DNA of 64,000 nucleotides from an uncultured Ruminococcus sp. Lineage in GTDB: Bacteria > Bacillota_A > Clostridia > Oscillospirales > Ruminococcaceae. Shown here in pieces: positions 1 to 64,000 of this stretch. A program made the position numbers and the translations under genes. Location of the stretch: the NCBI GenBank assembly GCA_900315975.1, contig ONBA01000008.1, positions 1 to 64,000 of the forward strand, in the 5' to 3' direction. Each line of letters starts with the position of its first letter. The stretch's first letter is position 1. The notes beneath the pieces were generated by a model. It made no database searches and was not told the origin of the DNA. It was given only the letters and a program-made list of their open reading frames with translations.

Positions 1-159
1 ATTCACTATGCGTGCCTAAACGGAGCTTCATTAGAAGGTTGTGATATGACAGGAGCTGATTTGCGTGGAACCGAATTGCCAGATGGATTTATGAGTCAGA
101 ATCAGGATGAGCAGATTAGCCATCTCAAATCTTTAAATATAAATGGTTTGAAAATATAA
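1..159 (+). CDS. Pentapeptide-repeat protein, C-terminal fragment
   Basis: This open frame enters from the left edge and stops at a TAA at 157-159, giving 52 visible residues. The pattern ACLNGASLEGCDMTGADLRG repeats every five residues with a central Leu/Met, the A(D/N)LxG consensus of pentapeptide repeats that fold into a right-handed beta helix. The rest is a short polar tail. Such proteins range from DNA mimics to effector modules, and the visible part does not decide the role. Base composition is AT-rich like the following operon, so it probably belongs to the same acquired island. It is not obviously co-transcribed with the ATPase gene, which has its own promoter 300 bases downstream. 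Confidence 0.6.
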   Translation: MHYACLNGASLEGCDMTGADLRGTELPDGFMSQNQDEQISHLKSLNINGLKI

Positions 160-526
160 TTATACAGTTGAAATACAGAAGTTCTAAATTACCATGAAAC
201 TACGCGGTTTCTAATGATTGTTAGTGATGATGCAGATTTGTCAATCATAAATCATAAGGTAGATGAATTGGTAATTGACTAAGATAGTGATAAGTATATT
301 TTTAAATTTATGAAGTTTAATAGTTGTATACAGTATTCTAAAATCGTAATTAATAAAATTGTTAGCAATATAATTTGACTTGCTTATAAAGAAAAACAGT
401 AAAAATTAACTGTGTGGACAATTTGAAGCTTATTTGCTTTTTAGAAAAAAATATTGAATTTCAAATTGAAAAGGTGTATAATTATAAAAAAGCGTGTAAA
501 GGAACATACAAAAGAAGTGTAAATTT
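160..526. other. AT-rich gene-free stretch upstream of the defence-like operon
   Basis: About 370 bases without a convincing gene. A 22-codon ORF (214-282, plus) has no ribosome binding site and is probably chance. The only clear signal is the promoter at 454-482. No strong terminator follows the pentapeptide-repeat gene. I looked for, but could not show, a small RNA gene of the kind that accompanies AvcD-type deaminases. Confidence 0.5.
454..482 (+). promoter_or_regulatory. Sigma-A-type promoter of the ATPase-methyltransferase-deaminase operon
   Basis: TTGAAT at 454-459 and TATAAT at 477-482 are separated by 17 bases. Transcription would start near 489 and give a leader of about 50 nt before the ATG at 539. 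Confidence 0.7.
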
Positions 527-538
527 TTGAGGTGTATT

Positions 539-1516
539 ATGGATAATAAAAGAAGCGTTTTAAACTCTTTTGATTCTTTTAATGATGCTGGTTTAAAAAA
601 TGTTGATAAAGTTTCATATCAAAGCTTTAATTTAATAATAGGAGAGAATGGTGCTGGAAAAACACGCTTCTTAAAATCTTTGCTTAATGAAATGAAGAAA
701 ACAAATAATTATCGTGTAATAACTATGTTTTTTCCAGACTTGTTAGATGTAAAGGGTGACATGGAAAATGATGAAGAAGCAGATTATATTTTTGATTTGC
801 TTCAAGGGAATACTGATGTTGATTTTAGGGATTTTTTAAGAATAATCGAAAGTGCTCCTGATAAAGAATCATTTTGGGAAGACTTTAGAAGTCGGATTAA
901 GATGAATGCAAGGATAGAAAGGGAACGGGCAGAAAAATCTCTTAATGATATTAATGATCTAATGGTTCAGCTTCTTAATCGAACTGTTGAACTTGATTCT
1001 GAAATGATATATATAAAGAAAAAAATCGGGAATGAAATTAGAAAAGTGGATATTAAAGATGCTTTTTTATTTCCAGAGATGTCACCAGGTGAAAAAATCC
1101 TTTTCTATTTTTGCTTGTTTTTGTATTATGTTCAAAATAATGAGAAAGAACTTGTAATTATAATCGATGAACCTGAGTGCCATTTGCACCCTAAGAAACT
1201 ATTAGAACTTGTTAGGCGATTAAAGAAGTTTGAAAATGTAAGAGAAATATGGATAGCTTCGCATTCATTATATTTAGTGCCTTTGTTTAAATTCGAAGAA
1301 ATAGTACTTATAGAAAATAGTAAAATCATTAATCGAAATAGTCTGATGTACAATAAAATCTATAACACATTGCTTGGGGAAAAGGATATAGATGTTTTTG
1401 AATTTATAAAATCTGTTGATAGTTGGATGTATTATCAATGGATTGTAGAGATGTTTTATTTGCCTCAGAGCATTGGTACCATAAATAGCAAGGATGAACA
1501 ATATTTGTTGATTTGA
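539..1516 (+). CDS. AAA/ABC-type ATPase (SMC/OLD-like), probable N-terminal part of a split ATPase-methyltransferase
   Basis: 325 residues. Visible motifs are a Walker A (GENGAGKT, residues 35-42), a short charged coiled-coil-like insert (about 120-170), an ABC signature-like SPGEK (182-186), a Walker B (LVIIIDEPE with D210/E211) and an H-loop IASHS (H242). This is the compact AAA_15/AAA_21 architecture found in many anti-phage systems, typically a sensor or engine for an effector. ATG 539 is preferred over the in-frame TTG at 527 because GAGGTG sits just upstream. The frame ends in TGA at 1514-1516, but the same frame then continues without another stop into the methyltransferase at 1559. 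The gene is AT-rich compared with the rest of the window, suggesting transfer. Substrate and partner are not determinable from sequence. Confidence 0.75.
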   Translation: MDNKRSVLNSFDSFNDAGLKNVDKVSYQSFNLIIGENGAGKTRFLKSLLNEMKKTNNYRVITMFFPDLLDVKGDMENDEEADYIFDLLQGNTDVDFRDFLRIIESAPDKESFWEDFRSRIKMNARIERERAEKSLNDINDLMVQLLNRTVELDSEMIYIKKKIGNEIRKVDIKDAFLFPEMSPGEKILFYFCLFLYYVQNNEKELVIIIDEPECHLHPKKLLELVRRLKKFENVREIWIASHSLYLVPLFKFEEIVLIENSKIINRNSLMYNKIYNTLLGEKDIDVFEFIKSVDSWMYYQWIVEMFYLPQSIGTINSKDEQYLLI

Positions 1517-1558
1517 GATTATTGCCTAAAACAAATAGAGGCTAATTCAAAGATTAAA

Positions 1559-2299
1559 ATGCTTGATTATGGTGCTGGAAAATGCAGAATATATGATTGC
1601 CTAAAAATAAACGGGGAAATGATAAATGGAAATATTGAATATGAGGCATTTGAGCCTAAGCCAGAAGATAATTATGAATATGATGAGAATATAAGGCTAT
1701 ATAGTAGAGCTGACGAAATAATGGATAACCGGTATAATATAATAATATTGTTAAATGTACTGCATGAAATACCCGTAACTGAATGGAGGGACGTATTTAA
1801 AAAAATTGGTGCAGCATTAGTTGAGGATGGTAAACTTATTTTTATCGAAGTTAAAAATCTTTCTCACGGAGAGCAACCATACGGAGATAATGGTTTTTTA
1901 ATTCTTAATGATGAAGCAGTAAGTATTTGCTTCCCAAAAGCTCAAAAAATATCAATGGATAACCAAAAAAGTAATGCGTGGGTGATTAATAAATCATCGT
2001 TGAATAATATTGATTCTGTTGATATAATTAATGCTATTGAGAGATTGCAAGAAAGCTGTAAAAAAGAATTATATAATGTCTATCATGAAAGAATTAATAT
2101 AGCACGTGAAGAGAATAAAATTGATGTATCAATGAAGGCGAGAAAATACGCATTTATTTCTCAACAGTATATTAATTCAAAATTTGCCATTGATATTTTA
2201 AAAGAATCTAGAATAAGCAGAGAAGTTAGTAAAGAGTCACATAAGAAAATGAAAACTTCAATTACTCCACCACCGATAAATAGAAAGGATAAAATATAA
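1559..2299 (+). CDS. Class I SAM-dependent methyltransferase domain, same frame as the upstream ATPase
   Basis: 246 residues starting right at motif I (MLDYGAGKCR). A second typical element is IIILLNVLHEIP (about 60-72), the post-II/IV strand of Rossmann methyltransferases. The C-terminal 100 residues are helical and charged. Normal members carry a helix before motif I. Here that helix (DYCLKQIEANSKIKM) lies in the same frame between the TGA at 1514-1516 and this ATG, and no good ribosome binding site serves ATG 1559 (AGAGG is about 18 bases away). The domain was therefore probably translated as the C-terminal half of the ATPase protein. Its stop overlaps the deaminase start (TAATG). The methyl acceptor is unknown. 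It lacks an N4/N6-adenine NPPY-type motif, so DNA methylation is not indicated. Confidence 0.65.
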   Translation: MLDYGAGKCRIYDCLKINGEMINGNIEYEAFEPKPEDNYEYDENIRLYSRADEIMDNRYNIIILLNVLHEIPVTEWRDVFKKIGAALVEDGKLIFIEVKNLSHGEQPYGDNGFLILNDEAVSICFPKAQKISMDNQKSNAWVINKSSLNNIDSVDIINAIERLQESCKKELYNVYHERINIAREENKIDVSMKARKYAFISQQYINSKFAIDILKESRISREVSKESHKKMKTSITPPPINRKDKI

Positions 2300-3924
2300 T
2301 GGATGAAGAAAACATAAAAGATATGCCTGATTCAGAGTTGTTTATTGCACTTGCTTCGCCTGTTGGAACTGATAGCTCAATAGTATTTGATGTTTTAAAG
2401 GAAAACTTGACTGAGTGCGGCTATTTTATATTTAAAATTAAAATATCATCTGAAATGATAATTCCTGAGTTGGCAGATAATGTTAATATGAATGATGCTT
2501 TTGAGCGCTTGAGTGCGTTAATGGATAAAGGTAACGAGCTTAGGGAGAAGAATGGAAACAACGCAATATTATCTCTAGGTGTACTTAAGGAAATTGTAAA
2601 AATTCGCACGAAAGAAGCTGAGAAAAATGCGTGGTCATTAAAAGGAAAAAAGTATGCATATATAATTGATAGTTTAAAACATAAAGAAGAAGTTAAACTT
2701 TTGAGATCAGTATATACAAATGCGTTTTATTTATTTGCCATTAATGAAAGCGAACGAGATAGAGAGAATTACCTAATTAATCATAAAAATATGGGAAAAC
2801 TCAATGCAAGTAAATTGATAGCGAGAGATCAATATGAAAATTTTGCTTGGGGTCAGCATACAAGAGATGTATTTGAATTAGCTGATTTTCATGTAACAAT
2901 AAATAGCGTTTCAAATGCTAATAAAAATAATGGTTATTCTAAAGAAAGAGATGAAATAAAAAAACAAGTCAATATTCAGATTTCGCGTATAGTTGATTTA
3001 ATGTTTGGATGTCCTTATCATACTGCGACGTTTGAGGAATATGCAATGTTTATGGCATATTCGACGGCTTTAAGATCTGGCGATTTGTCAAGGCAGGTTG
3101 GTGCGGTTATTGCAACGGATGATAATGAGATAATATCTATGGGAGCGAATGAGACACCTAAATATGGAGGCGGTCAGTATTGGGCTGATATTGGTAATTC
3201 AGATAAACGTGGCTGGAATGTTGATAACGGGCGAGATATGATGCTTAGACGAGATGATAACGAAGATACGATTATGGGATATGATCCTAATAAGACGGAA
3301 ATTCAGAGTATGGTTAAGTCTATAGTTGAAGATACAGATTGTTTTAATTATGATAGTTTAGAAATGAGTGCTACTGAGTTAGAAAAATATAAAAAGGATT
3401 TTTTTAACGGATTGTACAATAAATTGAAAAGCATAACGGAGTTTGGACGAACTGTTCATGCGGAGATGGCTGCAATGTTGTCGTGTGCTAGACATGGAAT
3501 AGCATTAGATGGAGCTACGTTGTATTGTAGTACCTTTCCATGCCATAATTGTGCTAGACATGCGGTGTATAGTGGCATTAAACGTATTGTATATATTGAA
3601 CCATATCCTAAAAGCAAAGCGCTAGAATTACATAGGGACTCAACTACTATAAATCATGAGGATGGTAAGGTCATATTCGATGCATTTACTGGAGTTGGGC
3701 CACGAAGATTTTTTGATTTGTTTTCGTTAAAATTGAGTTCTGGATATGATGTTGTAAGAAAGAACGAGCAAGATGATGTGGTCGTTTGGGAAAGACGAAC
3801 CTCTTGTTTACGTTGTTCTTCAAATCCGATTCAATATGTGGATCGCGAAACAAAAGAAATATATGATGCCTGTGTTGTTAGTAATGAAAATGATACAGAG
3901 AGCTTGGAGGAAAAAGATGAATAA
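2299..3924 (+). CDS. Anti-phage dCTP deaminase (AvcD/DCD-like: P-loop-like domain plus zinc deaminase)
   Basis: 541 residues, in the size range of the two-domain anti-phage dCTP deaminases. The N-terminal domain has a P-loop-like SPVGTD segment (about 20-25), degenerate relative to a classical Walker A but of the form seen in this family. The C-terminal domain has the zinc cytidine/deoxycytidylate deaminase signature HAE (H387, E389) and PCHNC (C415, C418), so the catalytic set is complete. An extra CxxC lies at 503/506. Family members deaminate dCTP (to dUTP) on infection and starve phage replication of dCTP. The start ATG overlaps the methyltransferase stop by one base and has AGAAAGGA upstream. 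A 60-aa gene overlaps its 3' end. Assignment to the family is strong; activity here is inferred. Confidence 0.85.
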   Translation: MDEENIKDMPDSELFIALASPVGTDSSIVFDVLKENLTECGYFIFKIKISSEMIIPELADNVNMNDAFERLSALMDKGNELREKNGNNAILSLGVLKEIVKIRTKEAEKNAWSLKGKKYAYIIDSLKHKEEVKLLRSVYTNAFYLFAINESERDRENYLINHKNMGKLNASKLIARDQYENFAWGQHTRDVFELADFHVTINSVSNANKNNGYSKERDEIKKQVNIQISRIVDLMFGCPYHTATFEEYAMFMAYSTALRSGDLSRQVGAVIATDDNEIISMGANETPKYGGGQYWADIGNSDKRGWNVDNGRDMMLRRDDNEDTIMGYDPNKTEIQSMVKSIVEDTDCFNYDSLEMSATELEKYKKDFFNGLYNKLKSITEFGRTVHAEMAAMLSCARHGIALDGATLYCSTFPCHNCARHAVYSGIKRIVYIEPYPKSKALELHRDSTTINHEDGKVIFDAFTGVGPRRFFDLFSLKLSSGYDVVRKNEQDDVVVWERRTSCLRCSSNPIQYVDRETKEIYDACVVSNENDTESLEEKDE

Positions 3925-4099
3925 TAATGAAATACAATTAATAATAGAAAAAAGAATAAAAAAGTGGCCAGAATGGAAAATAAATATGCTTAGTTATGAA
4001 AAACATATCCATTCTATAAGTTTGAAAATTGTTGAAAAAAAAGAATATGAGATTGATAAACATAAAAGTGAAAACGAGAAAGTTAAACTTAAAAAATAG
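3917..4099 (+). CDS. Small basic protein, last gene of the deaminase operon
   Basis: 60 residues from ATG 3917, overlapping the deaminase stop by 8 bases, with a strong GGAGG six bases upstream. The protein is Lys- and Glu-rich with net positive charge, has one WPEW motif and is predicted mostly helical. No signal peptide or membrane segment is visible. I do not recognise a family. The tight overlap and good ribosome binding site argue that it is translated with the deaminase, perhaps as a regulator, inhibitor or nucleic-acid-binding partner (inference). The IS3 element begins about 30 bases after its stop, so the operon may once have continued further. Confidence 0.6.
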   Translation: MNNNEIQLIIEKRIKKWPEWKINMLSYEKHIHSISLKIVEKKEYEIDKHKSENEKVKLKK

Positions 4100-4175
4100 A
4101 TTGCTATATAAATGATGTGGGTTTAAGAGTTGTCTAATGCTCCTTCTATATTTGGCGTGTTATGGTATAAAACGC

Positions 4176-5042
4176 TTACAGTGGTAGACCGCCTTCATTG
4201 AAGCTGTTGATCCTTTGCGTATTGTAGTAGCCGAAGATGTATCTGAAGATGATGGTCTTGACCTCTTCACGCTTCATTCGGTATGTAGGTATCTGATACA
4301 GCTTTTCTTTTTTCAGTGTGGCAAAGAAGCTCTCCATACGGGCATTATCGTAGCAATGGGCAGTACCGCTGAGGCTCTGGATGAGCCCGTTTGTAACAAG
4401 CTCCCTGCGGAAGGCGTAGCTTGTGTACTGGCAGCCACGATCGCTGTGAAGGACCGTTCCGTCGAGTCTACCGTACTTATCACGCAGCTGTTTTACGTTG
4501 TATATGCAGAGTTCTTTCTTCATGTTGTCACGCATTTCAAGAGCAACGATCTCACCGTTGAAGCAGTCGAGTATCGGCGAAACATAGAGCTTTCCGTCAG
4601 CGCACTGAACTTCAGTGATATCAGTCAGCAGTTTCTTCAGTGGCTTATCTGCACTGAAATTTCTTTTGATCAATTTCTCTCTGTTCTGGTTTTCAGTTTC
4701 AGCCTTTGTGATACCGTGAGGTCTGCGATGCCTGTGGATAAGCCCAGCTTCGCTCATAGTACGGTATACTGTTCGGAGGCTGACATGAGTACCCTTCTGT
4801 GCAAGAGCCGCCTGCATCCTTCTGACACCGTAATTCTTGTTGTCAGGATGCTCTGATAGTATTCCTTGTATTTTGACCAGAAGAAGCTGCCTTGCACCGG
4901 GCTTGCCCTGATTCTTGAGCCAGCGATAATAACCTGATTCGCTTATTTTCAGAAATCTGCATATTGCTTTCGCTCCGTACTTGCTGCGGAACTCGTTGAC
5001 GAACAGGTGGCGTTCGCTTGTCTTTACTTCTTCCGGTCTTTT
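4176..5042 (-). CDS. IS3-family transposase OrfB (DDE integrase), made by -1 frameshift
   Basis: The frame runs from the A-AAA-G slippery site at about 5038-5043 to the TAA at 4176-4178, giving roughly 288 residues. It contains the HTH_21-like N-terminal part and an rve integrase core with TDITEV (first D), SDRGCQY (second D) and NARMESFFATLKKE (catalytic E), so the DDE triad is intact. An internal ATG gives a 213-residue product from 4817, but the upstream 75 codons are clearly homologous to OrfB proteins (KYGAKAICRFLKISESGYYR). The protein ends soon after NEGGLPL, a few residues shorter than I expect for the family, so slight C-terminal truncation is possible. Confidence 0.8.
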   Translation of the reverse strand, partial: KRPEEVKTSERHLFVNEFRSKYGAKAICRFLKISESGYYRWLKNQGKPGARQLLLVKIQGILSEHPDNKNYGVRRMQAALAQKGTHVSLRTVYRTMSEAGLIHRHRRPHGITKAETENQNREKLIKRNFSADKPLKKLLTDITEVQCADGKLYVSPILDCFNGEIVALEMRDNMKKELCIYNVKQLRDKYGRLDGTVLHSDRGCQYTSYAFRRELVTNGLIQSLSGTAHCYDNARMESFFATLKKEKLYQIPTYRMKREEVKTIIFRYIFGYYNTQRINSFNEGGLPL

Positions 5043-5299
5043 GCGAAAAAACCGAGTGCATCCTTGAGAATATCATTTGCTTTACGAAGCTCGGCATTTT
5101 CACGCTCAAGCTCAAGATTACGCTGCTTAAGTTCTTCATCGGACATCTGATACTTCTTAGCTTTGGCAGCGGCATTTCGCTTGCTTCGCCAGTCTGAGAG
5201 TGTGTAATACTGGATACCTAACTGCTGAACAGCCTTTTTCAGCCCGATCTCGTCTGATAGCTTTAATGCTTCTTCTTTGAATTCTTTACTGTACTTCAT
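5024..5299 (-). CDS. IS3-family transposase OrfA
   Basis: 91 residues. The N-terminal helix-turn-helix (about 5-45, with QQLGIQYYTLSDW) is followed by a leucine-zipper coiled coil (about 55-85, ELKQRNLELERENAEL). This is the standard IS3 OrfA layout for end binding and multimerisation. The last codons contain gcA-AAA-Gac; a -1 slip there enters the OrfB frame and yields the OrfAB fusion transposase. The start has a GGGAAA-type ribosome binding site just upstream on the minus strand. Confidence 0.85.
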   Translation of the reverse strand: MKYSKEFKEEALKLSDEIGLKKAVQQLGIQYYTLSDWRSKRNAAAKAKKYQMSDEELKQRNLELERENAELRKANDILKDALGFFAKDRKK

Positions 5300-5368
5300 A
5301 GTCGTTTTCCCTTTCTGGTTTTATCATTTATATTCTACCAGATTTTTGGGTGTTTGTCGACTGCTCTT

Positions 5369-5578
5369 TCAGTATAACACTTCACAGATAGCTTTTGCTT
5401 TCGCGTCTGTATAGCTTGAGGTGTTGATTGTTGGATCAACCATGAGATTTGAACAGTAATGTTCAGTTTCATGGGCGATTATCTTTGTTATATAGCTATA
5501 TATAGACTTTTGACAAATTATATCATACTGAACAGCTTTTCTGGAAAAGCGGAAAAGTGTGTATAGAATACTAAAACA
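5369..5578 (-). pseudogene. Metallopeptidase (HExxH) fragment, no start codon
   Basis: A 69-codon open stretch on the minus strand, bounded by a stop at 5579-5581 and ended by TGA at 5369-5371. It encodes YITKIIAHETEHYCSNLM, where HETEH is a zinc-protease HExxH motif, followed by a short helical C-terminus ending in AKAICEVLY. No ATG/GTG with a ribosome binding site precedes it, and the stop lies a few bases from the estimated IS end. I read it as the C-terminal remnant of an ImmA/IrrE- or SprT-like gene damaged by the IS insertion or island assembly. The family is inferred from the one motif only. Confidence 0.4.
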
Positions 5579-5654
5579 TCAGGTATTCGAATCTTTTTTG
5601 TCTACTTTTTAAGGAACTGAAATCATAATTTTGACTTGATGTTTGAAATAGCCG

Positions 5655-5766
5655 TTTAGTATATGTCATTCATTTTATTCAGCTGACACATGCGTGTCTT
5701 GAAATAGACACGCATTTTTTATACTAATTTGTATACTAAAGTAAAGCCTACTCAAATGAGCAGGCT
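5655..5766. repeat. TATACTAA repeats and a hairpin at the island edge
   Basis: TATACTAA occurs at 5720-5727 and 5732-5739, with an inverted copy (TTTAGTATA) at 5655-5663. Just after them, AGCCTACTC/GAGCAGGCT (5745-5766) forms a near-perfect hairpin. Clustered short direct and inverted repeats of this kind resemble arm or core sites of tyrosine-recombinase elements. No integrase gene is in the window, so this is only a suggestion. Confidence 0.3.
5690..5720 (+). terminator. Rho-independent terminator
   Basis: Perfect 9-bp stem ATGCGTGTC/GACACGCAT with an 8-nt loop followed by six T. No complete gene ends immediately before it, so it probably belonged to a lost gene at the island edge. Confidence 0.6.
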
Positions 5767-5801
5767 CAGAGTAAAAAACTGATTGTTGTTACGTATTTAT
5801 C

Positions 5802-5820
5802 GGACGACCAATGGTCGTCC
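5802..5820. repeat. Perfect 9-bp palindrome GGACGACCA/TGGTCGTCC
   Basis: Two 9-bp arms separated by one base, followed by CTACA. A comparable GC-rich palindrome followed by TTACA occurs at 19208-19225, and another followed by TTAA at 55986-56009. It may be a small dispersed intergenic repeat. Confidence 0.4.
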
Positions 5821-5993
5821 CTACATAGCGGAATGCAGTGAATGTGAGATGAATAAATACTGTATTTCAATGCGCTGCAAGTTCGTAAACTAAGTTACAA
5901 CCTGTGATTGTATGTCTCCGAATCTCGTTTCATGAAATATGCTTGTTATAAAAACATCATTATGTGAGTAACAGGAATACCAATAATAGTAAG
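5821..5993. other. Intergenic sequence with no recognisable gene
   Basis: Together with the preceding repeats this completes the roughly 490-base gene-free stretch between the metallopeptidase remnant and the patatin gene. I see no ORF with a ribosome binding site. Confidence 0.4.
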
Positions 5994-6019
5994 AAATCGC
6001 TGTCACGGCAGCGATTTTT
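5994..6019 (+). terminator. Hairpin with T-tract
   Basis: AAATCGCTG/CAGCGATTT 9-bp stem, 6-nt loop, followed by TTATTT on the plus strand. No plus-strand gene ends directly upstream. Confidence 0.5.
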
Positions 6020-6027
6020 ATTTATAC

Positions 6028-6068
6028 AAAAAAAGTCCACATAAAGGATGCACTATTTGCGTGGACTA
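6028..6068 (-). terminator. Terminator of the patatin-like gene
   Basis: On the minus strand AGTCCAC ... GTGGACT followed by a run of T (A at 6028-6034 on plus), immediately after the stop of the gene at 6073. The loop is long (20 nt). Confidence 0.55.
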
Positions 6069-6072
6069 TATT

Positions 6073-6921
6073 TTAATCTGAGAGGAATTCTTTTAATTCT
6101 GCAAGACGTTCACGAGCGGCATTTCGTCCTATGCGATAAGCTTCGAGCATAATTTCCGGGTCATGGGTAACATGACCAATAGGCAGAATATCTGGTGGAG
6201 CGATAACAAATGCATTACCTTCAGCTTCTGACTTACGAACGTGTTTCAGTTGTTCGTTGTACATTTTAGGTCTGCGGGAGTAAGCTTTAACGAGCTGAGG
6301 GTATTTTTTATAGAAGAGTTTAACAAGTGAATCACTGCGGCTTGGTTTTTTAATATAGTCACGAGGCTGAGTGAGGATAACTACATTTTTATCATAACCT
6401 GCTGACTCCATAAATTTAAGGGGGATAGAGTCGGATATACCACCGTCGAGGAATTTTCGTCCGTCTATTTCAACAATGCGGGCTGCAAGCGGCATAGACG
6501 CTGACGCGCGAATCCATTCAAGGGTACTGCCTGTAGCGATGTGGCAATTATGATAAACAGGTTTACCGGTTGTAATATCAGTAGCGACAACATAGAAAGA
6601 CATAGGATTATTTTCAAATACCTCGTTAGCGAATGGGTCAAGTTTTTCGGGGATTGTATGGTAGCAGAATTCTGCGCCGAACATATCGCCTGTTCTGAAA
6701 AGAGAGCGGAAGCTGCAATAGCGTTTATCCCTGCAAAAGCGCAGGTTATAGCGTATACTGCGTCCATTCTGTTTAGATTTATAGTTACAGCCGAAGCAAG
6801 CGCCGGCAGAAACACCAACTGACCCGTCAAAAGAAATACCATTTTCCATAAGAACATCAGTAACTCCGCAGGTAAAAATACCTCGCATAGCGCCGCCTTC
6901 CATAACAAGACCGTATTTCAT
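6073..6921 (-). CDS. Patatin-like phospholipase
   Basis: 282 residues from ATG 6919-6921, chosen because AGGAGG lies nine bases upstream; an open extension to 7038 has no ribosome binding site. Motifs are the oxyanion GGAMRG (9-14), the nucleophile elbow GVSAG (Ser38) and the DGG of the Ser-Asp dyad (D159). This is the bacterial YjjU/RssA-type patatin fold, a cytosolic acyl hydrolase of phospholipids or related lipids; the substrate is not known. There is no signal peptide. It is monocistronic, with its own terminator. All catalytic residues are present, so it is probably active. Confidence 0.85.
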   Translation of the reverse strand: MKYGLVMEGGAMRGIFTCGVTDVLMENGISFDGSVGVSAGACFGCNYKSKQNGRSIRYNLRFCRDKRYCSFRSLFRTGDMFGAEFCYHTIPEKLDPFANEVFENNPMSFYVVATDITTGKPVYHNCHIATGSTLEWIRASASMPLAARIVEIDGRKFLDGGISDSIPLKFMESAGYDKNVVILTQPRDYIKKPSRSDSLVKLFYKKYPQLVKAYSRRPKMYNEQLKHVRKSEAEGNAFVIAPPDILPIGHVTHDPEIMLEAYRIGRNAARERLAELKEFLSD

Positions 6922-7216
6922 TTTGAAAATCCTCCTTAGTAGCAACTGGTATATATTATAACTTATATTGAGAAAAATGTCAATAATATGTTGATGATGA
7001 GTAAAGTGTCTACAATAACCGCCGTTAGGCGAGCACAAATTCTTTATAATATGTGGAATTGGAGTGCTTCCCTTAGCGGAATTTGTGGGCTACCGAGCCG
7101 TAAATTTACGGTACATATTCGGTATCCTGCGAAACCGCCAAAGGGGGCTCCCCTTTGCGCGTCACATTTTATTATGTCAATCTCACTTTGCCCTAAATGG
7201 TTGAGCAGACATTAAG
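6922..7216. other. Intergenic region with palindromes
   Basis: No gene is supported. It contains a 14-bp perfect palindrome CCGTAAATTTACGG (7098-7111) and a hairpin CAAAGGGG/CCCCTTTG with a 3-nt loop (7139-7157). Both are outside coding sequence and may be repeat-element remnants. The minus-strand patatin promoter must lie near 6940-6990. Confidence 0.4.
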
Positions 7217-7247
7217 CAAAAAGCCCGAAGAGAGTGAATCTTCGGGC
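7217..7247 (-). terminator. Terminator of the GH9 gene
   Basis: GCCCGAAGA/TCTTCGGGC 9-bp stem followed on the minus strand by TTTTTG, directly after the GH9 stop. Confidence 0.8.
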
Positions 7248-7254
7248 ATACTTT

Positions 7255-9978
7255 TTATTTATTCTTATTGTCGTATTTTAGTTTAATAATTTTGTAAACG
7301 AATACCAACACTGCGATACCCATTACAATAAAAGCGAAAGCAATAATTGCGATAACGACGATAATTACCGGGAAACCGCTGTTTGATTTTTCGGTGGCTT
7401 TGTCGCCTGATTTAGTAGTTTTAGCAGGTTTGGTGGAATCAGTTTTAGTAGACTTAGTGGTAGACTGCGAATCAGGCTTTATCTCATCGTCATCATCGGA
7501 ACCGCCGTTGTTGGAGATACCGGCAGAGCGACCGGTTTCGCCGATTATTATACCGCCGTTTTCTTCAGCGAGGAAGCCGGCAGTCCAGGCGAGGGAAGCG
7601 TTCCAGTTGATAGTACACTCGTTAACAGACCATGCTTCGATGTGGTCGAGGTAGCATTTCTGAGGCGGTATCTGTCCCTTTTTCCAGCCGCTGCCCTGAA
7701 CCCACGGGTCCTGCATACCTGAGTTCGGACCGCCGCAGAGAACACCGCATGGTGCTTTAGGGAATGTGTCATCAATAAGCCAGGACCAGTAGCGGTGATG
7801 TGGGAATTCGATAGCGTGAGTACCGTAACCCGTCACGTAGGAATAGTCCATGGCATTTCTGCCGAGGAGGTAGTCCATACCGCCGATAACACCGTCCATG
7901 TACTTATCGTCGTCACTGAGTAAGTAAGCGAAAGCAATGACGATGGAATTATCGGCAACGAACGAGTTGCTGCCCCATACATAGCCTTCATCGGAGTCAT
8001 TATAAGCGAGTTTGCTTGAACCGTATGGAAGACCGTATCCCTGTTCGTTTTCGACACCGATGAACGAGTCGGCAGCGGAACAGATGTTATCGCTGATAGA
8101 TTCAGCTTCCTTTTTGTCGAATGAGTCGGGATTGAGAGCAGCACTTAGAGTACCGAGACCGGCAGTATTACCCCAGTCGAAGCTGCCGACAGTGTTAACA
8201 CTTTCGCCGCCGTCGAGGGAAGTAGGTATTTCGAGGAAGAACTTAGAATCCTTAGCATCGGAGTAATATTTTTTATCGCCTGTAGTGATAAAAAGCTCCA
8301 TAGCAGCCCAGTAGAATTCGTCGTCAACGTCAGTGTCACCGTAAGCACCGCCGCCGATTGATTCATCGAGCGGAGCGAACATATCTGGATGTTTTTTAGC
8401 GGCAGCGTAGCATTTTTCGGCAGCTTCAAGGCACTTATCAGAGAACTTGTCGTCGATGCCGTCCCATAGTCTTGCCGACTGAGCAGCGCACGCAGCGAGG
8501 TTGAGAGTAGCGGCAGTCGTAGGCGGTTTAACGATACGTTTCATATCGTCGTCCGCGGGAGCGATACCGAGAGCGGTCCACTTTTCATCGTGAGCCTTAT
8601 GGTAAGCCATATCCTTGAAATCACCGCTGTCGACTATCATACTGAACATCCAGTCCATTTCCCAGCGTGCTTCATCGAGGAGGTCAGGGAAGCCGTTGGT
8701 ATTTTCGGGGAGGTTCATAGTACCGTCAGCGTATTTGTCCTCGAAACCGTATTTAAGAGCAGTTTCGTACTGGTCCTGAAGCATCCAAAGTGAGAATCCG
8801 CCGTTTACAACGTATTTTCCGTGGTCACCAGCATCATACCAGCCGCCGGTAACGTCGATAGAGCCGCTTGAACCGGAATAACCCCAAGTCTGTTCGATTT
8901 CAGCCATATCCTTCGGATGACCGGCAGCACGGGCAAGAGCGTCAGCATCGCCTGAGCTGATGAGGGACGATTCGATTTCGATACCGCTTCGATTCTGATA
9001 GAAATAGTTGAGTGAATCGTATAGCATACTTGAATAGACATCACTTCCGCCGATTTTGATATCGCGGCTAACAGCGCCGTTATCGGCTTCGATGTGGAAA
9101 GTGCCCTCCTCATCGAAGTCGGAGAAATCGAGGATATGAACATCGTCATCGGAGTCATTATCGTGACCGAAAGGTGTACTTTTACCGGAGTAGACACTTT
9201 TGCCGCTGTCGTCGATAATATCAAAACTTACACCTTTTTTATCGTCGCACAGCATAGTAGCACGTTTAGCGCGGTCAGGGAAGTAACCGACCTGATTTGT
9301 GAGGATCTGAGCGCGTTCCCATTCAGCGGGAGCTTTGAAGTCGTTCTCATCACTTGTAAGGTCGATGAGGGACATATTATCGAATGTTATTTCAGTACCT
9401 GCGGGGAAACATCCGCCGGGAGTATACTGACCGTCGCCGCCGAGGTGGAAAGCCCACTCAGCAACGTCGAGGGACTGTGAGGGAGTGAAAGTAACCTCAA
9501 CCTTTTTAGTTTCATTAGCATTTATCTGAATGGGGTCCCAAGTGTTATTGAAGTCGCCGTCACCTGTAGACATATTATGCCAGATTTCGACATTACCATC
9601 GAGGTTGCCGATTTTGGTGTAATACTTACCGCTTTTAGAAGCGGTTATTTCATAGCTGGCTTTATACTGGTGACCTGAAACGATTTTAAGACCGCGGTGA
9701 CGGAACTGGCAGTCCCAGCGGTCCTCACCGCCCTGAGAAGCGCCGCCGGGGTTAACGATAGTGATTTTGTAGACTCCCTTGTCGATTTCAAAGTCCATTT
9801 CACCGGGAGCTGATTCGCAGATATGCCACGGAAGACCAGCGCCCTTGTCGAAATCGGTCTGACCGAGCTGCTGACCTGCATCAGCGACCAGCGGACATAC
9901 AGTCGGAGCTGTACTGCCCATAACGAGGACAGCAGCCAAAAGACCTGAAACTGCTTTGCCTATAAGCCTGTTTCTCAT
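7255..9978 (-). CDS. Membrane-anchored family 9 glycoside hydrolase (endoglucanase/cellulase)
   Basis: 907 residues from ATG at 9976-9978 (GGAGG eight bases upstream). Order of domains: signal peptide (1 to about 34), a CBM4/9-type beta-sandwich (about 38-210, GQTDFDKGAGLPWH), an Ig-like CelD_N domain (about 225-320) and the (alpha/alpha)6 GH9 catalytic domain (about 330-820) with WYDAGDHGKY (D382, D385) and the general acid in SVNECTINWN (E787). It ends with an Asp/Thr/Lys linker and a hydrophobic helix (about 868-892) with a basic tail. It has no dockerin, so the enzyme should sit on the cell surface through the C-terminal membrane helix rather than in a cellulosome. It hydrolyses beta-1,4-glucans by inversion (family knowledge). 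Single-gene transcript. Confidence 0.92.
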   Translation of the reverse strand: MRNRLIGKAVSGLLAAVLVMGSTAPTVCPLVADAGQQLGQTDFDKGAGLPWHICESAPGEMDFEIDKGVYKITIVNPGGASQGGEDRWDCQFRHRGLKIVSGHQYKASYEITASKSGKYYTKIGNLDGNVEIWHNMSTGDGDFNNTWDPIQINANETKKVEVTFTPSQSLDVAEWAFHLGGDGQYTPGGCFPAGTEITFDNMSLIDLTSDENDFKAPAEWERAQILTNQVGYFPDRAKRATMLCDDKKGVSFDIIDDSGKSVYSGKSTPFGHDNDSDDDVHILDFSDFDEEGTFHIEADNGAVSRDIKIGGSDVYSSMLYDSLNYFYQNRSGIEIESSLISSGDADALARAAGHPKDMAEIEQTWGYSGSSGSIDVTGGWYDAGDHGKYVVNGGFSLWMLQDQYETALKYGFEDKYADGTMNLPENTNGFPDLLDEARWEMDWMFSMIVDSGDFKDMAYHKAHDEKWTALGIAPADDDMKRIVKPPTTAATLNLAACAAQSARLWDGIDDKFSDKCLEAAEKCYAAAKKHPDMFAPLDESIGGGAYGDTDVDDEFYWAAMELFITTGDKKYYSDAKDSKFFLEIPTSLDGGESVNTVGSFDWGNTAGLGTLSAALNPDSFDKKEAESISDNICSAADSFIGVENEQGYGLPYGSSKLAYNDSDEGYVWGSNSFVADNSIVIAFAYLLSDDDKYMDGVIGGMDYLLGRNAMDYSYVTGYGTHAIEFPHHRYWSWLIDDTFPKAPCGVLCGGPNSGMQDPWVQGSGWKKGQIPPQKCYLDHIEAWSVNECTINWNASLAWTAGFLAEENGGIIIGETGRSAGISNNGGSDDDDEIKPDSQSTTKSTKTDSTKPAKTTKSGDKATEKSNSGFPVIIVVIAIIAFAFIVMGIAVLVFVYKIIKLKYDNKNK

Positions 9979-10175
9979 AAAAAAACCTCCAGATTGCCGC
10001 CGGATAATGAGGGGAGACGGCATAAAATACACTATTACTTTAATACAATTCTGAAAAAAAGTAAATAACAAAACTGAAAAATTTACATTTTCTAAATATA
10101 AAACGGCAAAAGCGCGTTAAAACAGGTTATTCATGGAATAATTTTGTGCATTTTTTGTTTACGTTACCTGCATAC

Positions 10176-10203
10176 TTGTACTGACTTGCGAATAAGATAC
10201 AAT
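10176..10203 (+). promoter_or_regulatory. Candidate promoter of sipL-spoIVA
   Basis: TTGTAC (10176-10181), 16 bases, TACAAT (10198-10203). The -10 context GATACAAT also resembles the mother-cell sigma-E -10 (CATACAAT-like), which would suit the genes. The sigma factor cannot be decided by eye. Confidence 0.5.
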
Positions 10204-10230
10204 AAAGCAATTTTTCAAGGAGGTCAACAC

Positions 10231-11784
10231 ATGGAATTCAAACTTAACAGAGAGACTGTCCCGGCGGCTGAATCTGTTTACAGCGGGGTACAGGAGCAAG
10301 GGGTAGAGCTTGATTACATACTTCCCGACCACTATCCTGACATAATCAGACTTGTCCGCTGTGAGATAAGTCCGATAGTAACAGGGTACACAATGAACGG
10401 CGATAAGCTTTCATACGAGCTGAGGTGTGATGTAACGCTGCTTTATTGCGGAGAGGACAGCTCAGAGCTGCAAAGTGTAACGCAGACCCAGACATTTTCA
10501 AAAACGGCGGATATAGGCAAAAACGCAGAATCGCCGGAGGTTACGCTTATTGCGAAGTCAGGGCATATAAACTACCGAGCCGTGAATAAGCGCAGACTTG
10601 ATGTCAGGGGAGCAGTATCAGTAAAAATAAGTGTAACAGGGGAGAAGCAGCAGGAGGTCGTCAGTGACGCATCGGGCATGAACATACAGCTCAGGCGGAT
10701 ACCGGTCAAATTTGCAGCCGGACGGCTCAACGGAGAGAAGACAGTACAGCTTTCAGAGGAAACAGCACTCGGTGCGTCGCAGCCGGCGGTAAAATCGGTG
10801 ATAAGCGTAAGATGTACAGTCAGCGAGTGTGAAAAGAAGCTTATATCGGGCAAACTTCTTGCAAAGGGCGACATTAGTGCAGAGGTACTGTATTCCTGCG
10901 AGAAAGGAGGAAGCGGAGCACTTGAAGCAATGTCATTCACAGTGCCGTTCAGTCAGATACTTGATATAGAGGGGATAGATGAGACATACGAAAGCATAGT
11001 TGATGCAGAGGTGCTGAGCTGTGATATTACACCTGTGTCAGACAAAGAAGGTGAATACCGGATACTCAGATGTGAACCTGAGCTGAGGCTAAGCTGTCGT
11101 GCGGTAAAAACGTCTGACGCAGTGATAGTAGCTGACGCATATTCAACAGTCTACCCATGTGAGGTTGAATACTCAGCAATAAAAGCGGAGCAGTTTCCGG
11201 CGGTCTACGCTGAAAGCTTCCGGCACACAGCGAAGCTTGCGGAAGGCGACAGTGTACCTGCGGAGATATACTCAGTATGGTGCAGTCCGAAGAATATCAA
11301 TATCAGAGCGGGAGACGACGGAAAATCGGCGGTAATAACAGGAATGCTAACCTATTCAATGGCGGCAAAGGACAGTTCGGGAGCGATAGTGATGCCTGAC
11401 AGAGACGAAGCATTCGAGGAGACTATCAATATCGGGGACGACATAATGAATGCGTCACTCAGTGCTGAGATAAACGCACCCACAGTCTCATATAATCTCA
11501 CACCCGAGGGAGTACTGAATGCAAAAGCGGACATACCGGTAAGGATAAGTGCGGTAAGTGCGTCAGCAGTCAGAGCGGTAACAGACATAACAGTAGATGA
11601 AACGGTGAGAAAACAGCGTGACGGCGACTATGCGATAAAGCTGTATTTCGGGGTTGAAAACGAGGACGTATGGGACATAGCGAAACGATACAGCACAGAT
11701 GCGACAGCGATAATGGAAGAAAACGACCTTGCAACCGACAAGCTGGAAAACGGCGGAATGCTGATGATACCGATAAAAGAATAA
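10231..11784 (+). CDS. sipL: SipL-type spore coat morphogenesis protein (SPOCS/DUF3794 repeats plus LysM)
   Basis: 517 residues from ATG 10231 (AAGGAGGT six bases upstream). The body consists of repeated beta-rich SPOCS (DUF3794) segments, and the last 50 residues form a LysM domain (NEDVWDIAKRYSTDATAIM). This architecture, together with spoIVA 18 bases downstream, matches clostridial SipL, whose LysM domain binds SpoIVA and tethers the coat to the forespore outer membrane. There is no signal peptide, as expected for a mother-cell cytoplasmic protein. Codons are purine-ending, like neighbouring plus-strand genes left of 18 kb. Length is close to the roughly 520 residues I recall for C. difficile SipL. 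Confidence 0.85.
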   Translation: MEFKLNRETVPAAESVYSGVQEQGVELDYILPDHYPDIIRLVRCEISPIVTGYTMNGDKLSYELRCDVTLLYCGEDSSELQSVTQTQTFSKTADIGKNAESPEVTLIAKSGHINYRAVNKRRLDVRGAVSVKISVTGEKQQEVVSDASGMNIQLRRIPVKFAAGRLNGEKTVQLSEETALGASQPAVKSVISVRCTVSECEKKLISGKLLAKGDISAEVLYSCEKGGSGALEAMSFTVPFSQILDIEGIDETYESIVDAEVLSCDITPVSDKEGEYRILRCEPELRLSCRAVKTSDAVIVADAYSTVYPCEVEYSAIKAEQFPAVYAESFRHTAKLAEGDSVPAEIYSVWCSPKNINIRAGDDGKSAVITGMLTYSMAAKDSSGAIVMPDRDEAFEETINIGDDIMNASLSAEINAPTVSYNLTPEGVLNAKADIPVRISAVSASAVRAVTDITVDETVRKQRDGDYAIKLYFGVENEDVWDIAKRYSTDATAIMEENDLATDKLENGGMLMIPIKE

Positions 11785-11802
11785 GATAAGAAGGAGCAGA
11801 AC

Positions 11803-13278
11803 ATGGCTAAAGACATATACAAAAGCATAGCTGAGCGAACCGGCGGCGACATATATATCGGAGTAGTAGGACCGGTCAGAACGGGCAAATCCACATTTAT
11901 CAAGCGCTTCATGGAGTCGCTTGTTATTCCGAACATCAAGAGCGAGTTCATGCGAGAGCGTGCACTTGACGAACTGCCGCAGTCAGCGGCAGGCAGGACT
12001 ATCATGACGACTGAGCCGAAGTTCATACCGGAGGAAGCGGTTGAAGTCAGCCTCGGAGACGGAGCAACGTTCAACGTGCGGCTGATAGACTGCGTAGGCT
12101 ATATAGTACCGAGTTCAGTTGGCTATATCGAAGACGACCAGCCGAGAATGGTGATGACATCGTGGTTTGACGAGGAGATACCCTTCAACATGGCGGCAGA
12201 GATAGGAACGCAGAAGGTCATAACCGACCATTCAACCATAGGACTTGTAGTAACAACTGACGGCACTATATCGGATATACCGAGAAGTGAGTACGAAGAG
12301 TGCGAGGAGAGGGTAGTAGGCGAACTGAAGGCACTCGGCAAGCCGTTTGTGGTCATCATGAATACAGCTGAGCCGACGTCAGCGGAGGCGAAGGCACTTG
12401 CGGCGGAGTTATCGGAGAAGTATGATTCGCGCGTAATACCGGTAAACTGTCTGACGCTTGACGAGGACGACATTCGCGGTATAATAAGCGAACTGTTATA
12501 CTCTTTCCCTGTACGCGAGATAAATATCCGCACATCGCGCTGGATAAATACACTTGAAAAGGGACACTGGCTAAGGACGGAGATACTGGACTGTATCCGC
12601 AAGGCAGCAGGTGACGTAAAACTTGTACGTGAGGCGGTGGAATCAGCGTCAGCGATGGCAGACTGTCCGCACATCGTGAGTGCGGCGGCAACAGCGATAG
12701 ACCTTGGCAAAGGCTCAGTAACAATAACAGCGGAGCTTGACAGCAGTCTGTTTTACCGTATACTTGGAGAAGCTACCGGCATAGACATAGCGAGCGAGAG
12801 CGACCTTATGCCGCTTCTCATGGAGCTGAATGACATCAAGAAGAAGTACGACCGCATAGCACCTGCACTTGAAGAGGTAGAGGCGACCGGATACGGAATA
12901 GTGATGCCTGAGCTTGAAGAATTGTCACTGGAAGAACCGAAAATGATACGTCAAGGTGGAAAATACGGAGTCAAGCTGAAAGCGTCCGCACCGTCGATAC
13001 ATATGATGAAGGCAAACATCAACACGACAGTATCGCCGATAGTCGGCACAGAAAGGCAGTCGCAGGAGCTGGTGATGTACCTGCTTGACGGATTTGACGA
13101 GGACCCGACAAAAATATGGGAGAGCAACATTTTCGGCAAGTCGCTGCATGAACTTGTGAATGAAGGACTTCACAGCAAGCTTAGCAAGATGCCTGTAGAA
13201 GCCAGAATGAAACTACAGGAGACTCTTGAACGCGTAATAAACGACGGCTGTTCAGGACTGATCTGCTTCATACTGTGA
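11803..13278 (+). CDS. spoIVA: Stage IV sporulation protein A (coat-basement ATPase)
   Basis: 491 residues, the usual SpoIVA length. Walker A is GPVRTGKS (23-30), then the conserved AAGRTIMTTEPKFIPEEAV segment, a TRAFAC-like ATPase core, and a long C-terminal domain ending in the conserved SGLICFIL-type tail needed for membrane anchoring in the family. The protein polymerises using ATP around the forespore. AAGGAG precedes the start, and the gene follows sipL in the same transcript. An intact copy indicates that the organism retains endospore formation or did so recently. Confidence 0.95.
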   Translation: MAKDIYKSIAERTGGDIYIGVVGPVRTGKSTFIKRFMESLVIPNIKSEFMRERALDELPQSAAGRTIMTTEPKFIPEEAVEVSLGDGATFNVRLIDCVGYIVPSSVGYIEDDQPRMVMTSWFDEEIPFNMAAEIGTQKVITDHSTIGLVVTTDGTISDIPRSEYEECEERVVGELKALGKPFVVIMNTAEPTSAEAKALAAELSEKYDSRVIPVNCLTLDEDDIRGIISELLYSFPVREINIRTSRWINTLEKGHWLRTEILDCIRKAAGDVKLVREAVESASAMADCPHIVSAAATAIDLGKGSVTITAELDSSLFYRILGEATGIDIASESDLMPLLMELNDIKKKYDRIAPALEEVEATGYGIVMPELEELSLEEPKMIRQGGKYGVKLKASAPSIHMMKANINTTVSPIVGTERQSQELVMYLLDGFDEDPTKIWESNIFGKSLHELVNEGLHSKLSKMPVEARMKLQETLERVINDGCSGLICFIL

Positions 13279-13286
13279 AAAAGCGA

Positions 13287-13324
13287 AAAACAGTCTTATC
13301 CGTGAAGGGTAGGACTGTTTTTTT
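13287..13324 (+). terminator. Terminator of sipL-spoIVA
   Basis: AACAGTC(T)TA ... TAGGACTGTT stem followed by seven or more T, directly after the spoIVA stop. Confidence 0.85.
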
Positions 13325-13328
13325 GTAA

Positions 13329-13357
13329 TTGACTTTACTTTGGATATTTGGTATAAT
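13329..13357 (+). promoter_or_regulatory. Sigma-A promoter of the nicotinamidase-pncB operon
   Basis: TTGACT (13329-13334), 17 bases, TATAAT (13352-13357), 35 bases before the gene start. Confidence 0.85.
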
Positions 13358-13392
13358 ATAGGCATATATTTTCTTTGTAAAGGAGAATCGGT

Positions 13393-13917
13393 ATGAAAAA
13401 ATTTTTAGTAGTTGTGGATATGCAGAAGGACTTTGTTGACGGAGTACTTGGTTCAGCTGAAGCGGCAGGAATAGTTCCGGCATCAGTTGAAAAGATCATG
13501 AACTTTGACGGTGAAGTATTTGCAACATTAGATACACACTTTGAGAATTATATGGAGACAGCCGAAGGCAGGAAGCTTCCGGTACCTCACTGTATAAAGG
13601 ATACCGATGGCTGGCAGCTTGATAAGGACATCGCAGCTGCACTTAGCGCAAGAGGATATACATCTGTTGAAAAAAACACATTCGGCTCAGTGGACCTTCC
13701 GGAGATTATCAGCAAAGCGGCAGGCGGAGAAGATTTCAGCGTAGAGCTTATCGGACTTTGCACAGATATATGTGTAGTTAGCAATGCATTGCTGCTTAAA
13801 GCGAACTTTCCCGAAGCGGCGATATCGGTCGATGCGAAATGCTGTGCCGGAGTGACACCTGAAAAGCACGCAGCTGCTATAGAAACTATGAGAAGCTGTC
13901 AGATAGACATACTGTAA
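13393..13917 (+). CDS. Isochorismatase-family cysteine hydrolase, probable nicotinamidase
   Basis: 174 residues. The catalytic triad of the family is visible: D9 (VVDMQKDF), K94 (VEKNTFGS) and C127 (GLCTDICVVSNAL), the cis-peptide region preceding the Cys. Family members deamidate nicotinamide to nicotinate. The next gene, 10 bases downstream, is nicotinate phosphoribosyltransferase, so a role in NAD salvage (PncA function) is well supported by context. It is cytosolic. AAAGGAG sits upstream of ATG 13393. Other isochorismatase-type activities cannot be excluded from sequence alone. Confidence 0.85.
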   Translation: MKKFLVVVDMQKDFVDGVLGSAEAAGIVPASVEKIMNFDGEVFATLDTHFENYMETAEGRKLPVPHCIKDTDGWQLDKDIAAALSARGYTSVEKNTFGSVDLPEIISKAAGGEDFSVELIGLCTDICVVSNALLLKANFPEAAISVDAKCCAGVTPEKHAAAIETMRSCQIDIL

Positions 13918-13927
13918 GGAGGACGTT

Positions 13928-15121
13928 ATGAAACTTGAACCTATTGTAATATCATTGCTTGATACAGACCTTTACAAGTTCAACATGGATCAGGTAATAT
14001 TCCATAAGCATACTGACCTGTGCGGACAGTACTATTTCAAGTGCCGCAACAAAGACGTAGAATTCACGCCTGAAATGGTGCAGGAGATAAACGAGCAGAT
14101 AGACCATCTCTGCACACTGACATTCCAGAAAGACGAGCTTGACTACCTGCGTTCAATTCGTTTTATAAAGGACGATTACGTAGAATTTCTGAGACTGTGG
14201 AGACCGATTCGGGACTATGTAACAGTAAATCTTAATGACAGCGGTGAGCTTAATATAGAAGTAAACGGACCGCTTTTCTCAGCGATGCAGTTTGAGATAT
14301 ACCTGCTTGAAATAGTCAATGAAGTGTACTTCCGCATGAAGTATGACTATGAAAAACTGCGCAAGTCAGCGGAGGAGCGGCTTGATGCGAAGATAAAGGC
14401 GATGAACGACGGCACGTACACATTCAGCTTTGCGGAATTCGGATGCCGCAGGAGACTTTCACGCGAGTGGGAGGAAGTAGCTGTAAAGAGGCTTGTTACG
14501 GAGACAAAAAACTGTGTCGGAACATCGAATGTTTATCTTGCGATGAAATACAACGTTACTCCTATCGGCACATATGCGCATGAATTTGTGCAGATGTATC
14601 AGGGCATAGACTCTATCCCGCTTGCGTATACCAATCACTACGCAATGAAGGACTGGTATGAAGAGTACGACGGAGATAACGGTACAGCACTTACAGACAC
14701 CGTTACAACCGACCTTTTCCTGCTTGACTTCAACCGTTCAATGGTCAACAACTATACAGGAGTCCGCCACGACAGCGGAGACCCGTATGAATGGGGCGAG
14801 AAGATGATAGCGCATTACAAGAAGTACGGAGTTGACCCGAAAACGAAGCTTCTTTTATTCAGCGACAGTCTTGATTTCGACCGTGCGCAGAAGCTTTACG
14901 ACTATTTCAAAGACAGGGCGAAGGTTTCGTTTGGAATAGGAACATTCTGCTCGAACGACACAGAGGAGCAGGCACTCAACATCGTAATAAAGCTCCAGTA
15001 CGTCAACGGCAGACCTGTTGCGAAGCTATCGGACGATATAGGAAAAGCGATGTGCCGTGACGAGGAATATCTTGGTTACCTGAAACGTTCAGTTGAGTTC
15101 AGACTAAACAGGGAAGGCTGA
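13928..15121 (+). CDS. pncB: Nicotinate phosphoribosyltransferase
   Basis: 397 residues. The N-terminal LLDTDLYKFNM motif and the later GVRHDSGDPYEWGEK and LLFSDSLDF segments are hallmarks of PncB. It converts nicotinate, PRPP and ATP to nicotinate mononucleotide in the Preiss-Handler pathway. AAGGAGG covers the end of the preceding gene, implying coupled translation. The length is typical. No terminator is obvious before the next promoter at 15134. Confidence 0.95.
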   Translation: MKLEPIVISLLDTDLYKFNMDQVIFHKHTDLCGQYYFKCRNKDVEFTPEMVQEINEQIDHLCTLTFQKDELDYLRSIRFIKDDYVEFLRLWRPIRDYVTVNLNDSGELNIEVNGPLFSAMQFEIYLLEIVNEVYFRMKYDYEKLRKSAEERLDAKIKAMNDGTYTFSFAEFGCRRRLSREWEEVAVKRLVTETKNCVGTSNVYLAMKYNVTPIGTYAHEFVQMYQGIDSIPLAYTNHYAMKDWYEEYDGDNGTALTDTVTTDLFLLDFNRSMVNNYTGVRHDSGDPYEWGEKMIAHYKKYGVDPKTKLLLFSDSLDFDRAQKLYDYFKDRAKVSFGIGTFCSNDTEEQALNIVIKLQYVNGRPVAKLSDDIGKAMCRDEEYLGYLKRSVEFRLNREG

Positions 15122-15133
15122 AAAAACGGTCAG

Positions 15134-15162
15134 TTTACAAACCTGAAAAAATATGGTATAAT
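15134..15162 (+). promoter_or_regulatory. Sigma-A promoter of trmB
   Basis: TTTACA (15134-15139), 17 bases, TATAAT (15157-15162), 43 bases before the trmB ATG. The leader carries a short direct repeat (AAATCAGATAA). Confidence 0.75.
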
Positions 15163-15204
15163 AAGTGAAAATCAGATAAAAAATCAGATAATACGGAGGT
15201 CAAA

Positions 15205-15873
15205 ATGCGTATACGTCACAAACCATGGGCAAAGCCTGAACTTGAAGCCTGCCCGTTTTACATACACGAACCGCAGGAGCAGAAGGGCAAGTGGACATCA
15301 CTTTTCAGTGAACCGGAGCGACCGCTTTATGTTGAACTCGGATGCGGAAAAGGCGGATTCATCTCACAGGCGGCACCTGCTCACCCTGAGATAAACTTTG
15401 TAGCAATGGACATCAAAAACGAGATGCTTGTACTTGCAAAGCGCAAGCTTGAAGCGGCATACGAGGATAAAGGCACACCACCTGATAATGTCCGTATCGC
15501 GATACAGAATATCGAAAGACTTGAGCTTGCATGGGACGAAAACGACCGTGCAGACAGGATATATATCAATTTCTGCAATCCGTGGCCGAAGAAGAAGCAC
15601 AAGAAGCGCCGTCTCACCCATACGCGTCAGCTTCTGAATTATAAGAAATTCCTGAAGGGCGAACTGTGGTTCAAGACAGACGACGATGAACTTTTTGACG
15701 AATCGTTCGAGTACTTTGAAGAAGCAGGCTACAGGATAAAGTTCAGTACCCGTGACCTTCACAGCGAGACAGGAATTGAAAATTTTGTGACCGAGCATGA
15801 AAATATGTTCACAGCTGAAGGCAAGAACATAAAATTCCTCATTGCCGAACCCATAAAGGAGGAGCAGGAATGA
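15205..15873 (+). CDS. trmB: tRNA (guanine-N7-)-methyltransferase (tRNA m7G46)
   Basis: 222 residues. SAM motif VELGCGKGGF (about 43-52), followed by MDIKNEMLVLAKRK and the family's INFCNPWPKKKHKKRRLTH segment, which contains the catalytic and tRNA-binding residues, and a C-terminal FxTDxxEN-like element (ETGIENFVTEHE). It methylates G46 in the tRNA variable loop. GGAGG precedes ATG 15205. Its stop overlaps the next start (ATGA at 15870-15873). Confidence 0.95.
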   Translation: MRIRHKPWAKPELEACPFYIHEPQEQKGKWTSLFSEPERPLYVELGCGKGGFISQAAPAHPEINFVAMDIKNEMLVLAKRKLEAAYEDKGTPPDNVRIAIQNIERLELAWDENDRADRIYINFCNPWPKKKHKKRRLTHTRQLLNYKKFLKGELWFKTDDDELFDESFEYFEEAGYRIKFSTRDLHSETGIENFVTEHENMFTAEGKNIKFLIAEPIKEEQE

Positions 15874-16103
15874 AATATGAAAAGGACTTTGAAAAAGTAT
15901 CATTCGGCTTCGGAAACGAAAAAGTTGCAGGCAGGGGAGACCTCTCCGAAACGTTAGAGACTGACCAGAAGCCTGCAAGTGATAAAACTGCATTGATAAC
16001 GGTAATAATACAGGTGTTGATAGCAGCGGCGGGACTGTTTATCAAGTCCAAAACCTCTCATAAAAAGGACAAGAAAAAGTTGAAAAAGAAAAAGAAAAGG
16101 TAA
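15870..16103 (+). CDS. Small single-pass membrane protein with a polylysine tail
   Basis: 77 residues, ATGA overlap with trmB and GGAGG within the trmB 3' end. A polar N-terminal 40 residues precede one hydrophobic helix (about 41-58, TALITVIIQVLIAAAGLFI) and an extreme Lys-rich C-terminus (about 15 Lys/Arg in the last 20). Positive-inside logic places the tail in the cytoplasm. No family recognised. The strong translational coupling supports it being real. Confidence 0.65.
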   Translation: MKYEKDFEKVSFGFGNEKVAGRGDLSETLETDQKPASDKTALITVIIQVLIAAAGLFIKSKTSHKKDKKKLKKKKKR

Positions 16104-16129
16104 ACGATGCACATTTTTTCTGAAATCCC

Positions 16130-16158
16130 TTTACAAAGGAGCGGGAATGTGATATAAT
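16130..16158 (+). promoter_or_regulatory. Sigma-A promoter of the pyr operon
   Basis: TTTACA (16130-16135), 17 bases, TATAAT (16153-16158). Transcription would start about 16165, just ahead of the PyrR-binding leader. Confidence 0.8.
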
Positions 16159-16164
16159 TATATC

Positions 16165-16308
16165 CGGAATTTGAAATGCCCCTTTAATTTGACCCTGTGA
16201 GGTCGACAAGGCGTGTTGCTTAAAATGTGTATAACTATACTATAGCTATAACTATAAGTATGCCCGTCTGAGACCATCAGGCGGGCATTTTTGCTGAAAG
16301 GAGCAGCT
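16165..16308 (+). promoter_or_regulatory. PyrR-dependent attenuator leader of the pyr operon
   Basis: The leader contains GACCCTGTGAGGTCG at 16191-16205, matching the PyrR anti-antiterminator loop (UCCnGnGAGG core). It ends with a 12-bp perfect stem ATGCCCGTCTGA/TCAGGCGGGCAT at 16260-16288 followed by five T. With UMP bound, PyrR would stabilise the first hairpin and allow the terminator to form, lowering expression when pyrimidines are plentiful. An AT-rich middle (16221-16259) could hold the antiterminator. Since pyrR is the first gene, the system is autoregulated. Confidence 0.85.
16260..16291 (+). terminator. Attenuation terminator upstream of pyrR
   Basis: Twelve-base-pair stem with a 5-nt loop (GACCA) and a T-run, ending about 18 bases before the pyrR start. 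It is the terminator half of the PyrR attenuator. Confidence 0.85.
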
Positions 16309-16833
16309 ATGGAGAAAAAACGTGTCATCATGGACGAAAAAGCCGTAGGCAGAGCTGTTGCGCGAATATCGTACGAAATAACCGAGCGCAATAAGGGAAC
16401 CGAGGATATTTGCATAATCGGCATAATCTCCCGCGGAGCTCCGATAGGAAGGCGAATAGCAGACAAGCTGAAAGAGCTTGAAAAGAATGACGTACCGTTT
16501 GGTACTCTTGATATCACTCCGTACAGGGACGACGTTTCCGAAGAAGTAGGCGACGAAAAAACGGATATCCCGTTTTCGGTCACTGATAAAAAGGTGATAC
16601 TCGTAGACGACGTAATATTCACGGGACGGAGTGTCCGTGCGGCAATAGACGCGATAATAAAGCGAGGAAGACCGCGTTCGATACAGCTTGCAGTCCTTGT
16701 TGACCGCGGACACCGTGAGCTTCCGATACGTCCTGACTACGTCGGAAAGAATCTTCCTACCTCGCACAGCGAAGAGATAAAGGTCTCAGTGACAGAGCTT
16801 GATGGCTGCGATTCAGTTGCATTGTATGGCTGA
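16309..16833 (+). CDS. pyrR: Bifunctional pyr operon regulator / uracil phosphoribosyltransferase
   Basis: 174 residues from ATG 16309 (AAAGGAG upstream). The PRPP-binding motif VILVDDVIFTGRSVRAAI has D100/D101, and the IIGIISRGAPIGRRIAD segment and the C-terminal LPIRPDYVGKNLPTS are typical of PyrR. It binds the leader RNA at 16191-16205 in response to UMP/PRPP and can make UMP from uracil. It heads pyrR-pyrC-pyrF-carA-carB. Confidence 0.95.
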   Translation: MEKKRVIMDEKAVGRAVARISYEITERNKGTEDICIIGIISRGAPIGRRIADKLKELEKNDVPFGTLDITPYRDDVSEEVGDEKTDIPFSVTDKKVILVDDVIFTGRSVRAAIDAIIKRGRPRSIQLAVLVDRGHRELPIRPDYVGKNLPTSHSEEIKVSVTELDGCDSVALYG

Positions 16834-16893
16834 ATGTCTGACGGCTCACAGTCTTGAATAATACACTTAAATTAAAACCAAAAGGAGGAATAT

Positions 16894-18162
16894 ATGTCCA
16901 CTATCCTCATAAAAAACGTCAGAGCGGTTGACGCGAAAAATGACATGAACACCGATGTGCTTATCGCAGACGGAAAAATAGCTGAAGTCGGCTGCAATAT
17001 CCGCTCAGGAGCAGACGAAGTCATCGACGGTACCGACCTTGTATTGATGCCGTCACTGTTTGATATGCACGTACACTTCCGTGACCCCGGTCTTACTCAC
17101 AAGGAGGACGTCCTCACAGGCTGTGCAGCTGCACTTGCAGGAGGAGTTACCGGAGTTCTTGCAATGCCGAACACAAAGCCGCCGTGCGATACTCCCGAAA
17201 CTATCCGCTACATCATCGACAAAGCAAAGGATACCGGAGTTGAGGTATACCCTGTAGGCTGTATCACAAAGGGAATGAGCGGCGGAGAGCTTTGCGACTA
17301 TGAGGCACTCAAAGAGGCAGGCTGCATATGTATTTCCGATGACGGAAAGCCTGTTCCCGAGGCTGAACTTATGAGACAGGCACTTGAACTCTCAAACGGC
17401 AACGGACTTCTTGTAGCGTCTCACTGTGAAGACCTCGGCATCATCAACGGTGGTATCATGAACAAGGGTGAAACGTCGGAAAAGCTCGGTGTAAAGGGAA
17501 TGGACAGAGCTTCTGAGGACTATATAACAGCGCGTGAGATGATACTTGCTTCGTCGGTAGATGCGCGTATACACATATGTCACGTTTCCACAGAGGGAAG
17601 TGCAGCGATGATAAGATTTGCGAAGTCGCGCGGAGTGAAAGTGACCTGCGAGACAGCACCACATTATTTCATGCTTACGGACAAGCTTCTTGAAAAGCGT
17701 GATGCTGATTACAGAATGAACCCGCCTCTCCGCACTTCTTCTGACGTGAAGGCAATAATCGAAACCATAAAGGACGGAACTATCGACTGCATTATCACTG
17801 ACCACGCTCCCCATGCGGCAGAAGAAAAGGCAGACTTTGAAAAAGCACCGAACGGAGTTGTAGGACTTGAAACATCGTTTGCAGCGACTCTTACTGCACT
17901 TTATCATACAGGCGAGATAAGTCTCAATAAAGTTTCAGAGCTTATGAGTGTGAATCCGCGCCGTATCCTCGGACTTGAAATACCGGCAATACAGGTTGGA
18001 AAAACTGCCGACCTCATGCTTGCCGATATCAACATGAAGTGGACAGTTGAACCTGAAAAGCTTCACTCAAAGTCGCATAACACAGTTTTCAAGGGAATGA
18101 CCCTTATCGGAAAGCCGCTCGTCACAATTTCAAAGGGCGAGATACGCTACGATGCAAGATAA
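16894..18162 (+). CDS. pyrC: Dihydroorotase
   Basis: 422 residues, class I amidohydrolase type. Metal ligands are visible in FDMHVHFRDPG (H59, H61), ASHCED, ICHVST and the late DHAPH motif. It cyclises carbamoyl-aspartate to dihydroorotate, step 3 of UMP synthesis. AAAGGAGG precedes ATG 16894. Codons are still purine-ending (gga, gca), in contrast to pyrF just downstream. No aspartate transcarbamoylase or pyrD/pyrE genes are in the window, so the pathway is completed elsewhere. Confidence 0.95.
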   Translation: MSTILIKNVRAVDAKNDMNTDVLIADGKIAEVGCNIRSGADEVIDGTDLVLMPSLFDMHVHFRDPGLTHKEDVLTGCAAALAGGVTGVLAMPNTKPPCDTPETIRYIIDKAKDTGVEVYPVGCITKGMSGGELCDYEALKEAGCICISDDGKPVPEAELMRQALELSNGNGLLVASHCEDLGIINGGIMNKGETSEKLGVKGMDRASEDYITAREMILASSVDARIHICHVSTEGSAAMIRFAKSRGVKVTCETAPHYFMLTDKLLEKRDADYRMNPPLRTSSDVKAIIETIKDGTIDCIITDHAPHAAEEKADFEKAPNGVVGLETSFAATLTALYHTGEISLNKVSELMSVNPRRILGLEIPAIQVGKTADLMLADINMKWTVEPEKLHSKSHNTVFKGMTLIGKPLVTISKGEIRYDAR

Positions 18163-18178
18163 AATTTGCACAGTCTGA

Positions 18179-18205
18179 AACATAATTCGCCTGACAAATT
18201 ATGTT
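18179..18205. repeat. Perfect 9-bp inverted repeat between pyrC and pyrF
   Basis: AACATAATT (18179-18187) and AATTATGTT (18197-18205) separated by 9 bases, in the 101-base gap where strand composition flips. The TTATGTT half resembles a XerD-type half-site, but the spacing does not fit a canonical 28-bp dif. It lacks a T-run, so it is not an obvious terminator. Confidence 0.4.
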
Positions 18206-18263
18206 CGCAGCCTTGCAATTTATACTAAACAAGATACAAATAATATAACCGGAGGTATTTCTT

Positions 18264-19190
18264 ATGTCATTTGACAGACTCATTGAAAAGATAATCGAAA
18301 TGAAGAATCCTACTGTTGTAGGTCTCGACCCCAAGCTTGAATACGTACCTGAATTTATTCAGCGCCGCTATCTCGACAAGGACGGCTGGACACTCAAAGC
18401 TGCTGCAAAGGCTATCTACGATTTCAATCAGGCTATTATCGACGAAATACACGATGTTGTTCCGGCTATCAAGCCGCAGTCTGCATACTACGAGATGTAC
18501 GGTCACTATGGCATGAGAACACTCGAAAAGACTATCCGCTATGCAAAACTCAATGGTATGTTCGTTATGACCGACGGTAAGAGAAACGACATCGGTGCTA
18601 CTATGGAGGCATATGCAAATGCTCACCTCGGAGTTACTCCGGTAGGCGAAAACAAGCTCGAGGCTTTTGGTGCTGACGCTCTTACTGTCAACGGTTACCT
18701 CGGTTCGGACGGCATAAATCCGCTCCTTAATATCTGCCGCGAGCGCGATAAGGGCATTTTCGTCCTCGTTAAGACTTCTAACCCTTCAAGCGGTGAACTT
18801 CAGGATATGAAGCTCGCTGACGGCCGTACTATCTATGAGGCAATGGGTGATATGTGCGAGAATTGGGGAAGCGAGGGTATTGGCAAGTTCGGCTATTCAG
18901 ACGTAGGAGCAGTTGTTGGTGCTACATATCCCGAAATGCTCACAGAACTCCGCAAGAGACTTCCTCATACTATGTTCCTCGTTCCCGGATACGGCGCTCA
19001 GGGCGGCGGTGCAGAGGGTCTTAAGGGCGGCTTTGATGAGAACGGTCTCGGCGCTATCGTAAACTCCTCACGCGCTGTTATGTGTGCATATAAGAAGGAA
19101 GGCTGCGATGAACGTGAATTCGCTCAGGCGGCAAGAAGAGAAGTTCTCCGTATGCGTGAGGATATCTGCCAGTACATCAATTTAAAGTAA
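18264..19190 (+). CDS. pyrF: Orotidine 5'-phosphate decarboxylase (long clostridial type)
   Basis: 308 residues, longer than the roughly 240 of B. subtilis-type enzymes and matching the type 2 PyrF subfamily. VVGLDPKLEYVP at the N-terminus, the catalytic DGKRNDIGAT (D104, K106, D109) and GYGAQGGGAEG near the C-terminus for phosphate binding. It decarboxylates OMP to UMP. GGAGG precedes ATG 18264. This is the first gene with pyrimidine-ending codons (ggt, gct, ctc), which marks the composition switch. Confidence 0.95.
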   Translation: MSFDRLIEKIIEMKNPTVVGLDPKLEYVPEFIQRRYLDKDGWTLKAAAKAIYDFNQAIIDEIHDVVPAIKPQSAYYEMYGHYGMRTLEKTIRYAKLNGMFVMTDGKRNDIGATMEAYANAHLGVTPVGENKLEAFGADALTVNGYLGSDGINPLLNICRERDKGIFVLVKTSNPSSGELQDMKLADGRTIYEAMGDMCENWGSEGIGKFGYSDVGAVVGATYPEMLTELRKRLPHTMFLVPGYGAQGGGAEGLKGGFDENGLGAIVNSSRAVMCAYKKEGCDEREFAQAARREVLRMREDICQYINLK

Positions 19191-19207
19191 GCTCATAAAA
19201 GCTTTGC

Positions 19208-19225
19208 GGGCGGTAGATTCCGCCC
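19208..19225. repeat. GC-rich hairpin between pyrF and carA
   Basis: GGGCGG/CCGCCC with a 6-nt loop followed by TTACA. A second small hairpin TCTCAC/GTGAGA lies at about 19245-19262. No T-run follows, so readthrough into carA is likely. Confidence 0.45.
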
Positions 19226-19303
19226 TTACAGAATCGAATACAATCTCACAATGGCGTGAGACTTGATTATACTCCCACGAATATGCGAAAGGAATGTGAT
19301 ACC

Positions 19304-20407
19304 ATGTCATTATTCAACATGAGCGAGAAGGCTTACCTCATGCTCGCTAACGGACAGATATTTGAGGGCAGAAGCTTCGGCGCTAAGGGTACTGTTATCG
19401 GCGAGGTCGTTTTTACAACTGGTCTTACCGGTTATCAGGAGACCCTCACTGACCCAAGCTACTACGGTCAGATTGTTACTCAGACCTTCCCCCTCATCGG
19501 TAACTACGGCGTTAACTCCGAGGACAGCGAATCAGCTAAGTCGTATGTCAGCGGATATATCGTCAGAGAATGGTGCAATGCACCTTCAAATTTCCGCTGT
19601 GAGGGAAATATCAACGATTTCCTCAAAGAGCATAATATAATCGGTATACACGGTATAGATACCCGATGCCTTACAAGAGTTATCCGCGAGGCGGGTGTTA
19701 TGAACGGTGTTATCACCACTGAAAATGTGTACGAGAAAAAAGATGAACTCCTCGAAAAAATCAGAGCTTTCTCCGTTAAGGACGCTGTTAAAACTGTTAC
19801 CGGCACTGAAACGCTTAAATATGAGCCTGAAGAAAAAAAGTACCGCGTTGTGCTCTTCGATTTCGGCTATAAGAGAAATATCCGCCGTGAACTCGTTAAG
19901 CGCGGATGCGAGGTGATCGTTGTTCCAGCTTATACTACTGCGGAACAGGTCAAGGAAATCGCTCCTGATGGTATCATGTTCTCTAACGGCCCCGGAGACC
20001 CTGCTGAAAATGTTGAGATCATCGCTAATATCCGCGAGATTCAGAAACTCGGTATCCCTATTTTCGGTATCTGTCTCGGTCATCAGCTCATGGCTCTTGC
20101 AAATGGCGCAAAGACTGAAAAGCTTAAATACGGTCACCGCGGTGCTAATCAGCCGGTTATCGACATAGAAAGCGGTCTTACTTACGTTACAAGCCAGAAC
20201 CACGGCTACGCTGTTATCGGCGACAGTATAGACCCCGCCGTCGGCAGAGTTTCGCATATCAACGCTAACGACAAAACCTGCGAAGGCATTCATTATACCT
20301 CCGTTAACGCAAGGACCGTTCAGTTCCATCCGGAAGCTCACGGCGGTCCGCTTGATACATCTTATCTGTTTGATGATTTCGTTGAGACTATGAAGGAGGG
20401 CAAGTGA
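19304..20407 (+). CDS. carA: Carbamoyl-phosphate synthase small subunit (glutamine amidotransferase)
   Basis: 367 residues from ATG 19304 (GAAAGGA ten bases upstream). The in-frame upstream ATG at 19256 lacks a comparable signal and would overlap the hairpins. The CPSase_sm_N domain (GRSFGAKGTVIGEVVFTTG) precedes a class I glutaminase with nucleophile C257 in GICLGHQ and the His-Glu of VQFHPEA. It supplies ammonia to CarB. The stop is one base from the carB start. Confidence 0.95.
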   Translation: MSLFNMSEKAYLMLANGQIFEGRSFGAKGTVIGEVVFTTGLTGYQETLTDPSYYGQIVTQTFPLIGNYGVNSEDSESAKSYVSGYIVREWCNAPSNFRCEGNINDFLKEHNIIGIHGIDTRCLTRVIREAGVMNGVITTENVYEKKDELLEKIRAFSVKDAVKTVTGTETLKYEPEEKKYRVVLFDFGYKRNIRRELVKRGCEVIVVPAYTTAEQVKEIAPDGIMFSNGPGDPAENVEIIANIREIQKLGIPIFGICLGHQLMALANGAKTEKLKYGHRGANQPVIDIESGLTYVTSQNHGYAVIGDSIDPAVGRVSHINANDKTCEGIHYTSVNARTVQFHPEAHGGPLDTSYLFDDFVETMKEGK

Positions 20408-20408
20408 T

Positions 20409-23400
20409 ATGCCGCTTAGAAGTGATATTAAAAAGGTTCTCGTTATCGGTTCAGGTCCTATCGTTATCGGTCAGGCTGCCGAATTTGACTACGCCGGCAC
20501 TCAGGCTTGCCGCGCTCTGAAACAGGAGGGACTCGAAGTTATCCTCGTAAACTCTAACCCTGCTACTATCATGACCGATAAGGCTATGGCTGATAAGGTT
20601 TACATCGAGCCACTTACTCTCGATGTCGTTAAACGTATTATCGAGATTGAAAAGCCGGACAGTCTGCTTTCTACTCTCGGCGGTCAGACTGGTCTTACTC
20701 TTTCAATGCAGCTCGCTGAGGAGGGTTTCCTCGATTCACATAATGTAAAGCTTCTCGGTGCCAATCCCGAAACTATCCACAAGGCTGAGGACAGACAGGC
20801 TTTCAAGGATACTATGGAGAAGATAGGGGAGCCATGTATTCCGTCAAAGGTCGTTGAAAATGTCGATGACGCTCTCGATTTTGCTAAAGTGATCGACTAC
20901 CCGGTTATCGTTCGCCCTGCTTTCACTCTCGGCGGAACAGGCGGCGGTATTGCCAACAATGAGGCGGAACTCCACGAGATCGCTACAAATGGTCTGCGCC
21001 TTTCTCCTATAACTCAGATACTTGTCGAAAAGTGCATAAGCGGTTGGAAAGAGATAGAGTTCGAGGTTATCCGTGACGCTAAGGGTAACGTTATCACGGT
21101 TTGCTCTATGGAAAACTTCGACCCCGTCGGTGTTCATACCGGCGATAGTATCGTTATCGCTCCGGCTGTTACCCTCAGTGACCGCGAGTATCAGATGCTC
21201 AGAACTGCCGCTATCAATATCATTAAGGAGCTTAAAGTTGAGGGCGGCTGTAACTGTCAGTTCGCTCTTCATCCGACAAGCTTCAAATACGCTGTTATTG
21301 AGGTAAACCCGCGTGTATCGCGTTCGTCTGCTCTCGCTTCAAAGGCTACAGGTTACCCGATAGCTAAGACTGCCGCTAAGATCGCTATCGGCTATACCCT
21401 CGATGAGATCATCAATCAGGTCACCGGTAAGACCTATGCCTGCTTTGAACCCGCTCTCGACTATGTTGTTATCAAGTTCCCGAAATGGGCATTCGATAAA
21501 TTCGTTTATGCTAAGCGTACTCTCGGTACTCAGATGAAGGCTACCGGTGAGGTCATGGCTATCGGTACAAGCTTCGAGCAGGCTATGATGAAGGCTGTTC
21601 GCTCTATTGAACTCGGTCTTGATACAATGACTATGAAGAAGTTTACCAAGCTTACTGATGACGAAGTCAGAGCTAAGCTCCATGATATCGACGATGAGCG
21701 TTCATTCGTCGTATTTGAGGCTCTGAAGCGCGGTATCACTCCGGAGGAAATACATGAGATCACTATAATCGACAACTGGTTCCTCTATAAGCTCCTCAAC
21801 CTCGCTGAACTCGAAAAATGGCTCGCGGAGGGTGAACTTACTGAGGAAAAATACGATACTGCCAAGCAGTACGGCTACCTCGACAGTACTATTGAGCGTC
21901 TCTCGGGTCAGAAGTGCCCGAAGCGCAGAAGAGCCGTTTTCAAAATGGTCGACACCTGTGCAGGCGAGTTCAAGGCTGAAACTCCTTACTTCTACTCAAC
22001 TTTCGATGAGGAAAATGAGGCTAAACAGTTCATTGAACGTACCGATACCGGCAAGAAAAAGGTCATCGTTTTCGGTTCGGGTCCTATCCGTATAGGTCAG
22101 GGTATTGAGTTCGACTACTGCTCTGTTCACTGCGTATGGACTCTCAAAGAACTCGGTTACGAGGCTGTTATCTGCAACAATAACCCCGAAACTGTTTCTA
22201 CTGACTTCGACACGGGTGACCGTCTCTACTTCGACCCCCTCACAAAAGAGGATGTTGAAGCTATTATTGAGACCGAACAGCCTTACGGTGTTGTTGTTCA
22301 GTTCGGCGGTCAGACCGCTATCAAGCTGACTCGTCATCTCTCCGATATGGGTGTTCGTATTCTCGGTACATCTGCTGATATGATAGATGCCGCTGAGGAC
22401 AGAGAGCGTTTCGATGAAGTCCTCGAAAAGTGCGGTATACCGCGTCCGGCAGGTCACACTGTCATGACTACAGAAGAGGCTGTTGCCGCCGCTGAAGACC
22501 TCGGATATCCGGTTCTTCTCCGTCCGTCTTACGTTCTCGGCGGTCAGAATATGATCATCGCTCACTCAAAGGCTGACGTTATTGAGTACATGGGAATCAT
22601 TACAAGCCATATGATTGAAAACCCTGTTCTCATCGATAAATACATGATGGGTACTGAGGTCGAGGTCGACGCTATCTGCGACGGCGAGGACTTCCTTATC
22701 CCCGGTATTATGGAGCATATCGAGCGTGCAGGTGTTCACTCCGGCGACTCTATCTCAATTTATCCCGCTCAGCACCTTTCCGACCGTATCAAGCGTATCA
22801 TCGTTGAGTACACCCGCAAGCTTGCTAAGGAACTCAATGTTATCGGTCTCGTGAATATTCAGTACGTTGTATACAACCATGAAGTTTTCGTTATCGAGGT
22901 AAATCCGCGTTCGTCAAGAACTGTTCCCTACATCAGCAAGGTTACAGGTATTCCTATGGTTGACATTGCTACTAAAATAATGTTCGGTGCTAAACTCAAG
23001 GATATGGGTTACGAGAGCGGTCTTTATCCCGCAGGCGATTACGTTGCTGTAAAGGTACCTGTGTTCAGCTTCGAGAAACTTACTGACGTCGATACTATGC
23101 TCGGTCCTGAGATGAAGTCTACCGGCGAATGCCTCGGCATCGGCAGAAATCTTGAGGACGCTCTTCTGAAGGGGCTTATTGCGGCTGGCTTCGACCTGAA
23201 GCGTGAGGGCGGAGTTCTTATTTCAGTCCGTGACTCCGATAAGCGTGAGATACTTCCTATCGCTGATAAGTTTGAACGTATGGGATTCGATATCTACGCT
23301 ACTTCGGGTACTCAGAGTGTGCTGACAAGAAATATGATAGCGTCACACCTCGTCCGTAAGATTTCGGACGGTGAACCGAATGTCGTTACCCTTCTTGAAA

Positions 23401-23600
23401 GTGGTAAGATCCATTACGTTATTTCGACTTCCGCTAAGGGCAGACTTCCTGAACGTGACAGCGTTAAGATGAGGCGTAAGTCCATTGAACGCTCGATTTG
23501 CAGTCTTACTGCTATCGATACTGCGAAATCACTCGTTAAGGTACTCGAATCCGGAAGAACTATCAACGACGTCGAACTCGTTGACATCACTAAAATATAA
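20409..23600 (+). CDS. carB: Carbamoyl-phosphate synthase large subunit
   Basis: 1063 residues, full length. Two homologous ATP-grasp halves (each starting with a VLVIGSGPIVIGQ / VIVFGSGPIRIGQ motif, at about 11 and 552) are separated by the oligomerisation domain, and a C-terminal MGS-like allosteric domain (about 930-1063, MGFDIYATSGTQ) binds UMP/IMP in the family. It makes carbamoyl phosphate from bicarbonate, ammonia and two ATP. Its location at the end of the PyrR operon implies pyrimidine control, although arginine synthesis would share the product. Confidence 0.97.
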   Translation: MPLRSDIKKVLVIGSGPIVIGQAAEFDYAGTQACRALKQEGLEVILVNSNPATIMTDKAMADKVYIEPLTLDVVKRIIEIEKPDSLLSTLGGQTGLTLSMQLAEEGFLDSHNVKLLGANPETIHKAEDRQAFKDTMEKIGEPCIPSKVVENVDDALDFAKVIDYPVIVRPAFTLGGTGGGIANNEAELHEIATNGLRLSPITQILVEKCISGWKEIEFEVIRDAKGNVITVCSMENFDPVGVHTGDSIVIAPAVTLSDREYQMLRTAAINIIKELKVEGGCNCQFALHPTSFKYAVIEVNPRVSRSSALASKATGYPIAKTAAKIAIGYTLDEIINQVTGKTYACFEPALDYVVIKFPKWAFDKFVYAKRTLGTQMKATGEVMAIGTSFEQAMMKAVRSIELGLDTMTMKKFTKLTDDEVRAKLHDIDDERSFVVFEALKRGITPEEIHEITIIDNWFLYKLLNLAELEKWLAEGELTEEKYDTAKQYGYLDSTIERLSGQKCPKRRRAVFKMVDTCAGEFKAETPYFYSTFDEENEAKQFIERTDTGKKKVIVFGSGPIRIGQGIEFDYCSVHCVWTLKELGYEAVICNNNPETVSTDFDTGDRLYFDPLTKEDVEAIIETEQPYGVVVQFGGQTAIKLTRHLSDMGVRILGTSADMIDAAEDRERFDEVLEKCGIPRPAGHTVMTTEEAVAAAEDLGYPVLLRPSYVLGGQNMIIAHSKADVIEYMGIITSHMIENPVLIDKYMMGTEVEVDAICDGEDFLIPGIMEHIERAGVHSGDSISIYPAQHLSDRIKRIIVEYTRKLAKELNVIGLVNIQYVVYNHEVFVIEVNPRSSRTVPYISKVTGIPMVDIATKIMFGAKLKDMGYESGLYPAGDYVAVKVPVFSFEKLTDVDTMLGPEMKSTGECLGIGRNLEDALLKGLIAAGFDLKREGGVLISVRDSDKREILPIADKFERMGFDIYATSGTQSVLTRNMIASHLVRKISDGEPNVVTLLESGKIHYVISTSAKGRLPERDSVKMRRKSIERSICSLTAIDTAKSLVKVLESGRTINDVELVDITKI

Positions 23601-23618
23601 TAGAATAAAATATAATAG

Positions 23619-23647
23619 AAAACCGGCACCAAAGGTGCCGGTTTTTT
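23619..23647 (+). terminator. Terminator of the pyr operon
   Basis: ACCGGCACC/GGTGCCGGT stem with AAA loop and six T. It is preceded by two tandem copies of a 15-base AT-rich unit (AAAATATAATAGAAT at 23592-23606 and again with one mismatch). Confidence 0.9.
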
Positions 23648-23665
23648 GTGCTGTAAACAAGTTGT

Positions 23666-26600
23666 TTAAAGTGATTTTGTCATGCCGAGAAGGTACTTTT
23701 CCAGACGTACCATGTCTGCTATGCCTATCTCTCCGTTGGAGTCGATATCTGCGTTTGATGCCGCAAGTCCCTTTAATTCTGCCGATTTTACAAGTGCCTT
23801 TCGTCCAATCGTGAAATCGAAAACGTCTATGGTTCTGTCGCAGTCCATGTCTCCCTTGACTCCGCTGAATTCAAAGTCGGATACGTTCATCAGATAGCCG
23901 TCGTCGCCTTTGAATACGAGGTAGAGGTCCTGAACTCCTGTACACTGCTCGGTTTCACAGCTGAATTCGCTGAACTCGGTCCAGCCGCCTGTACCACTGA
24001 TGTCACAGCTTCCGATAAGTTTGCCGTCTGAACTACCGACACGCAGCTCTATAGTGCCGCCGCTCGTGTCGCTTGCTGCATTTACTCGGAAGCTGTCAGC
24101 TCCGGTCTCAAAGTCTACGTTGCGGTAAACTACGTAGCAGCCGTCCATTATGTAGCCGATATCGGTGTCGTCGTGGTCCTTGCGCACTCCGCCGTGCTTG
24201 AATCTGAAATCGCAGGCATGAGTATTTGCGTAGGCTGTTATCGGTACAGGAGGCTTGTTGTCGGCTCCCCATACTTCAAATTCGTATACTCTTGCACCGC
24301 CTTTGTTGTTCTGTGTTGAGGTCAGCATTGTGAGCTTTACATATCTTGCTGATATTTCTGCTACATTTTTGCTGCATACGGTCTTGGTGTTGCCGTAAAC
24401 TGTTGAAACGTCGGTCCAGCTTTCGCCGTCCGGACTTGCTTCGATTCTGAAATCGCGTGCGTTAAGGTTTATATCTTCCTTTACACCGGCAAATCTTATT
24501 GTCCAGCGCTCAATGTCGTATTCAGCTCCGAGGTCTACCTGTATCCACTCGCCGCTGAGTCCGTCGAGGTCTGCCCATTTTGTACTGTCTTTGCCGTCAA
24601 CTGCAAGTGCAGCGTCTGACCCTGTTTCCGAGCCGGAAGATGTTACTGTCTTATTGAGTGCGACATTCTGTAGCTCGTTTGTATTGCTTTCAAGCATAAG
24701 CTCTCCGGTGAGAGTGTAGGTCTGACCGGCTTCTGTATCAAAGCTGACTGTCTCGCCGCCGTACCTTACTGTGCATACTCCGCCTGAACGTGATACGATG
24801 CTGACATTGTCAAGACTGCCGTTGGTCCAGCTCATTTCCTTGACCTCGAAGTTGCCGCGTGCACGGAGTCCGTTTGCGTGACCTGTGCTCCAGCGTGAGG
24901 GTAGTGCGGGGAGAAGTGTGATTACGTCGTTATGGCTTTGCAGAAGCATTTCTGTGACTCCTGATGTGAAGCCGAAATTACCGTCTATCTGGAAAGGCGG
25001 ATGTGCGTCCCAGAGATTCTCATAAAGTCTGCCGCCGCCCGATACCGGCGAAACAAGCAGTTTTACGAGGTTATATGCGTGCTCACCGTCTTCGAGACGT
25101 GCCCAGCAGTTGAGTTTCCACGCTTCTGACCAGCCTGTGCCGTCGTCACCGCGTGCATTCAGTGATGTCATTGCGGCTTTTGAAGTTGTCGGATTGTCAG
25201 TGGGCGATATCTCATATCCGGGGTAGAGTGCGTACATATGCGATATATGACGGTGCTTCTCATTTTTGTTATCCCAGTCGTGTGCCCACTCCTGTATCTG
25301 TCCCCAGTTTCCGATTGTTTCGGGTCTTATGAGGGTCAGCTTTGAGTTGAGGTCACTGCGCAGGTTTTCGTCCTTTCCGAGTATTGCCGATGCTTCTGTT
25401 ACGTCTTTGAACAGTTCTCGTGCAATGCCGTTGTCCATGGTTACTGAGTAGTCGCAGAACGCTTCGTTTGAGCCGTAGTATGGCGGAAGATTCAACTCGG
25501 GTGATGTACTCGGACTTATCGCCATGTACTCCTGACCATTGATATTTACCGGTATCATGAGCTGGTTCAAAAACGATGCACTGCCCTTTATAACCGGATA
25601 TACCTTTTCAAGATATTCGTCGTTCTTGTTGAAGCGGTATGCGTCGTAGAGCATATTCGATATCCACGATCCGCCGACCGGCCACTGTCCCCATGTACCG
25701 TCTATAGGTGCGGTACGGTTCCATATGTCGGTATTGTGGTGTACTACCCAGCCGTCATTGATTCCATAGTGGACCTTTGCTGTCTCATTTCCGGCATATT
25801 GCAGTGTCAGTGCCTTGTCTACAAACGGCGTGAAGCATTCCTCAAGATTAGTCGTGAGTGCCGGCCAGTAGTTCATTTCGTAGTTGATATTGGTCGTCGC
25901 TTTACTGCCCCATGCAGGGTTTGAGTACTTGTTCCATATGCCCTGAAGATTCATCGGCTGTGCATCACGCGATGCCGATATCATCATGTATCTGCCGTAC
26001 TGGTAGAGCATTTTGACCATTTTCGGGTCCTGTGTTTTGCTGAACTCGTTTATGCGCTGGTCGACTGTCTTCGAGTTGGATACACTGCTGTCTCCGCCAA
26101 GGTCAACGTCTACACGCTTGAAAAGTTCCTGATAATCTGCTTTATGGTTCTCGTAGAGGGTATCGTATGTGAGCTTCTCAGCTTTCGCAATATCTGCCTT
26201 CGCGTCAGACTTTTCGTCGCCGTTGCATAGCTTGTAGTTGATGAAATTTGTCCTGATGGAGGTGAGTATCACTACTGAATCTGCTCCGGAAACGTTGATA
26301 TTACCGTTTCCGGCTGACACTTTGCCGTTTTGTGGAATCACTTTGCTGCGGCTTGAGAAGTATACGGCACCTTTTACCCAGTTATCGTCGCTTCCGTGTC
26401 CGTTTGCAACGAGGGTGTCGTTACCGTCGGTGGATACTCCGCCGTTGAGGACGTTTTCGTATCCGAGTGTCATCGACACGGCACCCGACCGGTCTGCCGT
26501 TATTCTTGTTACCATTACGTCGTCAGGGTGGCTGACAAATGTCTCGCGCGTATATTTTACTCCGTTACAGGTGTACTCTGTACGTGCCACGGCGTCGTTC

Positions 26601-27115
26601 ATATCAAGTGAACGCGTGTAACCGGACACGTTTTTATGTCCGAATGAGAGCTTCAGTCCGCCGACCATCTGGTATTTTGCTTCGCCGCCGCCTATCATGC
26701 GGCTTCCGATAAGGTCGTTTGCCGCTTTGTACTTGCCGTCCTTTAGCAGATTCTGCGCTTCTTTGAGGTAATTAGCCGCGCCGTTTTTATTGTTGTTGCT
26801 TGGTCCTGAACTCCATACTGTACATTCATTGAGGTCTATCAGCTCGTCGGGACAGTTTCCGTAGACCATTCCGCCGATTCGTCCGTTTCCTACCGGCAGT
26901 GCTTTGTAAAATGATTCGTCATTGTTGAATGCATTGTTCGTATTTACATTGCCTGCCGATTTCGTGTAGCGCATTACGAGGTCTTCATCGTAAGCGTAGG
27001 TATCGTCAGTATCATATGCCGCTTCTGATTCCGGCATCTGTGGGATACCGGATATCAGCGGAAGTGTCAGACACGCCGAAAGGCATATTGATATGAATTT
27101 CTTGGTGATTCGCAT
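23666..27115 (-). CDS. Secreted GH95 alpha-L-fucosidase/galactosidase with carbohydrate-binding modules and dockerin
   Basis: 1149 residues from ATG at 27113-27115 (GAGAGG nine bases upstream; a TTG three codons earlier is less likely). Signal peptide (1 to about 33), then a GH95 N-terminal beta-domain (RYTKSAGNVN..ALPVGNGRIGGMVYG) and (alpha/alpha)6 catalytic region (to about 775, with NLQGIWN, TNINYEMNYWP and FQIDGNFG), an F5/8-type (CBM32-like) domain (about 800-945), a CBM6/35-like beta-sandwich (about 955-1083) and a type I dockerin (about 1087-1149) with two Ca-binding repeats (DMDCDRTIDVFD, ADIDSNGEIGIAD). It should act on alpha-fucosyl or alpha-galactosyl groups of xyloglucan or pectin, docked on a cellulosome scaffoldin. 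Confidence 0.9.
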   Translation of the reverse strand: MRITKKFISICLSACLTLPLISGIPQMPESEAAYDTDDTYAYDEDLVMRYTKSAGNVNTNNAFNNDESFYKALPVGNGRIGGMVYGNCPDELIDLNECTVWSSGPSNNNKNGAANYLKEAQNLLKDGKYKAANDLIGSRMIGGGEAKYQMVGGLKLSFGHKNVSGYTRSLDMNDAVARTEYTCNGVKYTRETFVSHPDDVMVTRITADRSGAVSMTLGYENVLNGGVSTDGNDTLVANGHGSDDNWVKGAVYFSSRSKVIPQNGKVSAGNGNINVSGADSVVILTSIRTNFINYKLCNGDEKSDAKADIAKAEKLTYDTLYENHKADYQELFKRVDVDLGGDSSVSNSKTVDQRINEFSKTQDPKMVKMLYQYGRYMMISASRDAQPMNLQGIWNKYSNPAWGSKATTNINYEMNYWPALTTNLEECFTPFVDKALTLQYAGNETAKVHYGINDGWVVHHNTDIWNRTAPIDGTWGQWPVGGSWISNMLYDAYRFNKNDEYLEKVYPVIKGSASFLNQLMIPVNINGQEYMAISPSTSPELNLPPYYGSNEAFCDYSVTMDNGIARELFKDVTEASAILGKDENLRSDLNSKLTLIRPETIGNWGQIQEWAHDWDNKNEKHRHISHMYALYPGYEISPTDNPTTSKAAMTSLNARGDDGTGWSEAWKLNCWARLEDGEHAYNLVKLLVSPVSGGGRLYENLWDAHPPFQIDGNFGFTSGVTEMLLQSHNDVITLLPALPSRWSTGHANGLRARGNFEVKEMSWTNGSLDNVSIVSRSGGVCTVRYGGETVSFDTEAGQTYTLTGELMLESNTNELQNVALNKTVTSSGSETGSDAALAVDGKDSTKWADLDGLSGEWIQVDLGAEYDIERWTIRFAGVKEDINLNARDFRIEASPDGESWTDVSTVYGNTKTVCSKNVAEISARYVKLTMLTSTQNNKGGARVYEFEVWGADNKPPVPITAYANTHACDFRFKHGGVRKDHDDTDIGYIMDGCYVVYRNVDFETGADSFRVNAASDTSGGTIELRVGSSDGKLIGSCDISGTGGWTEFSEFSCETEQCTGVQDLYLVFKGDDGYLMNVSDFEFSGVKGDMDCDRTIDVFDFTIGRKALVKSAELKGLAASNADIDSNGEIGIADMVRLEKYLLGMTKSL

Positions 27116-27183
27116 ATTCCCCAACCTCTCTTCGATGTGTTTCTGATATTATTATGTGTGTATACTGCCGCGTGTGCAGTCTC

Positions 27184-30100
27184 TCAGCCCTTTGTGACTA
27201 TAAGCTTTCTGAATGCTACAAGGTCGAATGTATCTGTTACTCCGTCCTTGTCGAGGTCAGCCTCTTTGTACTGGAGTGCAGAGAATTTCTCAGCGCCGAG
27301 GAGGTATCTCTCCATGCATACGAGGTCGGCTACTGTAAACTCGCCGTCAAAGTTGACATCGCCTTCGGTTTTGTTCTCGGGAAGGGCTATTGCGATTCTG
27401 TCGATGGAAGGACCGTTTCCTTTATCGTTGTAGAGTTTTATTGTGTTGTCGCCTTCTCTGAGGTTGACTTCCATGTTTACTGCACGGATTCCGGACCAGT
27501 CGTTTCTGTTTGCGTAGAGATTGTCGAGTGTGCCTGCGTACTGACCGTTTACGTCAACTTTAAGGCTTCTCGGTTCGCCGGAAACGTAGTAGATACGGAG
27601 TGTGTATTTGCCTGCCTTGTCAGACTTTACGTTTTTGAATGTTACGTAATTGTTGGCGCCTCCGCCTACCCAGCCGACATATGCGTTGTTGGAGCAGTAC
27701 TTGCCCTGCTTTCCGGCTGTTACAGACGCTTTTCCTGAGAGTGAAGCATTCTCGGCTTCGTAGCTCTTATAGTTGGAATAGGGGGTAGTCAGCTTCATCT
27801 TTCCCTTTGTGAGCTTGATTACAAATCCGCCGTTGGGGAGGAGTGAACGCTTTATCGTATCACTGCTTGTAAGTCCGTTGAGGACTGTTACTTCAAGGGC
27901 ACTTCCGTCTGCATTGTCGGCAAAAATGTATGCATTGTATTCGCCGTCTGTTATGAGCTTGGAAAGGTCAACTGTAACGTCTCTTCTGTTGAGTGTTGAT
28001 GCGCCTATATACCAGTCGTCGCCGCTTCTTCTTGCGGTAACGTTGAACTGCATCGGGTAGCCGTCAAGTACTCTCATATCGTCCCATGCAACAGGTACGT
28101 CGTTCAGCAGGGGAAGTGCTGATGAGCCTTCATATGTGTATACTGACTGAGCAAAATGCTGTATGCCTGATTCGATATTTACTACGTCTGCGAGTGCAAA
28201 TCCGGCTGTTGCCTTTATTCCGAATACCGGTATTCCGGTAGGAGTGAAGTCGGCTGAACCTACAACGTTACGTGTGAATGTGTATGTTACGCGGTTTGCG
28301 AGTGAAGGACTCTCAAACCATTTGTAGTACTCTGTACCGTTTATTGCTTCAAATGATACAACGTTCGGGAATGTTCGGCTTTCACCGCGCGGAATAGTAC
28401 AGCCGTGGAAAAGTACCATGAGTTTGTTCTTTGCCGCTATTGTTGCACAGAGGTACATCTGCTTCATGGTCTCCTGTGTGTCGCTTTCGTAGTAGTCGAC
28501 CTTTACACCCTGTACACCGAGTCCGTGGATACGCTCGAATTCGCGGACGATAGTTGCTTCGTCGAGGAGTGAGTAGTAGGGGTATGCAGGGTTGCCCTTG
28601 CTGTCTTTATAACCGCTGTGTCCCTTGTTGTTTACACCGTACCAGAGGTAGATGCCTATGCCCTTCTTGCCGGCATATTCGCAAAGTTCGCGCACTTTCT
28701 CTTCACTGTTGTCCCAGAGTGCCCAGCCGAAGTCGAGACATACGAAGTCCCAGCCGTTTTCAGCCGCGAAGTCGATATAGTCCTTCTGAGTGTGGTACTC
28801 TATCGGCGAATCTCCGCCGCTGCTCCACCATGACCATGCTGTCTTTCCGGGGTGTACCCAGCTTATATCTTCTACCTGTGAGGGCGGATTGAGATTAAGT
28901 ATGAGGTCACTTGATGACATCTCGTTGAGGTCGTTGCCGATTACGCACGCTCTCCACGGTGTGTGGAATGCGCTTCTCATGTTTATCGAGCCGACCTTAA
29001 CGCCGCCTTTGAATCGGAGACTGTGGTAGTTTCCGAGGAACTGTACAGCGCCTGCACAGTATGGGTCTTCTTCGTTGAATACTCCTGCCTCGGATACCGT
29101 TACCCATGTTTTGTCGGCAAGTACACCTGTATACGGGAAGGAATATGTAGATGATGTTTCGTTCTGCCTGTCCTTGGGAAGCTCGACGATGTCCCATTCA
29201 TATGTGGCATTTGGCCAGTTGCTCCAGAATGTGCTCTTGTCAGGGAATATCATTTCTGTTGCTTCTTCCTTTATGGATACTCCCTTGTTGACTGCGTATC
29301 TTACTCCGATTCCGTCGTCATACATACGGATAACTACGGTCATGAGTGTCTTATCCTTCAGAAGAGGGAATGACATTTCGTTGTAGTTGTCGTGAAGTGT
29401 GCTGTGTTTGCCGTACGGCATTTTGTATGTCTCGTTATGGGAGATGCGTGTCGGAGCAGGAGCGGTCTTTGAGAAGCCGGTGCTGAGGTTTTCATTTGTG
29501 GTGACAAGTCCGAGCTTTGATGGCTTGATAACGGTCTCACCGGTGGACTTGCTGACAGAATAATAGTAGCTTCCGCCGTTGTCTACCCATATCTTTGTCA
29601 CAAGCTTTCCGGTAGGAGAGGCGGTCTCAAGTGATGGCAGACTTGTTACGTCCGCACCTGTGCGCGACTTGGAATTCTCGGATTTAGCTGTGCCTTCATA
29701 TGGGGTAACTGTATCGCCGTCAAATGTGTAGCGGTACAGCGGCATAGCGTCGGAATCAACTCCGACCGCTTTGTTGTAGAACGAAATATCGTCCACAAGC
29801 ATATCAATATCATTATCGGAATATACTGAGTGTCCGATAGAATTATATATGTAGCGCTTCAGTGTATTTCCTTCAAGGAGACTTTTTACCGTATCATCAG
29901 CGGTTTCGGAGGAGTAACCTGCTTCCTCTCCGTCGATATAGTATGTTGCTCCTTCGGGAGAGCACATGAGTGTCATTTCGTGCCATTTGCCGGTCTCGGG
30001 AGCGGCTTCAAGATCGAAGATCGCACGGTGTTTGTCATCATTTGCGGTAGAGGTGTATGTCCCTGCAAACAGACTCGCTCTGAATGCCTTTTTGTCCTTG

Positions 30101-30513
30101 ACGTCTACTGATATGTCAGGGGACGAATATGACGGTGCATTGCCGGTTCCGAACGGTACTGTCGTGAACTGGAACAGACGCGAATAATCAGCCGCGCCGC
30201 TGCCGATACAGTACTTCATCGAGAACTGGAAACCACCGCTGCAGTCTTCACTGAAAAGCTCAGGCAGCTGTAACCAGCCTTCACCAAATGAGCCGCCTTT
30301 GAGTTCGAGAACGTTTGAATCAACGTCTGAATTGTATTTTACGTCGGCATTACCTCTGAGATATGCAGGGGTGTCGGCGGAGCCTGTACTCATTACGGCA
30401 CTTCCGTTTCCGGCTGCAAAGCTCTTTATGACAGGCAGTGCGTTTGCACATACTGCCGCAGATGTAACTGCTGCTGTGAACGCTGATACGGACCTTTGTA
30501 CGATTTTTTTCAT
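27184..30513 (-). CDS. Secreted GH97 glycosidase (alpha-galactosidase/alpha-glucosidase type) with LamG-like, CBM35 and dockerin
   Basis: 1109 residues from ATG at 30511-30513 (AGAGGG upstream). Signal peptide (1 to about 35), LamG/concanavalin-like domain (about 40-265), GH97 N-terminal beta-sandwich and catalytic barrel (about 290-890; AWSWWSSGGD, WDFVCLDFGWALW, GVKVDYYESDTQE), CBM35-like module (about 915-1045, YEAENASLSGK) and type I dockerin (about 1049-1109, DVNFDGEFTVAD and DLDKDGVTDTFD). The KVDY aspartate matches the nucleophile position of retaining GH97 alpha-galactosidases, so that activity is favoured over the inverting SusB type (inference). It probably forms one transcript with the GH95 gene 68 bases downstream. 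Confidence 0.88.
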   Translation of the reverse strand: MKKIVQRSVSAFTAAVTSAAVCANALPVIKSFAAGNGSAVMSTGSADTPAYLRGNADVKYNSDVDSNVLELKGGSFGEGWLQLPELFSEDCSGGFQFSMKYCIGSGAADYSRLFQFTTVPFGTGNAPSYSSPDISVDVKDKKAFRASLFAGTYTSTANDDKHRAIFDLEAAPETGKWHEMTLMCSPEGATYYIDGEEAGYSSETADDTVKSLLEGNTLKRYIYNSIGHSVYSDNDIDMLVDDISFYNKAVGVDSDAMPLYRYTFDGDTVTPYEGTAKSENSKSRTGADVTSLPSLETASPTGKLVTKIWVDNGGSYYYSVSKSTGETVIKPSKLGLVTTNENLSTGFSKTAPAPTRISHNETYKMPYGKHSTLHDNYNEMSFPLLKDKTLMTVVIRMYDDGIGVRYAVNKGVSIKEEATEMIFPDKSTFWSNWPNATYEWDIVELPKDRQNETSSTYSFPYTGVLADKTWVTVSEAGVFNEEDPYCAGAVQFLGNYHSLRFKGGVKVGSINMRSAFHTPWRACVIGNDLNEMSSSDLILNLNPPSQVEDISWVHPGKTAWSWWSSGGDSPIEYHTQKDYIDFAAENGWDFVCLDFGWALWDNSEEKVRELCEYAGKKGIGIYLWYGVNNKGHSGYKDSKGNPAYPYYSLLDEATIVREFERIHGLGVQGVKVDYYESDTQETMKQMYLCATIAAKNKLMVLFHGCTIPRGESRTFPNVVSFEAINGTEYYKWFESPSLANRVTYTFTRNVVGSADFTPTGIPVFGIKATAGFALADVVNIESGIQHFAQSVYTYEGSSALPLLNDVPVAWDDMRVLDGYPMQFNVTARRSGDDWYIGASTLNRRDVTVDLSKLITDGEYNAYIFADNADGSALEVTVLNGLTSSDTIKRSLLPNGGFVIKLTKGKMKLTTPYSNYKSYEAENASLSGKASVTAGKQGKYCSNNAYVGWVGGGANNYVTFKNVKSDKAGKYTLRIYYVSGEPRSLKVDVNGQYAGTLDNLYANRNDWSGIRAVNMEVNLREGDNTIKLYNDKGNGPSIDRIAIALPENKTEGDVNFDGEFTVADLVCMERYLLGAEKFSALQYKEADLDKDGVTDTFDLVAFRKLIVTKG

Positions 30514-30918
30514 TGTGAGATACCCTCTTTCGTCATGGATTATGTTCTGTAATACTATCCTCAATTCTACAGAACGATATTTAATGTGCCTTTTACAGCT
30601 CATCTATAATAAACCACTTTAATTTTATTGGAAAAATCGTAAATGTTCAACCCACTTTTTGAAGAAAAAGTGGAAAAATTGCACATCAGAAATAAAATTT
30701 TCATGAATAATATATTATATGGTAAAATATTTTGTTGCTTTTCACGAATATACAGCCGGGTTATATACTGAATGTATATTTTTGCCTATTTATACGATAA
30801 TAAGCTGTGACTTTTTATTTTTTTGAAGATTTTTACCAAAAACACTTGAAAATGAATTCATTTAGTGTTATAATAATATACGTAATAACTCTTTGTACTC
30901 CTGAAAGGAGATAGCCAA
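30514..30918. other. Divergent intergenic region with a CCACTTTTT hairpin
   Basis: About 400 bases between the divergent GH97 and HD-domain genes. It contains a hairpin CCACTTTTT/AAAAAGTGG with GAAG loop (30652-30673) and the HD-gene promoter (30846-30874). A weak GH97 promoter candidate (TTTCCA-17-TATTAT on minus) lies near 30605-30635. No gene is supported. Confidence 0.5.
30846..30874 (+). promoter_or_regulatory. Sigma-A promoter of the HD-domain gene
   Basis: TTGAAA (30846-30851), 17 bases, TATAAT (30869-30874). Confidence 0.8.
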
Positions 30919-31521
30919 TTGACTGCTAAAGAAGAATTCATTTCTATTTTTAATGAGCATATCAAGCGTCCGGGCGCTGATAAACTGCTCGACTATCTCG
31001 AAAATAAAAGCGATTTTTTTACCGCCCCGTGCAGTACCCGCTTTCACGGCGCTTATGAGGGCGGACTCGTTGAGCATAGTGTTAACGTCTACCACTGCCT
31101 TAAAGACTACCTTTCGCGTCCGCGCATTAAAGAAGTTTACGGTATCGAGGCTTCGGAGGAAACTATTGCTATAGTTTCTCTTCTCCATGACGTATGCAAG
31201 GTCAATTTCTACGCTACCGAAATGCGCAACAGAAAAAATGATGAAACAGGACAGTGGGAAAAGGTCCCGTTTTATACTATTAATGATACTCTGCCATACG
31301 GTCACGGCGAAAAGTCGGTCTATATCATTTCCGGCTTCCTCTACGGCGACGGCAGACTTACCCGCGATGAGGCTCTCGCTATTCGCTGGCATATGGGTTT
31401 TTCAAGTGAGGACGATAACAAGAATACTATCGGCAGGGCACTTGAAATGTATCCGCTCGCTTTCGCTCTCCATGTCGCTGATATGGAAGCTACGTACTTC
31501 CTCGAAGGAAGCGTAAAATAA
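30919..31521 (+). CDS. HD-domain phosphohydrolase
   Basis: 200 residues starting with TTG at 30919, placed eight bases after a strong AAAGGAG; no ATG fits. Metal-binding residues of an HD fold are visible: H in GGLVEHSVNVY, HD in SLLHDVCKVNFY, and later H in PYGHGEKS and RWHMGF. The arrangement resembles HD hydrolases of the YhaM/nucleotidohydrolase type. The substrate (nucleotide or RNA end) is not determined. It is followed 61 bases later by the GH13 gene with no terminator between, so co-transcription is likely. Confidence 0.75.
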   Translation: MTAKEEFISIFNEHIKRPGADKLLDYLENKSDFFTAPCSTRFHGAYEGGLVEHSVNVYHCLKDYLSRPRIKEVYGIEASEETIAIVSLLHDVCKVNFYATEMRNRKNDETGQWEKVPFYTINDTLPYGHGEKSVYIISGFLYGDGRLTRDEALAIRWHMGFSSEDDNKNTIGRALEMYPLAFALHVADMEATYFLEGSVK

Positions 31522-31582
31522 GTTTATTACCTCCCGTACAGGGACGGATCATAAAGGATAATCACTTCAAAGGAGAAAAATC

Positions 31583-33181
31583 ATGAATTGGTACGATAAC
31601 GCGATAATCTATCATATCTATCCTCTCGGTTTCTGCGGAGCTCCGAAATTCAACGACTTCGGTGATGACGTGGTCTACCGTCTTGACAAGGTGCTTGAAT
31701 GGATCCCACATCTCAAGGAAATGAACGTTGATGCTGTTTACTTCGGTCCTGTTTTTGAGTCCGTTGAACACGGCTATGATACCGTTGACTACAAGAAAAT
31801 CGACCGCAGACTCGGCGATAACAACTCTTTCCTCTTCATCTGCGACCGCCTTCACGAAAACGGCATCAGAGTTATCCTCGACGGAGTTTTCAACCACGTT
31901 GGCAGAAAGTTCCCGCAGTTTGTCGATATCCAGGAAAAGGGTCAGGCAAGCGGCTACTGCGACTGGTTCCAGAACCTCAATTTCGGCGGTCAGAGTCCGT
32001 GCGGCGACCCGTTCTGGTACGAAGGCTGGAACGGTCACTATAACCTCGTTAAGCTCAATCTCCGCAATGTCGGTGTTTGTGACCACCTCATCGATGCTAT
32101 CAATTACTGGATAGAATCGTTCGGTATCGACGGTATACGTTTCGATGCCGCTGACTGCATCGACTTCGATTTCTTTAAACGTATTCACAGCTTCTGCAAA
32201 GGCAAAAAGAGTGACTTCTGGCTCATGGGCGAGATTATCCACGGCGACTACAACCGCTGGGCTAACCCCGAAATGCTCGACAGTGTCACTAACTACGAAT
32301 GCTACAAGGGTATCTATTCCTCACACAATGACAAGAACTACTTCGAGATAGATTACTCTATCAATCGTCAGTCAGGTGTGAACGGCGGTATCTACAAGAA
32401 TATCAACCTCTATAACTTCGTTGATAACCACGACGTTAACCGTATCGCTAGTACCGTTAACAATCCCGCTTATCTCCCACTCATCTATACTCTTGAGTAT
32501 ACTATGCCAGGTATCCCTTCTATCTATTACGGAAGTGAGTACGGTGTTCAGGGACGAAAGGAGAATAATTCCGACGATAATCTCCGCCCATGTCTCCACC
32601 TCGCTGACATGGAAAGAGAAAATATCGACCTGTACAGACATATTGTCAAGCTCGGCCGTATCTACAAGGCTTACCCCGCTATCAGAACAGGCAGCTATGA
32701 GCGTATACAGATCACTAATCAGCAGCTGCTCTTCAAGAAGGTTCAGGGCGATCAGACTATTTATGTTGCTCTTAACCTCTCTGACAGTCAGTATGATTTC
32801 AGCTTCAGTACACATCTGCCTGCACTTGTTGATGTTATCAGTGCTAATCAGATCGAGGTCGAGAACGGTAATGCCCATATTTCTATGCCTCCGTTCAGCT
32901 CAATGATCATCGTTTCTGACGATATCGTCAACATTGAACCTGATGAGATGCCTGCGCATGAGGCTGCTCCTCATGATGAGACTGAGGTCGTAGTCGGTGC
33001 TCACTATCGCCACTACAAGGGCAATGAGTACGAGGTTATCGCTGTTGCTCGACACAGTGAGAATAATGAGGAACTCGTTGTTTACAAGTCCGTTTCCGAT
33101 GGTGCTGTATGGGCGCGTCCTAAGGCGATTTTCTGCGGAAAATCAAGTGACGGTACAACTCAGAGATTCGTAAAACTTTAA
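31583..33181 (+). CDS. GH13 alpha-amylase-family enzyme fused to a DUF1653 domain
   Basis: 532 residues, no signal peptide, hence intracellular. The GH13 barrel shows VIYFGPVFES-like region I, DGVFNHVG, GIRFDAAD (nucleophile D188), MGEI (acid E217) and FVDNHD (D284), then a C-terminal beta-domain. Overall it is closest in style to cyclomaltodextrinase/neopullulanase or maltogenic enzymes acting on imported maltodextrins. The last roughly 65 residues (about 465-532, VGAHYRHYKGNEYEVIAVAR) form a complete DUF1653 domain, normally a small stand-alone protein, so this is a fusion. AAAGGAG precedes ATG 31583. Exact specificity is unknown. Confidence 0.88.
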   Translation: MNWYDNAIIYHIYPLGFCGAPKFNDFGDDVVYRLDKVLEWIPHLKEMNVDAVYFGPVFESVEHGYDTVDYKKIDRRLGDNNSFLFICDRLHENGIRVILDGVFNHVGRKFPQFVDIQEKGQASGYCDWFQNLNFGGQSPCGDPFWYEGWNGHYNLVKLNLRNVGVCDHLIDAINYWIESFGIDGIRFDAADCIDFDFFKRIHSFCKGKKSDFWLMGEIIHGDYNRWANPEMLDSVTNYECYKGIYSSHNDKNYFEIDYSINRQSGVNGGIYKNINLYNFVDNHDVNRIASTVNNPAYLPLIYTLEYTMPGIPSIYYGSEYGVQGRKENNSDDNLRPCLHLADMERENIDLYRHIVKLGRIYKAYPAIRTGSYERIQITNQQLLFKKVQGDQTIYVALNLSDSQYDFSFSTHLPALVDVISANQIEVENGNAHISMPPFSSMIIVSDDIVNIEPDEMPAHEAAPHDETEVVVGAHYRHYKGNEYEVIAVARHSENNEELVVYKSVSDGAVWARPKAIFCGKSSDGTTQRFVKL

Positions 33182-33186
33182 AATGC

Positions 33187-33217
33187 AAAACGGACACTCG
33201 TTAAGAGTGTCCGTTTT
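33187..33217 (+). terminator. Terminator of the GH13 gene
   Basis: AAAACGGACACTC/GAGTGTCCGTTTT, 13-bp stem with 5-nt loop and T-run. It follows the stop by 6 bases. Confidence 0.9.
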
Positions 33218-33255
33218 ATAATATCCAAAAAATCTACATTGAATAGACAAATTTT

Positions 33256-33295
33256 ATGAGCGCACAAAATGGGTACTCCAATTTTGTGCGCTCAT
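33256..33295 (-). terminator. Strong hairpin after cysK
   Basis: ATGAGCGCACAAAAT/ATTTTGTGCGCTCAT, 15-bp perfect stem with 10-nt loop, 12 bases after the cysK stop on the minus strand. The T-run is weak, so it may act as a stabiliser or bidirectional terminator. Confidence 0.65.
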
Positions 33296-33306
33296 GATGC
33301 TTTTTA

Positions 33307-34233
33307 TTATTCAAACATAGGTGTTGAAAGATATCGTTCACCGGTATCGGGGAGAAGTGCAACGATCGTTTTACCCTTGTTTTCGGGTCTCTTTGCAAGC
33401 TGTATTGCTGCCCACAGTGCTGCTCCTGATGAAATGCCGACAAGGATTCCTTCCTGACGTGCGATGTTTCTTCCGGTCTCGAATGCATCTTCGTTTGCAA
33501 CCTTGATTATCTCGTCGTAAATGCTTGTGTCAAGGGTCTCAGGGACGAATCCTGCGCCGATTCCCTGTATCTTATGGGGTCCTGCTTTGCCTTCGGAGAG
33601 AACAGGTGAGCTTTCAGGCTCGACTGCTACTACCTTCACATCAGGATTCTGCGACTTGAGATATGCTCCTGTACCGCTGATGGTTCCGCCTGTGCCGATT
33701 CCTGCTACGAAAATATCTACTTTTCCTTCAGTCTGTTCCCATATCTCTACACCGGTTGTACGCTTGTGTACGTCAGGGTTTGCAGGGTTTGTGAACTGAG
33801 AGGGGATAAAGCTGCCTGATATCTCTCTTGCGAGTTCGTCTGCTTTTTCGATAGCTCCCTTCATGCCCTTTGAACCGTCTGTGAGTACAAGTTCTGCACC
33901 GTATGCTTTCATGAGGTTGCGGCGCTCGATACTCATTGTCTCGGGCATTGTGATTATAAGTCTGTAGCCTCTTGAAGCTGCTACAGAAGCAAGTCCTATA
34001 CCGGTATTTCCGCTTGTAGGCTCAATTATTACGCTGCCTTCTTTGAGGAGTCCCTTTGCCTCAGCGTCGTCGATCATTGCCTTTGCAATTCTGTCTTTTA
34101 CGCTACCGGCAGGGTTGAAGTACTCAAGCTTTGCAATAAGTCTTGCGTCGAGAGAGTTGTTTTTTTCGGTGTTCTCAAGTTCAAGAACAGGTGTATTTCC
34201 AATGAGATCTGTTATTTTTTTATAAATAGCCAT
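33307..34233 (-). CDS. cysK: Cysteine synthase (O-acetylserine sulfhydrylase)
   Basis: 308 residues. PLP lysine in [11 protein letters not shown] (about residue 44), substrate loop [12 protein letters not shown] and phosphate-binding [12 protein letters not shown] are all present. It converts O-acetylserine plus sulfide to cysteine. It is transcribed alone from the promoter at 34369-34397 with a leader of about 130 nt. GGAGG precedes the ATG at 34231-34233. Confidence 0.96.
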
Positions 34234-34368
34234 TTTATTTTCCTCCGTAAGTATATTTATTGTATTTTATTGTGTTTCATATCAGAAACAACATCGCTCC
34301 GAAAATATAAACATAATTATATCACCTCATAAATAAGTTGTTTAATCCTACTTGTTTGGTATGTTTGT

Positions 34369-34397
34369 ATTATATCACGTATTCCGGCATTTGTCAA
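34369..34397 (-). promoter_or_regulatory. Consensus sigma-A promoter of cysK
   Basis: On the minus strand TTGACA (34392-34397), 17 bases, TATAAT (34369-34374). Just downstream the sequence CAAACAAGTAGGATTAAAC (about 34340-34360) is a plausible operator for an Rrf2/CymR-type cysteine regulator, but I cannot confirm a motif by eye. Confidence 0.8.
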
Positions 34398-34484
34398 GTG
34401 CTTTTGAGAAATATTTTTCTTCAATTCCTATTTTCACGGTATGATTATGTTTATGGTTATTTTTATCTTATTCATATTATCGCA
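34398..34484. other. Remainder of the cysK / ComEA-like divergent intergenic region
   Basis: The 34234-34542 gap holds the two divergent promoters given here and an AT-rich middle. No riboswitch-like fold or gene was recognised. Confidence 0.4.
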
Positions 34485-34513
34485 TTGAATGCACCGGAGC
34501 ACTATGTTATAAT
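34485..34513 (+). promoter_or_regulatory. Sigma-A promoter of the ComEA-like gene
   Basis: TTGAAT (34485-34490), 17 bases, TATAAT (34508-34513). Confidence 0.75.
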
Positions 34514-34542
34514 TTTACTATACAGCATTGGTGGTGGTTTGT

Positions 34543-35283
34543 ATGGCTAACAAAAATACTGAAAAAGCTTTACTCATCGGGGCAGGTATTACTCTTGCCT
34601 GTTCGGGTGTTTGGAAACTCTACGACTCGCTTGTTCAGCCGTCTGAGCCAATGATTATCCGTCGGGGAAAATCTGTAGTGACTTCGGTTGTTTCTTCCAC
34701 TGCTTCTTCAGCTAACGCGAAAGTCAGCAGTACTTCAGTTGTGCCGCCGACAGAGGAGTTTCTCTGCATCAATATCAACACCGCTGATGCGTCTGAATTT
34801 GAAAAGCTTCACGGCATAGGCGAGAGTATCGCTGAAAAGATTGTCGCTTACCGCGATGAACACGGCTATTTCAGGAATGTAGAGGAAATCATGAATGTCA
34901 GCGGTGTCGGCGAGGTCATGTTTTCAGATATAAAAGACCATATCTTCGTCGATGAACCTGTGTACGAAACTTCAACATCTGCGGAGTCTGCTCCCATTTC
35001 GTCTGCTGAACCTGAAACCTTTGAAAATGAGGAAATCATTACGGAAACTGAGTGCAGTACTGAATATATCCTTACTCTCGAAGATGCCGCTCCTATCAAC
35101 ATTAATACGGCTGATACTGAGCTTCTTGTGCTGCTTCCTTACGTTGACGATGTTATCGCGGAACAGATAATCAGTCTGCGTGAGAAAATCGGCGGTTTCA
35201 GTCATCCGTATGAACTGCTTTATGTTGATTCCCTCACTCAGCCGCAGGTCGCTGAAATAATCGAATACGTAACTGTCGGCTGA
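34543..35283 (+). CDS. ComEA-like protein with two helix-hairpin-helix domains
   Basis: 246 residues from ATG 34543 (GGTGGTGG upstream). An N-terminal hydrophobic segment (about 9-25) anchors it, followed by a Ser/Val-rich linker. The first HhH unit (about 75-135) reads ININTADASEFEKLHGIGES, close to ComEA. The second (about 188-246) starts with ININTADTELLVLLPYVDD and is diverged, with YVDD replacing the usual GIG. ComEA binds incoming DNA during transformation. No comEC is adjacent, so a role in DNA uptake is possible but unproven. It converges on the S1 gene with a 10-base gap and no visible terminator. Confidence 0.75.
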   Translation: MANKNTEKALLIGAGITLACSGVWKLYDSLVQPSEPMIIRRGKSVVTSVVSSTASSANAKVSSTSVVPPTEEFLCININTADASEFEKLHGIGESIAEKIVAYRDEHGYFRNVEEIMNVSGVGEVMFSDIKDHIFVDEPVYETSTSAESAPISSAEPETFENEEIITETECSTEYILTLEDAAPININTADTELLVLLPYVDDVIAEQIISLREKIGGFSHPYELLYVDSLTQPQVAEIIEYVTVG

Positions 35284-35293
35284 TTATCCTGCG

Positions 35294-36211
35294 TTACTCA
35301 AAATGAGTAGATATGCTTTTTCCTGAAATTGCAGGTGCGTAGTCCCAGTTGGTGAGGTGTCCGGAATCACAGAAATAACTGAAATCATGGCAGGGGATAC
35401 ACTCGTCGCATACATCGACTATTACCAGCTTCACTTTCATTTTTTCAGGTATTATCGCCTTTATGTAAACACTTACACTCTCGCCTGCGTGCACGTCGGA
35501 ACGAAGTTCGGCTAGTCCTGCAAGATTAGGCGAAAGCTCAACGAATACTCCGTACTCTTCTACAGAACGTACTATTCCGGATACTGTTTCTCCTGCTTCA
35601 AAACAGGCTGTGTTTTCTTCCCATGTTCCAAGCAGTTCCTTATGCGTGAGACATATCCTGCCGTTTTCATTTGTGCGGACGACAGCTTTTATGAACTGTC
35701 CTGTGTGAAAACGGTCGGAAGGATGCGATATCCGTGAAACTGAGATGGCATCAATCGGTATCAGTGAGGGAACTCCACAGCCGATATCGACAAAGCAGCC
35801 GAATTGTTCGAGGTGTGTTACCTTTGCTTCGATAACGTCTCCGCTTTTAAGCTTGTTCATGCGGCTGCTGATGAAATCTTCCTGCGCTGCCGCTCTTGAG
35901 AGTATTGCAGCTGTTTTTCCGTTTTCTTTGTGTACTTCAGTTACCTTAAAGCACACTACCTTGTTGACGCGCGATATCATTGCGATATCGCGCGTTTTGC
36001 CTTCCTTTACTCCGACTGCACCCTCTTCACGAGGTATTATTCCTTCGCCGCATGGCAGGTCTACTATCAGGTCGTGTGAACTGTTGCAGAGTGCGGCACG
36101 TGCTTCAAGTATCAGTCCCTTTTTCATAGCTTCGGATAGTCCTTCAGCTGTTGAGATATACCTTTGATTTTCAGCCGTCCTGTAAAGACAGCCTTCCGGT
36201 CTGTAATCCAT
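35294..36211 (-). CDS. S1 RNA-binding domain protein (three S1-like repeats)
   Basis: 305 residues. S1-type OB folds are seen at about 30-105 (divergent), 117-190 (SGDVIEAKVTHLEQFGCFVD) and 205-270 (GETVSGIVRSVEEYGVFVEL). The C-terminal 35 residues carry a CDECIPCHDF cysteine pair. It resembles short RpsA-like proteins of Bacillota that bind mRNA. CGGAGGT lies upstream of ATG at 36209-36211. Specific targets are unknown. Confidence 0.8.
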   Translation of the reverse strand: MDYRPEGCLYRTAENQRYISTAEGLSEAMKKGLILEARAALCNSSHDLIVDLPCGEGIIPREEGAVGVKEGKTRDIAMISRVNKVVCFKVTEVHKENGKTAAILSRAAAQEDFISSRMNKLKSGDVIEAKVTHLEQFGCFVDIGCGVPSLIPIDAISVSRISHPSDRFHTGQFIKAVVRTNENGRICLTHKELLGTWEENTACFEAGETVSGIVRSVEEYGVFVELSPNLAGLAELRSDVHAGESVSVYIKAIIPEKMKVKLVIVDVCDECIPCHDFSYFCDSGHLTNWDYAPAISGKSISTHFE

Positions 36212-36241
36212 GTTTTTACCTCCGTGTCAATTATTGACAAC

Positions 36242-36274
36242 ACAGCACAAAGTTCACTTTCGTTTTTGTGCTGT
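36242..36274. terminator. Hairpin between two minus-strand genes
   Basis: ACAGCACAAA/TTTGTGCTGT 10-bp perfect stem, 13-nt loop. It lies between the 95-aa gene and the S1 gene and lacks a long T-run, so termination is plausible but may be partial. Confidence 0.4.
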
Positions 36275-36322
36275 ATTGACTGTTTTTTCTTGTGAGATAA
36301 TCATATTCACGGAGCCTGCAAT

Positions 36323-36610
36323 TTATGCCATGTTCAGTCCGCCCATTGTTGCTATAAGCGAGTATATCTCATCACTGCGGCTTCCGTCACATACGATATA
36401 CAGGGAAGTACGTGTATCTTTCCGGACGTTTTCCTTCGCTTCCTCTGCGACACTGTCTACTGCTTGCAGAGGCTTGTCCGTTACAGCTGAAACTGCCGGT
36501 TTTTGTACTATGTTTGCCGAGTAGATACCGTGTACATCTGTCATTATCCTCTCTACTGCACGGTCTGCCTGCTTTGAATTCTCAAATTCAGCAACTATTC
36601 TTGTTACCAT
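36323..36610 (-). CDS. Conserved-looking small protein of unknown function
   Basis: 95 residues with a strong AAAGGAG upstream of ATG at 36608-36610. Alternating pattern TRIVAEFENSKQADRAVERI ... RTSLYIVCDGSRSDEIYSLI suggests two beta-alpha-beta units of a ferredoxin-like fold, as in small stress or regulatory proteins. No signal peptide. I do not recognise a named family. Confidence 0.6.
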   Translation of the reverse strand: MVTRIVAEFENSKQADRAVERIMTDVHGIYSANIVQKPAVSAVTDKPLQAVDSVAEEAKENVRKDTRTSLYIVCDGSRSDEIYSLIATMGGLNMA

Positions 36611-36710
36611 AAGTTATCTCCTTTCAATGGCATATTTGTTTGTATTATATATTTTCAATGCTCATTTTTATTATTTTTCCACAAAAGTGAAAAAATATAC
36701 CTTCAAAATA

Positions 36711-36739
36711 TTGATTTAAGATGTATTTTGGGGTATAAT
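36711..36739 (+). promoter_or_regulatory. Sigma-A promoter of the DUF951-prfA operon
   Basis: TTGATT (36711-36716), 17 bases, TATAAT (36734-36739). Confidence 0.8.
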
Positions 36740-36785
36740 GTGAAATGTACGATTTTTTCCGGAAACAAAAAAGGGGGGAAGGTTT

Positions 36786-36974
36786 TTGGATATCAGACCA
36801 GACGATGTTCTTATTATGAAAAAGCCGCATCCGTGCGGTTCAAATGAGATGTTTGTGATACGTTCAGGTATGGATTTCAGACTCAGATGTGTCGGCTGCG
36901 GAAGAGAATTCATGATCCCCCGTAATAAAATTGAGAAAAATATTAAAAAAATAAGGCGGGAGACTGAGGGATAG
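36786..36974 (+). CDS. DUF951 family protein
   Basis: 62 residues, start TTG 36786 after GGGGGGAAGG. The [20 protein letters not shown] and [13 protein letters not shown] segments are the DUF951 signature, with three cysteines (C-G-S-N and C-x-x-C) suggesting a small zinc or nucleic-acid-binding fold. In Bacillota these genes sit in housekeeping neighbourhoods. Here it leads an operon with prfA, sua5, coaE and an aminopeptidase. Function unknown. Confidence 0.85.
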
Positions 36975-37020
36975 ACTCAGGACATTATTTCATGTTATCA
37001 ATACTGGAAGGAATGATCTG

Positions 37021-38094
37021 ATGTTTGAAAAGCTTGCCCTTATGGAGCAGAAATATGAGGAGATCAGCAATAAGCTCGCTGACCCCGATACTGTAAGCGA
37101 TAATAAGCTGTATACTCAGCTTATGCGCGAATTCAAGAATATGACCCCTATCATAGAAAAGTACCGCGAGTATAAAAAGGCTGAGGCTTCGTTCGATGAA
37201 GCTAAGGAACTCCTCGATGCCGGCGGTCTTGATAAGGATTTCAAGGAAATGGCTCAGGCTGAACTTGAAGAGAATAAAGCACTTATGGAAGCCTTCACTC
37301 AGGAACTTAAAGTCCTGCTTCTCCCTAAAGACCCTAACGATGACAAAAACGTCATCATTGAGATAAGAGGCGGTGCCGGCGGTGAGGAGGCTTCTCTGTT
37401 TGCTAATTCACTCTACCGTATGTATACCATGTACGCTGAGTCAAAAGGCTGGAAGCAGGAGGTCCTTAACGCTAACCCCACTGAACTCGGCGGTTTTAAG
37501 GAAATAAGCTTCTCTATCGAGGGCGATGGTGCGTACTCACGTCTCAAATACGAGAGCGGCGTTCACCGCGTTCAGCGTGTTCCTGAAACTGAATCGCAGG
37601 GTCGTATCCATACTTCAACGGTCACTGTTGCTGTTCTCGTTGAAGCAGATGAGGTTGAACTCGAAATCAATCCCACTGACCTCAAAATCGACTATTTCCG
37701 TGCAAGCGGTGCCGGCGGTCAGCATATCAATAAAACTGAGTCTGCTGTACGTATAACTTATCTGCCGACTAATGTTGTCGTTGAGTGTCAGGACGAACGC
37801 AGTCAGCATAAGAACAAGGATAAGGCTATGAAAATACTCCGCAGCCGTATTTATGAGGCTATGCTGGAAGAACAGGCTGCTAAGGTCGCTTCTGAAAGAA
37901 AAATGCAGGTCGGTACGGGCGACCGCTCAGAACGTATTCGCACATATAATTTCCCGCAGGGAAGGCTCACCGATCACAGGATCGGTCTTACTATCTATCG
38001 CCTCGAGGACATGATGAACGGTAACCTCGATGAAGTATTCGATGCCCTCGCTACGGCAGATCAGGCTGCAAAGCTGGCAAGTCAGGAAGATTAA
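37021..38094 (+). CDS. prfA: Peptide chain release factor 1
   Basis: 357 residues, standard length. The catalytic GGQ is at 232-234 ([13 protein letters not shown]), and the anticodon-like PET of RF1 is present in [13 protein letters not shown], with Ser/Arg-rich [10 protein letters not shown] following. It releases peptides at UAA/UAG. UGA would be handled by RF2, which is not in the window. GGAAGGAA precedes ATG 37021. Confidence 0.97.
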
Positions 38095-38100
38095 GCGGTT

Positions 38101-39114
38101 ATGGAAACTCTATTGCTCGGATGCAGCGATGAGGATATTGCTCTCGCTGCTGATATGATCAAAAACGGTCAGGTGGTCGGTATCCCCACTGAGACTGTAT
38201 ACGGACTCGGCGCTGACGCTTCTAATGAGGCGGCTGTCAGGAACGTCTTTGCTGCAAAGGGACGCCCCGCAGATAACCCATTGATAGTTCATCTTGCCGA
38301 TTTTTCACAGGCTGTCGATTTCACATCGTCGATACCTCAGCTCGCTTTTAAACTCGCAGAGCGGTTCTGCCCGGGGCCGCTTACTATGGTACTCCCTAAG
38401 AATGAGCGTATACCTATGGTGACTTCCGGCGGACTCGATACCGTTGGTATTCGTGTGCCGTCACATCCGGCTATGCACCGTATAATTGAATTGTCAGGCT
38501 GCGCTATAGCTGCGCCTTCTGCTAATACGTCAGGTCTTCCAAGTCCGACTTCGGCTGAGCACGTTATGCGCGATATGAACGGCAAGATAGCCGCTGTTGT
38601 CGATGGCGGACAGTCTGAATTCGGCGTTGAATCAACTGTTATCGCCTTCGATAGCGATAATTCGGTAAGGATTCTACGCCCCGGCGCTGTTACCCGCGAA
38701 ATGCTCCTTGAGATTTGCGGCGAGGTCGTTATAGACCCTGCGATACTTCATGAAGTTGCAGAAGGTACAAAAGTCGCTTCTCCGGGTATGAAATACAAGC
38801 ATTATTCCCCGAAAGCTGATATTATAATGGTTGAGTCATCACTCGCTGATTTTATCACTCTTGTCGGCGATAACTACAATGACAATGTCTGGACGCTGAT
38901 CTTTGACGGCGACGAAAATGACTTCCCTTACAGATATATGACCTATGGGGCTGACAGCTCTCGTCAGGCTCACTGGCTCTTTCAGCGCCTGAGAGAACTC
39001 GATGACCTTGGTGCTGAAAAGGTCTATGTCCGCGCTCCCTCTACCGAAGGGGTCGGACTTGCAGTATATAACCGTCTCATCAGGGCGGCTGGATTCGAGG
39101 TGATAAGGATATGA
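38101..39114 (+). CDS. sua5: Threonylcarbamoyl-AMP synthase (long Sua5 form)
   Basis: 337 residues: an N-terminal YrdC domain (about 8-200, IPTETVYGLGADA, KGRPADNPL, SANTSG) and a C-terminal Sua5 domain (about 225-337), so this is the long form rather than TsaC. It makes the intermediate for t6A37 in ANN-decoding tRNAs. It begins 6 bases after prfA and overlaps coaE by 4 bases, a common Bacillota order. Confidence 0.95.
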   Translation: METLLLGCSDEDIALAADMIKNGQVVGIPTETVYGLGADASNEAAVRNVFAAKGRPADNPLIVHLADFSQAVDFTSSIPQLAFKLAERFCPGPLTMVLPKNERIPMVTSGGLDTVGIRVPSHPAMHRIIELSGCAIAAPSANTSGLPSPTSAEHVMRDMNGKIAAVVDGGQSEFGVESTVIAFDSDNSVRILRPGAVTREMLLEICGEVVIDPAILHEVAEGTKVASPGMKYKHYSPKADIIMVESSLADFITLVGDNYNDNVWTLIFDGDENDFPYRYMTYGADSSRQAHWLFQRLRELDDLGAEKVYVRAPSTEGVGLAVYNRLIRAAGFEVIRI

Positions 39115-39761
39115 ACAGTCTTGAAGGCATTATGATCGTTGGTCTTACCGGTCAGACAGGTGCGGGCAAAAGCACTGTTTCCCGCGTTTTCAAGGATAAC
39201 GGGTTCGCTGTTATCAATGCGGATACAATTGCGAGAAATGTCGTCGAAAAGGGCAGTAAGTGCCTTGAAGAGATATCTGACTTCTTCGGATGCGATATCC
39301 TCAATCCTGACAAGTCTCTCAACAGAAAGGCTCTCGCTAAAATCGTTTTCACTGACAAGTGCAAGCTCGATTCTCTCAATACTATTATCTATCCTTATAT
39401 CACCGGAGAGATACTCCGTCAGATCAGAGACTTTTCTCAGAACGGCGAAAAACTCATTCTCCTCGATGCGCCTACTCTTTTCGAGAGCCGCGCTGACGAC
39501 TTCTGCGAGATCATTATTTCCGTTATCGCAGAGCCTGAAGTAAGAGAAAAACGTATCATCGAACGCGATGGTCTTACTCGTGAACAGGCTGCTGAACGTA
39601 TGAATTCTCAGCTCGATGAGGAGTTTTTCGTGTCTCATTCCGATTATATTATCGGCAACAACGATTCTATCGAGACCGTTAACGCTATTTCGCGCGAGGT
39701 CTCTGATAAGATAAAGGATATTTACTACGACCGTATCGCTGCGGCGTCAGTCGCTGAGTAA
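39111..39761 (+). CDS. coaE: Dephospho-CoA kinase
   Basis: 216 residues, ATGA overlap with sua5. P-loop GQTGAGKS (14-21), then NADTIARNVVEKG and a LID region (IERDGLTREQAAERMNSQ). It catalyses the last step of CoA synthesis. An internal Met at codon 8 (39132) is an alternative start, but AAGGAT before 39111 favours the longer form. Confidence 0.93.
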   Translation: MNSLEGIMIVGLTGQTGAGKSTVSRVFKDNGFAVINADTIARNVVEKGSKCLEEISDFFGCDILNPDKSLNRKALAKIVFTDKCKLDSLNTIIYPYITGEILRQIRDFSQNGEKLILLDAPTLFESRADDFCEIIISVIAEPEVREKRIIERDGLTREQAAERMNSQLDEEFFVSHSDYIIGNNDSIETVNAISREVSDKIKDIYYDRIAAASVAE

Positions 39762-39784
39762 ATACAGGAAGGAGCTTTTTTAAC

Positions 39785-41188
39785 ATGGGCGAAAAGAATA
39801 AAATATCAAAAGAACTTAAGGAAAAGCTTTTCCTCAAGCGCAAGAACGGCTTTACAAGGATAAGTAGTGAGGACGAAAAGGCTTCATTTGCTTTTGCTGA
39901 CGATTACAAGGCTTTCCTTGATACTGCTAAAACTGAGCGTGAGGCTGTGGAGGAGGCTCTCAGACTCCTTAAAGAAAACGGCTTCACTGAATACAAGAAG
40001 GGTATGAAACTCAAAGCCGGCGATAAAATTTACCGCAATAACCGCGGTAAGGCTATTCTCATGGCTGTTATTGGTACCGCTCCTATTGAAGAAGGTGTGA
40101 GACTCTGTGCGGCTCACATCGACTCCCCGAGACTTGACCTCAAGCAGAATCCTCTCTATGAGGACAATGAGCTCGCTCTCTTCAAGACCCACTACTATGG
40201 CGGTATTAAAAAATACCAGTGGACTACTATTCCTATGGCTCTCCACGGTGTTATCATAAAGGCTGACGGCTCTAAGGTGAGCGTTTCTATCGGTGAGGAC
40301 GAGAATGACCCTGTTTTCTGCGTTACTGACCTTCTCCCTCATCTTGCTACTGAGCAGATGACGCGTACTGCTACTAAACTTATAAAAGGCGAAGACCTCA
40401 ACCTCCTCATCGGCTCTATTCCATTCCGTGAGGACGAAACAAGTGAGGCTGTTAAGCTGAATATCCTCAATATCCTCTTCGAGAAGTACGGTATCACTGA
40501 GGCTGACTTCATCTCCTCTGAGCTTGAAGCTGTTCCAGCTTTCAAGGCAAGAGATATCGGCTTCGACAGAAGTCTCATCGGCGGATACGGTCACGACGAC
40601 CGCTGCTGCTCATATCCCGCTCTCAGAGCTACTCTCGACTGCAATGCTCCTGTTCATACTGCTGTTACTGTTCTCACTGATAAGGAAGAGACTGGCAGCG
40701 ACGGAAATACCGGTCTTTGCTCGTCTTACCTCGAATACTTCATTCACGATATCGCTGAGTCACTCGGTGCTAAGGGCAGAGATGTCCTTTCTGCTTCTGA
40801 GTGCCTTTCCGCTGACGTTAATGCTGCTTTCGACCCGACTTATCCTGAGGTCAATGAGCGCAATAACTGCGCATACGTCAACAAGGGTGTGTGCATAACA
40901 AAGTATACAGGCGCTCGCGGTAAGTCTGGTACTTCCGACGCTTCAGCTGAGTTCGCAGGTCGCATCAGACGTCTCATGGACAGCCGTGATGTCATCTGGC
41001 AGACAGGTGAACTCGGTAAAGTCGATGCCGGCGGCGGCGGAACTGTTGCTGCTTATATCGCTAACCTCGATGTTGATACTATCGACATGGGTGTTCCGGT
41101 ACTCTCTATGCACGCTCCGTTTGAGGTGATTTCTAAACTCGACCTCTTCATGGCTTACAAGGCTTTTGCTGCTTTTATTGCTGATTGA
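39785..41188 (+). CDS. M18 family aminopeptidase
   Basis: 467 residues, within the range of bacterial M18 enzymes. Zinc ligand motifs are CAAHIDSPRLDLK, DKEETGSDG and the C-terminal GVPVLSMHAPFEV. It removes N-terminal (often acidic or neutral) residues from peptides in the cytosol. GGAAGGAG precedes ATG 39785. It is the last gene of the DUF951-prfA-sua5-coaE run. Confidence 0.92.
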   Translation: MGEKNKISKELKEKLFLKRKNGFTRISSEDEKASFAFADDYKAFLDTAKTEREAVEEALRLLKENGFTEYKKGMKLKAGDKIYRNNRGKAILMAVIGTAPIEEGVRLCAAHIDSPRLDLKQNPLYEDNELALFKTHYYGGIKKYQWTTIPMALHGVIIKADGSKVSVSIGEDENDPVFCVTDLLPHLATEQMTRTATKLIKGEDLNLLIGSIPFREDETSEAVKLNILNILFEKYGITEADFISSELEAVPAFKARDIGFDRSLIGGYGHDDRCCSYPALRATLDCNAPVHTAVTVLTDKEETGSDGNTGLCSSYLEYFIHDIAESLGAKGRDVLSASECLSADVNAAFDPTYPEVNERNNCAYVNKGVCITKYTGARGKSGTSDASAEFAGRIRRLMDSRDVIWQTGELGKVDAGGGGTVAAYIANLDVDTIDMGVPVLSMHAPFEVISKLDLFMAYKAFAAFIAD

Positions 41189-41197
41189 TATTATTTG

Positions 41198-41230
41198 GGA
41201 CAGATCAGGTGTTAATACCCTATCTGTACC
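41198..41230 (+). terminator. Weak hairpin after the M18 gene
   Basis: ACAGAT-AGG/CCT-ATCTGT paired arms with an 8-nt loop, 10 bases after the stop. There is no T-run, so efficiency is doubtful. Confidence 0.35.
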
Positions 41231-41240
41231 ATGTTCTATC

Positions 41241-41269
41241 TTGACAAGCTTTTAAGTCTGGTATATAAT
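41241..41269 (+). promoter_or_regulatory. Consensus sigma-A promoter of the 293-aa lipoprotein gene
   Basis: TTGACA (41241-41246), 17 bases, TATAAT (41264-41269). The leader of about 100 nt has no obvious structure. Confidence 0.85.
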
Positions 41270-41373
41270 ATATGTGTCAGCAATAATCGTTTATTGCCCC
41301 CGAATTCTGTTCGGAGAGCGTATTTCGCGCAGACATTGGTATAGGTGACATTTTTTTGAAATGAGGTAATGAA

Positions 41374-42255
41374 ATGAAAAAAATAATAGCTGTTGCCGCT
41401 TTATTAGCTGTGGCTGCAATGTTTACAGGATGCGGAAAAGATGTATCAGAATCTTCCGATTTCAAGGCTCCGACAACTGCCGCTTCAACTTCTGAAACTG
41501 CTTCTGAATCAGCGTCAGATGCTTCATCTGTTCCGACTGAGACGACATCTGTTACAAGTGAAACTGCTTCTGCATCTGCTGACGCTCAGGAAACTGCTGA
41601 CATTAGTGACCTTGCTGGTTACTGGTATGTTGACGGTGATTATAACCTCGGTTGGATTCATGTCTCTGCTGACGGTAAATATGAGTGCTTTCAGCCTGAC
41701 GGCAACAGAACCGATACAGGTATGATAGAGTATGGTGCTGTTGATGAATCGGGCAATAAGGGGTATATATTCAATTCTGATTTGTCTGACTCTGTTATGA
41801 GCTTTACTCGCAGTGATGATTCAAACCTTAACCCTGTTACTGAGCATGAACAGCATTATGTTAGACTGTACGGTGAGGGTGGACTCGGCGACGACGGACG
41901 CGGTGATGATGAAGTTAATTCCGCAGATGCTTTTGTCGGTCGCTGGGGCAGTGAGAGAGCTTATATCACCATTGAGGACAAGGGTGAGGGAGTTTTCCGT
42001 GCGCTTGTTACATGGTCATCAAGTGCCGCTTCTCATGTTGAGTGGGACTATCCGCTCGTATTTGACGGTGAGAACCTCGTCTGCGACGGTAATGGTATTC
42101 AGACACTCGTTGAGTACTCTTCTCCTGATTCTGAGCCTGATAGAAAGGTTGTCCTTGAGAATTGCAGTGCGAAGTTTGAACTCCGTCCTGATGGACTGTT
42201 CTGGAATGACTTATCTGAACACTCTGCCGATGATAAAATCTTCATCAAGACATGA
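41374..42255 (+). CDS. Lipoprotein of unknown function
   Basis: 293 residues. Lipoprotein signal with lipobox MFTGC (Cys20), then a low-complexity Ser/Thr/Ala linker (about 24-75), then two beta-rich repeats that each begin GYWYVDGDYN / GRWGSERAYI and look like lipocalin-type or DUF-like small domains of extracellular lipoproteins. Anchored outside the membrane. No enzyme motif. Gene stands alone between its promoter and terminator. Confidence 0.75.
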   Translation: MKKIIAVAALLAVAAMFTGCGKDVSESSDFKAPTTAASTSETASESASDASSVPTETTSVTSETASASADAQETADISDLAGYWYVDGDYNLGWIHVSADGKYECFQPDGNRTDTGMIEYGAVDESGNKGYIFNSDLSDSVMSFTRSDDSNLNPVTEHEQHYVRLYGEGGLGDDGRGDDEVNSADAFVGRWGSERAYITIEDKGEGVFRALVTWSSSAASHVEWDYPLVFDGENLVCDGNGIQTLVEYSSPDSEPDRKVVLENCSAKFELRPDGLFWNDLSEHSADDKIFIKT

Positions 42256-42262
42256 TTGTGGC

Positions 42263-42454
42263 TTAAAAAAGTCCCTGAAACATCGTTTCAGGGACTTTTT
42301 TTCCAGTATTCGTATTCGAGAGACATCTGCCGGTATCGTCACTGTCAATGCCTTTTTTCAGTGTTCCATATGGGATATAGGTCCTTCCGCTTCCGCAGCT
42401 TGTCAGCGCTATTGCTGCTATCACTATCAGAATCGTAAATATTGACTTTTTCAT
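42263..42454 (-). CDS. Very small lipoprotein
   Basis: 63 residues: signal helix MKKSIFTILIVIAAIALTSC with lipobox LTSC (Cys20), followed by 43 polar residues. The start overlaps the stop of the 198-aa lipoprotein gene (TGATG), implying translational coupling. Its C-terminal residues (KVPETMFQGLF) are encoded by the shared terminator hairpin, so it may have been extended into the terminator after loss of an earlier stop. Function unknown. Confidence 0.5.
   Translation of the reverse strand: MKKSIFTILIVIAAIALTSCGSGRTYIPYGTLKKGIDSDDTGRCLSNTNTGKKVPETMFQGLF
42265..42302 (+). terminator. Strong terminator after the 293-aa lipoprotein
   Basis: AAAAAGTCCCTGAAA/TTTCAGGGACTTTTT, 15-bp stem with 5-nt loop. 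It is symmetrical and may also serve the converging 63-aa gene, whose last codons lie in it. Confidence 0.9.
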
Positions 42455-43050
42455 CAGTATTCTTCTATGAACCTGTCTTTGAACATTCGGTATGCACTCT
42501 TGTTTTCATCTTGTGGGTCGAGGTCTACATTTCGCGCACTTTCCTTCCACTCTGAATCGCTCGGAAGTACATCATATGCAAGATTATGCTGTTTCCACTC
42601 TCGTGCCATATCGTCGGCGGTACGGTAGTCTGTATAGTCGGCAGTGTGTATCGGGTGCTCGTCAGAAAGTGCCTGACATATCTTCTCGATGTCGCTGAAA
42701 TTACGTATCTGATAAGAGTCTATCACCTGCCACTTATCGGGTATATAGTTAGCGTGATAGACTGTGTCATTATACGTGAATGTGTACTCGTACCCGTCAC
42801 CGTCAACATCGCTTAATGCGATGTCGGCGGGCGAGTTAAGGAGAGCTGGATATCTTTCTTCGGTGGCTGTTTCAGTTGTTTCAGGCTCAGTTTCGGTTAC
42901 TGTGGTTTCAGTTACCGGTGCCGCAGACGTGGTCTCAGTTTCAGTAACTGGTTCAGGTACCGAGCTTTCAACCGGTACAGCCGGTATCTCTGTACAGCCT
43001 GTTGCTAATGCAAGTGCGGCTGAGAGAAGTATCATTCTTTTATATTTCAT
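42454..43050 (-). CDS. Lipoprotein with Thr/Glu-rich linker
   Basis: 198 residues. Lipobox ALATGC (Cys19), then a Glu/Thr/Val linker (about 25-68, VTETETTSAAPVTETTV) and a globular C-terminal domain (about 75-198) with DVDGDGYEYTFTYNDTVYHA and YRTADDMAREWKQHN, of no family I recognise. Starts 12 bases after the ABC permease stop, so it may belong to the YtrA/ABC operon. Confidence 0.65.
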   Translation of the reverse strand: MKYKRMILLSAALALATGCTEIPAVPVESSVPEPVTETETTSAAPVTETTVTETEPETTETATEERYPALLNSPADIALSDVDGDGYEYTFTYNDTVYHANYIPDKWQVIDSYQIRNFSDIEKICQALSDEHPIHTADYTDYRTADDMAREWKQHNLAYDVLPSDSEWKESARNVDLDPQDENKSAYRMFKDRFIEEY

Positions 43051-43062
43051 TTCCTTTGTTCA

Positions 43063-45306
43063 TCAGCTATTGTAATATTTCTTGATGAGCTCTCTGTTTT
43101 CTTTGGTGTCGATTATATAGAGCTGGTAGCCATTGCTTCTTATCATTGCTATCGGCTTTTCATCTATTACTATCGGCTTTGCTGTTTCGATAAGCTTTTC
43201 AAGATACTTGTTTGCTCGAACTGGTGTCCCAGATTCGTAGTCGTAGTCGTTATAATAGTATCTGCTGGTGGGGAAGATGCTTACAAGCGTATCAAGCTTT
43301 GCAAATCTTTCATTGTCGTTGCTGTCGTAATCGTAATAATAATGATTTCTGAGTACGCTGAACGGCTGATGCTCAAGGTCTTCCTTCTGCTCAAATGTCT
43401 CCCTTACGTCATAGTAAATTGTCGGGTATTTGCTTATCGAGAAGCCGGAGTTGTAAGTGCTGGTATTATCTATTGCGGTTACGTCGATGGGTGCAATGTC
43501 AACTCCGAGAGCTTCCTTTGTATTCTCAAACGAATCAAGTACCCAGTAATCGCCGAGGTAGCAGTATACATTGCCTTCCATAAGGTCGGATTCTGTCATG
43601 TTTTTGAGGTCTTCTTCGTATGCCTGACTTATTGAATCGATCTCTTTTCTGGTGAATGACTTAGTTAACGCTTCCTGATGAAGCTTGTTGAGTATAGTGC
43701 ATCTTAACGGTCTGTTTGAGTTCTCTGCCTCATCAGAATTTGAATATTCGTGTGCATAGTTTACAAGGTTATATGCGATTTCACTTTGTGCATATGATGC
43801 GTATTCGTCAGATGTGAGTACTCCCTTTATGATGTCGGCAAGCATATAGCTTGGTACATCATATCTTCTTTGGGTACTTGTTCCATAGAATGTGTGATAG
43901 CTTATATTTATGATTGTTGAATTGTCGTAGCCGTCCTCATGTTCATCAAAATCAATATAGTCGTAGGAGTAATTGTCAAAGTTGAAGTGTCTGTCGACTG
44001 CTTCTTTGTTAAGTGCGATTACGGATTTGATAACGTCCTTATCACGGAATGTTACCTCTTCGATATTGTAGGGGAGTATAGCATCGTTTGTTATTTCGAT
44101 ATTTACGCTCTCAACGCTGACCGCTGACGGTACACGGCGTGATGCTCCGAATCCGTTTGTGATATTGCAGAATCCGCATATCATGTAAACTCCGATAACT
44201 GTCGCTATAAATCCTATAGGGGCAGTCCAGAATTTCTTGAATCCGCGGCGTGTTATCACTTCCATGATAAACCAGCCTACTGCACACATTATTACTGCGG
44301 GGATAGAGGTTATTCCGTTTGAGATGAAGAGTGACATGATACAGAATACAGCTGCTCCGAATATCATGTAGAAAAATGCCTTGTATACATAAGGCTTTGA
44401 TACGCTTTCTGCCTTTCTGAAATGATTGAGCAGAAATGCCGCTGCAAGGTATATAACAGTCATGATGACGGTTACTATTATCCAGCGTATGAACATTGAA
44501 TTATAGTACTGCATCATCTCGCCGTTTATTGTGTCACGGGGAGAGTTAGACATGAATTCTAAAATGAATGCTGCTACGCCAATAGGTGATGTTGCTGTGA
44601 AAAGTGGACTTGTTACGATGTTTTCAAATACCATTCCGTAGCTTGATGCACTTATTACTGCAAACCATAAGCAAGCTATAACGGAGGGTATCATTACATT
44701 TACTGCCAGTACACTGTATATTGCCTCAAATGTGCTTCCGCAGAATACTATCGAGAGAATTGAAACTGTGTAAAGCATTACCATTCCGACAAGTGCTGCT
44801 ACGGCTATCATTATCAGATTAGGCAGTATTTCGGATATTTGGGAAGTGTCTATAAACATACTTCCTGTTGCGTAGATTATTAGACTAAGTATGAACGCAC
44901 ATACAGCAGGTATCATGTATATGCAGAGTCCTGAAAGATAGTCTGCAAAGAAGCGCTGTGTTGTGCTGAGCGGAAGTGAATAGTTCATGTCAACTATTGA
45001 TTTCCGGTAGAGGTAGTCATAATGGAAAAGCGCTATTACGATTCCAAGCAATATGCCGACTATTATAGTTACTGTACCGAGCATTATGAACGGTACTACT
45101 ATTAGGTATAATTCATCGTAATCGAGTGTTGGATTCGCTTCTTCAAGTTCGGATATCTTCATTAATGCAAGTGCCGCTCCTGTGATTACAGGGAGTCCGA
45201 GAAGTTCGAGTACGATGTTTATTATAAGTAGTCTTCTGTTTGAAGCAAGGTCGGTAATGAAGCGCCTGCCGAAAAAGCTTTTATTTGCCGATGTCGTTGC
45301 TGTCAT
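43063..45306 (-). CDS. ABC-2-type permease with large extracytoplasmic part
   Basis: 747 residues from ATG at 45304-45306, overlapping the ATPase gene by 26 bases (GAGGTG upstream). Six hydrophobic helices in the first 300 residues match an ABC-2 exporter half, two to three more follow at about 315-405, then a hydrophilic domain of about 330 residues rich in Tyr/Asp. This is the permease of a YtrA-regulated ABC system, probably exporting or responding to an envelope-active compound. Substrate unknown. Confidence 0.75.
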   Translation of the reverse strand: MTATTSANKSFFGRRFITDLASNRRLLIINIVLELLGLPVITGAALALMKISELEEANPTLDYDELYLIVVPFIMLGTVTIIVGILLGIVIALFHYDYLYRKSIVDMNYSLPLSTTQRFFADYLSGLCIYMIPAVCAFILSLIIYATGSMFIDTSQISEILPNLIMIAVAALVGMVMLYTVSILSIVFCGSTFEAIYSVLAVNVMIPSVIACLWFAVISASSYGMVFENIVTSPLFTATSPIGVAAFILEFMSNSPRDTINGEMMQYYNSMFIRWIIVTVIMTVIYLAAAFLLNHFRKAESVSKPYVYKAFFYMIFGAAVFCIMSLFISNGITSIPAVIMCAVGWFIMEVITRRGFKKFWTAPIGFIATVIGVYMICGFCNITNGFGASRRVPSAVSVESVNIEITNDAILPYNIEEVTFRDKDVIKSVIALNKEAVDRHFNFDNYSYDYIDFDEHEDGYDNSTIINISYHTFYGTSTQRRYDVPSYMLADIIKGVLTSDEYASYAQSEIAYNLVNYAHEYSNSDEAENSNRPLRCTILNKLHQEALTKSFTRKEIDSISQAYEEDLKNMTESDLMEGNVYCYLGDYWVLDSFENTKEALGVDIAPIDVTAIDNTSTYNSGFSISKYPTIYYDVRETFEQKEDLEHQPFSVLRNHYYYDYDSNDNERFAKLDTLVSIFPTSRYYYNDYDYESGTPVRANKYLEKLIETAKPIVIDEKPIAMIRSNGYQLYIIDTKENRELIKKYYNS

Positions 45307-46207
45307 AGCCGAGCACCTCCAGTTCATATATGAATATTTCTTCGAGTGTAAGCGGTATCATTTCAAGGAGAAGCGGGTCCTTTGGCGCAAATGCTGCCTT
45401 GACCGTGTTTTCGTCGCCCTTTGCGATGATGTAGTATATACTCTGACTGCGTTCAAAGTGGAGTATTTCAATTCCTGTTGAGGCGATGTCTTCTCTTGTG
45501 TATTCAACAGGTGTTCCGTCGGGATTCTTCGGGAATACTACCTGTATCTTGTGTACCTCGCCCTTGAGACTGTCTATCTCGCGTGCGAATACTATCTTTC
45601 CGTTGTGAAGCAGTGCTGCGGTATCACAGACCTCGTTTATCTCCTTGAGATTGTGCGAGGAGATAATTGTGGTAAGCTGACGGTCGAGCATCGCGTCAAC
45701 GAGCATTTTCTTTACGATGATTCGCATTGTCGGGTCGAGACCGTCGAATGCTTCGTCAAGAAGAAGATAATCAGTCCGGCAGGCGAGTCCGATTATAACT
45801 ATCGCCTGACGCTTCATGCCCTTTGAAAATGTGTTTATCTTCTTGTTGAGCGGCAGATTTATTCGCTGTCGCAGATTCTCGAATACTTCGTCTGAAAAGT
45901 TCGGGTAGTAGTTCTTGTAGTAGTTCTTGAGTTTTTTCAGTGTGAAACTACCGAACTGTACCGTTTCGTCGTTGATGAAAAATACTTTCTGCTTGATTTT
46001 TACATTGTCGTATACCGGTTCTCCGTCGATGAGGACTTCTCCGCTTTCCTGTTTGTAGATACCCGAGAGAAGTCTCAGTATAGTGGATTTACCGGCTCCG
46101 TTTGAACCGAGAAGTCCGTAAGCAGTTCCTTTTTCTATTTTCAGGTCAACGCCGGCAAGCGCTGTAAAGCTATCGAACTTTTTTACTGTGTTTTTTAGTT
46201 CAATCAT
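45281..46207 (-). CDS. ABC transporter ATP-binding protein
   Basis: 308 residues. Walker A GSNGAGKST (about 35-43), signature FSKGMKRQ, Walker B YLLLDEAFDGLD and H-loop SSHN are all present. The C-terminal 80 residues are an accessory domain. It overlaps the upstream GntR gene (ATGA) and the downstream permease gene, so all three form one translationally coupled unit of the YtrAB-type. Confidence 0.92.
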   Translation of the reverse strand: MIELKNTVKKFDSFTALAGVDLKIEKGTAYGLLGSNGAGKSTILRLLSGIYKQESGEVLIDGEPVYDNVKIKQKVFFINDETVQFGSFTLKKLKNYYKNYYPNFSDEVFENLRQRINLPLNKKINTFSKGMKRQAIVIIGLACRTDYLLLDEAFDGLDPTMRIIVKKMLVDAMLDRQLTTIISSHNLKEINEVCDTAALLHNGKIVFAREIDSLKGEVHKIQVVFPKNPDGTPVEYTREDIASTGIEILHFERSQSIYYIIAKGDENTVKAAFAPKDPLLLEMIPLTLEEIFIYELEVLGYDSNDIGK

Positions 46208-46581
46208 AGAAGTTCTCCTTTCTCATGCTTGTCGTAAATGTTGTCGATATGCTGCTTTAGTGTGTTACGGGGGATTCCGCGCTGAAATGATGCTTCTGCT
46301 GCTTCATCGAAATCTGTCAGTACGGCGCTCTGGAATACACTGCTGTCGGGTTTGGCTATGAAGCTTCCGCGTCCCGGAACAGAATAGATTATTCCATTGC
46401 GTTCAAGTTCCTGATAGGCTTTCGCGACAGTGTTGGGGTTTACGCCGGTGTTCTTCGCAAGTGCCCGCACACTTGGAAGCTGGTCGTTTTCAGAAAGTGT
46501 TCCCTTGACTATGAGAGATATGATATTATCGTGTATCTGCTCATATATAGGGATTCTACTTGTTAGGTCAATAGAGAACAT
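46204..46581 (-). CDS. GntR-family regulator, YtrA subfamily
   Basis: 125 residues: winged helix (about 10-75, IPIYEQIHDNIISLIVKG, LPSVRALAKNTGVNPNTVAKAYQEL) and the short two-helix C-terminal dimerisation tail of YtrA proteins. It is the first gene of the ABC operon and presumably represses it through the inverted repeat at 46603-46638. AAAGGAG upstream. Confidence 0.92.
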   Translation of the reverse strand: MFSIDLTSRIPIYEQIHDNIISLIVKGTLSENDQLPSVRALAKNTGVNPNTVAKAYQELERNGIIYSVPGRGSFIAKPDSSVFQSAVLTDFDEAAEASFQRGIPRNTLKQHIDNIYDKHEKGELL

Positions 46582-46602
46582 AGACTATCTCCTTTCTGTA
46601 GC

Positions 46603-46638
46603 AAGTGTACTATATCGAGTAATACGGATATTACACTT
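46603..46638 (-). promoter_or_regulatory. Candidate operator of the YtrA-type operon
   Basis: AAGTGTA and TACACTT form a 7-bp inverted repeat with a 22-nt spacer, located between the promoter -10 and the regulator start. Its outer half-sites resemble YtrA-type operators. Confidence 0.6.
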
Positions 46639-46640
46639 AC

Positions 46641-46669
46641 ATAATAGCACGTTTATATTCGTTTGTCAA
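46641..46669 (-). promoter_or_regulatory. Sigma-A promoter of the YtrA/ABC operon
   Basis: On the minus strand TTGACA (46664-46669), 17 bases, TATTAT (46641-46646). Confidence 0.85.
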
Positions 46670-46718
46670 TACTTTTTTTGAAATTTTTTTCAGCAGGGGA
46701 GTATTCATTCGCCTGTTA

Positions 46719-46747
46719 TTGAAATTACGGCAATTGTGTGATATAAT
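46719..46747 (+). promoter_or_regulatory. Sigma-A promoter of the two-component/CobW operon
   Basis: TTGAAA (46719-46724), 17 bases, TATAAT (46742-46747). Confidence 0.8.
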
Positions 46748-46777
46748 GATTACGTAATACTGCTTAGGAGGTTTATT

Positions 46778-47452
46778 ATGTTCCGGATACTTGTTGTTGA
46801 AGACGACCGTGATCTGCGTGAGCTTTTTTGCCGTACTCTTACGAAAAACAGCTTCGGTGCGATTGGTGCGGAAAATGCCGACAAGGCTTTAGAAGTGCTT
46901 GATACTGAATACATCGACCTCATTATTTCTGATGTTATGATGGCTGGTATGAACGGATTCGATTTCATCAGAGAACTCCGCGAGTCCGGAAACGATGTTC
47001 CTGTTATTATTATTACCGCAAAGGGCGATATTACGGATAAAAGGAACGGTTTTGGTTCAGGGGCGGACGATTATATGGTCAAACCTGTTGACCTGAACGA
47101 AATGATAATGCGTGTTACAGCTTTGCTGAGACGTGCTAAGAGTGCAAGCGAGAAAAAACTCACGTTCGGCGGTACTGTTCTCGAATACACTACGTGGACC
47201 GTCACTGACAATTCGGGCAGTCAGATACTCCCGCAGAAAGAGTTCATGCTTCTGTATAAGCTTCTCTCTTATCCGGGTCAGATTTTTACACGTCAACAAA
47301 TACTCGACGATATATGGGGCATTGAGGAGGTCATTGACTCGCATACTCTTGATGTTCACATCAGCAGACTTCGCGAACGTTTCAGAAATAACCCCGATTT
47401 CAAAATCGTTACTATACGCGGACTCGGTTACAGGGCTGTGAAAAATGATTAA
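46778..47452 (+). CDS. OmpR-family response regulator
   Basis: 224 residues: receiver domain (1 to about 118) with acidic pocket VVEDDRDL, phosphoacceptor D52 in LIISDVMM and K in ITAKGD, then a winged-helix DNA-binding domain (about 125-224, LPQKEFMLLYKLLSYPGQIF, VDVHISRLR-like and TIRGLGYRAV). TTAGGAGG upstream. Its gene overlaps the kinase by 8 bases. Confidence 0.95.
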   Translation: MFRILVVEDDRDLRELFCRTLTKNSFGAIGAENADKALEVLDTEYIDLIISDVMMAGMNGFDFIRELRESGNDVPVIIITAKGDITDKRNGFGSGADDYMVKPVDLNEMIMRVTALLRRAKSASEKKLTFGGTVLEYTTWTVTDNSGSQILPQKEFMLLYKLLSYPGQIFTRQQILDDIWGIEEVIDSHTLDVHISRLRERFRNNPDFKIVTIRGLGYRAVKND

Positions 47453-48515
47453 TAATAAGAAACCTATCGAGATGCGGCACTATAAACGTCTCACACGCAG
47501 ACTAACGATCGCATTCTTCGCTACTATATTCGCTCTTCTGCTCATACTCGTGATGTTCATGTTCCTGCTCGAAAAGCTCGGAGTCAATTTCGGTACAGGT
47601 GCTTTTCCGGCTTACGGCGGACTGAGTATATATATTATCAGTGTCGTTCTTGCTTCTGCTCTTTCGTATTTTGCAGTCTGGAACATTTTCCGCCCGCTTT
47701 CAGATATCAGCAAGGCTACTAAAAAAATCGCACAGGGCGATTACAGTGTACGGCTCGAATACAGGGGCAGAGTCAAGGAACTTGCGGAATCTGTCGAGAA
47801 TTTCAATGACATGGCTCAGGAACTCAACTCTATAGAAATGATACGTAATGACTTCATCGCTAACGTCTCACATGAGTTCAAAACTCCGCTTTCGTCGCTC
47901 AATGGGTACCTCACTCTGCTTCAGGACCCGTCAATTTCCGAGGCGGAGCGTGCTGAGTACATTTCAAAGGCTTTTTTCAGTATCGAAAAACTCAACGACC
48001 TTACTGAAAATATCCTCAGACTCTCTAAACTTGAAAATCAGGTCGCACTTGATGCTCCTGATGAGTACCGTCTCGATGAACAGCTTCGCGAGGCGATCGT
48101 TCTCCTTGAACCTAAGTGGAACAGCCGTAATATCTCTTTTGACCTTGATTTGCCTGAACTCGTTATACGCGGGCAGCAGTCGCTCTTGTTTCAGGTATGG
48201 ACTAATCTCATCAGCAATGCGATAAAGTTTTCCGATGAGGGCGGCACTATTACCGTCAAGCTTGAAGAGTCGCCGCACCATTACAAGGTTTTTATCAGCG
48301 ACGAAGGTATCGGTATGTCAGAGGAGCAGCAGCGGCATATCTTTGATAAATTCTATCAGGCAGACAGCTCTCGTCAGTCTCAGGGAAACGGTCTCGGTCT
48401 TGCACTCTGCAAAGAAATCGTTACCCGCTGCGGCGGAAAAATCTATGTTACAAGTAAGCCTGATGAAGGTTCTGTATTTCTTGTAAGTCTGAAAAAGGAG
48501 GACGCAAATGACTAA
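47445..48515 (+). CDS. Membrane sensor histidine kinase
   Basis: 356 residues: two transmembrane helices (about 17-43 and 61-83) enclosing a very short external loop of about 18 residues, HAMP (about 84-135), HisKA with H143 in NVSHEFKTPLSSL, and HATPase_c with N, G1 and G2 boxes (NLISNAIKF, DEGIGM, GNGLGLAL). The minimal loop points to an intramembrane-sensing kinase, often for envelope stress or peptide antibiotics. The stop overlaps the CobW-like gene by 8 bases. Confidence 0.93.
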   Translation: MINNKKPIEMRHYKRLTRRLTIAFFATIFALLLILVMFMFLLEKLGVNFGTGAFPAYGGLSIYIISVVLASALSYFAVWNIFRPLSDISKATKKIAQGDYSVRLEYRGRVKELAESVENFNDMAQELNSIEMIRNDFIANVSHEFKTPLSSLNGYLTLLQDPSISEAERAEYISKAFFSIEKLNDLTENILRLSKLENQVALDAPDEYRLDEQLREAIVLLEPKWNSRNISFDLDLPELVIRGQQSLLFQVWTNLISNAIKFSDEGGTITVKLEESPHHYKVFISDEGIGMSEEQQRHIFDKFYQADSSRQSQGNGLGLALCKEIVTRCGGKIYVTSKPDEGSVFLVSLKKEDAND

Positions 48516-49470
48516 AATTGACCTTTTAACAGGTATTCTCGGTTCGGGTAAGACTACGTTTCTGCTTCACTATGCACGTCATCTCATTGACTGCGGTCTG
48601 CGTATTGCAATACTTGTGAATGACCTCGGTGCTGTTAACGTAGATATGCTCATGCTCTCAGACCTGAAATGCGATAACTGTCAGCTCGAAATGATAGCGG
48701 GTACTGCCGACCCTTGCTGCCACAGGAGAAGATTCAAAACTCAGCTCATTTCTCTCGGTATGCAGCACTTCGACCGCGTTATCGTTGAACCGTCCGGTGT
48801 CTTTGATATGGACGAATTTTTCGATATTCTGCATGAGTCTCCACTCGATAATTGGTTTGAAGTTGGAAGTATTATCGGTATCATCGACCCTGAATCCGAT
48901 GACAGAATGACCGAACAGATGGAGTATCTGTTCGCTTCGGAAGCATCGTGCTGCGGTAAACTCGTTGTCAGCAAGTATAATGCTGATGTCGATGTTAAAA
49001 AAATGATAGAGCACCTTAATTCGGCTCTTGAAGAGATTAAATGTGACCGCAGATTTGCTGTGAAAGATGCTATCGCGAAAGACTGGAATGAACTGAATAA
49101 CGACGATTTCAGTGCAATTATGAATTCAGGGTATCGCAGTTCAAGCTATGTGAAAAAATTCAGAGCCGACGAAATCCTCAGCTCTGTTCGGTATTTTATG
49201 CATATTTCTATTCCTGATGACAGGATAATTACTGTTATCAGTGACATCATGCGCGATGAAAAATGCGGACGTATTTTCCGTATCAAGGGTTCGCTTTTTA
49301 CTGAAAAATATGGCTGGCTGAAGATAAACGCTATGCCCGATAAAATCGAAACTGACCCCGTCAGCGATGGACAGTCAGTACTGATAGTTATCGGCGATTA
49401 CCTTGACCGTGAGGCTATCGACTCGCACCTCACGGAATTTAATTCCGACCCCGAATATGTTTCTATATGA
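48508..49470 (+). CDS. CobW/P47K-like G3E GTPase co-transcribed with the two-component system
   Basis: 320 residues. P-loop GILGSGKTTF (about 9-18), VNDLGAVNVD, VIVEPSGVFD (Walker B-like) and VVSKYNADV (NKxD equivalent SKYN) define the G3E fold. The usual GCxCC metal motif is replaced by AGTADPCCHRRR. The C-terminal domain (about 220-320) is shorter and diverged from CobW_C. ATG 48508 lies within the kinase end (ATGACTAA) with AAGGAGG upstream, so production is coupled to the sensor. Metal specificity unknown. Confidence 0.8.
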   Translation: MTKIDLLTGILGSGKTTFLLHYARHLIDCGLRIAILVNDLGAVNVDMLMLSDLKCDNCQLEMIAGTADPCCHRRRFKTQLISLGMQHFDRVIVEPSGVFDMDEFFDILHESPLDNWFEVGSIIGIIDPESDDRMTEQMEYLFASEASCCGKLVVSKYNADVDVKKMIEHLNSALEEIKCDRRFAVKDAIAKDWNELNNDDFSAIMNSGYRSSSYVKKFRADEILSSVRYFMHISIPDDRIITVISDIMRDEKCGRIFRIKGSLFTEKYGWLKINAMPDKIETDPVSDGQSVLIVIGDYLDREAIDSHLTEFNSDPEYVSI

Positions 49471-49507
49471 AAAATCCCCCTTATCTGCCGATAAGGGGGT
49501 GTTTTTA
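49471..49507. terminator. Bidirectional terminator between convergent genes
   Basis: CCCCCTTATC/GATAAGGGGG 10-bp stem with 4-nt loop; plus side has TTTTT and minus side ATTTTT. It serves both the CobW-like gene and the converging membrane-protein gene. Confidence 0.88.
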
Positions 49508-50434
49508 TGATATGTGTCTGCCTTTGCCTTTTTTTCGCTTTTCAATCGGTTTTTCCCTGCCGCCCATGTCCTCAAAAACAGGTTCTTCGTCGATGTCTTC
49601 AAATCCATCGGTACGTTCAGGGTTTATCTCGCCCTTCTCTTCGTAGTACGGGTCGATGACGTATTTCTGTATAACCGGGTAGCTGTTGAAGCAGGCTATG
49701 AACCACATCAGTGCTGCCGGGAAAAACGGCAGTACAAGCATGAAAAGCGGCATTGCGTACATCAGCAGTATTACCATCACTGACGCAAGTACTCCTATCA
49801 TTACTGTTGTGAGTATGTTCTGTTTCAGTGACACAAATGCAAGTGCGAATGAATTCTTTATCAGATTCTTGAATGAAAGGTCTGTAGCGGTCATCATCAG
49901 GAAGATGTAGTAGTTCATCATTACGGCAACTATCGCTACGCTGAATGTCAGTACAAGCGGTATATAGAATATCTTGCCGTACTGTACCGCAAGGTCGGGG
50001 TAGACGTTGTAGCCGGCATATGCTGATGCTGCTGCAAGTACGTCAAGTATCCCTATCAGCGATGCCTTTTTGAAGTTCTGCTTGTAACCACGGAAAAAAT
50101 CACGTGTTACAAATGTGTGGCGCTCTATGATGAAGAGACGCATGACTTTGGTCAGACCGGCAAGTGCGGGACCTATGTTGACTGCAAATGTGATGAACAG
50201 TACCGCCAGTACTCCCAAGCAGACGTACGGCTGCTTGATGTAGTATATTGCCGGAAGCATCAGAAGTACCGGTATGAAGAAAAGGAAAAACAGCAGGTTC
50301 AGTCCTGCGATTTTCCACTTCTTGCGGTAGAAAATGTCGAAAAACAGCGCGATGCCTTTCTTGTGCGGAGCGTTCTTTGCTATGCCCGGACCGGCACTTT
50401 CGTAATCATTGTTTAACAGACCCAATTTTAACAA
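49505..50434 (-). CDS. Polytopic membrane protein, DUF624/YesL-like
   Basis: 309 residues with five to six hydrophobic helices (for example FLFFIPVLLMLPAIYY and LLMYAMPLFMLVLPFFP), an amphipathic RHTFVTRDFFRGYKQNFKKA loop typical of YesL/DUF624 proteins, and a charged cytoplasmic tail (about 255-309) ending in a Lys/Arg-rich stretch. DUF624 proteins often accompany carbohydrate genes, but no such neighbour is adjacent. Start at 50434 with GGAGG upstream. Confidence 0.65.
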   Translation of the reverse strand: MLKLGLLNNDYESAGPGIAKNAPHKKGIALFFDIFYRKKWKIAGLNLLFFLFFIPVLLMLPAIYYIKQPYVCLGVLAVLFITFAVNIGPALAGLTKVMRLFIIERHTFVTRDFFRGYKQNFKKASLIGILDVLAAASAYAGYNVYPDLAVQYGKIFYIPLVLTFSVAIVAVMMNYYIFLMMTATDLSFKNLIKNSFALAFVSLKQNILTTVMIGVLASVMVILLMYAMPLFMLVLPFFPAALMWFIACFNSYPVIQKYVIDPYYEEKGEINPERTDGFEDIDEEPVFEDMGGREKPIEKRKKGKGRHIS

Positions 50435-50446
50435 TCCTCCGTTTTC

Positions 50447-51043
50447 TCAGAGCAGTCCCGCGAAAATGTAGTTCAGCAGCGAGTCTGCGGCAGATATAAA
50501 AAGTGATATTATCATTAGTACCGCAAAACGTATGCAGTACATTTTCAGTCCCCGGCGTTCACTGCCGACTGACTTTCCTGTGGCGAAATAAATAAGTATT
50601 CGGTTTGACGAGCGCATTGACTCCCTTACTGCAAGTATCGCTACAAGTGATACCGCAAGCGAGTACGGCAGTGCAAGTGCTGCAACTGCGGGAAGTGAAC
50701 GCAGTCCGCCGACGGTGTACATCTGCGATACCGACACTCCTATGCCGATACCGCGGTAGATGAGCATTATTCCTCCGGCAGCCTGTCCGAATGCGAATGT
50801 CCCGAGCAGAAATACTGCCGTAAGAAAAATTATCTCCGACAGAAGCGTTTTCCCGAATACTGAAAATACTGTGTCTCCGCACAAAATCGGTGAAAAATAC
50901 TGGTGAAGCCACGGCGATGTTTCTCCGGCTTGTTTTATTGCGGGAATTGAGCCTATGACTACTCCGGATGTAATGGCTGCGGACATTAGTGCAAGTCCGG
51001 CATTTTTTCCTGTCTGTGCGGGTATATACTGCAAATGTTTCAT
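50447..51043 (-). CDS. Stage II sporulation protein M-like (DUF95) membrane protein
   Basis: 198 residues with five hydrophobic helices. The central segment EIIFLTAVFLLGTFAFGQAA followed by YRGIGIGVSVS resembles the SpoIIM/DUF95 core, and the N-terminal Gly/Ala-rich helix fits. SpoIIM acts with SpoIIP/SpoIID in engulfment in spore formers. Starting 12 bases upstream of the DUF624-like gene it is probably co-transcribed with it. Identification is by pattern only. Confidence 0.55.
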   Translation of the reverse strand: MKHLQYIPAQTGKNAGLALMSAAITSGVVIGSIPAIKQAGETSPWLHQYFSPILCGDTVFSVFGKTLLSEIIFLTAVFLLGTFAFGQAAGGIMLIYRGIGIGVSVSQMYTVGGLRSLPAVAALALPYSLAVSLVAILAVRESMRSSNRILIYFATGKSVGSERRGLKMYCIRFAVLMIISLFISAADSLLNYIFAGLL

Positions 51044-51099
51044 TTTGCACCATCCTTTCTCTTACGATAAGGATATGCAAATGGGACAAGGGTTAGAAC

Positions 51100-51906
51100 T
51101 TATTTTGAAAGTTCATATGCCCTCTTGGTACAGCTTTCACAGCAATTCTTTACTGTTTCTTCAAGCTTGCCTTCGTAGAGACGGTCAAGTCCGGCGAGAG
51201 TTGTTCCTCCGGGTGAAGATACCATTTTTATCAGCTCGGCAATAGAATAGCCGGAATCTGTTATCATCTTTGCTGAGCCTATGAGACTCTGACTGAACAG
51301 CTCAGTCGCTGCGGCTGCGTCGATTCCTTCAGACTCGGCATAGTCGATAAATGCCTTTGCAAAGAGGTAGATGAATGCCGGAGAACTGCCGTTTATTGCG
51401 ATTATCTCCTTCATCTTGTCCTTGGGGACAACTGCTGCTTTTCCGCATGAACGGAATACTCCGAGGATAAGGTCGAATTCCTCATCCGTTACTTTTTCAT
51501 TGCGTGAAAGTGCAGATGCTCCTTCTCCGAGGAGGAGGGGAGTATTCGGCATTACGAGGATAACCTTTGCATCGGGGATAGTCTTTGATGCGATGAACTC
51601 GTCTGAGATTCCGGCTGCAATTGAGATTATTACCTTGTCAGGAGTTACTGCGGGTGCGGCTGCTTCGATGACAGGCTCGATAACCTGCGGCTTTACTGCG
51701 AGGAAAATGTAGCCGCATTTTTCAGTAAGCTCTGCTTCACTTCCGCAGGCTGTTACACCGTATTCAGCGAGTGACGCTACCTTGCTGCTGTCGGGGTCAA
51801 ATGCAAAAAGACTGATATCTGCACCTGCCGGACTGCCTGCTATACCCTTCATGATAGCTGTTCCCATGTTGCCTGCACCTATGAATCCTATGTTTATTTT
51901 ACTCAT
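51100..51906 (-). CDS. proC: Pyrroline-5-carboxylate reductase
   Basis: 268 residues. NADPH-binding GFIGAGNMGTAIMKG at the N-terminus, VKPQVIEPV, and the C-terminal signature SSPGGTTLAGLDRLYEG are diagnostic. It performs the last step of proline synthesis. GGTGGAATAACA precedes the ATG. It lies between the SpoIIM-like gene and the CobW-DUF1980 gene, all on the minus strand. Confidence 0.96.
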   Translation of the reverse strand: MSKINIGFIGAGNMGTAIMKGIAGSPAGADISLFAFDPDSSKVASLAEYGVTACGSEAELTEKCGYIFLAVKPQVIEPVIEAAAPAVTPDKVIISIAAGISDEFIASKTIPDAKVILVMPNTPLLLGEGASALSRNEKVTDEEFDLILGVFRSCGKAAVVPKDKMKEIIAINGSSPAFIYLFAKAFIDYAESEGIDAAAATELFSQSLIGSAKMITDSGYSIAELIKMVSSPGGTTLAGLDRLYEGKLEETVKNCCESCTKRAYELSK

Positions 51907-51934
51907 TGTTATTCCACCTTTCTGTGGCTTATTC

Positions 51935-52897
51935 TTAATAAAATGTTGCTACTTCTTTCTCCGGCGGAGCTGCGTCTGCAAGTGAGATGACCTTGAGGAC
52001 GGGTCCGGCACCGCGGTAGAGCTTGTGCTTCTGTACGCTTATCTTTGCAGATACGTTTACCCAGTGTTTTGGCTGTTTCGGCTCGAACGGAGTGTCCCAT
52101 TCAGCTACTGCCCAGCAGTACTGTATGTCTTCTACACAGCAGGTCATTATATGTCTGCCAAGTGCAAAACAGCCTGCGGGGAACTTCTTATTCTTTGCGG
52201 CGAGTCCTTTGAATGTAACGGTTTTGCCGTCGTATTTTCCGGGGTCGTCCATGATGTCTCTGTACCAAAGGGCGAAGTCCTCGTCCTTGATTACTATGTT
52301 GTCGGCTTCTACATCAAACGGGAGCGGGTCTTCTATATCGTCATATGCGACCTGTCCGTCAGTGTATTCGTAGCATATTTCGGTACGGCGGCTTACTCCG
52401 CGTACGATTTTGTGGAACTCCTGTACGTCGTAGTTCTTGTCGAAACGATTGAATACCACGAGTTCACAGAGATTGAGCTTGTCTACAACGAGACTTCTCA
52501 TGTTGGCATTATAATTGAGGAACGTTGATGCATCAGCAAAGAACATCACCTGATATACTGCCCAGTTCTGCGGCATATTCTGAAAGAAATCCGATGCGTT
52601 CCACATTCCGTTGTATTCAACTACAACTCGCTCAGCATTTGTCTCCATTGCGAGACGTGCAAGGTTTGCAGTAGTCATTTCTTCCTTGCTTTCGATATTT
52701 CTTATCTCTATACAGTTCTTCTTTACAAAGCGTGAGGTGTCGTACTCCTCTATGCCCTCCTCAAAGACGAGGAGAAGTGTCTTTTCACCTGTGTTGAAGC
52801 GCTTGTCCTCTAAGGTCTCCTGAATAAACTTGGTTTTTCCTGATTCGAGAAATCCTAAAAAGAGGTATACCGGAATTGGTTCCTGATTGTTAGGCAT
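51935..52897 (-). CDS. CobW-like GTPase fused to a DUF1980/TIGR03943-type C-terminal domain
   Basis: 320 residues. The N-terminal G3E-like domain (1 to about 205) has a modified P-loop GFLESGKTKF, VVVEYNGMW and FNRFDKN (NKxD equivalent). The C-terminal domain (about 212-320) has NIVIKDEDFALWYRDIMDDP, YDGKTVTFKGLA, and CFALGRHIMTCCVEDIQY, which resembles the soluble tail of YcgQ/TIGR03943 membrane proteins that usually sit next to CobW and a YcgR permease. Here the two modules are on one chain and no permease is adjacent. The conserved cysteines could bind zinc (inference). Starts 10 bases after the His-rich CobW gene. Confidence 0.75.
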   Translation of the reverse strand: MPNNQEPIPVYLFLGFLESGKTKFIQETLEDKRFNTGEKTLLLVFEEGIEEYDTSRFVKKNCIEIRNIESKEEMTTANLARLAMETNAERVVVEYNGMWNASDFFQNMPQNWAVYQVMFFADASTFLNYNANMRSLVVDKLNLCELVVFNRFDKNYDVQEFHKIVRGVSRRTEICYEYTDGQVAYDDIEDPLPFDVEADNIVIKDEDFALWYRDIMDDPGKYDGKTVTFKGLAAKNKKFPAGCFALGRHIMTCCVEDIQYCWAVAEWDTPFEPKQPKHWVNVSAKISVQKHKLYRGAGPVLKVISLADAAPPEKEVATFY

Positions 52898-52907
52898 GGT
52901 GTCCTCC

Positions 52908-54032
52908 TTATTCTACGCAGAATAGCTTCGCTACTGCTTCTTCGTTCAGCTTTGAACCGATAACGCAGAGTCTGCCGGTAGTTTCAGCACTGCCGTGTCT
53001 TACATCCGGCACTCCGGGTACGTAGTCGAAATGTATCCACTGTCCGTCCTCGCCTGCAACGATTCCCTTTGCACGGAGTACGATTCCGAATTTTTCTTCG
53101 TCGCCGAGTGCTTCAAGTGCGGCTTTTATTGCCTCAGGTGTGTAGGTGCGGGGTGTTTCCTTGCCCCAGCTTGTGAATACTTCATCGGCATGGTGGTGAT
53201 GATGGTCATGGTCGTGACAGCCACAGGTGCAGTCCGGACCGTGGTCGTGATGATGTTCGTGTTCGTCATGGTCGTGGTGGAAGTGTTCATCGTGGTCGTG
53301 ATGATGTTCGTGTTCGTCATGGTCGTGGTTACAGTGTTCATCGTGGTCGTGATGATGTTCATGTTCATCATGGTCGTGGTGGTGATGATGCTCGTGACCC
53401 GCTTCTTCAAGAAGTGCCTTGAGTTCATCGTCGAGTGTGTTCTTCTGTGTCATTGCTTCAACAAGCTGCTTGCCTGTGAGTTCGTCCCACTCTGTTGTTA
53501 CGATAGGTGCGGCAGAGTTGAGTGCCTTGAGCTGTTCAACTACTTCGTTGAGCTTCTCCTGTGAAAGTCCGGCTGTGTGGCTGAGTATAAGGCAGCTTGC
53601 ATATGTTATCTGATTGTTGAAAAATTCACCGAAATTCTTCTGATACATCTTGCACTTCTTTGCGTCAACTACTGTTGTGAAGCCGTCAAGCTCAACGTCG
53701 TGTGCGTTTATGCCGCGTACAGCGTTGATTACGTCGCTGAGTTTGCCTACGCCTGATGGCTCGATGAGTATGCGGTCAGGCTTGTATTCTTCAAGTACCT
53801 TTTCAAGTGCCTTGCCGAAGTCTCCGACGAGTGAGCAGCATATGCAGCCTGAGTTCATTTCTGTTATTTCGATTCCGGCATCTTTGAGGAATCCGCCGTC
53901 TATGCCTATCTGTCCGAATTCATTCTCGATAAGCACGAGCTTTTCACCTTTATATCCTTCGTTTATGAGCTTCTTGATAAGTGTCGTTTTACCTGCTCCG
54001 AGGAATCCTGAAAAAATTGTGATTTTTGTCAT
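52908..54032 (-). CDS. CobW/ZNG1-like zinc GTPase with long His-rich insert
   Basis: 374 residues. P-loop GFLGAGKT (9-16), ENEFGQIGID, the metal motif GCICC (C63, C65, C66), ILIEPSGVGK (Walker B) and a SHTAG guanine-type loop, then a His/Asp/Glu tract at about 212-283 built from three 17-residue repeats, then a CobW_C domain (about 290-374, FGIVLRAKGIV). Family members are GTP-driven metal-transfer chaperones, many for zinc. The His tract should bind several metal ions. First gene of a unit with the CobW-DUF1980 fusion. Confidence 0.9.
   Translation of the reverse strand: MTKITIFSGFLGAGKTTLIKKLINEGYKGEKLVLIENEFGQIGIDGGFLKDAGIEITEMNSGCICCSLVGDFGKALEKVLEEYKPDRILIEPSGVGKLSDVINAVRGINAHDVELDGFTTVVDAKKCKMYQKNFGEFFNNQITYASCLILSHTAGLSQEKLNEVVEQLKALNSAAPIVTTEWDELTGKQLVEAMTQKNTLDDELKALLEEAGHEHHHHHDHDEHEHHHDHDEHCNHDHDEHEHHHDHDEHFHHDHDEHEHHHDHGPDCTCGCHDHDHHHHHADEVFTSWGKETPRTYTPEAIKAALEALGDEEKFGIVLRAKGIVAGEDGQWIHFDYVPGVPDVRHGSAETTGRLCVIGSKLNEEAVAKLFCVE
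53240..53392. repeat. Three tandem 51-bp repeats encoding the His-rich tract
   Basis: Units begin at 53240, 53291 and 53342 (CGTGGTCGTGATGATGTTC), almost identical in DNA sequence, each coding 17 residues of the HDHDEHEHHHDHDEH type. High identity at the DNA level implies recent expansion and potential for length variation by slippage. Confidence 0.9.
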
Positions 54033-54095
54033 TGAGGTACACTTCTTTCAAAAAATTTTCGCCGCAAGGAAACTGCCTTTTGGCATACATATTAT

Positions 54096-54124
54096 ATTAT
54101 ATCACGTTTTAAAGGCAATTGCAA
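54096..54124 (-). promoter_or_regulatory. Promoter of the CobW pair
   Basis: On the minus strand TTGCAA (54119-54124), 17 bases, TATAAT (54096-54101). An adjacent AT-rich segment could hold a Zur-type operator but I see no convincing palindrome. Confidence 0.75.
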
Positions 54125-54208
54125 GTGCTGAAAAACAGTTTTTCTTCCAGTCATGCGCACTGAACCGCCCTTTTATGAAAAGTTTGACGAAAAAATAACT
54201 TTTTTCTC

Positions 54209-54237
54209 TTGACAAAGACTAAAAAACATGGTATAGT
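54209..54237 (+). promoter_or_regulatory. Promoter of the ACT-protein/hom operon
   Basis: TTGACA (54209-54214), 17 bases, TATAGT (54232-54237). Confidence 0.8.
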
Positions 54238-54306
54238 AAATATACAATGTACAGTTGTTCGTCTGTGACGGACGATTTCAGATTTAGGATACAAGGATGT
54301 TCTGAT

Positions 54307-54750
54307 ATGGAAAAGAAATCTCAGCTTATCGTTGTTGACGCGCAGATTCTGCCTGACGTCTTTACTAAAGTGCTTGAAGTTAAAAAGCTGATGGCTCAGA
54401 AAGGGGAGAAGAGTTTCGCTTCTGCCTGCAAGCGAATCGGTATCTCGCGCAGTGCTTACTATAAGTACAAGGACAGCGTTTTTTCTTATGAGGAACTCTT
54501 CAACCGCAGGATAGTCAATCTTTACCTGCTTCTGAGCGACAGTCCGGGAGTCCTTTCGAGTGCTCTTGTGTTCCTTCACGGACTTAACGCTAACATCCTT
54601 ACTGTTAATCAGAGTATTCCTGTCGACGGAGCAGCTGCGGTGAATATTTCACTAAGGCTCACCGAGGGTGCTCCCGATGAGATAGTTTCCCTTAATTCTA
54701 TAACTGAACTTGACGGCGTTCTTGAGGCTAAGGTCCTCTCTGCCGAATAA
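54307..54750 (+). CDS. ACT-domain protein (UPF0735/PheB-like)
   Basis: 147 residues from ATG 54307 (AAGGA upstream; the in-frame start at 54247 lies in the leader). The N-terminal part (about 1-65) is helical with FASACKRIGISRSAYYKYKD, a helix-turn-helix-like segment, and the C-terminal part (about 70-147) is an ACT domain (LYLLLSDSPGVLSSALVFL). UPF0735/PheB proteins sit beside aromatic or threonine pathway genes and are thought to sense amino acids. Next to hom it may regulate threonine/methionine synthesis (inference). Confidence 0.85.
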   Translation: MEKKSQLIVVDAQILPDVFTKVLEVKKLMAQKGEKSFASACKRIGISRSAYYKYKDSVFSYEELFNRRIVNLYLLLSDSPGVLSSALVFLHGLNANILTVNQSIPVDGAAAVNISLRLTEGAPDEIVSLNSITELDGVLEAKVLSAE

Positions 54751-54769
54751 TTTCCGGAGGTTTTTTTAT

Positions 54770-55963
54770 ATGTCAGTTAAATTCGCAGTGTTAGGTCATG
54801 GTGTAGTTGGCTCGGGTGTTGTTGAGCTCTTCTACAAGAATAAAAAGAGCATCGAAAAGCATGCCGGTACTGAAATGGATATCAAGTATATCCTCGACCT
54901 CAGAGACTTCCCCGATTCGCCTTATCATGACAAGTTTACCAAGGATTTCAACGATATCGTCAACGATGACGAGGTTACTGGTGTTGCCGAGTGCATGGGC
55001 GGTGTTGAACCGGCTTTCACTTTTGTTAAGGCTTGCCTCGAAAAGGGTAAGAGCGTTTCTACTTCAAATAAGGAGCTTGTCGCTGAAAAAGGTGATATCC
55101 TCCTCAAAACTGCAAGAGAACATAACTGCAACTTCTTCTTTGAAGCAAGTGTCGGCGGTGCTATTCCGATAATCCGTCCTCTTCACCGTTGTCTCGCTGC
55201 TAATGATATAGACAAGGTTGCCGGTATCTTAAATGGTACTACAAACTTCATCCTTACTAAAATGTATAACGATAATATGTCCTTCGCTGACGCTCTTAAG
55301 CTCGCTCAGGAACTCGGTTACGCTGAAAAAGACCCCACTGCTGATGTCGAGGGTCACGATGCCTGCCGTAAGATATGCATTATTTCTTCCCTCGTTTTCG
55401 GTAAACACGTTTATCCTAAGGACGTTTATACAAAGGGTATTTCTGAGATAGAACTCTCTGATGTTGCTTCTGCTGACGTTCTCGGTCACGCTATTAAGCT
55501 CATCGCTTCTGTAAGAAGACTCGATGACGGTCGTATTCTTCCCGCTGTTATGCCTATGCTCGTTCCTCATGAAAACGTTATGGCTGGCGTAAATGATGTA
55601 TTCAACGCTGTTCTTGTTTACGGTGACGGTATCGATCAGGCTATGTTCTACGGCAGAGGTGCCGGTAAGCTCCCGACTGCAAGTGCTGTGCTCGGTGACG
55701 TAATCGAGGCTGCTAAGCATAAGGTCACTGTTTTCTCTCAGTCATGGGATTCTTCAAGCGATAACAGCTTCGTTGCTCCTGTTGAGAAACTCTCTGCACG
55801 CTGGTATTTCCGTGTTCCCGCTGACTCCAATGATGTTCCTGAGGGTGCGTATACCGATGAAAACGGTACTTCCTTCATCACTGAGGACAAGCTCACTTTC
55901 GCTCAGGCTGCTGATAAGGCTAAGTCTGTCAATGCCGCAGCTTGTATGCCTGTTCTTGAATAA
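54770..55963 (+). CDS. hom: Homoserine dehydrogenase with shortened C-terminal domain
   Basis: 397 residues from ATG 54770 (CCGGAGG upstream). NAD(P)-binding GHGVVGSGVVEL (about 8-19), catalytic region ILNGTTNFILTKM and ELGYAEKDPTADVEGHDA are complete. The C-terminal part after residue 330 (SARWYFRVPADSN ... FAQAADKA) looks like an ACT domain reduced to about 50-55 residues instead of about 75, so feedback control by threonine may be altered. An intact ACT protein is encoded immediately upstream. Confidence 0.93.
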   Translation: MSVKFAVLGHGVVGSGVVELFYKNKKSIEKHAGTEMDIKYILDLRDFPDSPYHDKFTKDFNDIVNDDEVTGVAECMGGVEPAFTFVKACLEKGKSVSTSNKELVAEKGDILLKTAREHNCNFFFEASVGGAIPIIRPLHRCLAANDIDKVAGILNGTTNFILTKMYNDNMSFADALKLAQELGYAEKDPTADVEGHDACRKICIISSLVFGKHVYPKDVYTKGISEIELSDVASADVLGHAIKLIASVRRLDDGRILPAVMPMLVPHENVMAGVNDVFNAVLVYGDGIDQAMFYGRGAGKLPTASAVLGDVIEAAKHKVTVFSQSWDSSSDNSFVAPVEKLSARWYFRVPADSNDVPEGAYTDENGTSFITEDKLTFAQAADKAKSVNAAACMPVLE

Positions 55964-55985
55964 GATATTGATACAATAAAGCGTT

Positions 55986-56012
55986 GGGGACGTCGTGTAC
56001 GGCGTCCCCTTA
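55986..56012 (+). terminator. Palindromic hairpin after hom
   Basis: GGGGACG/CGTCCCC with a 10-nt loop that can pair further, followed by TTAATTGTT. Probable terminator, similar in form to the palindromes at 5802 and 19208. Confidence 0.5.
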
Positions 56013-56055
56013 ATTGTTATATCGCGTATTATGTGTGCGCACAGCGAATAATAAA

Positions 56056-56091
56056 ACAAACAGCGGAAAGACATCGTCTTTCCGCTTGTTT
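56056..56091 (-). terminator. Terminator of the MATE gene
   Basis: AGCGGAAAGAC/GTCTTTCCGCT 11-bp stem, 3-nt loop, followed on the minus strand by GTTTGTTTT. Confidence 0.8.
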
Positions 56092-57443
56092 CATATGTTT
56101 TCCTTTGTGATGTTGCGTACCCATCTGAACTTCATGTAGTGCTTGTATACAGCAGGGATTTTTACAAATTCATCAAGTGTGAGTATGAATGCGACTGCGA
56201 GTACAGGCAGTTTCAGAACGAATGCTCCGATTAGTCCGAGCGGTACGACGAATCCCCATAGCGTGATGACATCGCAGTACATACCGAATTTGGTATCGCC
56301 GCCAGCTGGGAAAATACCAGTGATTATTGTGGAGTTCAATGAGTTGCCGATGATATAATATGCCGCGAGACACATCATGTATTTAAGGTAATACTGCGCT
56401 TGTGGTGCGAGGTGGATAACGTGCAGTACCAGCGGTGTTATTGCGAGTATGACAAGTCCCGAAGCCGCTCCTATGATAATAGAGAAGCGTACAAAGCTTC
56501 CGCCGGCTTTTTTTGCCTTTTCAAATTCGTTCCTGCCAAGCATTCCGCCAATTATTATACCTACACCTGAAGCAATGCCCCAGCACAGACTCGCAATGAT
56601 TGAACGCACTATGCTTGCTATCGAATTTGCGGCAACTGCGTCTGAACCAAGATGTCCCATTATAACTGAGTACATCGTCACTCCGCCGCCCCAGCCTATC
56701 TGATTTATCAGCAGGGGAACAGTATATTTCCAGTAGTCTTTGTGCAGTTCTTTGTTGATTGAGTGAAGCATTACGCCGATTCTCAGTGCCGGACACTGTT
56801 TTCTTGCTACCGCAGTGAGTACCATTGCTGTCTCGAATACTTTCGATAGTACCGTTGCAAGTGCCGCTCCGGTTATGCCCATTTTCGGGAAAAAGCCTAC
56901 TCCGAATATCAGCAGCCAGTTGAGAAGTATATTCAGTACTACTGATGCTGACCCTATCGCTGAACTCAGTTTTGCTTTGTCACATACTTTCATCATTCCA
57001 AAATAGACCTGTGTAAATCCAGTCAGCAAGTACGATAGCGAGACTGTGCGAAGGTATTTTGCTCCGGAGTTTATCAGCGGTGTTTCCGATGTGAAAAGCA
57101 TCATTAGCTGCCGCGGTATGAGGGCAGATGCAAATGTGAAAACAAGTCCAACTAATAAAATGTAGCGCATGGATATGGCTAATACCTCTTCTGCTGCTCT
57201 TTTATCGCCTTTTCCCCAGTATTGTGCGGCGAGTACGGACAGACCGAAGGTGAATGCTCCGTAAAATAAACTGAAAACGAATGCTATCTGTCCGGCAAGT
57301 GAAGAAGCGGAAAGAGAGTTCTGGTCGAGAAATCCGAGCATGAACGCATCGCTTGCAGTTACAAGTGATGCCATAAGAAACTGGAACGCTATAGGTATGA
57401 CTATGGCTGTGAGTTTTTTGTATATAGTTTTATCAAATGCCAT
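56091..57443 (-). CDS. MATE-family efflux transporter
   Basis: 450 residues with 12 predicted helices in two MatE halves. LGFLDQNSLSASSLAGQ and the matching later segment with AANSIASIVRSI are the repeat signatures. It exports cationic drugs or metabolites using Na+ or H+. CAGGAGA precedes ATG at 57441-57443. Substrate is not predictable. Confidence 0.93.
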   Translation of the reverse strand: MAFDKTIYKKLTAIVIPIAFQFLMASLVTASDAFMLGFLDQNSLSASSLAGQIAFVFSLFYGAFTFGLSVLAAQYWGKGDKRAAEEVLAISMRYILLVGLVFTFASALIPRQLMMLFTSETPLINSGAKYLRTVSLSYLLTGFTQVYFGMMKVCDKAKLSSAIGSASVVLNILLNWLLIFGVGFFPKMGITGAALATVLSKVFETAMVLTAVARKQCPALRIGVMLHSINKELHKDYWKYTVPLLINQIGWGGGVTMYSVIMGHLGSDAVAANSIASIVRSIIASLCWGIASGVGIIIGGMLGRNEFEKAKKAGGSFVRFSIIIGAASGLVILAITPLVLHVIHLAPQAQYYLKYMMCLAAYYIIGNSLNSTIITGIFPAGGDTKFGMYCDVITLWGFVVPLGLIGAFVLKLPVLAVAFILTLDEFVKIPAVYKHYMKFRWVRNITKENI

Positions 57444-57624
57444 ATGTTTCTCCTGATCGTTTTTTCTTCTACTATTATAATATATCCTCGCTGATATTGC
57501 AACTTTTTTCGGATGGTTGACTCTTTATACGTTTTTTATGTTGTGATAATGCACAAAGACTAAACTGATAGTTTGTACGAGGTTACTAAAAATATTGCCG
57601 ATATGTTAATTTGATAGATTTCAC

Positions 57625-57654
57625 TTGACTTCTTTGTGTAAAAAATAGTAAAAT
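57625..57654 (+). promoter_or_regulatory. Promoter of the first diguanylate cyclase gene
   Basis: TTGACT (57625-57630), 18 bases, TAAAAT (57649-57654). Confidence 0.65.
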
Positions 57655-57687
57655 TATAGTAGCGATTATTTTAACAGGAGGATTGTT

Positions 57688-59100
57688 ATGGATTTTCAGA
57701 CCGTTGTTGACAGTATAAGTTCGGCTGCTTGTGTAGTTTCTGTTGAAAAAATCAGTGACGACAACTATGGAACTATACGCATCGTAACCGGTAACCGTAT
57801 ATACATAGATTCTATCGAAAAACCTATGGGCGGAGTCGAAATGCTCGTCAGAAAATTCGTCCCTAACAGCGAATACACTAATTATCTTAACCGTGACCTC
57901 AATTTTGAAGACTCTTGCTTTAATGCTGCGGTCAAGAAAAAATGTCTTCATGTTTATGCACACCCTGCAAGATTTGATGTCTGGTTCAATATGTCGTTTA
58001 TTCCGCTTGGTCCGGATGACGGCAACATCTGCTACTGCCTTTATATTATGGAGGTCAGCTTCAAGCACGATGCAAAGCTTATGTCAACTATATCATCTGA
58101 TATCGCTACGTCCGTTCTTGAAACCTGTATCAAGCTTCGCAGTCCTGAGGATTTCAGGGTAACGATGAATGATGTATGTGAGGATATCCGCGAATTGTGC
58201 GATTCCGAACATTGCTGTATCCTCCTCATGGACCATGATAACCGGAAGTGTTCTGTTCTTTGTGAGGCTTTTTCTAAGGATACTGACCTGCTTCCTATGG
58301 AAAATTACGTTGATGATGCTTTCTATGATATCGCTGATTCGTGGAAGGATACTATTGCTGGCAGTAACTGCCTTATCGTTAAAAATGAACATGATATGGA
58401 AGTTGTAAAAGAACGTAATCCTGAATGGTACAAGTCTATCACAAGTGCAGGCGGAAAAACTATAGTCCTCTTCCCGCTGATCTTCAAGAATGAGCTTCTT
58501 GGCTATATGTGGGCGATCAATTTCAGTTCAGAGGCTGCTGATACTATCAAGGAAACTCTTGAACTAACTTCCTTTGTTCTTGCTTCAGAAATCTACAGCT
58601 ATCAGATGATCGACCGTCTGCATATTCTAAGTTCACGTGATATGCTTACCGGTGTTATGAACCGTAACGAGATGAATAACTATGTTGATGAACTTGTAAA
58701 CGGCAAAGGTGGCCGTGTTGTCAGTGTGCTTTTTGCTGACCTTAACGGTTTGAAAGTCGTCAATGACTGTGAAGGTCACGTTGCAGGTGATGTCATGCTG
58801 AAAAATGCTTCGTCCGCTTTGACTGAGGTGTTTCCGGCAAGTAAGGTGTTCCGTGCCGGCGGTGATGAGTTTGTCGTTATCATGCCCGGCATGAATGCTG
58901 AGCAAATGTCTGAGAAGGCTGAACTTCTCAGAAAAACTACGGAGCATTATGACAGACTCGTCTTCGCTTTGGGCATTGCTTCGGCAGATGATATGAGTGA
59001 CGTAAGGACTGCCCTTCGTGAAGCCGATGAGCGTATGTATGAGGATAAAAAGCATTACTATGAGCTTCATCCTGAGAAAAAACGCGGTGCTAATTCATGA
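57688..59100 (+). CDS. Diguanylate cyclase (PAS-like, GAF-like, GGDEF)
   Basis: 470 residues, no membrane helix. N-terminal PAS-like region (about 1-125), GAF-like domain (about 140-300, SEHCCILLMDHDNRKCSVL) and GGDEF (about 310-465) with RAGGDEF at 391-395, so the active site is intact. No RxxD inhibitory site is seen at the usual position. It should make c-di-GMP in response to a cytosolic signal. AGGAGG upstream. It is a paralogue of the convergent gene at 59158 and shares its domain order. Confidence 0.9.
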   Translation: MDFQTVVDSISSAACVVSVEKISDDNYGTIRIVTGNRIYIDSIEKPMGGVEMLVRKFVPNSEYTNYLNRDLNFEDSCFNAAVKKKCLHVYAHPARFDVWFNMSFIPLGPDDGNICYCLYIMEVSFKHDAKLMSTISSDIATSVLETCIKLRSPEDFRVTMNDVCEDIRELCDSEHCCILLMDHDNRKCSVLCEAFSKDTDLLPMENYVDDAFYDIADSWKDTIAGSNCLIVKNEHDMEVVKERNPEWYKSITSAGGKTIVLFPLIFKNELLGYMWAINFSSEAADTIKETLELTSFVLASEIYSYQMIDRLHILSSRDMLTGVMNRNEMNNYVDELVNGKGGRVVSVLFADLNGLKVVNDCEGHVAGDVMLKNASSALTEVFPASKVFRAGGDEFVVIMPGMNAEQMSEKAELLRKTTEHYDRLVFALGIASADDMSDVRTALREADERMYEDKKHYYELHPEKKRGANS

Positions 59101-59117
59101 TAAGCTAATTTTATATA

Positions 59118-59152
59118 AGAAAACGTCAGTTTTTTTAAACTGACGTTTTTCT
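59118..59152. terminator. Bidirectional terminator between the two GGDEF genes
   Basis: AAAACGTCAGTTT/AAACTGACGTTTT 13-bp stem with T-tracts on both strands. Confidence 0.9.
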
Positions 59153-59157
59153 TTATC

Positions 59158-60576
59158 TTATCTTTTGCGCCTGTCCTTTTCAGGGTGGCGGCGGTAGTAT
59201 TCCTCTTTGTCTTGGTACATCTTTTCGTCGGCATTTTGCATTGCGGTGTGGATATTATATTCGCCTTTACAATATGCTGTTCCGAGTGCAAGACTTACGT
59301 CATCGGTGCTGTCAGTGAGCGATTTGAGCTGAGTTATCAGCTGTTCAAGCTTCTCTTCTGTGATGTCGGGACAGAATATCACAAATTCATCACCGCCTGC
59401 ACGGTATATCTCGTAATCTCCGAATGATATTTTCAATAATGCTGCTGCACGGCTGAGGAGTTTGTCTCCGGCATCGTGTCCGTCGTTGTCGTTTACTGTT
59501 TTCAGTCCGTTAAGGTCTGCAAATACAACGCCCATTGAAGTCGGCAGTGCAGTTTCGCCTGTTGTGAAGCCGTCAACTCGCTCATTCATTGCATTTCGAT
59601 TGCTTACTTGAGTGAGTCCGTCGATTGTACTCTTTTCCTCAAGCTGTGAAACAAGCTGATGATTGGCAATCACTGCGGCAATAAGGAAGGTTGTGAGTTC
59701 GAGAGTTTCCTTGATTTTCTGCATTTTTTCAGTGGCAAAATTAGCCGCCCATATAAATCCGACAAGCGTCTGATTATTCCGTATGGCAAAGAGTATGATA
59801 TTTTTTATTCCGTGGCCCGTAAGAGAATCGTACCATACCGGGTCGCGCTCTTTTATTATGCTGAGGTCGTCAAGAAGCAGACAGTCACTGAGGGCGAGGT
59901 CTTTTTCCCATGCTTCCGCTATCTCGAAGGGAGTCCGCTCCATTTCAGCTGTAAAACCGTCGAGGAAGGCTTTCTGTATACCGTCTTTGTTGATGAAAAT
60001 GCACTTCTGATTGCTTTTATCAACGGTGTATACAGCACATTTTTCAGCTCCGCATACCTTCTCTATCTCGCCTGAAGCAAGTGCCATTGCCTGATAAAAG
60101 TCTTCGGTCTCGTGCAGTTTTATACTTATATTCATTACGGCATTTGATACGTCTGCTGACTGCTGAGACATTGAATCGGTCTCTACATCATTTGAATACA
60201 TGAGAATATAAAGAGCATAAACGGTTTGCTTATCTTTATTGCTTTGTGCATACTCCGCATCTTCAAAGATTGAAGCCGCAATTGGAATATAGAATCCTTT
60301 CAGCCATACTCCGCGTGCATTTACGTATGAATACAGTGACTGATGTGTGCTTCCGCATTTGTATATAAAATTCTCAAAATTGAGGTCCATCCAGTATGTA
60401 CGGTACGGTATGCCCGGGTAAAAATCAGGTGCATCCGGATTCATCATCAGCATTCCTGAATTCATCTGATTGACCGCCATAAGGCGTATCTCACTGAAGC
60501 TTCCGTCCTGTTGAATGTCAAATGAGTAAAGACTTGCTAAGCCGTCGATACCTTCTATCCATGACTTATATTCCAT
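59158..60576 (-). CDS. Diguanylate cyclase, paralogue of the 57688 gene
   Basis: 472 residues with the same PAS-like / GAF-like / GGDEF order. The GGDEF core reads YRAGGDEFVIF, and the linker IDGLTQVSNRNAMNERVD matches DMLTGVMNRNEMNNYVD of its neighbour. Overall similarity is obvious by eye, including the PEKxRR-type C-terminus (YYRRHPEKDRRKR against YYELHPEKKRGANS). Start ATG at 60574-60576 with GGAGG upstream. The N-terminal sensory regions differ most, suggesting different inputs after duplication. Confidence 0.9.
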   Translation of the reverse strand: MEYKSWIEGIDGLASLYSFDIQQDGSFSEIRLMAVNQMNSGMLMMNPDAPDFYPGIPYRTYWMDLNFENFIYKCGSTHQSLYSYVNARGVWLKGFYIPIAASIFEDAEYAQSNKDKQTVYALYILMYSNDVETDSMSQQSADVSNAVMNISIKLHETEDFYQAMALASGEIEKVCGAEKCAVYTVDKSNQKCIFINKDGIQKAFLDGFTAEMERTPFEIAEAWEKDLALSDCLLLDDLSIIKERDPVWYDSLTGHGIKNIILFAIRNNQTLVGFIWAANFATEKMQKIKETLELTTFLIAAVIANHQLVSQLEEKSTIDGLTQVSNRNAMNERVDGFTTGETALPTSMGVVFADLNGLKTVNDNDGHDAGDKLLSRAAALLKISFGDYEIYRAGGDEFVIFCPDITEEKLEQLITQLKSLTDSTDDVSLALGTAYCKGEYNIHTAMQNADEKMYQDKEEYYRRHPEKDRRKR

Positions 60577-60721
60577 ATTATGCCTCCCTTATTAAACAGC
60601 ATAAGTGCTGTGGATTGTTCCGGTTTTTATATATAAATTATACACTATTACAATTTAAAATACAATGGATAAAATGTAAACAGCTGAAAAATTATATGTT
60701 TTTGCTTTTTTTAATAAACCC

Positions 60722-60750
60722 TTTAAAAAACAGGAAAAATGTAGTATAAT
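60722..60750 (+). promoter_or_regulatory. Candidate promoter of the PIG-L/YfhO operon
   Basis: TTTAAA (60722-60727), 17 bases, TATAAT (60745-60750). The -35 is weak. Confidence 0.55.
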
Positions 60751-60783
60751 TAGTATATCTTAAAAAACAAAAAACAGAGGCGT

Positions 60784-61500
60784 ATGATGAAAATAGATAT
60801 TTCAAAAAAATCTTGTTTGGCATTTCTTCTGATTTGCTTTATTATTCTTTCAGCGATAGCCTGTGCTGTTGATTTCAGAATGGAGCAGACTTTTTGTCCT
60901 CAGCCGCTTTCTGCCGGAAAACTGGACTGTATCGGAGATGCGACAAAGCTTATGATTGTCGCTCACCCCGACGATGAGACGATATGGGGCGGTGCACATC
61001 TGCTTGATGGTGGTTATTTCGTTTTATGCATTACTAATGGCAAGAATAAGCGCCGCGCTGATGAATTTCGCAGAGCTGTTGAAAAATCTGGCAATACTTC
61101 GCTGATACTTGATTATCCGGACAAAACTAATTTCGTCCGCAATGACTGGAATTATTCTAAAGAGGGGATAGAGGCTGATATTCAGCTTGTTTTGTCGGCA
61201 AAACACTGGGACTTCGTTGTTACCCATAATCCCGACGGTGAATACGGTCATATCCACCATAAAATGACTAATGCACTGACTGTTCAGGCTTTTGAGCAGA
61301 CTCATTCCGCTGAAAAGCTCCTTTTCTTCGGTGATTACTACAAGGCTTCGGATATCGGAAAAGCCGGTGATACCGCCATTCCCGATGAAACTATGCGTGA
61401 AAAGCTTATTCTGTGCGATATGTATTCTTCTCAGAAACGTACCATGAATAAGCTTTCACATATGTTTCCCTATGAAAACTGGAAGGAGTATGACGAATGA
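60784..61500 (+). CDS. PIG-L family (LmbE-like) deacetylase with membrane anchor
   Basis: 238 residues. One N-terminal transmembrane helix (about 11-29) then a PIG-L domain with the metal motif AHPDDE (H61, D64) and the distal HIHHKM (zinc His). These enzymes deacetylate N-acetylglucosamine-type sugars on lipids, teichoic or cell-wall precursors, or small metabolites. The anchor suggests action at the outer face of the membrane. Its stop overlaps the start of the YfhO-like gene, so the two are likely one function in cell-envelope glycan modification (inference). Confidence 0.88.
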   Translation: MMKIDISKKSCLAFLLICFIILSAIACAVDFRMEQTFCPQPLSAGKLDCIGDATKLMIVAHPDDETIWGGAHLLDGGYFVLCITNGKNKRRADEFRRAVEKSGNTSLILDYPDKTNFVRNDWNYSKEGIEADIQLVLSAKHWDFVVTHNPDGEYGHIHHKMTNALTVQAFEQTHSAEKLLFFGDYYKASDIGKAGDTAIPDETMREKLILCDMYSSQKRTMNKLSHMFPYENWKEYDE

Positions 61501-64000
61501 ATGATTCACGCAACAAGCTTTCTTTCCGGTATGACGCTCCGGCTGTCGGTGCACTCGTATTTATGACTCTGATGATTATTTTTTCCATTTCATCTGCCGA
61601 TACGGTTTACGGCTCTAAAACTGATTGGGCTTCTCAGCACTATGCGATTCCGGAATACTTCCGCACACTTTTTTACGATACCGGTCAGCTTATTCCGTCG
61701 TATGCACCTAATTCCGGCGGCGGGGAAAATATATTCAATCTTTCGTATTACGGTCTGCTGTCACCGCTGATACTTCCTTCGTATCTGTTGCCGTCTGTCC
61801 CTATGGGGACGTACATTATCGTAACGTCAGTTGCCGCGGCACTGGTTTCAGAATGCGAATTATATTTTCTTCTGCGGCGACGTTATTCTTCGGCAGTCTC
61901 ACTGCTTTCAACCGTGTTTTTTGCACTTTCTGTGCCGCTGATACTCAATACTCACAGGCAGATCATGTTCACCTCGTTTATGCCGTTTCTGCTTATGTCA
62001 CTTCACGGTGCAGAGGCTTTTTTTAAGTCAGGAAAGAAAACTATCCTCGCGTCAGGTGTTTTCCTCATGGTGATGTGCAATTACTATTTTGCACCGTCTG
62101 CGGTTATTGCTGTTTTTATGTACGGGATTTGGCTCGCTTTAGGTGAAGAGCCGAAGTCTGTGTTCAAAAAGCTATTACCGTTTTCTCTTTGCATTTTTGC
62201 CGGAATATGCGCTTCGGCTGTGCTTATTCTTCCGACTGCTTATGGTCTTTTCGCTAACAGAGGTAATTCCGGTGAATCATCTGTTCTGAAAATGCTCGTT
62301 CCTGAATTGAGAATTGATAAACTTACATATTATAACTCTCCGATGGGACTTTCTGCTTTCGGAGTATTTGCGGCACTCTATTTCCTTGTCAAGGGCGGCA
62401 GACAGCAGAGGTTCGTTTCGGCAACGGTTCTGTCATTTGCTGTTTTCCCTGTAACTCTATATATTCTGAATGGCACTCTCTATACCGACCCTAAGGTGCT
62501 TTTTCCATTTCTGCCTATGGCTTTGACTCTTACTGCGGATATGCTGAATGTACTTCCTTATCTCAAAAGCCGGAAAACTTTAGCTCTGTTTATCTCTTTC
62601 TCTGTTATCGCTTTTTTTACAGGCGGTATGACCGTTATGACCGGTGCTTACCTTGTTGACGCTTTTATTGTTGCGGTGGGTATCTCACTATGTATCTTTA
62701 CTCACAAACGAGTTTTTATCGGTGCTTTTTTTGCTGTTCCCATATTTGTCTGTCTTTTTGGTAATCACTACGATAAGCTGACTTCAAGAAAAAGCTATGA
62801 GACGGTTAATTCTTCATCTGTTACTAAGCTGATTTCAGAACTTCCTGATGATGAACTGTACCGCACGGCTGTCGATACGGAAAGACTTTACTCTGTCAAT
62901 AAAATCTATTCGCCCCGACATTACAGTGACACCGTGTACTCATCTCTTCATTCACAGGACTATAACAATTTCTATTTCAATGAGATGTTAAACGAAAACG
63001 AGTTCCGCAATTCTGCACTGACAGTTCGCTCTAAAAATCCATTTTTTAATTCTTTCATGGGGGATAGGTATTACATTTCAAATCGTCCGGTCTCATTCTA
63101 TGGTTTTGAACTGGCTGACTCTGTAGACGGCTTTGACATCTACGTGAATAAAAATGCTTTTCCGCTTGCATATGTTCGTGATGATATTATGAGTGAGCGG
63201 CAGTACCGCACGCTTGTTTATCCCGATAATATCGCCGCATTGCTGAACTATACGATTGTTCCGACAGATGTACCCGATGTAAAGTTCTGTTCAGGTTACG
63301 AAAAAGTCGACATCAGTGATATTTTCGACAGTGCAGTTTCTGAATCAGTCGGCATGGAAAAAGTAATATCTACTGAAAACGGCAGGGCAGAGTTTGAATA
63401 TGTGCTTCCTGAATCTGTCCGCGGAAAGTTGCTTCTACTCCGCTTCAATGTTGCTGACCCATCTGAAAAAGATAATCGCAACTGGGAAAATAAGGGAGAT
63501 GTACGTATAACTATCAACGGAGTCAGGAATACTCTCAGTGACCCGTCATGGAAATACCATAACTGCAACAATTCGTTTGAATATGTTATCTCAGACATGA
63601 GCGATAAACTCGATATTGTAATGACTGGTGAGGATATACGTATCTCCGGAATTGATGCTTATGTACTTCCACCGGAGAAACTATCTGAACCTTTAACACG
63701 TATTACACCTTTTATTGCGGATATGTCCGAAACCCACGGTGATGTCATTTCGGGTACTATATGCCATCAGTGTGACAGCATTGTATGTACAAGCTTTGTT
63801 ATGCATGAGGGATTCAGAGTTTGGGTGGACGGTGAAGAAACTGTGCCGGTAAAAGTTGATACCGCATTCCTTGGTTTTCCTGTTAAAAGCGGAAGTCACA
63901 GAATAGTTATCAAGTTTACCGCTCCTATGCTTGGCGTAGGAAAATCTGTTTCGCTGATTGGTATTTTACTGCTTCTTATTTTTGCGGTTAATGATATTAT
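61497..64000 (+). CDS. YfhO-like polytopic membrane protein, 3' end outside window
   Basis: Open from ATG 61497 (GGAAGGAG nine bases upstream, ATGA overlap with the deacetylase) to the window end, more than 830 codons without a stop. About 12 hydrophobic helices occupy residues 15-430, followed by a large extracytoplasmic domain (about 440-815) and the start of a last helix (SLIGILLLLIFAVNDI). SYAPNSGGGENIFNLSYYGLLSPL in the first loop is the YfhO hallmark. B. subtilis YfhO-type proteins glycosylate lipoteichoic acid or are needed for envelope sugar modification. C-terminus missing. Confidence 0.85.
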   Translation, partial: MNDSRNKLSFRYDAPAVGALVFMTLMIIFSISSADTVYGSKTDWASQHYAIPEYFRTLFYDTGQLIPSYAPNSGGGENIFNLSYYGLLSPLILPSYLLPSVPMGTYIIVTSVAAALVSECELYFLLRRRYSSAVSLLSTVFFALSVPLILNTHRQIMFTSFMPFLLMSLHGAEAFFKSGKKTILASGVFLMVMCNYYFAPSAVIAVFMYGIWLALGEEPKSVFKKLLPFSLCIFAGICASAVLILPTAYGLFANRGNSGESSVLKMLVPELRIDKLTYYNSPMGLSAFGVFAALYFLVKGGRQQRFVSATVLSFAVFPVTLYILNGTLYTDPKVLFPFLPMALTLTADMLNVLPYLKSRKTLALFISFSVIAFFTGGMTVMTGAYLVDAFIVAVGISLCIFTHKRVFIGAFFAVPIFVCLFGNHYDKLTSRKSYETVNSSSVTKLISELPDDELYRTAVDTERLYSVNKIYSPRHYSDTVYSSLHSQDYNNFYFNEMLNENEFRNSALTVRSKNPFFNSFMGDRYYISNRPVSFYGFELADSVDGFDIYVNKNAFPLAYVRDDIMSERQYRTLVYPDNIAALLNYTIVPTDVPDVKFCSGYEKVDISDIFDSAVSESVGMEKVISTENGRAEFEYVLPESVRGKLLLLRFNVADPSEKDNRNWENKGDVRITINGVRNTLSDPSWKYHNCNNSFEYVISDMSDKLDIVMTGEDIRISGIDAYVLPPEKLSEPLTRITPFIADMSETHGDVISGTICHQCDSIVCTSFVMHEGFRVWVDGEETVPVKVDTAFLGFPVKSGSHRIVIKFTAPMLGVGKSVSLIGILLLLIFAVNDI

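What the first reader, a model, noticed from the sequence alone, without database searches (positions are those of the whole stretch)
454..4099. Compact ATPase / methyltransferase / dCTP-deaminase / small-protein operon: candidate undescribed anti-phage system
Seen: one sigma-A promoter, then four overlapping or in-frame genes. They encode a compact AAA/ABC ATPase, a SAM methyltransferase, a two-domain deaminase with complete HAE/PCxxC zinc motifs and a 60-aa basic protein. All are AT-rich compared with the rest of the window and flanked by an IS and repeats. Known: AvcD/DCD deaminases protect against phage by destroying dCTP and are normally paired with a small RNA/toxin-antitoxin regulator or stand alone. 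I know of no described system that couples the deaminase to an ATPase plus methyltransferase. Inference: the ATPase-methyltransferase acts as sensor or inhibitor that releases the deaminase during infection.
Basis: partly seen in the sequence, partly recalled or inferred. Interest (0 to 1): 0.85.

Follow-up and report, generated by a model that had tools for sequence, protein, structure and literature searches.

The report
dCTP-deaminase defence with ATPase-methyltransferase partner
A horizontally acquired bacterial gene cluster pairs a known phage-starving enzyme (a dCTP deaminase) with a fused ATPase-methyltransferase and a tiny conserved protein, a combination that recurs in other bacteria and that I did not find described, although the fused gene is broken by a stop codon in this strain.

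Summary
The coupling is real; the gene count is not. The 'ATPase' and 'methyltransferase' are one frame, an ATPase-methyltransferase fusion (ATPMT, 539-2299), cut by an in-frame TGA at 1514-1516; uninterrupted homologues exist, one 99% identical. The deaminase (DCD, 2299-3924) belongs to the known anti-phage dCTP deaminase family (NF041025, 436.9 bits, cut-off 400). The 60-aa protein (3917-4099) belongs to an unnamed WPxWK family found after 12 of 13 related deaminases examined, with or without ATPMT. ATPMT-DCD pairing recurs: DCD adjoins ATPMT at two other loci, 19 of 63 close ATPMT clusters share an exact contig length with a DCD cluster (controls: mean 0.87, maximum 4), the proteins' distances correlate (r 0.85; 2,000 permutations reach 0.33), and linked DCDs form one clade. 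But 0 of 21 other DCD loci carry ATPMT. The ATPase resembles PtuA and AriA, the methyltransferase class-I enzymes. Best model, inferred: ATPMT senses infection and controls the deaminase, PARIS- or Septu-like; the small protein restrains or positions it. New variant of a known kind. No function was tested.

The parts
454..482 (+). sigma-70-type promoter-like match (TTGAAT, 17 nt, TATAAT) upstream of the operon
   Evidence: not above the shuffled expectation for this AT-rich region
539..2299 (+). ATPMT: one reading frame for an ABC-type ATPase fused to a class-I methyltransferase, interrupted by an in-frame TGA (586 codons read through)
   Evidence: ATPase AAA_21 56.8 bits; Methyltransf_23 26.4 bits, just under Pfam's 27; intact homologues exist
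1514..1516 (+). in-frame TGA in the linker between the ATPase and methyltransferase domains
2299..3924 (+). anti-phage dCTP deaminase (DCD), 541 aa, HAE and PCHNC zinc motifs
   Evidence: NF041025 436.9 bits, cut-off 400; PADLOC dCTPase 504.9 bits; dCMP_cyt_deam_1 66.6 bits
3917..4099 (+). 60-aa WPxWK small protein, start overlapping the DCD stop by 8 nt
4176..5299 (-). transposase ORFs directly downstream (IS3-like by recalled label; boundary of the acquired segment, not part of the system)
   Evidence: rve, HTH_Tnp_1

Best explanation
This is a horizontally acquired anti-phage nucleotide-depletion module with three components: ATPMT (an AriA/PtuA-like ABC ATPase fused to a class-I methyltransferase), a dCTP deaminase effector, and a small WPxWK companion. 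Most likely working: in uninfected cells the deaminase is held inactive by the small protein and/or by ATPMT. A phage-made trigger (a phage protein, or a change in ATP, nucleotide or SAM state) is read by ATPMT. The freed or activated deaminase converts dCTP to dUTP and starves phage DNA synthesis. Shown here: gene content, frames, family membership of the deaminase, recurrence of the pairing, co-divergence of the two proteins, and association of the small protein with related deaminases in the samples searched. Inferred: dCTP deamination by this protein, who inhibits or activates whom, the trigger, and the role of the methyltransferase. In this strain ATPMT is cut after the ATPase domain, so the copy is probably a decayed or altered version of the system in which deaminase and small protein stay intact.
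Against: ATPMT is broken in the window, so this copy may not work as a three-part system. 0 of 21 DCD loci have ATPMT, and among the ATPMT loci fetched only L001 and L002 have DCD (L139, L171 and L198 are refetches of these two). The 19 contig matches rest on equal contig lengths, not on seen contigs, and both hit lists were cut at 120. The fold match is to the ATPase fold only; AriA/PtuA similarity does not prove a sensor role. A strain that keeps an intact DCD with a truncated ATPMT suggests that full-length ATPMT is not its only restraint.
Confidence: 0.55

Rival explanations
1. Core two-gene system: DCD plus WPxWK protein is the complete toxin and regulator, the small protein being a protein counterpart of the AvcI RNA. 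ATPMT is an independent defence gene that one clade of these cassettes picked up and carries alongside.
For: Small protein present with DCD whether or not ATPMT is there, at 12 of 13 related loci; distant ATPMTs occur without DCD and without a shared neighbour, so ATPMT may work alone; the window keeps DCD and small protein intact while ATPMT is broken.
Against: ATPMT and DCD co-diverge over 22 pairs, and the linked DCDs form one clade in which no row is known to lack ATPMT, though 13 of 35 are unknown; gene overlap in the window suggests co-expression.
Confidence: 0.27
2. ATPMT is the activator or substrate handler, not the restraint: the methyltransferase modifies DCD, a nucleotide or a tRNA on infection and so switches the deaminase on.
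Against: No substrate evidence; similarity to many small-molecule methyltransferases is equally good.
Confidence: 0.13
3. In this strain the locus is simply a decaying foreign island with no present function; the TGA is either a real nonsense allele or an assembly error.
For: In-frame TGA; a transposase at its edge; L006 shows another degraded ATPMT with several stops.
Against: DCD and the small protein are intact, with their motifs.
Confidence: 0.05

Closest known systems
Anti-phage dCTP deaminase (NF041025; PADLOC dCTPase)
   Same: Deaminase over the NF041025 cut-off and 504.9 bits to PADLOC dCTPase; two-domain layout, HAE/PCHNC.
   Different: The model describes the deaminase alone; here it is followed by a WPxWK protein and, in one clade, accompanied by ATPMT.
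AvcID type III toxin-antitoxin (Vibrio, E. coli ETEC)
   Same: Deoxycytidine-nucleotide deaminase effector; AvcD depletes dC nucleotides on infection (PMC10511110, passages).
   Different: AvcI is a non-coding RNA; here the conserved neighbour is a small protein. More divergent DCD loci, such as the Klebsiella plasmid L222 and the V. coralliilyticus plasmid L223, lack the WPxWK protein. Whether an AvcI-like RNA exists here could not be settled.
PARIS (AriA-AriB)
   Same: AriA is the best-scoring PADLOC family for the ATPase (60.3 bits); a regulator ATPase beside an effector enzyme.
   Different: No Toprim AriB in the window's operon; effector is a deaminase; ATPase is fused to a methyltransferase.
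Septu / retron Ec78 and Ec83 PtuA-PtuB
   Different: No HNH nuclease found in the operon; methyltransferase fusion and deaminase partner.
Clover (CloA dGTPase with CloB)
   Same: A dNTP-depleting effector controlled by a second protein (PMC12265719, abstract).
   Different: CloB is a nucleotidyltransferase making an inhibitory nucleotide; no ATPase-methyltransferase is mentioned in the passages searched.

Membership tests
Anti-phage dCTP deaminase (NF041025) | whole-protein score over the curated cut-off of 400 bits | tested here: met
   436.9 bits
Anti-phage dCTP deaminase (NF041025) | zinc-binding HAE and PCxxC motifs | tested here: met
   H387-A-E389 and P414-C-H-N-C418, invariant in the three-sequence alignment
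Anti-phage dCTP deaminase (NF041025) | dCTP deamination and phage protection | not testable with these tools
   needs an assay
AvcID type III toxin-antitoxin | AvcI antitoxin RNA beside the deaminase gene | tested here: inconclusive
   Rfam scan of 1-6000 gave one match, at E 0.45, to a plasmodium snoRNA; I do not know whether an AvcI model is in Rfam
PARIS | Toprim nuclease AriB next to the ATPase | tested here: not met
   Pfam and PADLOC scans of the parts at 527-4099 show no Toprim protein
Septu | HNH nuclease PtuB next to PtuA | tested here: not met
   no HNH domain in the scanned parts
Restriction-modification or BREX-type DNA methylation system | DNA methyltransferase domain | tested here: not met
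   only Methyltransf_23 and Methyltransf_12 match, no DNA methylase family, and no PADLOC match for the domain
ATPMT-DCD-WPxWK variant as defined here | all three genes intact and adjacent | tested here: not met
   in the window ATPMT is interrupted by TGA; all three are intact at L002 and, with a WPLE variant of the small protein, at L001

The most novel reading that the evidence does not exclude
ATPMT is a previously unrecognised, modular infection sensor: an AriA/PtuA-like ATPase whose fused methyltransferase reads a SAM- or methylation-linked cue and that has been coupled at least twice to nucleotide-destroying effectors, a dCTP deaminase in one clade and an HD-domain protein in another (L005, L199). 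The WPxWK proteins are a new family of dedicated protein regulators (antitoxins or adaptors) of dCTP deaminases, the protein counterpart of the AvcI RNA.
Probability: 0.3. Interest if true: 0.78.

Novelty: new variant of a known kind. Interest (0 to 1): 0.6.

Why it matters
How dCTP-deaminase defences are kept silent and triggered is explained, in what I read, only for the AvcI RNA type. A clade with a conserved protein companion and an ATPase-methyltransferase partner gives a directly testable route to protein-based sensing in nucleotide-depletion immunity, and the small WPxWK family is a simple marker for finding more such loci.

Tried and rejected
Rejected: four separate genes (one fused frame with TGA). 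Rejected: TGA decoded as an amino acid; a near-identical uninterrupted homologue and lack of conservation at that column make a plain stop likelier, though recoding was not tested. Rejected: classical restriction-modification (no DNA methylase match). Rejected: ATPMT as a general partner of dCTP deaminases.

Led nowhere or weak: ATPMT in the plasmid and phage collections, no match; first genome-contig scan with the single protein, no relative; clustering of 391 neighbour ORFs around 34 ATPMT loci at E <= 1e-8, no cluster shared by three or more loci; Rfam; ATPMT in 216 genomes of the order of G007 and in 247 of the family of G002, only the centre itself each time. In some searches only 3 to 6 first-look candidates per genome were scored, so misses are possible. 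The small-family contig-length test is no better than chance by count: 2 matches to ATPMT clusters (null maximum 2) and 3 to DCD clusters (null maximum 4).

Literature searches for the combination; none of the listed titles and abstract starts names it. sought PARIS and Septu papers. Passages were seen in PMC10511110, PMC11455837, PMC12839542 (a reference only) and PMC10853773; the abstract, opening and passages in PMC12265719. No paper was read whole. Four papers sought by recalled DOI (Tal 2022, Hsueh 2022, an ABC-ATPase classification, a deaminase-evolution paper) are not held, so 'not described' holds only for what could be searched.

Full report
What is in the sequence. The ATPase ORF (527-1516; natural start probably ATG 539, as in the homologue P0004) and the methyltransferase ORF (1559-2299) are in the same frame, separated only by a TGA at 1514-1516. 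Read through, the frame is 586 codons. The deaminase runs 2299-3924, its ATG overlapping the ATPMT stop (TAATG), and the 60-aa ORF runs 3917-4099, overlapping the deaminase stop by 8 nt. G+C is 31.0% over 454-4099 against 45.5% for 5400-64000; the lowest of 110 equally long windows there is 40.8%. Transposase ORFs follow at 4176-5299. The promoter-like match at 454-482 is real as a pattern but the region has no more such matches than shuffles.

ATPMT is one protein family. Searching with the read-through frame gave 174 proteins at E <= 1e-3, of which 120 are listed. Of these 120, 119 are at least 500 aa long, 118 carry the Walker A pattern used, 120 carry DEPE and 120 carry the NxLHE methyltransferase motif. 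An uninterrupted homologue 99% identical exists (P0004). At 34 loci with an ATPase-plus-methyltransferase match, 33 have one uninterrupted frame; L006 is degraded, L025 starts at a contig edge, and for L018 I rely because my script picked an antisense frame. The stop lies in the linker between the domains, so the window copy can make at most an ATPase-domain protein of 325 residues from ATG 539; the next in-frame ATG (1559) falls inside methyltransferase motif I. Whether the TGA is biological or an assembly error cannot be told here.

The deaminase is a known kind. NF041025 scores 436.9 bits (cut-off 400) and PADLOC dCTPase 504.9 bits; the zinc motifs are present. Solved structures match only its deaminase domain, by sequence.

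The pairing recurs. DCD lies divergently next to ATPMT at L001 (Lachnospiraceae MAG contig, beside phage TerL and portal genes) and L002 (a MAG labelled Muribaculaceae); their DCDs are 44% identical to the window's and their ATPMTs about 36%. In the protein database I compared the longest-contig length of the 63 close ATPMT clusters (P0004-P0066, the range from which alignment A2 had been drawn, before the deaminase search) with the 119 listed deaminase clusters. 19 of 63 match exactly; shifting the lengths by 1 to 50 either way gives a mean of 0.87 and a maximum of 4; the 57 distant ATPMTs give 0. If these pairs were mostly false the two proteins' distances should not agree, but they do: r 0.85 over 22 pairs (19 matched, L001, L002, window; null maximum 0.33) and 0.84 over 18 pairs without the window's group (null maximum 0.35), 2,000 permutations each. 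In a 62-row deaminase tree the 22 linked deaminases lie on one side of a branch with 100/100 support; that clade of 35 rows also holds 13 whose context is unknown and none known to lack ATPMT. Linked rows were chosen for being linked, so this shows clustering, not frequency.

Results against a general pairing. Among 391 genomes of the class of G001, 3 exceed the NF041025 cut-off; one is G001 itself, chosen for ATPMT, and the other two (G059, G209) have none. Five further genomes with 233-261 bits, under the cut-off, show no ATPMT in their short fetched loci either (L172-L176). None of the 21 deaminase-bearing loci has ATPMT in its flanks, which are short for some. At E <= 1e-30 ATPMT is found in 1 of 391, 3 of 348, 1 of 247 and 1 of 216 genomes, each count including the centre; only 3 to 6 first-look candidates per genome were scored, so these are lower bounds. 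In one search, 88 of 391 genomes match at E <= 1e-3, but apart from the centre none is better than 2e-12 and the matches are partial. Distant ATPMTs in Bacteroidetes and Proteobacteria sit in varied contexts with no neighbour shared by three or more loci (the printout was cut).

The small protein. Its core WPxWK is invariant in the ten members aligned. It starts between 35 nt before and 72 nt after the deaminase stop (starts chosen by eye) at the window, L001 (variant WPLE), L002, L201, L202, L204, L205, L206, its near-copy L207, L208, L219 and L220. L215, a deaminase fragment, has none: 12 of 13 loci with deaminases of at least 36% identity. Of the ten more divergent deaminase loci tested none has a WPxW[KRQ] ORF within 300 nt; one frame at L213 contains WPLWG, probably by chance. 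A database search with the alignment gave 81 proteins at E <= 10 (66 at E <= 1e-3), all with WPxW[KRQ], none with a functional name; candidates were gathered by shared five-residue words, which favours that motif. In the same 391 genomes the only strong matches (E 5e-20 and 9e-19) lie right after the deaminases of G059 and G209; three weak ones (E 0.001 to 0.008) are probably chance, and the G001 variant was missed. The predicted model is two helices, pLDDT 79.5, pTM 0.40. So the small protein belongs with the deaminase rather than with ATPMT.

A second coupling. At L005 (Treponema MAG) and L199 (G575, family of G001) distant ATPMTs are followed by a gene of 941 and 919 aa with an HD domain (32.0 and 35.8 bits; weak PADLOC dGTPase match, 30.9 bits, for L199 only), then a gene of 278 and 274 aa without a Pfam match and a HerA-like ATPase. 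The N-terminal part looks SIR2-like to me by eye, but no Pfam model matched. The first parts of the two proteins are 40% identical over 419 columns. This suggests ATPMT as a module that pairs with different, possibly nucleotide-attacking, effectors.

Verdict. Ordinary part: a known dCTP deaminase on a foreign AT-rich segment, with a broken companion gene. New part: a recurring fused ATPase-methyltransferase partner and a dedicated small-protein family. No function was tested.

Noticed in passing
L005:7908-14878 and L199:4578-11538: Distant ATPMT genes followed by an HD-domain protein of 941 and 919 aa (N-terminal part SIR2-like by eye only), a 278/274-aa protein and a HerA-like ATPase: the same four-gene order in a Treponema MAG and in G575.
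   Followed up: partly
L001:375-6567: The ATPMT-DCD pair lies beside TerL and portal genes, with a RelB-like antitoxin gene between TerL and portal, suggesting that the system can travel on phages.
   Followed up: partly
L008, L011, L014, L026, L030 and other distant ATPMT loci: ATPase-methyltransferase fusions in Bacteroidetes and Proteobacteria in varied chromosomal contexts with no recurring neighbour, possibly single-gene defence systems.
   Followed up: partly
L006:4599-5683: Another degraded ATPMT with several stops and no deaminase in the fetched flanks.
   Followed up: no
L169:2786-3652: A trypsin-like peptidase gene (Trypsin_2, 40.2 bits) directly upstream of a deaminase plus WPxWK pair without ATPMT.
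   Followed up: no
P0256, P0280, P0287, P0288, P0290: WPxWK proteins in Vibrio, Photobacterium and Pseudomonas genomes named only as hypothetical; the V. nigripulchritudo one (P0256) follows a dCTP deaminase on a plasmid (L220).
   Followed up: partly
window 6073-10071 (-): Next to the island: a patatin-like phospholipase and a glycoside hydrolase family 9 protein, suggesting a fibre-degrading gut or rumen Clostridia host (recalled, not tested).
   Followed up: no
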